NCBI GenBank assembly: GCA_947623655.1
Contig: CANQHG010000016.1
Location: forward strand, 1-40,439
Origin: an uncultured Clostridia bacterium
GTDB taxonomy: Bacteria; Bacillota; Clostridia; Christensenellales; Borkfalkiaceae
Length of the DNA: 40,439 bases
Direction of reading: 5' to 3'
In this document: piece after piece, positions 1 through 40,439 of the stretch
Position numbering within the stretch: the first letter of the stretch is position 1
Layout: every line of letters starts with the position of its first letter
Program-made: the position numbers and the translations under genes
The notes under the pieces: generated by a model
Told to the model about the DNA's origin: nothing
Database searches by the model: none
Seen by the model: the letters and a program-made list of their open reading frames with translations, nothing else

Positions 1-77
1 GAAGGATCTCATAAACCCACGGAGCCTGACTTCGATCGAGGGGATTCTTCGGGGGCTACGCCCCCTCAGAATGAGCG
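1..77 (+). repeat. Family 1 palindromic repeat, partial
   Basis: This is the right-hand part of a family 1 repeat cut by the window edge. It runs from GAAGGATCTCATAAACCCAC to CAGAATGAGCG. It is almost identical to the copy at 739-815, differing at about three bases near position 35, and the two copies flank the nucleotidase gene. Confidence 0.8.
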
Positions 78-120
78 GCCGCCCGAGGCACAGCGCAAGA
101 AACCAAAAAAGGAGTTACTT

Positions 121-705
121 ATGAAAATCGCAGTCGATTTAGACGATACATTATCCGTCGTAGACCGTGTGACGCGGGCGGGCGGATACATCGAGCGCTA
201 TCATTTGCCCTTTAAACTCGTGGACGAAAACGCTCACGCTCTTGTCAACGTATACGATTGGGAAATCGAAGACGTGCTGAAATTTGTCCGCGAGGGCGGG
301 ATCACGGTCTTCACCGACGCCGAGGCGAGAAAGGGCGCGCGGGAAGTGCTTACCGCGCTGAAAAAGGCGGGACATGAAATCGTTGTATTGACTGCAAGAC
401 AGCGGGAATGGTTCGTCAATCCCGAAAAGGTTTCGCGCGATTGGCTGGAAAAGCGACGCATTCCTTACGATGAGATCGTCGCCGACGTGCCGTTCAACGA
501 AAAGGGCAGATATTGCAAGGAACAGGGCATTCCCGTCATCATAGACGATTCGTTTACGACTTGTTTTTCGGCGCAGGAGCTGGGCGTGCACGCCATTCTG
601 ATGGTGGACAAGCACAACGTCGCCCGCGCTTCGGAGATCAACTTCCGCGCCTCGAATTGGAAGCAAATTGCAGGGATTTTAAATGTTTTATTAAGAACGA
701 TGTAG
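121..705 (+). CDS. HAD-family 5'(3')-deoxyribonucleotidase-like phosphatase
   Basis: A 194-residue protein that begins with the HAD nucleophile motif DLDDTL (residues 6-11), as in the NT5C/YqfW group that dephosphorylates (deoxy)nucleoside monophosphates in the cytoplasm. Motif II is VVLTAR (T/S plus basic residue) near residue 90, and motif III/IV is IIDDS near residue 140. The N-terminal residues between DLDDTL and TALKKAG form the cap expected in class C nucleotidases. The start follows AAGGAG by about 6 nt. It stands alone between two near-identical family 1 repeats, with no obvious pathway partner. Substrate is not visible from sequence, so other HAD phosphatase activities remain possible. 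Confidence 0.8.
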   Translation: MKIAVDLDDTLSVVDRVTRAGGYIERYHLPFKLVDENAHALVNVYDWEIEDVLKFVREGGITVFTDAEARKGAREVLTALKKAGHEIVVLTARQREWFVNPEKVSRDWLEKRRIPYDEIVADVPFNEKGRYCKEQGIPVIIDDSFTTCFSAQELGVHAILMVDKHNVARASEINFRASNWKQIAGILNVLLRTM

Positions 706-720
706 AAGGCTCCCGCCGTG

Positions 721-815
721 CTCATCCTGAGCGTAAGCGAAGGATCTCATAAACCCACGGAGCCTGACTTCGTATGAGGGGATTCTTCGGGGGCTACGCC
801 CCCTCAGAATGAGCG
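721..815 (+). repeat. Family 1 palindromic repeat, complete
   Basis: A complete 95-bp copy. It starts CTCATCCTGAGCGTAAGCGA and ends CTCAGAATGAGCG. The arms are imperfect inverted complements of each other (CTCATcCTGAG against CTCAGaATGAG, and GAAGGATC against GATTCTTC). It lies one base upstream of the ATG at 817 in the uvrA frame. Confidence 0.85.
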
Positions 816-858
816 TATGAGCTCATTCCATCCAAACCCAACCCATCAACAATCAACT

Positions 859-3681
859 ATGCAAGACGAAATATACGTACACGGCGCAAAAGCCAACAAT
901 TTAAAAAATATCGACGTCCATATTCCCCGCAACGCGCTCACCGTCTTTACGGGTCTTTCGGGCAGCGGAAAATCGACGCTCGCCTTCGACACCATCTTCG
1001 CCGAGGGCCAGCGGCGGTATATGGAGAGCCTGAGTTCGTATGCCCGCCAGTTCCTCGGCATGATGGAAAAACCCGACGTGGAGTCTATCGACGGTCTCTC
1101 GCCCGCCATTTCCATTGACCAGAAGACGACGAGCCACAATCCCCGCTCCACCGTCGGGACCGTGACGGAGATCTACGACTATCTCCGTCTTCTTTTCGCA
1201 CGCGCGGGCGTTCCACACTGTCCCAAGTGCGGCAGGGAGATCAGACGGCAGACCGTGGACGAGATCGCCGACCGCGTGATGGAGCTTCCCGCGGGCAGCA
1301 AGATCCTCGTCAATGCGCCCGTCGTCCGCGGCAAGAAAGGGGAATATAAAAAGGAACTCGCCTCTTACAGAAAGAGCGGCTACGCGCGGGTCAAGATCGA
1401 CGGCATCGTCTACGACCTGCAGGAAGAGATCGACCTCGATAAAAACATCAAACACAATATCTCCGTCGTCATCGACCGTCTTGTCGTCAAAGAGGGCATA
1501 CTGAAAAGGCTCACCGAGTCTCTCGAAACGGCCCTGAAACTTGCCGACGGGCTTGTCGTCGTCGATTGCGACGGGACGGAGACCCTCTATTCTTCCCGCT
1601 ATGCGTGTCCCGATTGCGGCGTCTCCATCGAAGAGATCGAGCCGCGCCTCTTTTCGTTCAACACGCCGTGGGGCGCCTGTCCCGCCTGTACGGGGCTCGG
1701 CTTTCAACAGCGCGTCGACCCCGATCTCATCTGCCCCGACCGCACAAAATCCCTGCGCGAGGGGGCGATCAGGATCAGCGGCTGGAATCTCGACAGTTCC
1801 ACCGTCACGCAGATGTATCTCGGCGCCCTCGCAAAGCACTATAAATTCTCGATGGACGTTCCCGTGAAAGACTTGCCCGAAGGCGTTTTCGATATGCTCA
1901 TGTACGGCAACGGCGGCGAGAAGATCGATATGCACTATGCGACCCGCTCTTTCTCTTCGGACTATAAGAGTGCGTGGGAAGGGTTTGTCAACAACCTGCA
2001 GCGCCGCTATAATCAGACGAGCTCCGTCGGCGTGAAGTGGGACATCGAGCGGTACATGCGAACGACCGATTGCCCCGTCTGTCACGGCAAACGGCTCAAA
2101 AAGGAAGCCCTTGCCGTCACGGTCGGCGGAAAAAACATTGCGGAAGTGTGCGATATGCCCGTGTCGGAGATCTATCGGTTTCTCGGCGGGCTGCAACTGA
2201 CGCAGACGCAGCACAAGTTTGCCGACGTCATCTTAAAAGAGATCAGAAGCCGCATCAACTTCCTTGTCGGCGTGGGGCTCGACTACCTCACGCTCTCGAG
2301 AAACGCCGCGACTCTCTCGGGCGGAGAGAGCCAGCGTATCAGGCTCGCAACGCAGATCGGTTCCGCGCTCACGGGCGTCCTGTATATCCTCGACGAACCG
2401 TCCATCGGGCTCCATCAACGGGACAACGAGCGGCTTTTGAATTCGCTGAAAGGACTTCGCGACCTCGGCAATACGCTCATCGTCGTCGAGCACGACGAAG
2501 ATACCATGCGGGCGGCGGACTATATCGTCGACATCGGCCCAAAGGCGGGCGTGCACGGAGGAGAAGTCGTCGCCTGCGGCACGGCGGAAGATATCATGGC
2601 GGAGCCCCGCTCGATCACGGGCGACTATCTTGCGGGCAGAAGAAAAATTCCCGTTCCCGAAAAGAGAAAGGAGCCGGACGGCAGATGGCTGAAAGTTGAA
2701 AACTGCCGCCAAAACAATTTAAAGGGGATCGACGTCGGGATCCCCGCGGGTCTTATTACTTGCGTCACGGGAGTGAGCGGATCGGGAAAGAGTTCCCTCG
2801 TCAACGAGATCATTCTCCCCGTGTTATCCAACAATTTAAACGGCTCCCGCCTCCCTTTGGGAAACAGCGGCGCGTTCTCAGGGCTCGAATATTTCGATAA
2901 AGTCATTGCCATCGACCAATCGCCCATCGGCCGCACGCCGCGCTCCAATCCCGCGACATATACGGGCGTTTTCGGGCCGATCAGAGAGCTCTTCGCTTCC
3001 ACGCCCGACGCCAAGGCGCTCGGATTTAAGGCGGGGAGATTTTCGTTCAACGTCGCGGGCGGCAGATGCGAAAACTGCGAGGGCGACGGCATCATGAAGA
3101 TCGAGATGCACTTTTTGCCCGACGTATATGTCCCCTGCGAAGTGTGCGGCGGAAAGAGATACAACCGCGAGACGCTCGAGGTCCGCTACAAGGGCAAGAC
3201 GATTTCCGACGTGCTCGATATGACCGTAGAGGAAGCATGCGACTTCTTCAAGAGCATTCCCTCCGTCTACAACAAGATCAAAACGCTCAACGAAGTGGGA
3301 CTCGGCTATATCAAGCTCGGCCAGAGCTCCACAACGCTCTCGGGCGGCGAAGCGCAGCGCGTGAAACTCGCGACCGAACTTTCAAAACGCTCAACGGGCA
3401 AGACGTTTTATATCCTCGACGAACCGACGACGGGTCTGCACAGCTACGACGTCGAAAAACTCATCAATATCTTGTTGAAATTGCGCGACGGCGGGAACAC
3501 GGTGCTCGTCATCGAGCATAATTTAGACGTGGTGAAGATCGCCGACTATATCGTCGACCTCGGCCCCGAGGGGGGAGACGGCGGCGGCGAGGTCGTCACG
3601 ACGGGCACGCCCGAAGAGGTATCCCGCGTCGAAAAGAGCTACACGGGACAATTTTTGAGAAAAGTGCTGGCAACGGAGTGA
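859..3681 (+). CDS. uvrA: Excinuclease ABC subunit A
   Basis: UvrA is the damage-recognition ATPase of nucleotide excision repair and acts as a dimer with UvrB. From the ATG at 859 it is 940 residues, the usual family length, starting [18 protein letters not shown]. Both ABC modules are present: Walker A LSGSGKST and VSGSGKSS, and signatures [12 protein letters not shown] and [12 protein letters not shown], each followed by ILDEP. Zinc-binding cysteine pairs are visible as CPKCG, CPDCG/CPAC, CPVC and CENC/CEVCGG. An in-frame ATG at 817 would add 14 low-complexity residues. It lies directly after a repeat and lacks homology, so 859 is preferred, although neither start has a clear Shine-Dalgarno. 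No uvrB or uvrC is nearby. Confidence 0.97.
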
Positions 3682-3698
3682 CAAGGGCAACCGCGTCA

Positions 3699-3744
3699 TC
3701 CCGAGCTTCGACGAAGCATCCCGGCAAACCTACGGAAGCCGCAA
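3699..3744 (+). repeat. Family 1 half-repeat
   Basis: GTCATCCCGAGCTTCGACGA followed by AGCATCCCGGCAAACCTACG resembles the left arm of family 1 (compare 15185-15220). No right arm follows. It lies between uvrA and the aminotransferase. Confidence 0.5.
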
Positions 3745-3788
3745 GAGCGGCCGCATTTCAAAACACACCAATCGATCAGGAGAAAATT

Positions 3789-4979
3789 ATGCTGAACAAA
3801 ACCATGCAACATCTTGGCGAGGAGCGGAGCGTGATCCGCGAGCTCTTCGAGTATGGCAACGGGCGCAAAAAAATTGTCGGCGAGGAAAACGTCTTCGACT
3901 TTTCCATCGGCAATCCGTCCGTGCCGACCCCCGACTTCGTACAGAAAGAGATCCGCCGCCTCATCGACACGGTCCCCCCCGAAGTTTTGCACGGCTACAC
4001 TTCCGCCCCCGGCGCACAGGAGGTCCGAAAGGCCGTTTCCGACCATATAGAGACCAAATTCGGGGTACCCATGTCCGCGAATCTCGTCTATATGACGTGC
4101 GGGGCGGCGGCTTCTATCGCCATTGCCGTCGAGGCCCTGTGCGAGGAGGGCGACGAGTTCGTCACGGTCGCGCCGTTCTATCCCGAGTACAGGATCTATG
4201 TGGAAGGCTCGGGCGCAAAGCTCGTCGTGTCGCAGTCGGATGAGAAGTTCCATCTCGACATAGAAGCGCTCGATAAGGCGGTCGGGAAGCATACGAAGGC
4301 AGTCATCATCAACTCTCCCAATAATCCCACGGGGGCAGTGCTGAGCGCGGAAGAGCTAAAAGCGCTCTCCGCTCTGCTCGAAAAAAAGAGCCTCGAAAAG
4401 GGAGAGACCATCTTCCTCATTGCCGACGAGCCCTATCGCGAACTCACTTACGGCGCCGAAGTCCCCTTCCCTATGAACTTCTACCACGATACCATTCTCT
4501 GCTATTCGTTTTCCAAATCGCTGTCTCTTGCGGGGGAACGCATCGGCTATATCGCCGTCAGTCCTTTCGCCTGCCATGCCGACGATCTCTTTTCCGCCGT
4601 ATGCGGCGCGGGAAGACGGCTGGGCTTCGTCTGTGCGCCCGCTCTCTTCCAGCGCGTGTGCGCGGCGAGCCTCGGGAAGTCGTGCGATGTGGAAAAATAC
4701 CGCGCAAACCGCGATCTGCTCTACGGTGCGCTCACGTCTTTGGGCTACGAATGCGTGCCGCCCGAGGGCGCGTTCTATCTCTTTGTAAAAGCGCTCGAAG
4801 AGAACGCCGTTGCGTTCTCCGAACGGGCGAAAAAATATGAGCTTCTGCTCGTCCCGTCCGACAGTTTCGGCGTCGGGGGCTATGTGCGTATCTCCTACTG
4901 CGTTCCCCGCGCCGTCATCGAGCGCAGTTTCCCCGCCTTTAAAAAGTTGTATGAAGAATACCGCCCGCGCTCTCTGTGA
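3789..4979 (+). CDS. Class I/II pyridoxal-phosphate aminotransferase
   Basis: A 396-residue fold-type I aminotransferase of the aspartate aminotransferase superfamily. Visible signatures are the glycine-rich N-terminal IGNPSVPTP, the SPNNPTG loop that contacts the cofactor, ADEPYRELTY (the Asp that pairs with the PLP pyridine nitrogen), and SFSKSLSLAGERIGY with the Schiff-base lysine. The C-terminal VRISYC contains the arginine that binds the substrate carboxylate. The chosen start (MLNKTMQHL) follows AGGAG by 7 nt. An upstream in-frame extension to 3678 encodes repeat-derived sequence and is rejected. Amino-acid specificity cannot be read from the sequence. It ends about 70 bp before spoVT. 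Confidence 0.92.
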   Translation: MLNKTMQHLGEERSVIRELFEYGNGRKKIVGEENVFDFSIGNPSVPTPDFVQKEIRRLIDTVPPEVLHGYTSAPGAQEVRKAVSDHIETKFGVPMSANLVYMTCGAAASIAIAVEALCEEGDEFVTVAPFYPEYRIYVEGSGAKLVVSQSDEKFHLDIEALDKAVGKHTKAVIINSPNNPTGAVLSAEELKALSALLEKKSLEKGETIFLIADEPYRELTYGAEVPFPMNFYHDTILCYSFSKSLSLAGERIGYIAVSPFACHADDLFSAVCGAGRRLGFVCAPALFQRVCAASLGKSCDVEKYRANRDLLYGALTSLGYECVPPEGAFYLFVKALEENAVAFSERAKKYELLLVPSDSFGVGGYVRISYCVPRAVIERSFPAFKKLYEEYRPRSL

Positions 4980-4997
4980 ATGAGCGCTTTATCAACC

Positions 4998-5027
4998 GCA
5001 TAAAAACCGATCTCCCTCCGCATATTG
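4998..5027 (+). promoter_or_regulatory. Possible sigma-G-type promoter for spoVT
   Basis: GCATA at 4998-5002 and CATATTG at 5021-5027, separated by 18 bp, resemble the Bacillus forespore sigma-G consensus (GHATR, 18, CATNHTA) with one mismatch in the -10. spoVT is a sigma-G gene in B. subtilis. The inferred start point would leave a very short leader holding the GGAGG. Confidence 0.45.
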
Positions 5028-5047
5028 AAAGTATACGGAGGTTTTTT

Positions 5048-5593
5048 ATGAAAGCAACAGGAATCGTACGCAGGATCGACGAGCTCGGGCGGGTCGTCAT
5101 TCCCAAAGAAATAAGGCGCACGTTGCGTATTCGCGAGGGAGACCCCTTGGAACTCTTTACCGACCGCGACGAGCTTATGCTCAAAAAATATTCGCCCATT
5201 GCGTCCGTCGAACGCTTTGCCGAGGGTACCGCAAAATCGCTCTCCGAACAGAGCGGCTATCTCGCCGCCATTCTCGACACCGACTCGGTGCTCTCCGTCG
5301 GCGGCGCGGGGAAACGTGCGCTTATCGGAAAGACCGTGACCGATAAAGTGACGGAGATCATGACCGCGCGAAGCAGTTATCTTGCCAACAAGGCGGAGGG
5401 GGGAGAGATCGTTCCCATTGCCAACGACAGCGACTATGCGGCGACGGCTCAGATCATCGTTCCCATCGTTGCGGGGGGAGACTGCCTCGGCGCCGTCGTG
5501 CTGTTGTCGAACGAAGAGGGGGCAGTCCTCGAGGCGAATGCCGTCAAACTCGCCCGTCTCACCGCCGACATCATTGCCAATCAGTTTGAATAG
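5048..5593 (+). CDS. spoVT: Stage V sporulation protein T
   Basis: A 181-residue transcription factor. The N-terminal AbrB-type swapped-hairpin DNA-binding domain (MKATGIVRRIDELGRVVIPKEIRR) is the near-invariant SpoVT/AbrB signature. The C-terminal part (about 55-181) is the GAF-like domain of SpoVT. In Bacillus it is made in the forespore and modulates sigma-G genes. The start is fixed by homology and by GGAGG about 6 nt upstream; a longer reading frame to 4976 is not needed. It is followed by the flippase and yabN genes, the same order as spoVT-yabM-yabN in B. subtilis. Confidence 0.95.
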   Translation: MKATGIVRRIDELGRVVIPKEIRRTLRIREGDPLELFTDRDELMLKKYSPIASVERFAEGTAKSLSEQSGYLAAILDTDSVLSVGGAGKRALIGKTVTDKVTEIMTARSSYLANKAEGGEIVPIANDSDYAATAQIIVPIVAGGDCLGAVVLLSNEEGAVLEANAVKLARLTADIIANQFE

Positions 5594-5596
5594 TTT

Positions 5597-5631
5597 CGAA
5601 CGATTTGTTTTCTGCGAAAACAAATCGTTCG
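5597..5631 (+). terminator. Perfect 16-bp hairpin after spoVT
   Basis: CGAACGATTTGTTTTC (5597-5612), loop TGC, and its exact complement (5616-5631) begin four bases after the spoVT stop. No T-run follows, so it may be a processing or stability hairpin rather than a classical intrinsic terminator. Confidence 0.6.
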
Positions 5632-5911
5632 AGGGGTCGGCTTAGTTCATTCCCGAGCCTTATCACCCCACGAACGATGCTCCTTGAAAACAACAAGGCG
5701 CAGGTATGTGCCGACTTGAGTCGCCCACGGCGGAAGTAAATTCCGCCTAAGGCACATGATGTTGGAATGGTTTCGAACATTTCTTTGCTCGGCCCGCTTA
5801 CCTGCCCCCTCCTGAGGAGGGGGGAAGGGGGTGGGCAACGGATCAAAGACGCTTTCCCCCTCGGGGAAAGCCTTTGCCGTGACGGAGCGGCTCTTGGCGC
5901 TCCTACATATC
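5632..5911. other. Intergenic region with hairpins, no gene
   Basis: 280 bp with no supported gene. It contains GGCGGAA gtaaa TTCCGCC (about 5729-5747), a family 2-like C/G-rich hairpin (about 5798-5835), and GCTTTCCCC ctc GGGGAAAGC (about 5851-5871). The last one resembles the hairpin at 28869-28902. Confidence 0.5.
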
Positions 5912-7339
5912 ATGAAGCATGCGAAATTCTTAAAAAACGTTGCCGTGATCTCCCTTTCGGGACTCATCGCAAAGGGGATCGGCGCGGTCTACCGCATACC
6001 GCTTACAGGCATGCTCGGCGGGTACGGCACGGGGCTTTATCAAATGGCCTATCCGCTCTTTTGCGTTCTTCTTACCTTTTCGTCGGCGGGGATCCCGTCC
6101 GCCCTTTCCCGCATGATCGCGGGCGGAAGCGGGGAGAGCGTGATGAAAAGCGCCCTGCGCCTCTTTGCCACCCTCGGCGCGGCGGGGACCGTACTCATGT
6201 TCCTGCTCGCCCCTCTGATGAGCGGTCTGCAAGGGGAAACCGCTCTCGTCTCCTGCTACTTCGCGCTCGCGCCTTCCGTCTTTTTTGTCGCACTTATTGC
6301 AGTTTTCAGGGGATATTTTCAGGGGAAAAACGACATGAAGCCCACGGCGCTGTCCGAAATTCTCGAACAGCTCGTCAAAGTCTTTGCGGGACTTCTTCTG
6401 GCAAGATCCGCGTCCGACCCCTCCCGCGGCGCCGCGTACGCGCTCTTTGCGGTCTCCCTCTCCGAACTCTTTGCGCTCTTCTACCTTGCGAGAAAGTATA
6501 AAAAGACAAAGCGTGTTCTTCTCGTGCGCGAAAAGTCGGGTTTTTCCGTGCTGCGCGCCTCGTTGCCCGTGATGGCGGCGGCCGCGCTCCTGCCCCTTTC
6601 GCGTATGGCGGACAGCGTTATCGTCGTACGCCTTTTGTCGCGCTATGCGGAGAACGCCGTCACGCTCTACGGCCTCTTTGCGGGGGCGGCCGTGAGCCTC
6701 TGTTCGCTTCCCGCAACGTTTTGCTACGGCCTTGTCGCGGCGACCGTTCCCGCCGTCTCGAAAAGCATTGCGCGCGGCGACGAGGGAGAGGGGAGAGACC
6801 GCGCCATGTACGCCCTCCTTCTCACCCTTGCGCTCTCCCTTCCCTTCGCGGCGGCGCTTCTCCTCTTCGCGCGGCCCATCGTCGATTTTCTCTATCCCTC
6901 CCTCTCCCTTGCGGACAGACAGACTATCATCGGCCTCGTGCGGCTCTCCTCGCTCTCGTCCGTATTTCTTGCGGGCGTAGATACTCTTTCCGCCTCGCTC
7001 ACGGGCATGGGACGGGCCAAATGCGCCGCCTTTTCGATGGGCGCGGCCGTTTTGTGCAAACTCGCGCTGCAATTTGTCTTTATCAACGCAAAACTGCTCG
7101 TCGGGGGCGCCGCCCTTGCCGCAAACGTATCATATCCGATTGCTTTTTTTCTCGACTTGGTGTATACTGTAAGAAAAAAGAAGGTGAAGAGTTATGATAA
7201 CGGTGATCGGCTCGGGAACGGAGCGGGGCGACTTGACTTTAAACGCGTTGCAGGCGCTGAGGGAAGCGGACGAAGTGATTCTCCGCACGGAAAAAATCCC
7301 CGCCGCGCAGACCTTGATCGACCAAAATATTCGCTATGA
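5912..7339 (+). CDS. SpoVB/YabM-like polysaccharide flippase (MOP superfamily)
   Basis: A 475-residue integral membrane protein of the MVF/SpoVB branch of the MOP flippases, which move lipid-linked glycans across the membrane. It starts MKHAKFLKNVAVISLSGLIAKGIGAVYRIPLT, closely matching the SpoVB N-terminus. I count about 12 hydrophobic segments, fewer than the 14 common in the family. The last 48 residues are hydrophilic and overlap yabN by 146 bp in another frame, so they look like read-through of a lost stop. No good Shine-Dalgarno precedes 5912; the start is chosen by homology. Position after spoVT points to the YabM paralogue. Confidence 0.85.
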   Translation: MKHAKFLKNVAVISLSGLIAKGIGAVYRIPLTGMLGGYGTGLYQMAYPLFCVLLTFSSAGIPSALSRMIAGGSGESVMKSALRLFATLGAAGTVLMFLLAPLMSGLQGETALVSCYFALAPSVFFVALIAVFRGYFQGKNDMKPTALSEILEQLVKVFAGLLLARSASDPSRGAAYALFAVSLSELFALFYLARKYKKTKRVLLVREKSGFSVLRASLPVMAAAALLPLSRMADSVIVVRLLSRYAENAVTLYGLFAGAAVSLCSLPATFCYGLVAATVPAVSKSIARGDEGEGRDRAMYALLLTLALSLPFAAALLLFARPIVDFLYPSLSLADRQTIIGLVRLSSLSSVFLAGVDTLSASLTGMGRAKCAAFSMGAAVLCKLALQFVFINAKLLVGGAALAANVSYPIAFFLDLVYTVRKKKVKSYDNGDRLGNGAGRLDFKRVAGAEGSGRSDSPHGKNPRRADLDRPKYSL

Positions 7340-8597
7340 AACGCTCGATCTTCTCTACGAATCGAGCCGTACTTATGATACGCTCGTCAAAAAGATCGTT
7401 GAGGAGATCAAAAGACGGGGCAGGAAAAAAGAAGTCTGCTATGTCGTGGACGGAAGCGTCACCGAAGACGCGGCGGCGGGGATCCTGCTCCGCAGCAACT
7501 TCGCGCGGTCCGTCGACGGGCGTTCCAAAGCGGGCGCTTTTGCCGCCCTTGCGGGCCTTTGCGGCGATTATACGGCCGTTTCCGCCTTTTCCGCCGCAGA
7601 ACAAAAATTACAGCTTCCCCTCGTTGTGTACGACGTCACGGAAGATAATGTCGGCGACCTCAAGCTTCTTCTTGCGGAAAAGTTCGGCGACGAGGCGGAG
7701 AGCGTGCTCATCACCGACGGCGTTGCCCGTGAAATGCCGCTGTATGAGACCGACCGCGCAGAGCTCGGCTTTCTGACGGGTCTTGTGTTGAAAAATCAAG
7801 ACTTATTGTCCAAAAAACGCTTTGATTTCGAGGACGTCGTTGCCATTTTAAAGCGTCTCCGCGCCCCCGACGGTTGCCCATGGGACAAAGTGCAGACGCA
7901 TGAATCCATCCGCATCAACGCCATTGAAGAGGCGTACGAACTCGTAGACGCCATCGACAGAAAGGACCCCGACCGCATGTGCGAAGAGGCGGGGGACGTT
8001 TTGATGCAGTCGCTCTTCCATGCCGTCATGGAGGAGGAAAAGGGGAATTTTACGGTGACGGACGTGCTCTCGGGGCTGTGCACAAAGCTCATCACTCGCC
8101 ACACGCATGTTTTCGGGACCGACAAGGCGGCCTCGGCGGACGGCGCGCTCTCCGTCTGGGAGAAGAACAAGATGACGGAGAAGCATCAGGCGACCTATTC
8201 GGACGCTGTAAACGACGTGCCGCAGTGTTTCCCCGCTCTCCTGCGGGCACAGAAGATCGCAAAGCGTATGGAGAAGGGGGGCTGGGACAAGGCCACTTTG
8301 GAAAATTTCGAAAAAAAGTTCCGCGAGGAGTACTGCGAACTCATGGAGGCGCTCAACGGCGGCGATAAGGCCCATATCGAAGAGGAGTTGGGCGACGTTC
8401 TCTTCTGCACCGTCGAGCTCGGAAGGGCGGTCGGCGGCGATTGCGAGCTCGCTCTCCTCGAAACGGTGAAAAAGGCGGCCGCTCGCTATACCGCCTACGA
8501 ATCGTTCGTGCTCGCAGACGGCAAAGACGTGCACAACCTCACGGACGAAGAGAAAGATGCCTATTACAAGAGAGCCAAAGATGCTGCACGCGCTTGA
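7194..8597 (+). CDS. yabN: YabN-like fusion: tetrapyrrole methylase fold plus MazG
   Basis: A 467-residue two-domain protein. Residues 1 to about 200 have the tetrapyrrole (corrin/porphyrin) methylase fold, starting MITVIGSGTERGDLTL as in YabN. Residues about 215-467 hold MazG pyrophosphohydrolase units: APDGCPWDKVQTHESI, then EEAYELVDAI with EEAGDVL, which supply the metal-binding glutamates, and a second EEYCELMEAL with EEELGDVLF. MazG enzymes hydrolyse NTPs to NMP and PPi. AAGGTGA lies 7-8 nt before the ATG. It overlaps the flippase gene by 146 bp and dus by 17 bp, suggesting one translationally coupled unit. Confidence 0.93.
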   Translation: MITVIGSGTERGDLTLNALQALREADEVILRTEKIPAAQTLIDQNIRYETLDLLYESSRTYDTLVKKIVEEIKRRGRKKEVCYVVDGSVTEDAAAGILLRSNFARSVDGRSKAGAFAALAGLCGDYTAVSAFSAAEQKLQLPLVVYDVTEDNVGDLKLLLAEKFGDEAESVLITDGVAREMPLYETDRAELGFLTGLVLKNQDLLSKKRFDFEDVVAILKRLRAPDGCPWDKVQTHESIRINAIEEAYELVDAIDRKDPDRMCEEAGDVLMQSLFHAVMEEEKGNFTVTDVLSGLCTKLITRHTHVFGTDKAASADGALSVWEKNKMTEKHQATYSDAVNDVPQCFPALLRAQKIAKRMEKGGWDKATLENFEKKFREEYCELMEALNGGDKAHIEEELGDVLFCTVELGRAVGGDCELALLETVKKAAARYTAYESFVLADGKDVHNLTDEEKDAYYKRAKDAARA

Positions 8598-9624
8598 GAT
8601 CGGCGGGTTATCGCTGAAAAACAACGTCTTTCTTGCCCCGATGGCGGGATATACGAACTATCCTTTCCGCAAGATGTGCGAGGAAATGGGCGCAGGGCTC
8701 ACCTTTACCGAAATGGTGTCGGCCAAGGGCCTGCACTATCAAAACGAGGAGACGAGGCTGTTGCTCTATCACGGGGAGACCCGTCCGCTTGTCCCGTCTG
8801 CTCATCCTGAGCGCAGCGAAGGATCTCATAAGCCCACGGACTTCGTTCAAGGGGATCCTTCGGTCGCTACGCTTCCTCAGGATGAGCGAAAGACGCGTCC
8901 CCTCGCCGCGCAGCTCTTCGGCGCCGACCCCGACATCATGCGCGAGGCGTGCGAGAGCGAGGCGCTCAAAGATTTTGACCTCATCGACATCAACATGGGC
9001 TGTCCCATGCCCAAGATCGTGAAAAACGGCGAGGGGAGCGCGCTCATGGAAAACCCCGCCCTCGCCGAAAAAGTCATTGCCGCCTGCGTAGGGAGCGGAA
9101 AGAGAATTTCGGTAAAATTTCGCGTCGGCATCGACGAAAATCACAAGATGTGCGCCGATTTCGCGAAATTGTGCGAGGGCGCTGGAGCGTGTATGATCGC
9201 CGTTCACGGCCGCACGCGCGATAAGATCTACGCGGGTCCCCCCGACTACGCCGAGATCGCGGCGGCAAAGAAAGCCGTAAAGATCCCCGTCATTGCGAAC
9301 GGCGGCGTATGGAACGACAGAGACATGAAAAAAATGCTCGAACGCACGGGAGCCGACGGGGTGATGGTCGCCCGCGCCGCGCTCTATCGTCCCCAAGTCT
9401 TCGCCGAGCTCACGGGACGGGAGGAACCGCCCATAAAACAATTCTTTTTAAACCAGCTTCGGGAGACGAAAAAGATCTACGGCGAGCGCTTTGCCTGCGT
9501 ATATATGCGGAAAATGGCGGCGTTTTATCTCAAGGGGACGCGCTGTGCCTCCGAAGCCAAGCGCCGCTTTTTCGCCGCACAGTCGACGGAAGAGATCTGC
9601 GCTTTGGCAGAGGAATTGATGTAG
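8581..9624 (+). CDS. dus: tRNA-dihydrouridine synthase with in-frame repeat insertion
   Basis: A 347-residue FMN-dependent enzyme that reduces uridine to dihydrouridine in tRNA. Diagnostic parts are FLAPMAGYTNYPFR, TEMVSAKGL, INMGCPMPKI with the catalytic cysteine, HGRTR and IANGGVW. Residues about 71-108 are extra compared with the family. They read VPSAHPERSEG through QDERKTRPL and are the translation of a family 1 repeat, interrupting what would otherwise be ETRPLAAQLFG. Without them the length is 309, normal for DusB-like proteins. The start at 8581 overlaps yabN by 17 bp; 8557 is an alternative with a better upstream purine tract. The insertion falls in the loop before a barrel strand, so activity may survive. 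Confidence 0.93.
   Translation: MLHALEIGGLSLKNNVFLAPMAGYTNYPFRKMCEEMGAGLTFTEMVSAKGLHYQNEETRLLLYHGETRPLVPSAHPERSEGSHKPTDFVQGDPSVATLPQDERKTRPLAAQLFGADPDIMREACESEALKDFDLIDINMGCPMPKIVKNGEGSALMENPALAEKVIAACVGSGKRISVKFRVGIDENHKMCADFAKLCEGAGACMIAVHGRTRDKIYAGPPDYAEIAAAKKAVKIPVIANGGVWNDRDMKKMLERTGADGVMVARAALYRPQVFAELTGREEPPIKQFFLNQLRETKKIYGERFACVYMRKMAAFYLKGTRCASEAKRRFFAAQSTEEICALAEELM
8779..8904 (+). repeat. Family 1 repeat inside dus with flanking direct repeat
   Basis: The repeat proper is 8801-8888, from CTCATCCTGAGCG to CAGGATGAGCG. It is bracketed by diverged direct repeats ACCCGTCCGCTT (8779-8790) and ACGCGTCCCCTC (8893-8904), which both encode Thr-Arg-Pro-Leu. The spacing is 114 bp, exactly 38 codons, with no stop in the dus frame. 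Confidence 0.85.
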
Positions 9625-9633
9625 GGTGTCCCG

Positions 9634-9732
9634 CTCATTCTGAGCCGTAGGCGAAGAATCCCATAGGCCCACGGAAGCACATACAATCCGTCTGTTCAAT
9701 GAGATTCTTCAGCCGGCGCCTCAGAATGAGCG
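9634..9732 (+). repeat. Family 1 repeat between dus and gyrB
   Basis: Runs from CTCATTCTGAGCCGTAGGCG to CAGAATGAGCG, ten bases after the dus stop. The central part differs from other copies. Confidence 0.8.
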
Positions 9733-9743
9733 AAAAATTTCCG

Positions 9744-9780
9744 ATCACGGCAAAAATAAGCCGTGATTTATTTTACATTT
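9744..9780 (+). terminator. Hairpin plus T-rich tract before gyrB promoter
   Basis: ATCACGGC (9744-9751) pairs with GCCGTGAT (9760-9767) and is followed by a T-rich stretch. It probably ends the dus transcript. The T-rich stretch overlaps the gyrB -35 box. Confidence 0.6.
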
Positions 9781-9800
9781 TTTTCCGCGTGTGTTATAAT
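9772..9800 (+). promoter_or_regulatory. Sigma-A-type promoter of gyrB
   Basis: TTTACA at 9772-9777 and a perfect TATAAT at 9795-9800 with 17-bp spacing. The expected start is near 9807, leaving a leader of about 63 nt that contains the alternating tract. Confidence 0.85.
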
Positions 9801-9809
9801 GGTCATACG

Positions 9810-9840
9810 GCGCGTGCGCGCGTACGCGCACGCGTGCGCG
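9810..9840. promoter_or_regulatory. 31-bp alternating purine-pyrimidine tract in the gyrB leader
   Basis: Every base from 9810 to 9840 alternates purine and pyrimidine, almost entirely GC and GT/AC steps, which is the sequence class most prone to Z-DNA. In RNA, 9811-9820 pairs with 9825-9834 as a 10-bp stem with loop CGUA. No T-run follows, so it is not a terminator. AAGGAG follows at about 9857-9862. Confidence 0.7.
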
Positions 9841-9869
9841 AACACGAAGTTCATTCAAGGAGATATATT

Positions 9870-11783
9870 ATGTCCGACAAGGTTGAAACCGCCTACGGCG
9901 CGGAACAAATTCAGGTGCTCGACGGGCTCGAACACATCAGAAAGCGTCCCGGCATGTACATCAGCTCCACCGACGAAAAGGGACTTCACCACCTTGTGAG
10001 CGAAGTTGTCGACAATTCCATCGACGAGGCGCTCGCGGGCTACTGCACCCGCGTGGATGTCACGATCAACGCGGACGGCAGCTGCACCGTCGTCGACAAC
10101 GGCCGCGGCATTCCCACCGCCATTCACCCCAAAGAGGGGATCTCCACCGTTGAAGTCGTCTTTACCAAGGTGAACGCGGGCGGCAAGTTCGGCGGCGATT
10201 CGGGCTACAAGGTCTCATCGGGGCTGCACGGCGTCGGCGTCAAGGCCGTAAACGCCCTCTCCGAATGGCTCGAGGCGGAGATCTATCAAAACGGCCACAT
10301 CTATAAACAGGTCTACAACCGCGGCGTGCCCCAGCGCTCGCTCGCGATCGTCGGCGATACCGACAAGACGGGGACCAAAGTCACTTTCTTCCCCGACGAC
10401 GAGATCTTCGAGACGATCGTCTTCAGATACGAGACGCTCAAGATCCGCTTAAAAGAGCTCGCGTTCCTCAACAAGGGGCTCACGATCACCCTCGAAGACA
10501 AGCGCGAGGGCAAGGAGAGAAAAGACAGTTTCTGCTACGAAGGGGGGATTCGCGAACTCGTCGACGAACTCAATAAGGGGCAGGAGACGCTGTTTTCGGA
10601 ACCGCTTTACTTCGAGGCGCAGGAAGATACCACCGTCTGCGAAGTTGCGCTCCAATACAACGAGAGCTACAACGAAGTCATCTATTCTTACGCCAACAAC
10701 GTCAATACGATCGACGGCGGCACCCATGTCGAGGGGCTCAAGCTCGCCCTCACCAAGGTCATCAACGACGCGGGCAAGAAGCTCAACATTTTAAAGGACT
10801 CCGACAAACTCACGGGCGAGGACGTGCGCGAAGGCATTACCGCCGTCGTTTCCGTCAAGCTTGAGAATGCGCAGTTCGAGTCGCAGACCAAGGATAAGCT
10901 CAACAATTCCTTTATCCGTCCTTTCGTCAACAAGGCCGTCGCCGACAAATTCGGCGAATATCTCGAGGAACATCCCTCCGAGGCGCGTGAGCTTGTTTTA
11001 CGCTGTATCACGGCGCAGAAGGCGCGCGACGCCGCGCGCAATGCGAGGGAACTTACGCGGCGGAAGGGCGTTCTGGAGAGCACCACGCTCCCCGGGAAGC
11101 TTGCCGATTGCTCGGATAAGCGGCCGGAGTTGTGCGAGATCTATATCGTAGAGGGAGACTCCGCAGGCGGCACGGCAAAACAGGGCCGCGACAGACGTTT
11201 TCAGGCCATTCTTCCCCTCAGGGGCAAGATATTGAACGTCGAGAAAGTGCGGCTCAACCGTGCCCTCGAAAACGCCGAGATTAAGGCGATGATCACAGCG
11301 TTCGGCTGCGGCATTTTAGACGATTTCGACGAGAGCAAGCTCCGCTATGACCGCATCATTTCCATGACCGATGCCGATGTCGACGGGGCGCATATCAGAA
11401 TTTTGCTTCTCACATTCCTCTTCCGCTACATGCGGCCGCTCATCGAGCACGGGCACGTGTATTCGGCTAAACCTCCGCTCTATAAGGCGACGGTCAAGGG
11501 CAAAGAGGACGTATATCTTTATTCCGAAGAGGAAAAGACGCTGTTCGACGCCGCCAATAACAACAAGGTGGAGTATCAGAGATATAAGGGTCTCGGCGAG
11601 ATGTCGACGGAACAACTCTGGAACACGACGATGAACCCCGCTACGAGGACGCTCATCAAGGTCTCGATGGCTGACGCGATGGAGGCGGACAAGATGTTTA
11701 CGCTTCTCATGGGCGAGAGCCCCGCCCTCCGCCGCAAGTTCATCGAAGAAAACGCCACTCTGGTAACGGATTTGGATATTTGA
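9870..11783 (+). CDS. gyrB: DNA gyrase subunit B
   Basis: A 637-residue ATPase subunit of gyrase, which introduces negative supercoils together with GyrA. The GHKL ATPase domain shows EVVDNSIDEA, DNGRGIP and the glycine-rich GLHGVGVKAVNALS. The TOPRIM domain shows EGDSAGGTAKQGRDR and DADVDGAHI, with the C-terminal RYKGLGEM. The length matches the short Gram-positive GyrB without the proteobacterial insertion. The start (MSDKVETAYGAEQIQVLDGLEH) has AAGGAG 7 nt upstream; a longer frame to 9699 starts before the promoter and is rejected. gyrA follows after a 780-bp interval occupied by repeats and a DUF559 gene. Confidence 0.98.
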   Translation: MSDKVETAYGAEQIQVLDGLEHIRKRPGMYISSTDEKGLHHLVSEVVDNSIDEALAGYCTRVDVTINADGSCTVVDNGRGIPTAIHPKEGISTVEVVFTKVNAGGKFGGDSGYKVSSGLHGVGVKAVNALSEWLEAEIYQNGHIYKQVYNRGVPQRSLAIVGDTDKTGTKVTFFPDDEIFETIVFRYETLKIRLKELAFLNKGLTITLEDKREGKERKDSFCYEGGIRELVDELNKGQETLFSEPLYFEAQEDTTVCEVALQYNESYNEVIYSYANNVNTIDGGTHVEGLKLALTKVINDAGKKLNILKDSDKLTGEDVREGITAVVSVKLENAQFESQTKDKLNNSFIRPFVNKAVADKFGEYLEEHPSEARELVLRCITAQKARDAARNARELTRRKGVLESTTLPGKLADCSDKRPELCEIYIVEGDSAGGTAKQGRDRRFQAILPLRGKILNVEKVRLNRALENAEIKAMITAFGCGILDDFDESKLRYDRIISMTDADVDGAHIRILLLTFLFRYMRPLIEHGHVYSAKPPLYKATVKGKEDVYLYSEEEKTLFDAANNNKVEYQRYKGLGEMSTEQLWNTTMNPATRTLIKVSMADAMEADKMFTLLMGESPALRRKFIEENATLVTDLDI

Positions 11784-11803
11784 GGAAAAGGCAACGAGCG
11801 TTC

Positions 11804-11894
11804 CCTTGCCCCCTCAAGGGGGAGCCGAGAAGAGTGCGAATCCTTGCCCACCCCTTGAGGGGTGGGTGTCACGCAGTGACGGGAGGGGTGTCAT
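11804..11894 (+). repeat. Family 2 repeat, copy A (lacks left end)
   Basis: Begins CTTGCCCCCTCAAGGGGGAG and runs through CCACCCC TTGA GGGGTGG and GTCAC GCA GTGAC hairpins to GGGAGGGGTGTCAT. The first 40 or so bases seen in copies B and C are missing. Confidence 0.8.
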
Positions 11895-11906
11895 ATGAAA
11901 CGGAAC

Positions 11907-12031
11907 GACACCCCCTCAGTCTCGGCAAGGACAGCCTCGACAGCTCCCCCTCAAGGGGGAGCCGAGATAAGGACGATCCCTTGCCCACCCCTTGAGGGGT
12001 GGGTGTCACGCAGTGACGGGAGGGGTGTCAT
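11907..12031 (+). repeat. Family 2 repeat, copy B (complete)
   Basis: 125 bp from GACACCCCCTCAGTCTCGGC to GGGAGGGGTGTCAT. The ends are imperfect inverted repeats (TGACACCCC against GGGGTGTCA). Inside are GCTCCCCC TCAA-type, CCACCCC TTGA GGGGTGG and GTCAC GCA GTGAC hairpins. It lies just upstream of the DUF559 gene. Confidence 0.85.
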
Positions 12032-12048
12032 AGAACAACTCGATCCTT

Positions 12049-12402
12049 ATGAACGATTTATACAACCCTAATATCATCCACCATGCTAAGAATTTGCGCA
12101 AAAGCATGACAAAAGAGGAACGCAAGCTTTGGTATACTTTTCTACGTTATCTTCCCGTCAAGTTTGTTCGGCAAAAAGTACTTGGGTATTATATCGCGGA
12201 CTTCTACTGCCCCGAAAGGAAAATTGTCCTGGAACTTGACGGCTCTCAGCACTATGAAGGCAAACAGGAGCAACATGACGTCCAAAGAGACGAATTTCTT
12301 GAAGGGAACGGAATCAAAGTATTGCGGATTTCAAATTATGATATAGCAAAAGATTTCGAACAGGTAAAAAAAGAAATATTGTATTATTTGGAATTGGAAT
12401 GA
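12049..12402 (+). CDS. DUF559 (Vsr-like endonuclease fold) protein
   Basis: A 117-residue protein typical of stand-alone DUF559 proteins, which share the PD-(D/E)xK fold of very-short-patch repair nucleases. Visible signatures are LRKSMTKEERKLWYTFLR, the VRQKVLGYYIADFYCPERK strand pair with the Asp of ADFY, and the LELDGSQHYE motif, followed by RDEFLEGNGIKVLRISNYDI. It is clearly more AT-rich than neighbouring genes. There is no Shine-Dalgarno. Its TGA stop (12400-12402) is formed by the first bases of family 2 copy C. It interrupts gyrB-gyrA. The function of these proteins is not established; a role in moving the flanking repeats is my hypothesis only. Confidence 0.85.
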   Translation: MNDLYNPNIIHHAKNLRKSMTKEERKLWYTFLRYLPVKFVRQKVLGYYIADFYCPERKIVLELDGSQHYEGKQEQHDVQRDEFLEGNGIKVLRISNYDIAKDFEQVKKEILYYLELE

Positions 12403-12524
12403 CACCCCCTCAGTCTCGGCAAGGACAGCCTCGACAGCTCCCCCTCAAGGGGGAGCCGAGAAGAGTGCGAATCCTTGCCCACCCCTTGAGGGGTGGGTGT
12501 CACGCAGTGACGGGAGGGGTGTCA
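12401..12524 (+). repeat. Family 2 repeat, copy C (complete)
   Basis: Same orientation as copy B and nearly identical to it. The interior GAAGAGTGCGAATCC matches copy A, whereas copy B has GATAAGGACGATCCC there. It overlaps the stop codon of the DUF559 gene and ends 42 bp before gyrA. Confidence 0.85.
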
Positions 12525-12566
12525 CATTGAACCCGAGCATATAAAGAAAAAATTCAGGAGTGATAT

Positions 12567-15122
12567 ATGGCAAAACGAGAAACGAGCCCGGAGCTCACAG
12601 ACGAATTTAAAAAAACGCTGGAAATGACCAAGATCCTCGACATTGAGGTCAACGACGAACTCAAGCGTTCCTTTATTGCCTACGCAATGGCGGTCAATAA
12701 ATCGAGAGCCATTCCCGATGTCCGCGACGGGTTAAAGCCCGTCCACCGCCGTATCCTCTACGCAATGCACGAGATGGGGCTCTACAACGACAAGGCATAC
12801 AGAAAGTGCGCCCGTATCGTCGGTGACGTCATGGGTAAATTCCACCCCCACGGCGACAGCTCGGTGTACGACGCGCTCGTCCGTCTCGCGCAGGATTTCT
12901 CCATCAACTTCCCCCTCGTCGACGGCCACGGCAATTTCGGCTCCGTCGACGGCGACCCGCCCGCCGCCATGCGTTATACGGAGGCCCGCCTCACCAAGCT
13001 CGCCGCCGAAATGCTCCGCGATCTCGATAAGGAGACCGTGGATTTCTTCCCCAATTTCGACGGCATCGAAATGGAGCCCGCCGTGCTTCCCGCCCGCTTC
13101 CCCAATCTTCTCGTGAACGGGTCCGACGGCATCGCGGTCGGCATGGCGACGAATATCCCGCCCCACAACCTCGCAGAGGTCATCGACGGCACGATCGCCA
13201 TGATCGACGATCCCGATATTACCGTCGAGGAGCTCATGGAATACATTCCCGCGCCCGATTTTCCCACGGGCGGCATTCTGATGGGCAGAAGCGGCGTGAG
13301 AAAGGCATACAGGACGGGGCAGGGGAACCTCATCATCCGCAGTAAGTGCGAGATCGAAGAACACGGCACGGGCGCAAACGCCAGAAGCCGTATCGTCGTC
13401 ACCGAGATCCCTTATCAGGTCAACAAAGCGCAGCTCGTCGTGCAGATCGCCGACCTCGTGAAAGACAAGCGCGTCGAGGGCATTTCGGATATCCGCGACG
13501 AATCGGGGCGCGAAGGACTGCGCATCGTCATCGAATGCAAGAAAGACGCCAACGCGCAGGTCGTTTTAAATACCCTCTATAAGCACACGAATTTGCAGAT
13601 CTCCGACGGTATCATTCTCCTCGCTCTCGTCGAGAACGGCACGGAGCCGCGCTATCTTTCCCTCAGAGACATTTTGTGCTACTACCTCGATCACCAGAAA
13701 GAGGTCATCCGCCGCAGGACGAAATATGACCTCGCAAAGACGGAGGAGAGGGCGCACATTGTGGAGGGGCTCGTTCTGGCGCTTGCAAACATCGACGAAG
13801 TGATCAGGATCATCAAGGAGTCGTCGGATAAAAACGACGCCTGCGAGAAGCTCATGTCGTCTTTCACGCTCACCGACCGCCAGGCCAACGCCATTCTCGA
13901 AATGCGCCTGCAACGCCTCACCTCTCTCGAAGTGGAAAAACTCAGGGAAGAGCTCGAACAGCTCCGCGTCACCATCGCCGACCTCAAGGACATCCTCGCA
14001 AACGAGGGGAGAGTGCTTCAGATCATCCGCGACGACCTCACGGCTATCAAGGCAAAATATCCCTCCGAACGCAAGACGGAGATCTCCGTCGACTACGGCG
14101 ACATCGAAGACGAGGACCTCATCGACGAGGAAGACGTCGTGATTTCCATGACGAGCAGCGGATACGTCAAACGCATCCCGCTCGCCGAATACCGTGCGCA
14201 GGGGCGCGGCGGCGTGGGGATCACGGCGCACAAGCCCAAGGAAGACGACCTCATTTCCGATATGTTCGTCTGTTCCACCCATGTGCCCATTCTCTTCTTC
14301 TCTAACCTTGGAAAAGTTTACTCCATCAAGGGCTACATGATCCCCGAAGCCAACCGTCAGGCGAGAGGGCGCGCCATCGTCAATCTTTTGCCTCTTTCGG
14401 CGGGAGAGAGGATCGCGGCCGTTCTGCCCGTGCTCGGGAGCGAAGAGGGATACCTCATCATGGCGACCCGCAACGGCCTCGTCAAGAAGACGCCCGCAAC
14501 CGAGTTCGACCATATCCTGAAGTCGGGAAAGATCGCAATCAAGATCGTAGAGGGCGACGAGCTCATCGCCGTACGCTTTGTAAAAGACGGTAACGAAGTT
14601 ATGCTCGCGTCCCATTCGGGCAAATGTATCCGCTTCAACGAGAGCGACGCCCGTCCGATGGGCAGAGATACGATGGGCGTCCGCGGCATGACGCTCGAAG
14701 AGGGCGACCGCGTTGTCGACATGCTCGCCCTCCACGAGGGGTACGACATTCTCACCGTCTCCGAAAACGGCTACGGCAAGCGCACCGATCCCGAGGAATA
14801 TCGCTTGCAATCCCGCGCCGGAAAAGGCATCAAGGCGGGCGTATTCAACGAAAAGACGGGCGCCCTCGCGGGCATGAAGCTCGTCTCCGACGCCGATGAC
14901 GTTCTTCTCGTCACGAGCGCGGGGGTCATCATCAGAATGCACGCCGACTCAGTTTCCACGATCGGCCGCAATACGCGCGGCGTGAGACTCATGAATGTAA
15001 GGGCGGGCTATATCGCGACCGTCGCCGTCACCGACAGGGACGATTCCGCCGAGGTCGAGGCGCCCGAAGAGACGGCCGCCGACGTTCCCGACGAGCCCGT
15101 CGACGCCGATTCCGAAGAATAA
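12567..15122 (+). CDS. gyrA: DNA gyrase subunit A
   Basis: An 851-residue breakage-reunion subunit of gyrase. The N-terminal domain shows [21 protein letters not shown], the quinolone region [19 protein letters not shown], and [10 protein letters not shown] with the catalytic tyrosine. The C-terminal beta-pinwheel blades repeat motifs such as [25 protein letters not shown] and GKRTDPEEY; a GyrA-box-like QARGRA (residues about 597-602) marks gyrase rather than topo IV. Ser and Asp occupy the positions equivalent to E. coli 83 and 87, so no classic quinolone-resistance change is visible. The C-terminus is an acidic tail. CAGGAG lies 7 nt before the ATG. Confidence 0.97.
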
Positions 15123-15140
15123 AAAATGTAACATATAGCA

Positions 15141-15170
15141 CAAAAAAGCGCCCTCGGCGCTTTTTTTGTG
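15141..15170 (+). terminator. Intrinsic terminator of gyrA
   Basis: AGCGCC CTC GGCGCT followed by seven Ts and preceded by six As. The A/T runs extend the stem and could make it work in both directions. Confidence 0.9.
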
Positions 15171-15184
15171 CTCTATCCCGTGCG

Positions 15185-15270
15185 CTCATGCTGAGCGCAA
15201 GCGAAGCATCCCGGCAAACGGACGAACTTCGTTCAAGGGGATTCTTCGGACTTCGTCCTCAGAATGAGCG
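15185..15270 (+). repeat. Family 1 repeat next to the IS
   Basis: From CTCATGCTGAGCGCAAGCGA to CTCAGAATGAGCG. The last two bases are also the first two of the target duplication of the neighbouring insertion sequence. Confidence 0.8.
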
Positions 15271-15292
15271 CACTGAATCGCACTCAATTTTC
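15269..15292 (+). repeat. Target-site duplication, left copy
   Basis: 24 bp starting CGCACTGAATCGCAC and ending CAATTTTC. It is identical to 16396-16419. Confidence 0.85.
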
Positions 15293-16395
15293 TGTAGGTT
15301 TGTCAAACATATGAGACGGGGTTGGGAGAAAAAAATCAGTGCAAGAGGCCGTCATGGAGATAGTCTAAGATGTATTCTTTAGGGGAATGCCAATTCAGGG
15401 GGCGCATGGGGAAGTTATTATAGCGTCGGTTGTGAACGGCGAGTTGTTGTTTGAAGTCCTCAAAAGAATGAAAGCGGTGCGTCGCATAGAAGTACTCATT
15501 GTCCTTTCGGTGAGAACGCTCCACTTTGCCGTTGTGTCTCGGTGTGTAGGGACGAATAAGCTTGTGCCTTATCCCCAACTCTTTGAGGCGCACCTCAAAG
15601 AGCGAAAGTTTCCCCTTCTTGTGTTCATCAAAGGATTTGATGAACTCCATGCCGTTGTCCGTCTGGATACACTCTATCTTGAAGGGAAATGCCTTTATGA
15701 GCATTTCGAGGAACTGTACCGAGGAGTATGTACTCTGTTCTTTGAAAGCGGCGACAAAGCGGAAGCGGGAATATTCATCAATGGCGGTATATTGGTAGAA
15801 ACGTTCTTCCATGATCTTCGCATCTCCAGTGATACAGACGGAAGGGACGACTTTTACGTCTACTTGCACTCTTTCTCCCGGATAATGCATCTTTTCGTAA
15901 GGTTACGGGATGTATTTGGGATTGGGCGGTTTTACCGGTTGGAGTTTCTGCCTTCTCAAAACTCTCCATAGAGAAGTGACACAGCGGGAATACCCTCTTT
16001 GCTTTAGTCTTATCCAAAAGACGACAAGACCTAAATGCGGACTTCGCCTTCTCATATTGAAGATGAGTTTCAATTCCTCTTCGGTATGTTGCTTGGGGTG
16101 ATGGTGTGGACGGCGGGAGCGGTCCATGAGCGATACGACGGATCCGTCGTATCGTTTGCGCCAACGGTATATGGTGGCGCGGGAGACATTGAAACGGTTC
16201 ATGGCTGCCTGAATAGAAAATCTTTGAGAATATCCGACAACCGATTGACGAAACTGTGCGATTTGTGATATAGTTTTCATGGATAGCGAACTTGCTCCTT
16301 TGAGGTTTTTGGTGACACTTAAACTATATCACACGGAGCTCTTTGTTCGCTATCTTTTTCTATTCTCTTTGTCTCACATCTATTGTAATCCTACA
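15293..16395 (-). mobile_element. IS481-like insertion sequence, 1103 bp
   Basis: The ends are TGTAGG...CCTACA. The terminal 25 bp of each side match at about 18 positions as inverted repeats, with TGTAGG and TGAGAC conserved. A perfect 24-bp direct repeat flanks it. It carries a single DDE transposase gene on the minus strand, interrupted by a stop codon. Size and protein type fit IS481, but the duplication is longer than the range usual for that family, so the exact group is uncertain. It inserted four bases upstream of the -35 box of the TerB-like gene. Confidence 0.88.
15336..16280 (-). pseudogene. IS481-like transposase split by an in-frame stop
   Basis: Reading from 16280, an N-terminal part of 125 residues (MKTISQIAQFRQSVVGYSQR, with helix-turn-helix RFNVSRATIYRWRKRYDGSV and LMDRSRRPHHHP) ends at a TAA at 15903-15905. 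The same frame continues PYEKMHYPGE into the rve integrase core down to 15336. The core keeps the DDE residues: Asp in VQVDVK, Asp in IQTDNGMEF, and Glu in NGKVERSHRKD. A single change of a lysine AAA codon to TAA explains the break, and no frame change is needed. The intact product would be about 314 residues. It could be a dead copy or, less likely, expressed by read-through; the ATG at 15890 could express the core alone. Confidence 0.85.
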
Positions 16396-16419
16396 CGCAC
16401 TGAATCGCACTCAATTTTC
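16396..16419 (+). repeat. Target-site duplication, right copy
   Basis: Exact copy of 15269-15292 on the other side of the IS. Confidence 0.85.
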
Positions 16420-16423
16420 CCTA

Positions 16424-16452
16424 TTGACAACAAGCATATTATGTGATATACT
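16424..16452 (+). promoter_or_regulatory. Sigma-A-type promoter of the TerB-like gene
   Basis: TTGACA at 16424-16429 and TATACT at 16447-16452 with 17-bp spacing. The leader is about 30 nt with AAAGGAG before the ATG. The -35 begins 4 bp after the IS target duplication. Confidence 0.88.
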
Positions 16453-16488
16453 CTTCCTATACCTCTCAAAAAACAAAGGAGAAGCAAT

Positions 16489-16941
16489 ATGAAAGACTTT
16501 GATTTACTCTGCAAAGAATTCGAAGAAATGGACGGCGAAACGTATACCGCCCTGCTCGCGGAAAAGGCGGCGACGCTCGTTCCCGCACTCAGTCTCATCA
16601 CGCAAGACGGCCTCGGCGGGCTCGCCGTGTTCTCTGCCTTTGTCTTCGGTGCGATCGCCGCGGACGGCAGATTATCCGAAGAGGAATACACGCTCATCTC
16701 GCCCCTCCTGCACGCCTTTTTCGGCGACGCGATCGACTACGAGGCCTGCAAAAAGGAGATGCGCGGGCTTCATGCGGAGGCGAAAGAGCTCAAGAAGAGC
16801 GTCGACGATATGGCGGACATTCTGGGACTTCTCTCCGACGATCTCAAAAACGATCTCATTCTCGTCTGCCTCATGATCTGCGCGATCGACGGAAAGGTCT
16901 CTTTCAAGGAAAAACAGTGGATCAAACAGCTCATCAAGTAA
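16489..16941 (+). CDS. TerB-like (tellurite-resistance TerB fold) protein
   Basis: A 150-residue helical cytoplasmic protein. The pattern FVFGAIAADGRLSEEEYTLI near residue 60 and VCLMICAIDGKVSFKEKQWI near residue 135 are the two acidic AADG/AIDG loops typical of TerB-like helical repeats, where acidic residues may bind metal. No tellurite-resistance partners (TerC, TerD) are nearby, so the name describes the fold only and the role is unknown. It has its own strong promoter, AAAGGAG before the ATG, and a terminator right after, so it is a single-gene unit. Confidence 0.7.
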   Translation: MKDFDLLCKEFEEMDGETYTALLAEKAATLVPALSLITQDGLGGLAVFSAFVFGAIAADGRLSEEEYTLISPLLHAFFGDAIDYEACKKEMRGLHAEAKELKKSVDDMADILGLLSDDLKNDLILVCLMICAIDGKVSFKEKQWIKQLIK

Positions 16942-16958
16942 TTTTTATAAAACATACA

Positions 16959-16992
16959 GCGGCGTTCCGGGAACGGAACGCCGCAATTTTTT
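16959..16992 (+). terminator. Intrinsic terminator after the TerB-like gene
   Basis: GCGGCGTTCCG (16959-16969), loop GGAA, CGGAACGCCGC (16974-16984), then AATTTTTT. It separates this gene from the convergent minus-strand genes. Confidence 0.9.
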
Positions 16993-17039
16993 ATATTTAT
17001 TCCCCGCGCCCATGCTTGGGAGCGATGAAGAAAGGTCAT

Positions 17040-17885
17040 TCAACGTTTCATGCTTTCCCCGTCGTGAAAATACCGCAAATACGCCTTGTTACAGTACCTG
17101 CAGACTTCCCCGTCGGTGGCGGGCGGGGCGTCGAACGTGTAGGCGCCGTTTACTTTCCAACTCTCGAAAAGAGCGGGGTGGATCGCGTCTTGCGGGCAGG
17201 AAAACACGCATCCCATGCACCCCGCGCACGATTTTCCGAACTTCGGCTTCCCGTCTGTCATGCGGATATTCCCCTGCGGACAGACTGCCGCGCACTTGCC
17301 GCAGCCGACGCACGTCTCCGTCGTCTTGAAGTGCCGCCCGATGAGGGGCATCGCCGTGTGTTCGATGCGGCAAGCGAGGGAGACAAAGCGGCTGAGCGGG
17401 CCGCATTTCACCCGAAAACGTTGCATATGTGCGATTTTTTGGGCGTCGTCGGGAAGACGGAGCTCCATGCCGAGCTTCATGCGCGCCGCCATGCCGTCGG
17501 AGTGACGGAAGATGATATTGTAGGGGAGAACGTAATGAAATTCTCCCATGACGTCATATCCTTTCTTTTTTAAGATCCGTTTGGGCGTGATGCCGGACGC
17601 GTCGTTGAATTTGAGGGGCTCGCCCGACGTGCGCAAAAGATAGCACGGCAGATGCTCCGTTTTCGGGAGCGACTTTAAAAATTTGAGAACGGGAGACGGC
17701 GTGTTGAAACCGTGCACGGGGTAGCCGATGAGAAGGCAGTCGCACGGTTCGACCTCGCTCGGCGCATTCTTTCCGATCGCGCCGATGCTCGTCGTATGCC
17801 CCGACTTTTCAAGTTCGCCGAGCAGAGCCTCGCAGGCGCGTCTCGTGTTTCCCGTTCCCGAGAAATAGCGGCAGACGATCTTCAT
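17040..17885 (-). CDS. EFR1-family flavodoxin/ferredoxin fusion
   Basis: A 281-residue putative electron carrier. Residues 1 to about 160 are flavodoxin-like, with the FMN phosphate loop YFSGTGNTRRA near the N-terminus and GYPVHGFNTP. The C-terminal part carries two [4Fe-4S] motifs, CVGCGKCAAVCP and CAGCMGCVFSCP, and a further CRYCNKAYLRYF. This is the EFR1 arrangement common in anaerobic clostridia; its redox partners are unknown. The start overlaps the stop of the upstream epimerase gene by ATGA, which implies translational coupling. Confidence 0.9.
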   Translation of the reverse strand: MKIVCRYFSGTGNTRRACEALLGELEKSGHTTSIGAIGKNAPSEVEPCDCLLIGYPVHGFNTPSPVLKFLKSLPKTEHLPCYLLRTSGEPLKFNDASGITPKRILKKKGYDVMGEFHYVLPYNIIFRHSDGMAARMKLGMELRLPDDAQKIAHMQRFRVKCGPLSRFVSLACRIEHTAMPLIGRHFKTTETCVGCGKCAAVCPQGNIRMTDGKPKFGKSCAGCMGCVFSCPQDAIHPALFESWKVNGAYTFDAPPATDGEVCRYCNKAYLRYFHDGESMKR

Positions 17886-19405
17886 TTTTTATCCTCTGTG
17901 TGTCTGAGTACGGGCTTTCCGTCCTCTAAATCGTAACATATATCTTCGTTTTTGGCGTGACTGTCATACCAGACCTGCGCGATGAAAGGGGAAAATTTCG
18001 CCTGTCTGTCGAAATCCCACGGCGCGGGACATCCGCAGTGAGGACACCAATGTCCGCCCTTCAGCACCGTATAGGGCGAGAGCGTGAATTCGTGCCCGTC
18101 GTGGCATTTCCATGCGACGGGAGCATAGGGGCCTTGCGGCTCTTCGGTAAGACATTCTCCGCCGCGGAAACGCGCCGCCGCTTTGAGATCTTCCGCCGTC
18201 CATTCAAACATATCTTTGCTCTCGTCGTAGCCGTGGGAGAGAAGAACGGCGTTCTTTTCCTCGCGCATGGCGTCGTAATCGCCGAAATCGCCCTTTGTGA
18301 TGAGTTTTACGTCTTTCCAATCGGTCGGCGGCTCGTCGGGCCCGTAGTAGGCGTACGTCCGTGCGGCATCGCCCGATTTCTTCCACTGCAAGGGAGAATT
18401 CGGCGTCTTGAGCAGGCGGCGGAACAAAAAGAAGTGAATAAGTTTTTTGGGAACGAGCTTCCCGAGTTTGTAGAGCTTGTGACGATCCGCAAGCTCTTTC
18501 CAATATTCCGCCATGCCGTCGCGTTGGTAGCGGAAGAGTTCTTCGAGCGCGTCTCCGTCGTAATACCAAAGGCCGTGAAAGTTGCGCTGCGAGAACCATT
18601 CGGGTCTGAAAAACTTCTCCGTGGAACCGCCGATCATTTCAAATCCGTAGTTGAAAGTGTCGTAGCCCGTCGCCCTGCCCCGCTTTCCCGCGCCGATGTT
18701 GTAGATCTTGTTCCAGAAAGAGGGGATCTCGCCGCGAAAATCGCGCTCTATGATGCGTTTTATGAGCAGACCGCTGTCCCGCGAGCTCACCCATTCGAGG
18801 GGGGCGTTCATGCAGGTGTGGAACATGAGCCCGTCGCTGATGTTGTCGCGCATGATGTTGGGATGAAGCATGGCGGATTGGCGGAGGACCGCCCATGTTT
18901 TGATGCCCCGCTCGAGCACGTAGCGCTCCGCTTTGAGCTTGTGCATGGCGTAAGCGTCGAAAGGAGAGGGAACGAGGGGGTCTCCGACGCGGCCGAACGG
19001 GTGCTTTTCGTTGCGGTTGCCGTACAGCGCGACGGTGGAGATGTGGATAAACTTCGGCTGCGGCGCAGTCTCATACACGGCGTCTGCAAGCGCGATCGTA
19101 CCGTATAGATTGCATTCCTCGCTCGCTTTCACGTCGTTGTCCGAGCGGGGCGGGATCACCGCCGCCATATGGACCACTAGATCCGTGCCCGCCACGAGCG
19201 CCTTGCAGGCGTCTTTATCGGAAACGGAACCGCGCACAAATTCAATGCGGCCGCCGTATTCCTTTTTGAGCTTTTTTATCAGTTTTCGATTGCGTTTTCT
19301 CCACGAGAGAAAGACGCGGACGAGTTCGACATCCCTAAGTTCGAGAGTCTGCTTTAAGGCCTCTCGTCCCATATTGCCGCTCACGCCTGTCATTGCGATC
19401 TTCAT
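17882..19405 (-). CDS. NAD(P)-dependent epimerase/dehydratase with zinc-ribbon-like C-terminus
   Basis: A 507-residue extended short-chain dehydrogenase. The Rossmann motif is MTGVSGNMGREA at residues 5-16, with HMAAVIPP and the catalytic YAMHK (Tyr/Lys). The first 300 or so residues fit nucleotide-sugar epimerase-like enzymes. The remaining 200 are unusual and include WKCHDGHEFTL and GGHWCPHCGCPAPW, a likely zinc-binding C-x-x-H/CPHC treble-clef. I do not recognise this fusion. AAGGAG precedes the ATG by 8 nt. It lies between hemW and the EFR1 gene and overlaps the latter by four bases. Substrate unknown. Confidence 0.8.
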   Translation of the reverse strand: MKIAMTGVSGNMGREALKQTLELRDVELVRVFLSWRKRNRKLIKKLKKEYGGRIEFVRGSVSDKDACKALVAGTDLVVHMAAVIPPRSDNDVKASEECNLYGTIALADAVYETAPQPKFIHISTVALYGNRNEKHPFGRVGDPLVPSPFDAYAMHKLKAERYVLERGIKTWAVLRQSAMLHPNIMRDNISDGLMFHTCMNAPLEWVSSRDSGLLIKRIIERDFRGEIPSFWNKIYNIGAGKRGRATGYDTFNYGFEMIGGSTEKFFRPEWFSQRNFHGLWYYDGDALEELFRYQRDGMAEYWKELADRHKLYKLGKLVPKKLIHFFLFRRLLKTPNSPLQWKKSGDAARTYAYYGPDEPPTDWKDVKLITKGDFGDYDAMREEKNAVLLSHGYDESKDMFEWTAEDLKAAARFRGGECLTEEPQGPYAPVAWKCHDGHEFTLSPYTVLKGGHWCPHCGCPAPWDFDRQAKFSPFIAQVWYDSHAKNEDICYDLEDGKPVLRHTEDKK

Positions 19406-19502
19406 AAGTAAACTCCTTAAAGTTTTCGGAACAGTTCTTCGGATATTTCTTTGTTCTCCCCGCTCCTCCCCATGGAGAGGATACGCCCGCAGAGCGCCCG
19501 AT

Positions 19503-20621
19503 TTAATTTCCGACTTCCATAAAGTCCATCAGGATCTGATTCTGCACGTACAGATACTCTTCTTTGATGGCGGTAAAATCGCCGTTTTCCGTGAAATAAG
19601 TCGCGTTTTTTTCGTATGCGGCGGAAAAATCTTTCTTCCAGTCGCTTCCGAACGCCGCTTTATACTTTTCCGCGGAGAGCCCCTCGGCGGTGCGGAGCGC
19701 AAGCATCACAAATTCGAACTTTGCGTCATCGCCCTCCACTTTTTCGTTTTCGATGACGGGCAGAAAGCCCGACAGAATACACTTCATATACTCGTCGAGA
19801 TCAAAAGTGTTCGTAAATCTTCTTTCGTAAAAGAAACTGCTCGCCGAGACGCCGAAGCCGATGTATTCCCCCCGCCGCCAATAGTTGAGGTTGTGGCGGC
19901 TTTCGTACCCTTTCAGACAGAAATTGCTGACCTCATAGCGCGAATAGCCCTTTTCCTTGAGAAGAGAGTAGCCGTAGTCGTAGAGCGCGCGCACTTCGTC
20001 GCCGTCGGGCAGCTCGCCGTTCAGATAATCGGTATAGATGGGCGTGCCGTCCTCGGGCGTCAAGGCGTACATCGAAATGTGTTTCGCCCCGCTCGCCGCC
20101 GCGATTTCGATCGTCTTGCGGACGTCTTCCCGCGTCTGTCCCTTGAGCCCGAGCATGACGTCGACGGAGAAATTTTCGCCCTTTAAAAGTTTCGCGCAGT
20201 ACAAAAAATCCCGCACGTTGTGGATACGTCCCAGGTTTTCGAGCTGGGCGTCTATGGCCGTCTGTAGCCCCACGGAGAAGCGGTTGACGCCTGCCCGCTT
20301 ATATGTTGCGATCTTTGCTTCGGAGACCGTCCCGGGGTTCATTTCGATCGTGATCTCGGGGTCTTTGGTGAGACGAAAACACTTCTTGATCTGCTTCATC
20401 GCGCCGTAGATGTAGGCGGGATCGATGACAGAAGGGGTCCCGCCGCCAAAATATACGGTGTCGAAAACTTCCTTTTCGAGCTCTTTCCCGCGCATTTCGA
20501 TCTCTTTATAGAGACATGCCATATACGCTTCCGCAAAGTTCAAACGATTGGGGAAAGAGACGAAATCACAGTAGGTGCATTTGTGTTTGCAAAACGGAAT
20601 GTGAATATAGATTCCGGACAT
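19503..20621 (-). CDS. hemW: HemW-like radical SAM heme chaperone
   Basis: A 372-residue radical SAM protein. The cluster motif CKHKCTYC follows IYIHIPF at the N-terminus, FGGGTPS is present, and the C-terminal HemN-type domain includes NLNYWRRGEYIGFGVSAS. HemW proteins resemble coproporphyrinogen dehydrogenase but lack its activity and deliver heme. The single CxxxCxxC without the extra N-terminal region of HemN favours HemW. AAGGAGG precedes the ATG. It lies downstream of lepA, a common arrangement in Bacillota, here with an MGMT-type gene in between. Confidence 0.92.
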   Translation of the reverse strand: MSGIYIHIPFCKHKCTYCDFVSFPNRLNFAEAYMACLYKEIEMRGKELEKEVFDTVYFGGGTPSVIDPAYIYGAMKQIKKCFRLTKDPEITIEMNPGTVSEAKIATYKRAGVNRFSVGLQTAIDAQLENLGRIHNVRDFLYCAKLLKGENFSVDVMLGLKGQTREDVRKTIEIAAASGAKHISMYALTPEDGTPIYTDYLNGELPDGDEVRALYDYGYSLLKEKGYSRYEVSNFCLKGYESRHNLNYWRRGEYIGFGVSASSFFYERRFTNTFDLDEYMKCILSGFLPVIENEKVEGDDAKFEFVMLALRTAEGLSAEKYKAAFGSDWKKDFSAAYEKNATYFTENGDFTAIKEEYLYVQNQILMDFMEVGN

Positions 20622-20641
20622 GGGTGCCTCCTTTTTATTAC

Positions 20642-20690
20642 CTGCCCCCTTTTAAGGGGGCAGCTATTCCCACCGCTACTTTCAAGGGGG
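20642..20690. repeat. Family 2-related hairpin sequence
   Basis: CTGCCCCCTT TT AAGGGGGCAG (20642-20663) followed by TTTCAAGGGGGATTACCCCTG. A degenerate relative of family 2, between the MGMT-type gene and hemW. Confidence 0.55.
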
Positions 20691-20691
20691 A

Positions 20692-20994
20692 TTACCCCTG
20701 CCATAAATATTTTGAAAGGTCGACGTAGCCGTCTGCAACCTCCACACCCTCGTCGCGGAGAAGGGAGGCCTGCATGTCGATCCCGCCGAAAGCGAACGCG
20801 GGCGCGAGACGGCCCTCACGGTTGACCACCCTGTGGCAGGGGACGACGACGGGCGTGGGGTTGCGGTGCAGAGCATTCCCGACCTGCCTCGCCGCTCTCG
20901 GCCGTCCGATAGCATGCGCGATCATGCCGTAGGTGACAACTTTTCCCCGCGGCACGGTCTTTAAGTATCCATAGACGGATTCATCAAAAGTCAT
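20692..20994 (-). CDS. MGMT-type DNA-binding domain protein with active-site cysteine
   Basis: A 100-residue protein consisting only of the C-terminal domain of O6-alkylguanine-DNA alkyltransferases. It has VPRGKVVTYGMIA, the arginine finger AARQVGNAL and PCHRV with the nucleophile cysteine at residue 53. The N-terminal domain of Ogt/Ada is absent. Alkyltransferase-like proteins of this size usually replace the cysteine, so keeping PCHR suggests it may still accept alkyl groups. There is no Shine-Dalgarno close to the ATG. It starts 58 bp after the lepA stop, on the same strand. Confidence 0.88.
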   Translation of the reverse strand: MTFDESVYGYLKTVPRGKVVTYGMIAHAIGRPRAARQVGNALHRNPTPVVVPCHRVVNREGRLAPAFAFGGIDMQASLLRDEGVEVADGYVDLSKYLWQG

Positions 20995-21052
20995 AGTGCG
21001 ATGGAGTTGAAAATTAAAAATTGAGGGGAGGGAGGCAAAGAAATGTGCGAAA

Positions 21053-22864
21053 CTATTTATCTTTATTGGTCTTTAATATCTCCATAAAGACTTCGCTCGG
21101 AACTTCGACGGTGCCGATCTGCCGCATGCGCTTCTTGCCCTCTTTCTGCTTTTCGAGGAGCTTCTTTTTTCTTGTGATATCGCCGCCGTAGCACTTGGCG
21201 AGGACGTCTTTCCGCACCGCCTTCACCGTCTCGCGGGCGATGATCTTGCCCCCGATCGCCGCCTGAACGGGAATTTCAAAGAGCTGGCGGGGAATGGCGT
21301 CTTTCAGATTTTCGCACAGCGTTCTGCCCCGTGCATAGGCACGTTCCTCATGGACGATCGTTGAAAGCGCGTCGCAGATCTCGCCGTTCAGAAGAATATC
21401 GAGCCGCACGAGGGGGCTCTTCTGATACCCTGCGATCTCGTAGTCGAAACTTGCGTACCCCTTTGTGCGCGACTTGAGCTCGTCGAAAAAGTCGTAGACG
21501 ATCTCATTGAGCGGCAACAGATATTCGAGTTTTACCCGCCGCGCGTCGAGATAGGTCATATCTTTGAACGTCCCGCGCTTGTCCTGGCAGAGGTCCATGA
21601 CGGAACCCAAGTAATCGGGCGGGGAATAGACTTCCGCCTTGACGATGGGCTCTTCCATATAGTCGATCTCCGACACGGGGGGAAGATGGGAGGGGTTATC
21701 CACATAAAATTGCGTCCCGTCCGTCTTATGGACGAGATAGGAAACGGAGGGCGCCGTCGTGATGATGTCGAGGTTGAATTCCCGTTCGATGCGCTCCTGA
21801 ATGATCTCCATATGCAGAAGCCCCAAAAAGCCGCAACGGAAGCCGAAACCGAGCGCAACGGAGTTGTCTGGCTCGAAAATGAGGGACGCGTCGTTGAGTT
21901 TGAGCTTTAAAATGGCCTCCTTGAGGTCGAGGAACTTGCTCCCGTCGAGCGGATAGATCCCGCAAAATACGACGGGCTGTACTTTTTTATATCCGGGGAG
22001 CGGGGGCGTGTCGGGCTTGTCCGCACAGATCACGGTATCGCCGACCGCGACGTCTTCGATGGATTTGATGCTCGCCGCAATATAGCCGACTTCTCCAGCA
22101 AGCAGCACGCTTTTCGGCTGCAACTGCGGAGAGAACGCGCCGACTTCGGTGACGTCGTACGTCTTGTCCGAGAGGCAGGCCTTGATCTTGTCTCCCACTT
22201 TCACGCTGCCGTCTTTGATGCGCACAAAGAGGATAACGCCTTTGTAGTTGTCGTAATAGCTGTCGAAAATGAGCGCTTTCAGGGGAGCTTCGGTGTCTCC
22301 CTCGGGAGGCGGGACGAATTTTACGACGGCTTCGAGAATATCGCGGATATTCGTGCCCTCTTTTGCGGAAACGCAGGGAGCCTGGCTTGCGTCGAGCCCG
22401 ATGACGTCTTCGATCTCCGCTTTCGTCTCCTCGATCCGCGCCGATTGCAGGTCGATCTTGTTGATGACGGGAACGATCTCGAGGTTGTTTTCGAGGGCAA
22501 GATAGACGTTTGCGAGCGTTTGCGCTTCCACTCCTTGGGTCGCGTCCACAACGAGGATCGCCCCCTCGCAAGCCGCAAGGGAGCGGGAGACTTCATAGGT
22601 GAAGTCCACGTGGCCGGGGGTGTCGATGAGGTTGAATTCGTACTCCTGCCCGTCGAGGGCGGTATAATACATGCGGACGGGGGCGAGCTTGATGGTGATG
22701 CCGCGTTCCCGCTCGATGTCCATGCTGTCGAGAAGCTGTTCTTCCATGTCGCGCTTACTTACTTGTCCGGTGAGTTCCATGATTCGGTCGGCGATGGTGC
22801 TCTTGCCGTGGTCGATATGCGCGATGATGCAGAAATTCCGCAAATTTTTATTGGGACTTGACAT
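21053..22864 (-). CDS. lepA: Elongation factor 4 (LepA)
   Basis: A 603-residue translational GTPase that acts on the ribosome. G1 is [10 protein letters not shown]2 region [11 protein letters not shown]3 DTPGHVDF and G4 NKIDL; the LepA-specific C-terminal domain ends with [24 protein letters not shown]. Full family length. The ATG at 22864 has no Shine-Dalgarno, and its predicted -10 box ends 6 nt upstream, so the message is likely leaderless. Gene order lepA then hemW is a typical Bacillota arrangement. Confidence 0.98.
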
Positions 22865-22870
22865 AGTTCA

Positions 22871-22899
22871 ATTATAGCGGATTTTTTACGATATTGCAA
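22871..22899 (-). promoter_or_regulatory. Promoter of lepA, leaderless type
   Basis: On the minus strand, TTGCAA (22899-22894), 17-bp spacer, TATAAT (22876-22871), then six bases and the ATG. Transcription should begin at or next to the start codon. Confidence 0.82.
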
Positions 22900-22934
22900 T
22901 GAAATTGAGAATAAAAATCACATTGGGGCGGAAT

Positions 22935-22986
22935 GAGGCTTCGCCCCCTTGTCTCCTCTCATAGGGGAGCCAAGGGGGGTGTCATT
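22935..22986. repeat. Family 2 fragment
   Basis: CTCCTCTCATAGGGGAGCCA followed by AGGGGGGTGTCATTC, the right-end signature of family 2. Confidence 0.55.
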
Positions 22987-22998
22987 CGAATAGGGCGG

Positions 22999-23093
22999 CT
23001 CATTCTGAGGCGTAGCCGAAGAATCCCCTCAAACCTACGGGCTCCGTGTGTTCAATGGGATCTTTCGGTCGCAACGCTCCCTCAGGATGAGCG
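22999..23093 (+). repeat. Family 1 repeat after the lipoprotein gene
   Basis: From CTCATTCTGAGGCGTAGCCG to CTCAGGATGAGCG. It lies beyond the 3' end of the minus-strand lipoprotein gene and upstream of lepA. Confidence 0.8.
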
Positions 23094-23107
23094 CCGAGCG
23101 CTCGATT

Positions 23108-24370
23108 TTACTCTTCAAACACGATTTCTTCCGCCGTCTCTCTCAGAGCGTAGAGCACGTCGGAAGAGGGGGCTGTGACGCCCGTCTCCGCTCCGAACGT
23201 ACAGGCGAGGGGATCGAGCCCCAAAAGAGTCCCCACATGCACGCACGCGCTCAGATATGCCCCGAGATAGCCCTGATGACGGTCGTCCGTGTCCCAAAGA
23301 TAGTAGTTTTTATCGCTCGGATAGCGCTCGTAAAATGCCGTAAACGCCTTTCCGACATAGGAGATCAGCGGGATCCCGCACTGCGCGGCGGCGTCTTCGT
23401 ACACGTCCTTAAGCTCCGCTTCCATCGCGGAGACAGTTGTGTTTCTCGTCTTCGCCGAGGCGGGGGAACCCCATGTCTCGTAAAGGACGGCTGTGGCGCG
23501 GGCCTGTGTGGCCGTGATTTTTTGCCGAAGCGTCGCGATCCCGTCCAAAAAATCGGCATTTTTGTCGATGGAGTCGGTGCTGTGCTCCTGCAAGACGATG
23601 TAGTCGAAGTCGTTTACGGCGTCGAGGAGAAGGGCGACCTGCTTTCCGCAGATGTCGTCAGGGTTTGCGTGGTCTTTGAGGTGCCACCCGGGGCCCGCGA
23701 TCATATACGTTTCGCATACCGCGCCTAAATTTTCGGCGATACTGTCGAAGAGCTTCGCAACGCCGCCGCTCGGTTCGGAAATGCCGTTGCGATAGGTAAA
23801 GCTGTTCCCGATAAAGAGGACTTTGTAGAAATCCCACGCGTTCGGAAGGCCGTTTTCATAGCGGAAATACCGTTTTGCAGTGGAAAGCCCATCCGTGACA
23901 TTCCCCGCGCTCTTGTCCGATTGCCAATAGACGTCCGTGGAGAGGGGAGCGGAGTCGCTGTAATAGTAGAGGTCCATCCCGTCCCCGCTCGTCGCGGCGT
24001 CGTTTTCGGCAAAGAGTTTTACGCCCGTCTCCGCCGCGCCCCCGCCGATGCGTCCGACGCTCTCGGGAAGCAAAATATAGGGCACGGAGACGCCTTGAAA
24101 GGCGTTCTCTCCGACCGATTTGACGCCCGCGCCGATCTCGACCGCTTCGATTTCCTCGCGCTCCGCAAACCACGGTGCCGTGCCGTATTTGAAGTCGCGC
24201 ATCTCGCCCTCGCCCGAGACGACGAGGGTGCGCTTTCCGCCCCTTTGAGAAAGAGTGGCCGTGAGACTGCCGTCTCCGTCTTTGGAGATGTCCCATTTCT
24301 CCCCGCCGCAAGAGGTAAGGAGGGGGACAAGAAGCGCCGCCCCGAGCGCAAAACAGAGAAATTTTTTCAT
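23108..24370 (-). CDS. SGNH-hydrolase (DUF4886-like) lipoprotein
   Basis: A 420-residue secreted lipoprotein. From the ATG at 24370 it has a signal peptide MKKFLCFALGAALLVPLLTSC with a lipobox LTSC, so Cys21 would be lipidated. Residues about 40-130 resemble a BspA-type leucine-rich repeat piece (IGAGVKSVGENAFQGV). The rest is an SGNH/GDSL-like hydrolase: FIGNSFTYRNG holds the nucleophile serine, and DTDDRHQGYLGAYL near the C-terminus holds the Asp and His. Such proteins de-esterify carbohydrates or lipids; the substrate is unknown. AGGTGAT precedes the ATG. It stands alone. Confidence 0.85.
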   Translation of the reverse strand: MKKFLCFALGAALLVPLLTSCGGEKWDISKDGDGSLTATLSQRGGKRTLVVSGEGEMRDFKYGTAPWFAEREEIEAVEIGAGVKSVGENAFQGVSVPYILLPESVGRIGGGAAETGVKLFAENDAATSGDGMDLYYYSDSAPLSTDVYWQSDKSAGNVTDGLSTAKRYFRYENGLPNAWDFYKVLFIGNSFTYRNGISEPSGGVAKLFDSIAENLGAVCETYMIAGPGWHLKDHANPDDICGKQVALLLDAVNDFDYIVLQEHSTDSIDKNADFLDGIATLRQKITATQARATAVLYETWGSPASAKTRNTTVSAMEAELKDVYEDAAAQCGIPLISYVGKAFTAFYERYPSDKNYYLWDTDDRHQGYLGAYLSACVHVGTLLGLDPLACTFGAETGVTAPSSDVLYALRETAEEIVFEE

Positions 24371-24446
24371 GCAATCACCTATTTGTTTTTTTGAATTGTA
24401 CCATAGAATGCACCCCCCTGTCAACCCCGCGCCTTGTCCTTAATGT

Positions 24447-24770
24447 AGTCCCTTACCCACTCCTTGAGGGGTTGGTGTCGAGCGTAGCAAGACGAAAGGG
24501 GTGGCATACGATTGGGAATGACACCCTCTCAGTCGCGGCGAGAATGGCCGCGACGGCTCCCCTTCGTAGGGGGTTCAAGGCTCCTCCTTAGGAGGAGCTG
24601 TCACCGCAAATGACTGAGGTGGGCCCGTCTCTCCAAACCCTCCCCCTATGGGGGGAGGGTGGCGCGGCGCAGCCGTGACGGATTGGGGGATAAGGCGAGC
24701 ATGATTCCCCACCACCGCCTACGACGGAGCCTCCCCCCCTGTGGGGGAGGCTTTCTCTCGGCTCCCGCGT
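24447..24770. repeat. Cluster of degenerate family 2 repeats
   Basis: No gene is supported between the lipoprotein and GDPD genes. This part holds several family 2 pieces: CCTTGAGGGGTTGGTGTC, GGAATGACACCCTCTCAGTC, a GGCTCCCCTT...AGGGGG hairpin, CTCCTCCTTAGGAGGAG, CCCTCCCCCTATGGGGGGAG and AGCCTCCCCCC TGT GGGGGAGGCT. It looks like repeated insertion and decay. Confidence 0.65.
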
Positions 24771-24777
24771 CGTTCTC

Positions 24778-24816
24778 AATCGCTTCACCCTGAGCGTAAT
24801 CGAAGGGTCACCACAG
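24778..24816 (+). repeat. Family 1 half-repeat
   Basis: CGCTTCACCCTGAGCGTAAT followed by CGAAGGGTCACC, a variant left arm. Confidence 0.5.
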
Positions 24817-24826
24817 TAAAACCGCG

Positions 24827-24970
24827 GCGTCATGCTGAGAAAGTGAACGGAACGCAGTCAACGGAAGCTGACTCGAAGCATCTCGCCGCACGGTATACGA
24901 TCGCCCCGCGAGATTCTTCGGGTTAAGTTGTTGTACTGCGTTTTTCTCGGTTTCTCAGAATGACGCGGGG
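24827..24970 (-). repeat. Family 1B repeat, about 145 bp
   Basis: On the minus strand it begins GCGTCATTCTGAGAAACCGA, continues CCCGAAGAATCTCGCGGGGC and CGGCGAGATGCTTCGAGTCA, and ends CTCAGCATGACGC. It is a longer subfamily also seen at 37160-37306. Confidence 0.7.
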
Positions 24971-24994
24971 CGGTGTGGGTCATCCTTAATCGCG

Positions 24995-25021
24995 TCATCC
25001 TGAGCAAAAGCGAAGCATTCC
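24995..25021 (+). repeat. Family 1 half-repeat upstream of the GDPD promoter
   Basis: GTCATCCTGAGCAAAAGCGA followed by AGCATTCC, ending where the -35 box begins. Confidence 0.5.
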
Positions 25022-25022
25022 C

Positions 25023-25051
25023 TTGCAAATTTCGCACTTATGTGCTAAAAT
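25023..25051 (+). promoter_or_regulatory. Promoter of the GDPD gene, leaderless type
   Basis: TTGCAA (25023-25028), 17-bp spacer, TAAAAT (25046-25051), then six bases and the ATG. No Shine-Dalgarno is present. Confidence 0.78.
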
Positions 25052-25057
25052 AGCGAT

Positions 25058-25873
25058 ATGAATGCCGAATTTTTGAAAAATCTTCCCATCGCCCACAGGG
25101 GACTGCATGACGGGGAGCGGCCCGAGAATTCCCTGCCTGCCTTCCTCGCCGCCGTCGAACACGGCTATGCCATCGAGACGGACGTCCGCTTCACCAAGGA
25201 TAAAAAAATCGTCGTCTTTCACGACGACGATCTCCGCCGCATGACGGGCGACCCCCGCCCCGTTTCCGCGTGCACCTATGCGGAGCTCTCCGCGCTCGTG
25301 CTCCGTCCCGGAATGCAGTCCGACTGCACTATTGATTCCCCGCATGATTCTGCGCCCGCCGCGCTCCTGCGTCATCCTGAGCGTAGCGAAGAATCCCCCC
25401 AAATGCAGTCAAAAACGGCACATATCCCGCTGTTTTCAGAGTTTTTGGAGAGCGTAGAGGGACGAGTCCCTCTCCTCATCGAGATCAAAAACATGCCGCA
25501 TGTCAAGGGGAAAGAGATCGCCGCGGCGGTTCGGGCGCATTTGAAAGAGTATAGCGGCGCGTATGCCCTGCAGTCGTTCAACCCGCTTTATGTCAAAGCC
25601 TGCAAAAAGCTTTTTCCCGACATCCCCTGCGGCGTTCTCGGGACGGCGGAAAAGGGCGCGGCGAAAGGGTTTCAGCGCTATATCATCAAACATATGCCGT
25701 TGAATTTTTGGGTGAAGCCCGCCTTTATCAGCTATTGCAAAGAGGACTTGCCGCGCGGCAAGATAAAACGGTTCAAGGGCACGAAACTTGCCTGGGTCGT
25801 GCGCTCCGAAGAGGAAGAACGCGCCGCCCGAAAGTATGTAAACAACATCATATTTGAGGATTTTCTGCCGTAA
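25058..25873 (+). CDS. Glycerophosphodiester phosphodiesterase with in-frame repeat insertion
   Basis: A 271-residue GDPD-family TIM-barrel enzyme that hydrolyses glycerophosphodiesters to glycerol-3-phosphate and an alcohol. It has IAHRGLHDGERPENSL (catalytic His, metal-binding Glu), IETDVRFTKD, FHDDDLRRMTG (second His) and LLIEIKNM. About 30 residues between YAELSALVLRPG and IPLFSEFLE are extra. They contain LRHPERSEESPQ, the translation of a family 1 half-repeat, and lie between two copies of a 9-bp direct repeat. No signal peptide is seen, so it is likely cytoplasmic. The HRG motif comes so near the ATG that no later start is possible. Confidence 0.9.
   Translation: MNAEFLKNLPIAHRGLHDGERPENSLPAFLAAVEHGYAIETDVRFTKDKKIVVFHDDDLRRMTGDPRPVSACTYAELSALVLRPGMQSDCTIDSPHDSAPAALLRHPERSEESPQMQSKTAHIPLFSEFLESVEGRVPLLIEIKNMPHVKGKEIAAAVRAHLKEYSGAYALQSFNPLYVKACKKLFPDIPCGVLGTAEKGAAKGFQRYIIKHMPLNFWVKPAFISYCKEDLPRGKIKRFKGTKLAWVVRSEEEERAARKYVNNIIFEDFLP
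25312..25410 (+). repeat. Family 1 half-repeat inserted in the GDPD gene with 9-bp direct repeats
   Basis: AATGCAGTC occurs at 25312-25320 and 25402-25410, exactly 90 bp apart (30 codons). The repeat arm GTCATCCTGAGCGTAGCGAA with GAATCCCCCC is at 25371-25400. No stop arises in the gene frame. The bracket looks like a target-site duplication. Confidence 0.82.
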
Positions 25874-25938
25874 ACGCCGCATCGCTTTCTCCGCTCATGT
25901 ATGAGCGCAAAACGCTCGATATTTGTTTTTTTGCATTC

Positions 25939-25966
25939 AAAAACGCCCTTGGGAGAGGGCGTTTTT
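25939..25966. terminator. Bidirectional terminator between GDPD and kinase genes
   Basis: AAAAACGCCCT, loop TGGGAG, AGGGCGTTTTT. A/T runs on both sides serve the two convergent genes. Confidence 0.9.
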
Positions 25967-25985
25967 CGCATATATGTTGCAAATT

Positions 25986-26726
25986 TTACTGCCAATCGCA
26001 GACGTTTACCCAGCTCGCGAGGAATTCCGCTTCCTCGGGCTTTTTCTTTACGGACTGCGACGCCGCCACGATGGGAAGGATGCGCTGCACATACTGAATG
26101 GCCGTGTCCGTCTTGTCGCAGAAGAGGCGCAGATATTTCTCCGCAAGTTCGTCTCTCTTCTGAAGTTTCAGAATGAGATATGTTCTCGCCGCGTCCGCCG
26201 AGCCGTTGCCCTGCGTGGCATGAGACCAGTCGATGATATACGGCGTGCCGTCTTTCGAGATGATGACGTTCGAGGGCTGAAAATCGCCGTGGCACAGCTT
26301 GTTATGGCGGGGAAGACCGTCGAGTCGTACATGCAGGTCGTAGCGGACGGTCGCGGGGAATCCGCTCGCCGAAATTTTGGCGTGCATTTTATCGCGCAGG
26401 TGCCCGAGCAGCGGCACTTTTTCTTTGCTCATGCGGATCTGCAAATCAACAAAAAACTCGAGATATTCGTCCGTTTTTTCGGGATTTTTCCGCATAAGAT
26501 CTTCGAGCGTGTCGCCCTCGATGAATTCCCAGATAAGCGACCATTTCCCGTCGATGACCTCAACGCCGAGCACTTTCGGGATATTGAGGCTTGTTTCCTC
26601 GACGCGGGCCTGATTGAGAGCCTCATTGAGGATCCCCGCCTTGGAATAGGTGCTGTCGAAAGATTTGACGAGTTTATCGCCGTCGCGGTAGAGCTTTTTG
26701 CCTGAACTTTCGTGAATCAACTGCAT
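25986..26726 (-). CDS. Aminoglycoside phosphotransferase/choline-kinase-like protein
   Basis: A 246-residue protein kinase-like phosphotransferase. The Brenner-type catalytic motif LCHGDFQPSNVI and the metal-binding YIIDWSHATQG are clear, and SLIWEFIEGDTLEDLM matches the hinge of the TIGR02172-type APH subfamily. The N-terminal lobe (GKKLYRDGDKLVKSF) supplies the ATP-binding lysine. These proteins act on small molecules; the real substrate is unknown and antibiotic resistance should not be assumed. AGGAGG lies 7-8 nt before the ATG, and a promoter lies about 50 bp upstream. Confidence 0.87.
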   Translation of the reverse strand: MQLIHESSGKKLYRDGDKLVKSFDSTYSKAGILNEALNQARVEETSLNIPKVLGVEVIDGKWSLIWEFIEGDTLEDLMRKNPEKTDEYLEFFVDLQIRMSKEKVPLLGHLRDKMHAKISASGFPATVRYDLHVRLDGLPRHNKLCHGDFQPSNVIISKDGTPYIIDWSHATQGNGSADAARTYLILKLQKRDELAEKYLRLFCDKTDTAIQYVQRILPIVAASQSVKKKPEEAEFLASWVNVCDWQ

Positions 26727-26778
26727 AGAAGACCTCCTGATCGCGCGGGGGATTATCCCGCAAATTCTTTTCGGGAAT

Positions 26779-26807
26779 ATTATACACCAATTTCGCCCGA
26801 AAGTAAA
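26779..26807 (-). promoter_or_regulatory. Promoter of the APH-like gene
   Basis: Minus strand: TTTACT (26807-26802), 17-bp spacer, TATAAT (26784-26779). The leader is about 46 nt with a normal Shine-Dalgarno. Confidence 0.7.
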
Positions 26808-26848
26808 GCCCCATTTTAAAATTCATGAATGTATTCTTTCTTTTCCGC

Positions 26849-27742
26849 TCACGCGTCGGAGGGGTCGTCGGATCCGAAAATAATGTCGAGGATCTCCAGA
26901 CGGCGTTCCAGATAGAGCAACCGTTCGCCGTCCTGTGTGGCGTCGGGGCGTTCGTTCATGCGGCATAGCTTGTTCGCGCCTGCGAGCTTGGCAAAGAATA
27001 CCGCCAGCGCGGCGACCGCAAGAAAAGTGATAACGCCGAATACGATCGTCAGCGCAAGGGGAACGGTGCTGTCTTTCACACGCAGAATATTGTCCGCGGC
27101 GATGGCCGTTGCGATCGCAAAGGCGGCCGCGAAAAAGATGAAGACGCACGTCCAAATGATATAGTGTTTTCTGTTCGCCGCAAACGCTTCCCGCCTTTTC
27201 GCCCTGTTCTCAAGTACAATGGGGCGCAGGGAGTCCGCCTCTTCGCGATACGCGCGCTGTTCTTCGCGCAGTTTGCCGCCGAGTTTTTCCGCGACGAGCT
27301 TTTTCCCGCTTTCGAGCCGCTCAAGATCTTCGGCGCGGGCGTCGGTGTAGAGACGTTCGGTGTCGGTGAAGTTCTTTGTAGCGGCTCTGAAAAGTCCATC
27401 GGCGGCCTCGTCGCTGTCGACGTCGAAGACGCTTGCCTGCGCGAATTTTTCTTCGGCTTCGGAAAAGTTTTCCTCGGCGAGCAGGGCATTGCCCTCGTCG
27501 ATGAGCTTACGGCAGTTTTCGAGCGCTTCCTGTCTGGCCTTTTCGCGGCGGGCAAGTTCATCTTCTACTTGCGCCTGCGACATGCCGGCGAGGGACTCGT
27601 CGTACTCTTCGGGGAATTCAAAGGCGACTTCTTCCTCACCGATCTCTCCCTCGGTCCCCTCCAGGGCGTCCGTCTCGCCGTCCTTGGTGCGTTTGATGCG
27701 GATACCTCTGTTTTCGTCTTCGTCAAGGATCCTTTCTTCCAT
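26849..27742 (-). CDS. Uncharacterised membrane protein with acidic and coiled-coil N-terminus
   Basis: A 297-residue protein I do not recognise. Residues 1-60 are very acidic. Residues about 60-185 are charged helices, with a TPR-like stretch LIDEGNALLAEENFSEAEEKFAQASVFD. Two hydrophobic segments follow (IIWTCVFIFFAAAFAIATAIA and LALTIVFGVITFLAVAALAVFFA), then a short charged tail. It likely sits in the membrane by a helical hairpin with both ends inside. It begins one base after the ispE stop, so the two are probably co-transcribed. Confidence 0.75.
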   Translation of the reverse strand: MEERILDEDENRGIRIKRTKDGETDALEGTEGEIGEEEVAFEFPEEYDESLAGMSQAQVEDELARREKARQEALENCRKLIDEGNALLAEENFSEAEEKFAQASVFDVDSDEAADGLFRAATKNFTDTERLYTDARAEDLERLESGKKLVAEKLGGKLREEQRAYREEADSLRPIVLENRAKRREAFAANRKHYIIWTCVFIFFAAAFAIATAIAADNILRVKDSTVPLALTIVFGVITFLAVAALAVFFAKLAGANKLCRMNERPDATQDGERLLYLERRLEILDIIFGSDDPSDA

Positions 27743-27743
27743 T

Positions 27744-28658
27744 TTATTCTCCTTCCCCTTCGCCTTCGGAGAGCGCGAAAGGATTTTTGAACGTTTTTAT
27801 TTTGTTCGGGCGGATGTTTTTTAAGGTCAACGCCCGCGCGTTGCCTCGGTAACGGCTCTTGGCCCATGCGGCGAGTTCGGGCGTTTCGAATAGAGCGAAC
27901 GCCGCACTGCCCGATCCCGTCATCGCGGCGCCGAGCGGAGAAAAGCCCTTTGCGGCGAGCACGGCGGCCTCTGCGGCAGGCTCGAGTTCTTTCGCCGCCG
28001 CATAGAGACTGTTGGAAAAATAGCGCGCCGCACCGCCGAGATCGCCGCGGGCCAACAGCGCCAGCGCCTTTTCGGTGCAGAGCGCCGGGGGGACGCCGAG
28101 CTTGTCGTACGCCGCAAAGCATTCCCGCGAAGAAACGCTCTCTTTCGGGCACAAAACGAGAAAATACATGTCGGGTTCCTCGGCAAAAAAGCTGAGCGCT
28201 TCGCCCCGTCCCCGCATGCGGCAGAGCCCGCCCGTGAGGAGATACCCTGTATCGCTCCCCAAACTGTCCGCAAGGTCTTTTACGGCTTTTTCATCCGTGA
28301 CGCCGTACAGTTTTTTCATGCCGAGAAGCACGCCCGCCGCATCTGCGGAGGAGCCCCCGAGCCCCGCGCCCATGGGGATATTTTTATAGACGGTGATGTC
28401 CGCTCCGTTCGTCCCGAATGCTTTGGAAAAAGCTTCCGCGGCTTTCAGGGCGTTGTTTTCTTCGGGGGCGATCGCCTCGCTTCCCATGCCGTGCATGACG
28501 GCGCTGCTGCGCATATCCTTGCGTTTTTTCAGGATGAGCTTATCGCAGAGGTCCACGGTGACGACGAGGGAGTCGAGCAAATGATAGCCGTTTTCCCGAC
28601 CCGTGATGTCGAGAGTGAGATTGAGTTTTGCATACGCGTTTTGCCGCACGACGTTCAT
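27744..28658 (-). CDS. ispE: 4-diphosphocytidyl-2-C-methyl-D-erythritol kinase
   Basis: A 304-residue GHMP kinase of the non-mevalonate (MEP) isoprenoid pathway; it phosphorylates CDP-methylerythritol. The N-terminal AYAKLNLTLDI holds the catalytic lysine, the ATP loop is IPMGAGLGGSSADAAG, the LGSDTGYLLTGG segment keeps the catalytic Asp, and the C-terminal MTGSGSAAFALF closes the GHMP fold. The tail ending in EGEGEGE is lineage-specific. No Shine-Dalgarno precedes the ATG, and the predicted -10 ends 7 nt upstream. No other MEP genes are nearby. Confidence 0.95.
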   Translation of the reverse strand: MNVVRQNAYAKLNLTLDITGRENGYHLLDSLVVTVDLCDKLILKKRKDMRSSAVMHGMGSEAIAPEENNALKAAEAFSKAFGTNGADITVYKNIPMGAGLGGSSADAAGVLLGMKKLYGVTDEKAVKDLADSLGSDTGYLLTGGLCRMRGRGEALSFFAEEPDMYFLVLCPKESVSSRECFAAYDKLGVPPALCTEKALALLARGDLGGAARYFSNSLYAAAKELEPAAEAAVLAAKGFSPLGAAMTGSGSAAFALFETPELAAWAKSRYRGNARALTLKNIRPNKIKTFKNPFALSEGEGEGE

Positions 28659-28665
28659 CGAGGGT

Positions 28666-28694
28666 ATTGTAGCACAGTTTTATTTGAATTGCAA
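28666..28694 (-). promoter_or_regulatory. Promoter of ispE, leaderless type
   Basis: Minus strand: TTGCAA (28694-28689), 17-bp spacer, TACAAT (28671-28666), then seven bases and the ATG. Confidence 0.78.
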
Positions 28695-28735
28695 ATGTTT
28701 GACTCGATTTCTTTTTCGTCTACCCCCTTGCCCCC

Positions 28736-28955
28736 CTTCTTACCGCGTCATTCTGAAACAATAAGCCGCACGAAGTTCGAAGAGCACTCCCCGTAGGATT
28801 TCGAAGAACGGAAGCCAAGCATACCTCTTCCCGAGGAGGGGATTAAGTAGGGTTGGCAATGTAATACAGCTTTCCCCCTCGCGTATCCGCGAAGGGGAAA
28901 GCCGGGAGAGTTTAAAACGATGGGGGATCGTTGACAGCTATTACCGCCGATGTTT
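28736..28955. other. Intergenic region with repeat remnants and a hairpin, no gene
   Basis: Contains a degenerate family 1 stretch (CGCGTCATTCTGAAACAATA, then GGATTTCGAAGAACGG). It also has a 14-of-15 bp hairpin at 28869-28902 (GCTTTCCCCCTCGCG, loop TATC). The hairpin resembles the one at 5851-5871 and has no T-run. Confidence 0.5.
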
Positions 28956-29513
28956 TCATTTTTTTCGAATTTTATGAATTATCAGTAAAACAGCCCAAAG
29001 CACCATAAATGCAGGAGCCGGTATAAGAAGATAAGGAGAAAGAAAGCTTGCCAGCACACCACCTGCACTAAACGTGAATCCCAAAATATACGCCCATGCG
29101 ACGCCCCACGTTTTCCAACTCCAAAATCCGTCCGAACTACTGCCGGAAGAACTCGTTGAACTCGAATATGATGAAGTCTCCATGTTTTTCCGCTCTTCCT
29201 TTTCTTTCATGTATTCGCTCTGTCCATACAAGGAGCCGCCATAATATAGTCTTAAATCTCCATAACCGCTGTCGTGCAAATCATAATTTGTATATGATCC
29301 GCCTTTGTAAATGTGATAGTCGGAAGAATAATGTTGCAATGTATATCCCGTTGCGGATCCGCAATAATCCACCCGAAATTCATAATTGCTTAGCTTGTAG
29401 AATGAAAAACCTGTATACTCTGACGTTTGCCATTTGTAGATCATATTATCCCGCATGTCAAATTTAATGTCCGAATAATAGCAAGAACTTTTCAAAAATT
29501 CCAAAAAATCCAT
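28956..29513 (-). CDS. Unknown Tyr/Ser-rich protein with C-terminal membrane helices
   Basis: A 185-residue protein from the ATG at 29513, with AGGAG 7 nt upstream; a GTG at 29516 is a less likely start. I do not recognise it. Residues 1-105 are polar and rich in Tyr, Ser and Gly (for example YHIYKGGSYTNYDLHDSGYG), with the look of a beta-rich domain. Then come a charged MKEKEERKN segment and a Ser-rich linker. Two hydrophobic helices (WGVAWAYILGFTFSAGGVLASFL and LLIPAPAFMVLWAVLLIIHKI) and KIRKK close the chain. There is no signal peptide, so it is probably tail-anchored with the polar domain inside. It is AT-richer than neighbours and diverges from an XRE gene across shared operators, so it may be an acquired, repressed module. 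Confidence 0.7.
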   Translation of the reverse strand: MDFLEFLKSSCYYSDIKFDMRDNMIYKWQTSEYTGFSFYKLSNYEFRVDYCGSATGYTLQHYSSDYHIYKGGSYTNYDLHDSGYGDLRLYYGGSLYGQSEYMKEKEERKNMETSSYSSSTSSSGSSSDGFWSWKTWGVAWAYILGFTFSAGGVLASFLSPYLLIPAPAFMVLWAVLLIIHKIRKK

Positions 29514-29527
29514 CACTTTCTCCTATA

Positions 29528-29596
29528 TAGAATATTCTATGATGGATTATAACATAGATAATTCTATGTGTCAAGATAAACTGTTAGAAAATTCTA
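29528..29596. promoter_or_regulatory. Three operator-like dyads between the divergent genes
   Basis: TAGAATATTCTA (29528-29539), TAGATAATTCTA (29555-29566) and TAGAAAATTCTA (29585-29596) share TAGAA-N2-TTCTA, with centres 27 and 30 bp apart. Site 1 covers the expected start point of the minus gene, site 2 lies in its promoter spacer, and site 3 abuts the -10 of the XRE gene. This is the layout of an autoregulated divergent repressor. Confidence 0.75.
29546..29574 (-). promoter_or_regulatory. Consensus sigma-A promoter of the membrane-protein gene
   Basis: Minus strand: TTGACA (29574-29569), 17-bp spacer, TATAAT (29551-29546). Both boxes match the consensus exactly. Operator dyad 2 fills the spacer. 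Confidence 0.85.
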
Positions 29597-29602
29597 TATA
29601 AT
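29597..29602 (+). promoter_or_regulatory. -10 box of the XRE gene, leaderless type
   Basis: TATAAT six bases before the ATG at 29609. The -35 region is poor (AAGATA at best). It abuts operator dyad 3. Confidence 0.65.
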
Positions 29603-29608
29603 ATTTTC

Positions 29609-29821
29609 ATGGAGCAAAATTTTACAGAAATACTGCGCGATTTTTTATCGGAAAACAATATTACTCAAACGGAATTTGCTAAAAAAATCGGCGTGAAACA
29701 AAGTCAAGTCTCCGAATGGTTGCGCGGAAAGGCAAAACCGGGATATGATACGCTCAAGGCTATGGCGATTGCGTTCAATATCTCCGCTGACTATTTTCTC
29801 GGTATAACGGATACCTATTAA
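29609..29821 (+). CDS. XRE-family helix-turn-helix regulator
   Basis: A 70-residue protein made of a single Cro/C1-type domain. The helices are ILRDFLSENNITQTEFAKKI and VKQSQVSEWLRGKAKPGYDTLKAMAIAF, with the usual ADYFLGITD tail. Such small regulators repress their own promoters in phage switches, toxin-antitoxin modules and immunity-type loci. The three TAGAA-N2-TTCTA dyads upstream are the likely binding sites. No Shine-Dalgarno; predicted leaderless. AT-rich like the divergent gene. Confidence 0.92.
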   Translation: MEQNFTEILRDFLSENNITQTEFAKKIGVKQSQVSEWLRGKAKPGYDTLKAMAIAFNISADYFLGITDTY

Positions 29822-29839
29822 TGAAACAAGCGCGGATCA

Positions 29840-30010
29840 TCATGTACTGATGATATCCGCTGTAAAAAGAGTTTGGAAATAGTTTTTGATATTGTAATGT
29901 CCCGAGGGCTCGAAAGCATCGTCGGCAGAGTCAGGCGGGACAAAGGCGTCAATGCGGGCGTCGTCTGCCTCCTCGCGCGAACTCGTGAGGGAATCACGAT
30001 TTCTGTCTAC
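29840..30010 (-). other. Possible 57-codon coding remnant (no start codon)
   Basis: The minus strand is open from 30010 to a TGA at 29840-29842, ending in a plausible protein tail (AFEPSGHYNIKNYFQTLF). No ATG/GTG start is available and an in-frame stop lies just upstream. It sits between the tRNA-Ser terminator and the XRE gene. It may be the broken 3' end of a lost gene, or chance. A hairpin (GCGGATCATCA...TGATG-at-ATCCGC, about 29832-29860) overlaps its end. Confidence 0.25.
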
Positions 30011-30024
30011 TCATTTTCTGCGCC

Positions 30025-30057
30025 AAAAAAAAACACCCCTTGCGGGGTGCTTTTTTT
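30025..30057. terminator. Bidirectional terminator after tRNA-Ser
   Basis: CACCCC TTGC GGGGTG flanked by long A and T runs. The surrounding TTCTGCGCC and GGCGCAGAA (the latter part of the tRNA 3' end) extend the inverted repeat. Confidence 0.85.
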
Positions 30058-30148
30058 GGCGCAGAAGACGAGATTCGAACTCGTGCTACCTTTCACAGGT
30101 ACTACTCCCTTAGCAGGGGAGCCCCTTGAGCCTCTTGGGTACTTCTGC
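30057..30148 (-). tRNA. tRNA-Ser (anticodon GCT)
   Basis: Acceptor GCAGAAG/CTTCTGC, D arm CCCAAGAGGCTCAAGGG, anticodon stem CTCCC/GGGAG with loop CTGCTAA, a long variable arm TACCT gtga AGGTA typical of serine, T arm ACGAG TTCGAAT CTCGT, discriminator G and encoded CCA. It reads AGC/AGU codons. Confidence 0.97.
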
Positions 30149-30217
30149 GTGCCGGGCCAAGCTCTGTTCTTTTAAAAGATTGGAGCGGCAGAGCCGTGCT
30201 TCCGTCTCAACATCTCC

Positions 30218-30246
30218 ACTATATCACAAATCGCGAGGAATGTCAA
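30218..30246 (-). promoter_or_regulatory. Promoter of tRNA-Ser
   Basis: Minus strand: TTGACA (30246-30241), 17-bp spacer, TATAGT (30223-30218). The 5' precursor leader would be about 60 nt. Confidence 0.78.
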
Positions 30247-30298
30247 AGTATATTTTCTTACTTTTTATAATTTTTTTCTAAAATTTCCCCTTACGCCC

Positions 30299-30327
30299 TT
30301 GCGGCGGCTTTAAAAATATGTTAAAAT
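30299..30327 (+). promoter_or_regulatory. Promoter of ppa, very short leader
   Basis: TTGCGG (30299-30304), 17-bp spacer, TAAAAT (30322-30327). Expected start near 30334, leaving about 13 nt that hold just CGGAGA and the spacer to the ATG. Confidence 0.6.
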
Positions 30328-30346
30328 AGTCCTACGGAGAACAATT

Positions 30347-30877
30347 ATGAACATATGGCACGACATCGATCCCAAGCGTATCACCTCCAAATCTTTTGAG
30401 GCGCTGATCGAGATCCCCAAGGGCAGCAAGACGAAGTACGAACTCGACAAGGAGACCGGTATTTTAAAACTCGACCGCGTACTCTATACCTCAACAGTCT
30501 ATCCCGCCAACTATGGTTTTATCCCGCGTACTTTTGCGGACGACGGCGACCCTTTGGACGTTCTCGTTCTGACGAACGAGGTCATCTATCCCATGACGCT
30601 CGTCTCGTGCTATCCGATCGGCGTCATAAAGATGATCGATGGCGGCGCTCTGGACGAAAAGATCATCGCGATCCCGTTCAAAGATCCGTCTTATAACGAT
30701 TATTACGATATCCACGAGCTTCCCAAACACATTTTCGACGAAATGATGCACTTCTTCGAAGTCTACAAGACGCTCGAGCACAAGATGACCACGGTCAAAG
30801 AGATCGCCCACCGCGACGAAGCCGTTGAGATCGTTGAGAAATGTATCAAAACTTACAACGAGAAGTTCGCGAAATAG
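30347..30877 (+). CDS. ppa: Inorganic pyrophosphatase, family I
   Basis: A 176-residue soluble pyrophosphatase (PPi to two phosphates), which pulls biosynthetic reactions forward. The family I signature DDGDPLDVLV holds the metal-binding aspartates. ALIEIPKGSKTKYELDKETG, YPANYGFIPRT and KDPSYNDYYDIHELP are the other active-site segments. Family length is normal for the bacterial hexameric type. Many Clostridia instead use family II or membrane enzymes, so a family I enzyme is a useful lineage mark. CGGAG lies 8 nt before the ATG. Confidence 0.96.
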   Translation: MNIWHDIDPKRITSKSFEALIEIPKGSKTKYELDKETGILKLDRVLYTSTVYPANYGFIPRTFADDGDPLDVLVLTNEVIYPMTLVSCYPIGVIKMIDGGALDEKIIAIPFKDPSYNDYYDIHELPKHIFDEMMHFFEVYKTLEHKMTTVKEIAHRDEAVEIVEKCIKTYNEKFAK

Positions 30878-30899
30878 ATTTTTTCATTAAGGGGGAATT

Positions 30900-31502
30900 A
30901 TGAAACTTGTCTTTTTCGGAGACTCTATCACGGAGGCGGGGAGAAATCTGTACGATCCCGCCGACCTCGGCGAGGGGTTTGTAAAGATCGCCGCATCCAA
31001 ACTGCGTCCGCTCTATCCCGACATTGCTTTTGATATCTATAACTTCGGCGTGGGGGGAGAACGCACCGAGGAGCTCTTGGCCCGCGTAGACGAAGTGACG
31101 GCGGTAAAGCCCGACGTCGTTGTGCTCGAAGTGGGGGTGAACGATGTGTGGCGCCGCTTCACGAACGAGGAGATCGTCACCGAGGAACAGTTCGAAAAGA
31201 ACTATTCGTCCATTGTAAAGGCGCTCAAAAAGTGCGGGGCTAAAGTCATTCTCGTCGAACCGTATGTGCTCGACATGAAGGACAAGCGTCGCTTCCGTCC
31301 CTATCTCAACACCTATATCGCAGTGATCAGGGAGATCGCCCGCACGGAAGAGCTGCCGCTCGTCCCGCTCGACGAGATCTTTAACGGCATCACGCAAGAC
31401 ATCAAGCCCGAGGAGTTTGCCGAAGACGGCGTGCACCCGACCCATCGCGGTTGCCGCTACATCGCCGATCTTATCATCAAAGAGCTGAAGAAATTTTTGT
31501 AA
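30900..31502 (+). CDS. SGNH/GDSL hydrolase
   Basis: A 200-residue cytoplasmic esterase-like protein. Block I is VFFGDSITEAGRN (nucleophile Ser), block II glycine in FGVGGERTEELL, block III EVGVNDVWRR, and block V DGVHPTHRGC (catalytic Asp and His). It has no signal peptide. Relatives act as acyl esterases or acetylxylan esterases, but the substrate cannot be read here. It starts 22 bp after ppa, probably in one transcript, with GGGGGA before the ATG. Confidence 0.9.
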   Translation: MKLVFFGDSITEAGRNLYDPADLGEGFVKIAASKLRPLYPDIAFDIYNFGVGGERTEELLARVDEVTAVKPDVVVLEVGVNDVWRRFTNEEIVTEEQFEKNYSSIVKALKKCGAKVILVEPYVLDMKDKRRFRPYLNTYIAVIREIARTEELPLVPLDEIFNGITQDIKPEEFAEDGVHPTHRGCRYIADLIIKELKKFL

Positions 31503-31518
31503 CTGAATGAAAAAACGT

Positions 31519-31549
31519 TACGCGCCGCGGCTTCCCGCGGCGCGTATTT
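31519..31549 (+). terminator. Hairpin terminator of the ppa operon
   Basis: TACGCGCCGCGG (31519-31530), loop CTTC, exact complement (31535-31546), then TTTC. Strong stem, short T-run. Confidence 0.7.
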
Positions 31550-31568
31550 CATCTGGGCGGGTTACGAC

Positions 31569-31651
31569 CTTGCAGCCCCTGTAGGGGAAGTGGCCGAAGA
31601 CCGAAGGGGTTCAAAACCCCTCTGTCACTGCGCGACTGAGGGGGTGTCGTT
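31569..31651 (-). repeat. Family 2 repeat, degenerate
   Basis: On the minus strand it begins ACGACACCCCCTCAGTCGCG and includes GTGACAGAGGGGTTTTGAACC, then CCCCTACAGGGGCTG. Confidence 0.65.
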
Positions 31652-31680
31652 CTAATAACTTTCACTGCATTGAATTCGGA

Positions 31681-31709
31681 TTGACAAGCGGCGGGGGAGG
31701 TGATACAAT
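31681..31709 (+). promoter_or_regulatory. Promoter of the cysteine desulfurase gene, leaderless type
   Basis: TTGACA (31681-31686), 17-bp spacer, TACAAT (31704-31709), then six bases and the ATG. A GGGGGAGG that looks like a Shine-Dalgarno lies inside the spacer, so it would not be transcribed. Confidence 0.82.
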
Positions 31710-31715
31710 AAAGTC

Positions 31716-32816
31716 ATGAATGTGTATCTCGACTATGCCGCGACGGCGCCATTGAGAGAAGAGGCGCTCGACGCCATGCTTCCCTATCTGAAAGAAAACT
31801 TCGGTAATCCCGACTCTCTCCATTCTTTCGGGAGACGGGCTGCGCACGCAGTCACGGAGGCGCGCGACGCGATTGCGGATATTCTCGGCGTAAAGTCTAA
31901 CGAAGTCTATTTCACGTCGGGCGGCACGGAAGCGGATAACTGGGCGGTGCGCGGCATCGGGGAGGGGGACATTCTCTATTCTCCCATCGAACATGCCGCT
32001 ACCATGTCTGCGATCCCTCTCAGAAACTGCAAAAAGGCCATACCATGTCGCGTTTCCCCGAATGGGATCGTGCAGACGGATTTTGGCGATACCATGTCCG
32101 AAAACCTTGCTCTCGTTTCTGTGATGGCAGTCAATAACGAGACGGGTTGCATCCAGCCCGTTGAGCGCATCGCGGCATACGCGCATACGCACGGGGCGTA
32201 TTTTTTCTCCGACTGCGTGCAGGCGGCCTGTACGCTCTCCTTAAAGGAGATCCTGAAGTCTGCCGACGCCGTTTCCCTCTCCGCGCACAAAATCGGGGGC
32301 CCCAAGGGTGTGGGAGCGCTTGTTGTGAAAAGGGGCGTTCCCTTAAAACCTCTTCTCGCTGGGGGAGAACAGGAGCGGAGTCTGAGGGGCGGCACGCTCA
32401 ACGTGGCGGGGATCGTCGGCTTTGCAAAGGCGCTCGGGCTTGCGCAGGCGGAGCGGGAGGACTTTTGCGCCCGCACGGAACGGCTCAGACGCATCTTTGA
32501 GGAAAAGATCGTGTCCGCTCTCGGCACGGCCGCGCACATAGACGGCGAAAACCGTGCGCCCAACATCTCCCACATCACCTTTGAAAGGGGCGGCGACGCA
32601 TTTTTGAGCCTGCTCGATCTGAACGGCGTTGCGTGTTCGGGGGGAGCGGCGTGTTCGGCGCATGCTTCCCTTCCGTCTCATGTCATGCTCGCTATGGGCA
32701 GGACCGAAGAGGAGGCAAAGCGGGGCGTCCGCTTTTCGTTCGGGCGGGAGACGACGGAAGAGGAAGTTCTTTTTGCCGCCGACACGGTCCTCCGCTGCGC
32801 CGCCCGATCTGAATAA
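31716..32816 (+). CDS. Cysteine desulfurase (NifS/IscS-like)
   Basis: A 366-residue class V PLP enzyme that takes sulfur from cysteine for Fe-S cluster or thio-modification pathways. It has YLDYAATAP at the N-terminus, TSGGTEADNWAV (PLP phosphate), the Schiff-base lysine in SLSAHKIGGPKGVGAL, LLAGGEQERSLRGGTLN, and the mobile loop ACSGGAACSAHASLPSHVM with the catalytic cysteine. No IscU, ThiI or MnmA gene is adjacent, so the acceptor is unknown. Unusually, it appears to be translated from a leaderless transcript. Confidence 0.94.
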   Translation: MNVYLDYAATAPLREEALDAMLPYLKENFGNPDSLHSFGRRAAHAVTEARDAIADILGVKSNEVYFTSGGTEADNWAVRGIGEGDILYSPIEHAATMSAIPLRNCKKAIPCRVSPNGIVQTDFGDTMSENLALVSVMAVNNETGCIQPVERIAAYAHTHGAYFFSDCVQAACTLSLKEILKSADAVSLSAHKIGGPKGVGALVVKRGVPLKPLLAGGEQERSLRGGTLNVAGIVGFAKALGLAQAEREDFCARTERLRRIFEEKIVSALGTAAHIDGENRAPNISHITFERGGDAFLSLLDLNGVACSGGAACSAHASLPSHVMLAMGRTEEEAKRGVRFSFGRETTEEEVLFAADTVLRCAARSE

Positions 32817-32846
32817 GCCGCCGCCAATTTCCCCCAACATTTCCGT

Positions 32847-32876
32847 CCTGTCGAGCACAATCGACAGGGTTTTTTT
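32847..32876 (+). terminator. Intrinsic terminator after the cysteine desulfurase gene
   Basis: CCTGTCGA, loop GCACAA, TCGACAGG, then GTTTTTTT. Confidence 0.92.
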
Positions 32877-32898
32877 CTTCTAAATACGCATTCCGCGG

Positions 32899-32906
32899 CA
32901 TACATT
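32899..32906 (+). promoter_or_regulatory. Possible sigma-E-type -10 upstream of spoIVFA
   Basis: CATACATT matches the mother-cell sigma-E -10 consensus (CATACANT). The nearest ATA for a -35 is too close (12 bp), so support is partial. The spoIVF operon is sigma-E driven in Bacillus. Confidence 0.3.
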
Positions 32907-32956
32907 ATGATTGCTACGGCGGGAGAAGCGCCGAAAAAATCAAAAAGAGGTGTGTC

Positions 32957-33697
32957 ATGGACGAAGAATTGAGTTATGCCGAAATGCTCGAGATCCCCGT
33001 GGAAACGGTGACAGTATCGCGCAAGGAAAAACGCAGAAAAACACAGGAAAGCGACAACGATCTGAAAGAAAAAGTCGTGGAGAAAGTCAACGACCGCATG
33101 CAGGACGCATACGATCCGCTCTATGCGGAGAGCACGCCCATCGAGCGCGAAGAAAAGCCCGTAAGCGCGAAAAACAAGGGGGCAAAGCGCCTGCTCTTTG
33201 CAGAGTTTGCCGCCGTATGCGCCCTCTGCGCCGCGATCTTTCTGACGAATATCTTTGTCCCCTCGAGCGCGATCAACACTTTTGTGCGCAGTCTCTTCCA
33301 CGGAAACGGCGAGACGGCCACGGATACGAGGACCTATCACGATTTCACGCTCTCGCCCATCGTCAACGACTTCGAAGAAGTCGAACTTGCCGTCTCCGAC
33401 ACGGGTGTCCTCTCTTTCACGGCGGCATGTTCCGTCTACGCCCCCTGTGAGGGCTCGCTCGTCTCCGTAAACGGCGACAGCGGTAGCGGCTATACCGTGG
33501 AGATCAAACATTCGGACTCCTTCTCCACCATTATCAGCGGATTGGACAACGTTTATTACACGGTCGGGCAGACGGTCAAGAGCAACGTTCCGCTTGCCTA
33601 CACGGACGGAGAAGGGGCGGTGCGCGTGATGTTCTATTCGGACGGCGGGCTCATCAACAGCTACACGGTCGCGGAAAATACCCTTGCATGGGCATAA
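32957..33697 (+). CDS. spoIVFA: SpoIVFA-like membrane protein with degenerate M23 domain
   Basis: A 246-residue protein with a charged cytoplasmic N-terminus (1-75), one membrane helix (LLFAEFAAVCALCAAIFLTNIFV) and an extracytoplasmic C-terminus. The last part (APCEGSLVSV, GYTVEIKHSDSFSTIISGL, VGQTVKSNVPLAY) has the LytM/M23 fold but lacks the zinc histidines, as in SpoIVFA. In Bacillus SpoIVFA holds the SpoIVFB protease inactive in the forespore outer membrane until signalled. AGAGGTG precedes the ATG. It overlaps the next gene by 14 bp, which carries the matching protease. Confidence 0.8.
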   Translation: MDEELSYAEMLEIPVETVTVSRKEKRRKTQESDNDLKEKVVEKVNDRMQDAYDPLYAESTPIEREEKPVSAKNKGAKRLLFAEFAAVCALCAAIFLTNIFVPSSAINTFVRSLFHGNGETATDTRTYHDFTLSPIVNDFEEVELAVSDTGVLSFTAACSVYAPCEGSLVSVNGDSGSGYTVEIKHSDSFSTIISGLDNVYYTVGQTVKSNVPLAYTDGEGAVRVMFYSDGGLINSYTVAENTLAWA

Positions 33698-34514
33698 AAC
33701 AAAGCTGAGCGTTCACCCGCTCTGCGTGGCCGCGGGGATCCTGTCTGCGTTTACGGGATCCCTGTTTTGGTTTCTTGCGGCCGTTTTAGCGGCGCTCGAA
33801 CACGAGTGCGCGCACGCTTTTGTCGCGAGAAGATACGGTTTTGAACTCGATAAGATCGTCCTCATGCCCTACGGTGCGGTCATCGGCGGCGATCTCGGGG
33901 GGATATCCGTCAAAGAAGAGCTGTGCGTGCTTCTCGCGGGCCCCCTCGTGAACGGAGCGACGGGTTTTTTCTTTGTTGCGCTGTGGTGGCTGTATCCCGA
34001 GACCTATCCCTATACCGACGTCGCCGCAATCGTCTCCTTTTCCCTATGTCTCATCAATCTTTTGCCCGCGTGGCCCCTCGACGGCGGCCGCATGCTCTTT
34101 CTTGCGCTCCGTCCGCTGGGTGAGCGCAGGGCCAAGTGCGTCAGCCGCATCCTCACGCTTGCGATCGCGGCGGGGATTGCGGGTTATTTCGTATACACCT
34201 GTTTTTCGGAGCCTGTCTTTTCGGCGTTGCCCTTTTCGCTGCTTCTGGCGGCGGGGGCGTTCGGCGGCGCACGGTACCGCCCCATTTCTTTCTCGCGGGA
34301 AAAAGATCTGAGACGAGGGATCGAGGAATATCGCGTGGCAGTTTCCGCGGATATTACACTCAGACAGGCGTTGCGCTTCCTGCGCGAGGACAGATATCTC
34401 ACCCTTCTCCTGTTCGAAAACGGGAATTTTCTTGCCGAAATGACCGAAGAGGAGCTCTTAAAGGCGCTCGAAGAGGGGGATTATTCAAAAACGTTGGCCG
34501 CGTTCGCCCCATAA
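33684..34514 (+). CDS. spoIVFB: SpoIVFB-like site-2 intramembrane metalloprotease
   Basis: A 276-residue polytopic M50 protease. The zinc motif HECAH is at residues 40-44 inside a membrane helix, and the third ligand Asp is in LLPAWPLDGGRML. The C-terminal 80 residues form a CBS-like regulatory part (VAVSADITLRQALRFLRED). In Bacillus SpoIVFB cuts pro-sigma-K in the mother cell. The start is a TTG at 33684 overlapping spoIVFA by 14 bp; no ATG is available in this frame before the first helix. Synteny with rplU/rpmA about 4 kb downstream supports the assignment. No sigK is in the window. Confidence 0.87.
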   Translation: MHGHKTKLSVHPLCVAAGILSAFTGSLFWFLAAVLAALEHECAHAFVARRYGFELDKIVLMPYGAVIGGDLGGISVKEELCVLLAGPLVNGATGFFFVALWWLYPETYPYTDVAAIVSFSLCLINLLPAWPLDGGRMLFLALRPLGERRAKCVSRILTLAIAAGIAGYFVYTCFSEPVFSALPFSLLLAAGAFGGARYRPISFSREKDLRRGIEEYRVAVSADITLRQALRFLREDRYLTLLLFENGNFLAEMTEEELLKALEEGDYSKTLAAFAP

Positions 34515-34528
34515 AAAAATAAAAACTC

Positions 34529-34557
34529 TTGAAAAAATACGTTTTGTATGGTACAAT
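34529..34557 (+). promoter_or_regulatory. Promoter of rng
   Basis: TTGAAA (34529-34534), 17-bp spacer, TACAAT (34552-34557). It lies downstream of the in-frame ATG at 34548, so that ATG cannot be the start. Confidence 0.75.
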
Positions 34558-34586
34558 CGGAGAGACATCACTTTCGGAGCACAGAC

Positions 34587-36092
34587 GTGAAGAAAGAAAG
34601 CAAAAAAGAATGGTTTTTCGACCGTTTTTGCGGAACGCAGATCGTGGTCTATACGGAAGACAGAAAGATCGTTGAAGTGGGGGTCGAGAGCGACCGCGGC
34701 GGCGATCTGCTCGGCAATATCTATAAGGGGAAAGTCATGAACGTTGTCCCCGGCATGCGCGCGGCGTTCGTCAACTGCGGCATGGAGCGCAACTGCTATT
34801 TACCGCTCGACGAGAGCCCCGTTCTTCTCAATTCGTACGACGGCGCCGTCGGCGTCCACGAACAGCGCACCTTAAAGACGGGGGACGAAATTCTGGTGCA
34901 AGTCGTAAAACTTCCCCGCGGCAATAAGGGCGCCAAAGTGACATGTGACCTCTCCTTTGTCGGAAAAACGCTCATATATATGCCGAATACCGACTTTTTG
35001 GGGATCTCCAGAAAGATCACCGACCCCGCCATGCGGGAAAATCTTTTAAAAGAGGCAGACAAACTTCGGGAGAGAGGACAGGGCTTCATCGTGCGGACGG
35101 CGGCGGAGACCGCAACGAAGCGGCACCTGAAAACGGAATCGGAGTATCTGAAGCGCATCTATCGCTCCGTGCTCGAAACGGCAAAAATCGCGCCCGTGGG
35201 CACCGCCGTTTACCATGAATGGGCGCTTCCCGTCAAGGTCATGCGCGACTCGCTCGGCGGCGTAGAGGGCATCTATGTCGGCGACAGAGAACTCTATGAG
35301 CGCGTTCTGCATCTCGCCCGCATGCGCAGCGACGTCGGCGAGAAAAAAGTAGTTCTGCATACGGGCGAGCGAAGCATGTTTTCGGAATACGGCCTTTCCG
35401 AACAGGTCTACGGCCTCTCCGATACGCGCGTCCCCCTCGAAAACGGCGGATACCTCGTCATCGACACGACGGAGGCCATGACGGTCATCGACGTCAATAC
35501 GGGCAAATATACGGGGGAAGACGACCTCGAACGCACGGTTTTCGACACAAATCTCGTCGCCGCGCGGGAGATCGCAAGGCAAGTGCGCCTGAGAAACATC
35601 GGCGGGATCGTCGCCGTCGACTTTATCGACATGACGGAGGAAGAACACCGCCTCGCCGTGGACGAGGAGCTTGCAAGGGCGCTCTCGGAAGACAGGTCGA
35701 AGTGCAGGACGTTCCCCATGAGCGAACTGTGCGTCGCGCTCTTCACGCGGAAGCGCACCAACAACGAGTTGCAGTCTTTCATGCTCAAACCTTGCCCGCA
35801 CTGCACGCGCGAGGGGTTTGTGCTCTCCGACGTCTACATGGCGATGCGCATCCGCTCGGAGATTATCGATTGCTTTGCGGCGGGATATTCCTCCGCAGTC
35901 ATCGAACTCAACCGCGACCTGATGGACAAGATCTTCTCGGAGCGGTATTTTTCCAAAGATATGGAGGGCCGATGGCGCGGAAGACGCATTTATCTGGTCG
36001 GCCATCGCACCTATCACGAGGAAAAGTTCACCGTCCGCGGCGACAACGCCGCTGTTCTCAACGTTCCCGACGACGCGAAATTGCTGTACTGA
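34587..36092 (+). CDS. rng: Ribonuclease E/G family endonuclease
   Basis: A 501-residue RNase G-type protein that trims rRNA and mRNA from monophosphorylated 5' ends. The S1-like part contains GNIYKGKVMNVVPGMRAAFVNCG. The catalytic magnesium ligands lie in VIDVNTGKYTG and IVAVDFIDM, and the LKPCPHCTREG pair is the zinc-link cysteine motif. The GTG start at 34587 follows GGAG by 7-8 nt and lies downstream of the predicted transcription start. It stands between spoIVFB and rplU, a location of rng in several Clostridia. Confidence 0.94.
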   Translation: MKKESKKEWFFDRFCGTQIVVYTEDRKIVEVGVESDRGGDLLGNIYKGKVMNVVPGMRAAFVNCGMERNCYLPLDESPVLLNSYDGAVGVHEQRTLKTGDEILVQVVKLPRGNKGAKVTCDLSFVGKTLIYMPNTDFLGISRKITDPAMRENLLKEADKLRERGQGFIVRTAAETATKRHLKTESEYLKRIYRSVLETAKIAPVGTAVYHEWALPVKVMRDSLGGVEGIYVGDRELYERVLHLARMRSDVGEKKVVLHTGERSMFSEYGLSEQVYGLSDTRVPLENGGYLVIDTTEAMTVIDVNTGKYTGEDDLERTVFDTNLVAAREIARQVRLRNIGGIVAVDFIDMTEEEHRLAVDEELARALSEDRSKCRTFPMSELCVALFTRKRTNNELQSFMLKPCPHCTREGFVLSDVYMAMRIRSEIIDCFAAGYSSAVIELNRDLMDKIFSERYFSKDMEGRWRGRRIYLVGHRTYHEEKFTVRGDNAAVLNVPDDAKLLY

Positions 36093-36118
36093 CGCTTTCT
36101 CCCCGATATCAAAGAAAA

Positions 36119-37102
36119 ATGACAGACAAGGAATACAAAAAACGCAACATATATCGCATTTTACGGCGGGCGGCGGGCATTTTCGCCGCCGTCTGTACGA
36201 TCGCGGCGATCGGCGTTTGGAACGAGTTCTCTCCTTTCCGCCGCGCTCTCCCCGTCTACGGCATCGACGCACGGGATCGGGGCGAAGTGCGCGTCCACTT
36301 TCTCGACGTGGGGCAGGGCGATTGTTCCGTTGTGGAATTTCCCGACGGTTCCGCCCTCGTCATCGACGCGGGAGACGGTTCGTGGGAAAATAACGATCAC
36401 ATTCTCCGATACCTTAAAAGTTTGCACATAAGTACGCTTTTTTTGGTCGTCACTCATGCGGAGACCGATCACTGCGGCGGCGTTGCGGCGCTTTTGGAAG
36501 ATTGGAGAGCGAATACGGTGTATTTGCCCGTTCTGCCCGCTTCCATGCGGCTCTACGAGAGCATTGCGGACGCTGCCGCGGCGCAAGGCGCAGAAGTAAA
36601 AACGCTCTCCCGTTACGACGTCATCGCGACGGGAGACGCTTACGCCGTCTGCGTCTCACCCTACTCCGTCGACGAAACGGATATGAACGACAGTTCCGCC
36701 GTGCTCTATTTTCGGTATGCGGGCGTGAACGTGCTGTTCGGCGGCGATATTTCAAAAGAGCGCGAAAAACGGCTCATCAACGAACAAAAGCTCTCCGACG
36801 CACTCGGAGAGCGGCTTTTCGACAGCGGCAATTATGCCGTCGATCTGCGGGAGACGGACATTCTGAAAGTATCGCACCACGGCTCGGGCGGTTCCTCTTC
36901 CGAGGAATGGCTTGCGCTTTTGAGCCCGAAGACGGCGATCGTCTCCTGCGGCGCGGGAAATATTTACGGCCACCCGGCGGGCGGCGCGTTGAACCGCCTT
37001 GCGGCGGCGGGCGCCGACATCTACCGCACCGACGAGCTCGGCGACATAATGGTCACGATCTCAAAAAACGGCACATATACGACGGAATATCACTATTATT
37101 GA
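36119..37102 (+). CDS. ComEC/Rec2-related metallo-beta-lactamase-fold protein
   Basis: A 327-residue protein with one N-terminal membrane helix (IFAAVCTIAAIGVW) and an external hydrolase domain. The start of the fold reads VRVHFLDVGQGDCSVVEFPDG; the metal motif is VVTHAETDHCGGV, then NDSSAVLYF, LFGGDI and KVSHHGSGGSSS. These are hallmarks of the stand-alone ComEC C-terminal domain group, which lacks the DNA channel. The role may be in nucleic-acid degradation or cell-surface metabolism; it is not known. The Shine-Dalgarno is weak (AAAGAA). It starts 26 bp after rng. Confidence 0.87.
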   Translation: MTDKEYKKRNIYRILRRAAGIFAAVCTIAAIGVWNEFSPFRRALPVYGIDARDRGEVRVHFLDVGQGDCSVVEFPDGSALVIDAGDGSWENNDHILRYLKSLHISTLFLVVTHAETDHCGGVAALLEDWRANTVYLPVLPASMRLYESIADAAAAQGAEVKTLSRYDVIATGDAYAVCVSPYSVDETDMNDSSAVLYFRYAGVNVLFGGDISKEREKRLINEQKLSDALGERLFDSGNYAVDLRETDILKVSHHGSGGSSSEEWLALLSPKTAIVSCGAGNIYGHPAGGALNRLAAAGADIYRTDELGDIMVTISKNGTYTTEYHYY

Positions 37103-37159
37103 GAAATTTTGTGCAACCGAAAGTGCGTGCCGTGCACGCGCTCATGCTGAGCCGTAAGC

Positions 37160-37306
37160 CCCGCGCCATTCTGAGAAACGGAAAAAAGAACGAAGTCCGA
37201 CGACTCGACCCGAAGAATTTCGCGGGGCAAACATACACCATGCGGCGAGATGTTTCGGGTAAATATCCGTAGACTTCGTCCTACTCTCCTTCTCAGCATG
37301 ATGCCG
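37160..37306 (+). repeat. Family 1B repeat, about 145 bp
   Basis: Begins CGCGCCATTCTGAGAAACGG, continues CCCGAAGAATTTCGCGGGGC and GCGGCGAGATGTTTCGGGTA, and ends CTCAGCATGATGCC. It matches the minus-strand copy at 24827-24970. Confidence 0.7.
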
Positions 37307-37344
37307 CACCACAATTTTTCATTAAAAGAGTCCGCTCTTTTAGT

Positions 37345-37535
37345 GGGATTCTTCGGTCGCTTGCGCTCCCTCAGAATGAGCGTGGAACTCCGTTTGAGGG
37401 GATTCTTCGGTCGCTTGCGCTCCCTCAGAATGAGCGTGGAACTCCGTTTGAGGGGATTCTTCGGTCGCTTGCGCTCCCTCAGAATGAGCGGTAGACTCCG
37501 TTTGAGGGGATTCTTCGCTGCGCTCAGAATGAGCG
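37345..37535 (+). repeat. Tandem array of family 1 right arms, 54-bp period
   Basis: The motif GATTCTTCGGTCGCTTGCGC begins at 37347, 37401 and 37455; a shortened GATTCTTCGCTGCGCTCAGA begins at 37509. Each unit ends CAGAATGAGCG, and linker GGAACTCCGTTTGAGG recurs. The unit is 18 codons long and open in several frames. Confidence 0.9.
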
Positions 37536-37543
37536 GGGAACCT

Positions 37544-37987
37544 TCACTTGATCTTGCTCTTCCAGATCTTTTCGAACTTTTCTTCGGCCGCAAGAAGTTC
37601 TCTCGCAAGCGCCTCGATCTCTTCATCCGCCATGTCGCGGCTCATGTCGGAGAGCGTTGTCTTGAGCGCCGTAATGCCCATGACCGTCCCCTGCACCATC
37701 ATCTCGGCGATGTGCGCGGAAGAGTCGTCTTTCATCGTGTTGAGCTTGATACTCGACCACATCATCGCCTTTTTAAAAGCCCCGGGGTCTTTGAGTTCGA
37801 TGTTTTTATCCTGCGCGAGCATGGCGGCCTTTGCGCTGAAATGTTCATATTCCTCGTGCTGGCGCATGAGCTCTTCCCTGAGTTCCGTCTCTTCCGTCTC
37901 GGGAAGAATGTCCGAAATGGACTGCACGGCCAGACGGCAGTTGCGGTGGATCTCCGCCAAAACTTCTTCGCTTTTTTTGATCTCCAT
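37544..37987 (-). CDS. Small helical protein of unknown function
   Basis: A 147-residue, almost wholly alpha-helical cytoplasmic protein. It has long amphipathic helices (EEVLAEIHRNCRLAVQSISD, LREELMRQHEEYEHFSAKAA) and a central MMVQGTVMGITALKTTLSDM, compatible with a four-helix bundle. I do not recognise a metal site with confidence, although EExxxH-like patterns occur. AAGGAGA lies 7 nt before the ATG. It is transcribed toward the tandem repeats and away from rplU, and is likely a single-gene unit. Confidence 0.75.
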   Translation of the reverse strand: MEIKKSEEVLAEIHRNCRLAVQSISDILPETEETELREELMRQHEEYEHFSAKAAMLAQDKNIELKDPGAFKKAMMWSSIKLNTMKDDSSAHIAEMMVQGTVMGITALKTTLSDMSRDMADEEIEALARELLAAEEKFEKIWKSKIK

Positions 37988-38042
37988 ATCGTTCTCCTTT
38001 ACCGAAAGTTTGTCTTTTTTGCACGTTTATATGCAAAACCGC

Positions 38043-38071
38043 TTGACTTTTGTGCAGGCATATGATAAATT
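38043..38071 (+). promoter_or_regulatory. Promoter of rplU-rpmA
   Basis: TTGACT (38043-38048), 17-bp spacer, TAAATT (38066-38071). The leader would be about 95 nt. Confidence 0.65.
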
Positions 38072-38077
38072 ACATGT

Positions 38078-38166
38078 TGAGCCGCTAAGAACGGGCTTTT
38101 TTAAGCGTCTGTTTTTTACAGGACAGACCGCCTATGATATCTTGCGAGACCGGGAAGAGGAGGTAA
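38078..38166 (+). ncRNA. Putative ribosomal protein L21 leader
   Basis: The 5' leader contains AGCC...GGGCTTTTTT (38083-38103), a short stem with a T-run that could act as an attenuator, and further pairing before AGAGGAGG. Bacillota commonly carry an autoregulatory L21 leader at this position. I cannot confirm the consensus fold by eye. Confidence 0.4.
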
Positions 38167-38172
38167 AGCGAA

Positions 38173-38478
38173 ATGTACGCAATCATCGAAAACGGCGGGA
38201 AGCAGTACAAAGTTGCCGAGGGCGACGTTCTCAAGGTCGAAAAACTGAACGCAGAAGTCGGCGCCGAAGTTACTTTCAACGTTGTGATGCTCGCGGACGG
38301 GGAAACCGTCAAAGTGGGCGAAGAGGCAGCTTCCGCAAAGGTGACGGCGACCGTTCAGGCACAAGACAAGTACAAGAAGATCATCGTCTTCAAGTATAAG
38401 CCCAAGAAGAACGAGCGCAAGAAGCAGGGTCACCGCCAGCCGTTCACTGTCGTCAAGATCGAAAAGATCAGCCTTTAA
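38173..38478 (+). CDS. rplU: 50S ribosomal protein L21
   Basis: A 101-residue ribosomal protein that binds 23S rRNA. It starts [18 protein letters not shown] and carries [18 protein letters not shown], the L21 signature near the C-terminus. GAGGAGG precedes the ATG. It is followed by rpmA after 55 bp; the prp/ysxB gene that sits between them in Bacillus is absent. Confidence 0.98.
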
Positions 38479-38533
38479 GCACGGCGCCCGAAGAGGCGCC
38501 CGTCCGAAAATTTGAAATAAGGAGAATGGAATA

Positions 38534-38800
38534 ATGTTTTTTATCCGTTTGTTCGCGCATAAAAAAGGTACAGGTTCCTCCCACAACGGCAGAGACTCCG
38601 AGGCGAAAAGGCTCGGCGTGAAGCGTCAAGACGGGCAGGAAGTGCTTGCGGGCAGCATTCTCGTGCGCCAGAGAGGCACGAAGATCTGTCCCGGCAACAA
38701 CGTCGGCATCGGCGGAGACGATACGCTCTTCGCTCTGAAAGACGGCGTTGTCAGGTACGAGCGCAAGGGAAGAGACAAGAAGCAAGTCAGCGTTTATTAA
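38534..38800 (+). CDS. rpmA: 50S ribosomal protein L27
   Basis: An 88-residue protein near the peptidyl-transferase centre. The body is [20 protein letters not shown], then [15 protein letters not shown]. The N-terminus MFFIRLFA is an extension like the Prp-cleaved leader of Bacillota L27, but it departs from the usual LQFFA sequence and is shorter. Only FA before HKKG fits the cleavage site. AAGGAG lies 9 nt upstream of the ATG. A terminator follows. Confidence 0.97.
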
Positions 38801-38807
38801 AAAATCC

Positions 38808-38835
38808 AAAACTCCGCCACTTTGGCGGAGTTTTT
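38808..38835 (+). terminator. Intrinsic terminator after rpmA
   Basis: AAAACTCCGCCA, loop CTT, TGGCGGAGTTTT plus one more T. A-rich on the other side. Confidence 0.93.
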
Positions 38836-38904
38836 CTTGGTAAACGAAAACCACGCGATAGACGCATGGTTTAAAAGAGGCATTGCCGATAAACATGAAC
38901 GTTT

Positions 38905-39076
38905 CTCGGCTGCCCCTTGAGGGTCGCAAAACGCAATTCTGCGCATCAGCACGGTGCGCTGTGCGCTGCGTTTTGCGATGAGTGAGCGCATTATCCCGCG
39001 CGAACGGTGACCGAGGGCAGGGATCGACCTGCCCGAGACAGCTGGCGCGGTGTTCTTGCCGCGACTGAGGGGGTGT
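38905..39076 (-). repeat. Family 2 repeat interrupted by a nested element
   Basis: The outer parts read, on the minus strand, GACACCCCCTCAGTCGCGGC at one end and CCCTCAAGGGGCAGCCGAG at the other. About 116 bp (near 38924-39039) are inserted in the middle. The insert starts with a 55-bp piece whose ends are the perfect 12-bp inverted repeat TCGCAAAACGCA / TGCGTTTTGCGA (38924-38935, 38967-38978). Confidence 0.75.
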
Positions 39077-39143
39077 CTTGCTGTCCCTTTGAGGGAGCTC
39101 TTCCCTTTTGGCTACGTTCAGGGTCAAAATGGGCGCCGGCCAC

Positions 39144-39172
39144 TTGACAACCGTGCGGGAGTATTGTATACT
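39144..39172 (+). promoter_or_regulatory. Promoter of the aldo/keto reductase gene, leaderless type
   Basis: TTGACA (39144-39149), 17-bp spacer, TATACT (39167-39172), then six bases and the ATG. Confidence 0.85.
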
Positions 39173-39178
39173 GAAATC

Positions 39179-40042
39179 ATGAAAATCGAAACATATACGC
39201 TCAATAACGGCATGGAACTTCCCAAGATCGGGCTCGGGACTTTCCGTATCCGACCCGACGACTGCGAGAAGACGGTCTCGGCGGCCATTCAAAGCGGTTA
39301 TCGCCTCATCGATACCGCCAATGTCTACATGAACGAGCGCGCCGTCGGCAGGGGCGTGAAAAAATCGGGCGTGCCCCGCAACGAAGTCATTCTTGCGTCA
39401 AAAATATGGTGCAGCGAATATAAATATAAAAAGGCGGTGAAAGCCATCGACGCAACGCTCTCCCGCCTCGGGACGGATCATCTCGATCTCCTCATGCTGC
39501 ACCAGCCGTTCGGCAGGGTCGAAGAGGCGTGGACCGCCGCCGAAGAGGCCGTAAAAGCGGGCAAGGTGAGAATGCTCGGCGTCTCCAATTTCGACGAGGC
39601 CGATCTCGAAAAATTGCTCGGATATTGCACGGTAAAACCCGTTTTAGATCAGGTGGAATGTCATCCGTACTGCCAGAGACGCTCGCTTGGGGGATATCTG
39701 AAAGAACGCGGGATCCTTCTCGAGTCTTGGTATCCGCTCGGCAGCGGCAACGCGGGCCTTCTCGGGGAAAAAACAGTCGTGTCGCTCGCGGAAAAATATG
39801 GAAAATTTCCCGTCCAGATCGTTTTAAAGTGGCACACGGAAGAGGGGTATTTGCCTATTCCGGGCACGGGAAATCCTGCCCATGCCGCCGAAAACGCAGA
39901 TATCTTCGACTTTTCGTTTACGCAAGAGGAACTCGGCACTCTCCGCGCTCTCGACAAGAACGAGCGGTTTTTCAAAATGAAACGCGGCGTACAGAAGTAT
40001 ATGGTCTTTTTCCAGAGAATGAAGTACGACAAGCAGAAATAG
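39179..40042 (+). CDS. Aldo/keto reductase
   Basis: A 287-residue NAD(P)H-dependent TIM-barrel oxidoreductase, similar to bacterial 2,5-diketogluconate reductase/AKR5-type enzymes. The tetrad is Asp in RLIDTANVY, Tyr in the same stretch, Lys in ILASKIW and His in LLMLHQPFG. GVSNF and the C-terminal PIPGTGNP correspond to cofactor-binding segments. Substrate unknown. The start MKIETYTLNNGMELPKIGLGT is fixed by homology and by a promoter ending six bases upstream; a longer frame from 39050 begins before the promoter. Confidence 0.93.
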   Translation: MKIETYTLNNGMELPKIGLGTFRIRPDDCEKTVSAAIQSGYRLIDTANVYMNERAVGRGVKKSGVPRNEVILASKIWCSEYKYKKAVKAIDATLSRLGTDHLDLLMLHQPFGRVEEAWTAAEEAVKAGKVRMLGVSNFDEADLEKLLGYCTVKPVLDQVECHPYCQRRSLGGYLKERGILLESWYPLGSGNAGLLGEKTVVSLAEKYGKFPVQIVLKWHTEEGYLPIPGTGNPAHAAENADIFDFSFTQEELGTLRALDKNERFFKMKRGVQKYMVFFQRMKYDKQK

Positions 40043-40049
40043 GCCGAGA

Positions 40050-40067
40050 TCCGCCCTTTTGGGCGGA
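40050..40067 (+). terminator. Hairpin after the aldo/keto reductase gene
   Basis: TCCGCCC TTTT GGGCGGA, without a downstream T-run. Confidence 0.5.
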
Positions 40068-40123
40068 CAAGGAAATGAAGCGAAAAAATTTCCGAAAATT
40101 TTCTTGAAATCAAAGAAAATCGC

Positions 40124-40152
40124 TTGATTTATTCCCATGGATATGGTATATT
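40124..40152 (+). promoter_or_regulatory. Promoter of the tRNA cluster
   Basis: TTGATT (40124-40129), 17-bp spacer, TATATT (40147-40152), 12 bp before tRNA-Val. Confidence 0.75.
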
Positions 40153-40164
40153 TATCAGGAAATC

Positions 40165-40240
40165 GGAAGTTTAGCTCAGCTGGGAGAGCACTTGCCTTAC
40201 AAGCAAGGGGTCATAGGTTCGAACCCTATAACTTCCACCA
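40165..40240 (+). tRNA. tRNA-Val (anticodon TAC)
   Basis: Acceptor GGAAGTT/AACTTCC, D arm GCTC AGCTGGGA GAGC, anticodon stem CTTGC/GCAAG with loop CTTACAA, T arm ATAGG TTCGAAC CCTAT, discriminator A and encoded CCA. 76 nt. Confidence 0.98.
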
Positions 40241-40262
40241 TACAGTGCGGATAGCTTTTTAT

Positions 40263-40337
40263 GCGGGAATAGCTCAGTGGTAGAGCGTCACCTTGCCAAG
40301 GTGAATGTCGCGGGTTCGAGTCTCGTTTCCCGCTCCA
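40263..40337 (+). tRNA. tRNA-Gly (anticodon GCC)
   Basis: Acceptor GCGGGAA/TTCCCGC, D arm GCTC/GAGC, anticodon stem TCACC/GGTGA with loop TTGCCAA, T arm GCGGG TTCGAGT CTCGT with two G-U pairs, discriminator T and encoded CCA. Confidence 0.97.
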
Positions 40338-40363
40338 AACACAGCTCCGCACTGTTTTTTTTC

Positions 40364-40438
40364 GGCGCCATAGCCAAGTGGTAAGGCAAGGGTCTGCAAA
40401 ACCCTGACTCCCCGGTTCAAATCCGGGTGGCGCCTCCA
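40364..40438 (+). tRNA. tRNA-Cys (anticodon GCA)
   Basis: Acceptor GGCGCCA/TGGCGCC, D arm GCC/GGC, anticodon stem AGGGT/ACCCT with loop CTGCAAA, T arm CCCGG TTCAAAT CCGGG, discriminator T and encoded CCA. It ends one base before the window edge, so the cluster may continue. Confidence 0.97.
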
Positions 40439-40439
40439 G

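Follow-up and report, generated by a model that had tools for sequence, protein, structure and literature searches.

Palindromic repeats lying in frame within genes are described best for Rickettsia, as the excerpts of PMC10969869 and PMC3733652 used here present them. The excerpt of the latter (Di Nocera et al., 2013; PMC3733652) sets out a CGTC-tagged super-family of REPs, equates RPE-4 and RPE-6 with CGTC REPs, and places different REPs at about the same recB site in two Xanthomonas species. In titles and the beginnings of abstracts we found no account of unrelated repeat families re-using one loop across a genus; the excerpted text of PMC12306157 makes no mention of "in-frame" or "intragenic", and a literature search with repeat DNA words and peptide words such as HPERSE returned nothing relevant.

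Here we examine a repeat insert in a GDPD gene of a gut Clostridia lineage, in a 40,439-nucleotide stretch of DNA (the window) from a genome of 1.66 Mb and 94.7% completeness that we label G000. The insert is probably a copy of a small REP-like hairpin repeat, and the pair of AATGCAGTC that brackets it probably represents the end of the repeat unit, present twice, and not a target-site duplication.

The GDPD site and the repeat that occupies it

The preliminary description reported a perfect direct repeat around a family-1 half repeat that keeps the frame of the gene, and both observations hold: AATGCAGTC occurs exactly twice in the window, 90 bp apart from start to start, both copies lie inside the single open frame of the gene (Pfam GDPD, E 1.1e-26), and the half repeat falls within the translated LRHPERSEESPQ (Table 1). 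The insert would give the protein a hydrophilic stretch, ...HPERSEESPQMQSK.... By chance, 0.23 matches to AATGCAGTC are expected in the window, and two or more arose in 3 of 100 shuffles. The leader that follows the left copy reads GACTGCA after its first base, inverted relative to the TGCAGTC of left AATGCAGTC; it had no match among the best 60 hits of a search of the sequences compared, and no decayed unit was recognised in it. The dense mix of repeats just upstream of the gene is a possible donor of the insert.

Table 1. Features of the window discussed in the text (positions are those of the window).
Feature	Position	Strand	Basis or remark
GDPD gene (glycerophosphodiester phosphodiesterase) with insert	25058..25873	+	271-aa ORF, Pfam PF03009, AlphaFold model
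Insert relative to empty orthologs	25304..25411	+	Replaces ~6 bp; net +102 bp = 34 codons; against G113, G031, G010, G109
Left AATGCAGTC	25312..25320	+	
Leader, 49 bp	25321..25369	+	Between left AATGCAGTC and family-1 unit
Family-1 unit: CGTC tag, hairpin ATCCTGAGCGTAGCGAAGAAT, CCC tail	25370..25397	+	C/A mismatch at covarying stem position
3' end of family-1 unit, subtype a, consensus CCCTCAAACGNAGTC	25395..25410	+	Last 9 bases = right AATGCAGTC (25402..25410)
Cluster of several repeat families just upstream of GDPD gene	24600..25021	.	Sequence and repeat listing
Dus gene with in-frame family-1 dimer	8557..9624	+	ORF, relatives, Pfam
Head-to-head family-1 dimer in Dus, tags outside, read as SAHPERSEGSHKPTDFVQGDPSVATLPQDER	8800..8888	+	
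Family-1 array, three units at 54-bp spacing, end AAACGGAGT	37339..37533	-	

The genus set comprised 103 genomes, 83 of which gave a GDPD match at E 1e-25 or better. Site letters were read at 38 GDPD loci and the remainder of the 83 were judged from the match table, which might conceal an insert of another family at loci listed with their C-terminal piece only. Six of the 38 loci carry a long insert (G000, G032, G103, G086, G096 and G120, all matching the query across residues 83-117), two carry four extra codons (G109 and G107), and the remaining 30 have neither, so the in-frame repeat insertion that had been proposed is borne out and is missing from most relatives read. The distance between fixed anchors is correspondingly 91-104, 61 and 56-57 residues, and relative to the 153-bp empty regions the added DNA amounts to 102 bp in G000, 105 bp in G032, 117 bp in both G103 and G086, 141 bp in G120 and 12 bp in G109. 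None of the 38 loops contains a stop, stops having been permitted in the search. Five of the long inserts consist of family 1 or decayed forms of it; that of G032 is an unrelated repeat, PPPPEENPTMPPPEEGGRGVG. On a three-gene tree with the insert columns removed, G096, G103, G086 and G120 group together as a clade and G109 is the sister of G032; the branches separating G000, G032 and G109 have supports of 89/88 to 97/95, and the insert requires at least three changes of state on this tree. With GDPD alone, a clade made up of G000, G032 and G109 is not rejected (p-AU 0.132).

Family 1 itself was followed through 30 core matches in G000 (at most three mismatches), 108 copies in 338 kb of the ~1.9 Mb of G032, and 693 kb of the ~1.8 Mb of G109. 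The match at L030 was discarded as a chance match within an ordinary gene of G000, which we take to be rlmN-like. The folded unit has a 4-nt tag and a tail, and between them a stem of ATYCT with AGRAT that continues through a tandem G-A and two G-C pairs to a loop of 3 nt; three of four folded units have five plus two pairs around the tandem G-A, starting with AT, one of these three with two more pairs, while in the fold of the window's GDPD unit the outer pairs are lost to a C-A mismatch. The Y-R position of the stem covaries across 136 copies of G032 and G109 (C-G 120, T-A 14, C-A 2, T-G 0), with 134 of the 136 able to pair. The tag is GCTC in the majority and CGTC in 13/47 copies of G000, 0/128 of G032 and 9/69 of G109, the GDPD copy having CGTC; the tail in G000 is CCC in 28/47 and CTC in 17/47, and subtype-a copies continue GRATC-CCCTCAAACGNAGTC.

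Copies tend to point in the direction of their co-directional flanking genes, by 42:6 in G032 and 16:5 in G109 (L202-L221, L227-L266; copies in arrays counted singly). We rejected a replication-strand bias, orientation against GC skew being 35:58 in G032 (p 0.02) and 26:17 in G109 (p 0.22), with opposite signs. Family-1 counts range from 0 to 311 across the genus, with a match in 41 of 103 genomes, and exact matches occur in 20 of 291 genomes sampled across the class, in some of them in tens. At gathering thresholds Rfam found four tRNAs in the window and no family for the repeat; three of these tRNA genes lie in a row at the window end (40165-40435) and the fourth at 30060-30148. Our transposase search covered Y1_Tnp, which had no match in G000 and was present in 25 of the 103 genus genomes, G032, the richest in copies, not being among them; a link to RAYT was set aside, there being no Y1_Tnp in G000 and, by eye, no link between its presence in the genus and copy number. 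We suggest that a repeat of this form, with a 4-nt tag CGTC or GCTC, a 9-bp stem including tandem G-A mismatches and a CCC or CTC tail, standing alone, as head-to-head dimers or in tandem, would multiply chiefly in intergenic DNA, mainly in transcription sense, without a Y1 transposase resident in G000.

Origin of the nine-base bracket

The bracket had been taken for a recent target-site duplication, that is, for transposition into a host AATGCAGTC that was thereby doubled. In its favour is the perfection over 9 bp; a 9-mer common to the 60 bp on the left and the 30 bp on the right of an insert-sized stretch arises by chance in ~0.4% of cases (3000 simulations). The window is nonetheless rich in such pairs: it contains 51 direct repeats of 9 bp or more spaced 50-150 bp apart, where 40 order-1 simulations gave 19.1 +- 4.0, and the AATGCAGTC pair by itself therefore means little. 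Two direct repeats of this class lie in the GDPD frame, where one third of 2000 simulations gave at least one; the excess in the window probably stems in part from its own tandem arrays.

Against this reading stands the right copy, which aligns with the repeat's own 3' end. A 39-nt, 90% match of the window copy to another G000 locus (L027) includes right AATGCAGTC, and AANGNAGTC, with one mismatch, lies within 30 bp after 6/27 copies in G000 and 23/106 in G032, compared with 146/4000 and 131/4000 random stretches; we conclude that right AATGCAGTC belongs to the repeat. The nearest empty GDPD sites lack the AATGCAGTC motif, which is absent in G113, G031, G010 and G107. Nor is a bracket general: for 29 solitary G000 copies (the window and the 30 loci), the mean length of the longest word common to both flanks is 5.90, with 5.79 in controls, and a word of at least 9 occurs at the GDPD copy only (control 1.4%). 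Such words exceed the controls in G109, at 9/51 solitary copies (control 7.5%), and slightly in G032, at 7/62 (control 7.4%); by eye most of them are repeat pieces. Two other solitary copies in G109 are bracketed by CTCAAACGCAG and ACGAAGTCC, both pieces of the unit end, which speaks for an element-borne bracket. A direct repeat of this type can also arise without target duplication, as in MetG of G096, where two tandem units 66 bp apart both end in CTCAAACGGAGTC; a unit end without HPERSE stands in MetG of G026 (CCTCAAACGCAGTC) and of G031 (TCAACGAAGTC), as it does in GDPD of G109.

The sister species offer an argument for a target duplication. The site holding a single AATGCAGTC that the preliminary description predicted does exist, in G109, and together with G032 it resembles an empty and a filled site with a 13-bp duplication, CTCCAACGCAGTC; this pair is compatible with target duplication. 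Because GDPD does not reject a clade of G000, G032 and G109, one ancestral AATGCAGTC could later have served as the target. We read the single AATGCAGTC of G109, less surely, as a footprint of the repeat, noting that G107 has four extra codons without the motif, so that extra codons alone are no proof of a footprint. Between the two genomes, 252 gap events reduced to nine clean indels, too few for a rule on filled and empty sites; the three tagged as repeat lack a direct repeat. Taking the repeat-borne right copy, the motif-free empty sites and the unbracketed solitary copies together, we hold target-site duplication to be unlikely, if deserving of attention, and the short sequence duplicated here most probably belongs to the repeat and is not an insertion scar. 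The left AATGCAGTC would then be the remnant of an upstream unit or the product of recombination at a unit end, short unit ends such as CAAACGNAGTC being likely recombination points.

Inserts in other genes and turnover of copies

The GDPD insert has counterparts. The Dus gene reads the related PSAHPERSEG to which the preliminary description had pointed, and the HPERSE-type inserts that it expected elsewhere in the genome are found in Dus, MetG and the M19 dipeptidase of G000, with a related piece in CopA; the CopA insert was judged from its own ORF alone, the others, like GDPD, by comparison with relatives. Repeat inserts recur in the same loops of Dus, MetG and M19 dipeptidase, as they do in GDPD. 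Of 30 Dus loci, 25 were read first, ten having a long insert, of at least three kinds, and 15 none or a short one; four further loci were then read, one (G019) with a middle-sized insert, and the last (L141) lies at a contig end. An apparent short form in G120 was discarded, the locus sitting at a contig end, and Dus of G000 shows an imperfect flanking duplication (TRPL...TRPL). The MetG linker, with L104, L105 and L123 unreadable among 30 loci, holds different repeats in G000, G010, G100, G031, G032, G096, G103, G120 and G107. Ten of 12 M19 loci were read (all except L270 and L278): family 1 is present in differing tandem numbers in G000, G109, G113 and G032, other repeats in G031 and G087, and none in G107, G026, G010 and G096; M19 of G014 (L270) has a stop inside the match. 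The M19 loop of L267, L268, L269 and L271 is a coding tandem array of ~60-bp units whose number varies by species, in frame in the four read, and outside the G000 clade the loop of the G087 gene (L272) is long and holds a further repeat, PLEGELAPAKRATEG.

Copies in verified genes are few. In G032, one of the 108 copies in 338 kb sits in a long frame in which Pfam recognises HhH-GPD and NUDIX, the pair seen in MutY. Under a stop-to-stop rule for frames of at least 200 aa, 5/93 copies in G032 and 7/43 in G109 fall within frames, the Pfam scan having covered the MutY-like one; antisense copies lie near the starts of two such frames, L233 and L238. Gene calls rested on long-ORF criteria (150, 180 or 200 aa), without a gene caller. 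Long in-frame repeat linkers occur in the MutY-like gene of G032 (L202:3090-4370) and in its M50 protease (L203:17744-19168), the latter being a different repeat with CPPPASGE-like units. The CopA frame stays open through family-1 repeats into CopZ in G000 (L027:3-1799) and G109 (L254:7374-10016); a sequence resembling a ribosome-binding site persists before the CopZ ATG, and a repeat-made CopA-CopZ fusion is possible. No insert read contains a stop or breaks the frame, and their lengths differ by multiples of three; this regularity is firmest for GDPD, as the search patterns used outside the 38-locus GDPD reading sought stop-free stretches and could have missed broken loops.

Copies also differ strongly between sister species. 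Over ~105 kb of chained DNA compared between G032 and G109 (block median identity 93%), 42 of 49 family-1 halves of G032 lie outside blocks conserved with G109 and seven inside; 37 gaps hold copies in both genomes (7), in G032 only (11), in G109 only (7) or in neither (12), with the caveat that gaps may arise since repeats break alignments. These differences suggest recent turnover of copies, judged from genome comparison, and with the genus and class counts they point, irrespective of how the bracket is read, to repeats that move or change quickly. The active movement earlier read from the bracket accordingly finds support in the unlike content of the sisters and not in a target duplication.

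How the inserts affect their hosts was approached through models and substitution rates. The AlphaFold model of GDPD has a mean pLDDT of 90, falls below 50 at residues 89-100, shows the insert without secondary structure, and matches 2pz0, a GDPD, best in the PDB, the best matches all being GDPD enzymes; that of Dus has a mean of 84.5 and is below 50 at residues 76-111 (the insert), 1-7 and 152-158. In these models both inserts are low-confidence, unstructured loops on confident folds, and they are probably floppy. Between GDPD of G032, with a long insert, and of G109, without one, dN is 0.031 and dS 0.259, and the host enzymes look maintained. For two inserts, of 37 and 43 codons, dN/dS is ~0.39 and 0.75, where the whole gene has 0.15 and 0.32. 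Four of the six frames of the subtype-a unit are open, and the HPERSE frame is the most hydrophilic of them, with a GRAVY of -1.93; the other open frames range from -0.68 to 0.22. This frame is read in GDPD (G000, G103), Dus (G000, G113), MetG (G000, G010, G100, G096), M19 (G000, G109, G113, G032) and the MutY-like gene, with other frames used in GDPD and Dus of G096.

Selection for the peptide itself would explain why the same loops of GDPD, Dus, MetG and M19 are occupied again and again, in different species and by different repeat families, and why the HPERSE frame dominates: the inserts would be kept since the loops help the host proteins, as a domesticated source of linkers. We think this improbable, as insert content varies among most lineages, most relatives read lack the GDPD insert altogether, protein-level change is faster in the inserts than across the gene as a whole, and models show the inserts without secondary structure. 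The peptide "tolerated by design" that had been proposed is likewise unneeded: sense orientation, one very hydrophilic open frame and purifying selection could suffice. That the ribosome skips the insert, or that it is otherwise removed and missing from the protein, is very improbable; the foreign look of the insert is all that suggests it, and inserts that are in frame, stop-free and of lengths differing by multiples of three tell against it. We give almost no credence to an artefact of assembly or binning, even though many relatives are represented by metagenome assemblies broken into numerous contigs, and repeats are often found close to where a contig ends, because six separate genomes have long inserts at one place, with differing content, and several genes are affected.

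We therefore return to the REP-like hairpin repeat, copies of which would persist in permissive loops of genes, in frame and mostly as the very hydrophilic frame HPERSEGSPQTKS, translated with the host protein and perhaps neutral to it. An occupied loop would stay open to tandem growth, to shrinkage and to replacement by other repeat families. A more specific proposal, that hairpin repeats from a standing pool favour the sense direction when they enter genes, by way of transcripts or of DNA that is transcribed and single-stranded, with unrelated families refilling the same loops, is in our view quite doubtful; if true, it would describe an ongoing, transcription-coupled source of disordered protein linkers that does not depend on a resident Y1 transposase. 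This gut Clostridia lineage, with 103 species-level genomes in which one and the same loop is empty, nearly empty or filled in different ways, allows tests of three points: the movement of REP-like repeats where a Y1 transposase is lacking, a possible dependence of their direction on transcription, and the fate of the inserts, which may stay neutral or turn into useful linkers.

Relation to known repeat systems

REPINs with their RAYTs share with the repeat described here the paired inverted REP units and many copies, and differ in that Y1_Tnp was found neither in G000 nor, among the genus matches, for G032. MITEs are likewise small, interspersed and of high copy number; unlike them, the 29 solitary G000 elements show no general target duplication, with the G032/G109 pair compatible with one.

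The likeness to the CGTC-tagged REPs is closer. As the excerpt of PMC3733652 describes them, these too have an unpaired tag at one end of the hairpin, AT at the stem base, a stem of ~9 bp and a short tail, form head-to-head dimers, and are mostly intergenic with some intragenic copies. The paper's table gives them no associated transposase; in our set Y1_Tnp, the transposase covered, had no match in G000 and was present in 25 of the 103 genus genomes. The stem of 8-9 bp starting with complementary AT is found here as well. The tag there is CGTC, or TGTC/CCTC, whereas here it is mostly GCTC; the tail there is mostly CCA, here CCC or CTC; and the loop there has 4-5 nt, with exceptions named, in contrast to the 3 nt and tandem G-A of our unit, which depart from that definition. 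Head-to-head dimers predominate there, and here an inverted partner falls entirely inside the 60 bp on the tail side in 8/47 copies (G000), 25/128 (G032) and 6/69 (G109), by a strict pattern that undercounts. The host here is a member of the Clostridia, and a search of PMC3733652 found no mention of Firmicutes. With some features shared, one departing and several undecided, we call the repeat "REP-like".

The Rickettsia palindromic elements, in the excerpts of PMC10969869 and PMC3733652, are also palindromic repeats lying in frame in unrelated conserved genes, with several families per genome. Here, in-frame repeats occur in GDPD, Dus, MetG, M19 and CopA of G000 and in the MutY-like and M50 genes of G032. 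The Rickettsia elements measure ~150 bp and our units are shorter; the likeness drawn here is one of description. On the excerpts used, the CGTC-tagged REPs and the Rickettsia palindromic elements are the closest known systems, from the latter of which the loops described here differ in being occupied by unrelated families in different species.
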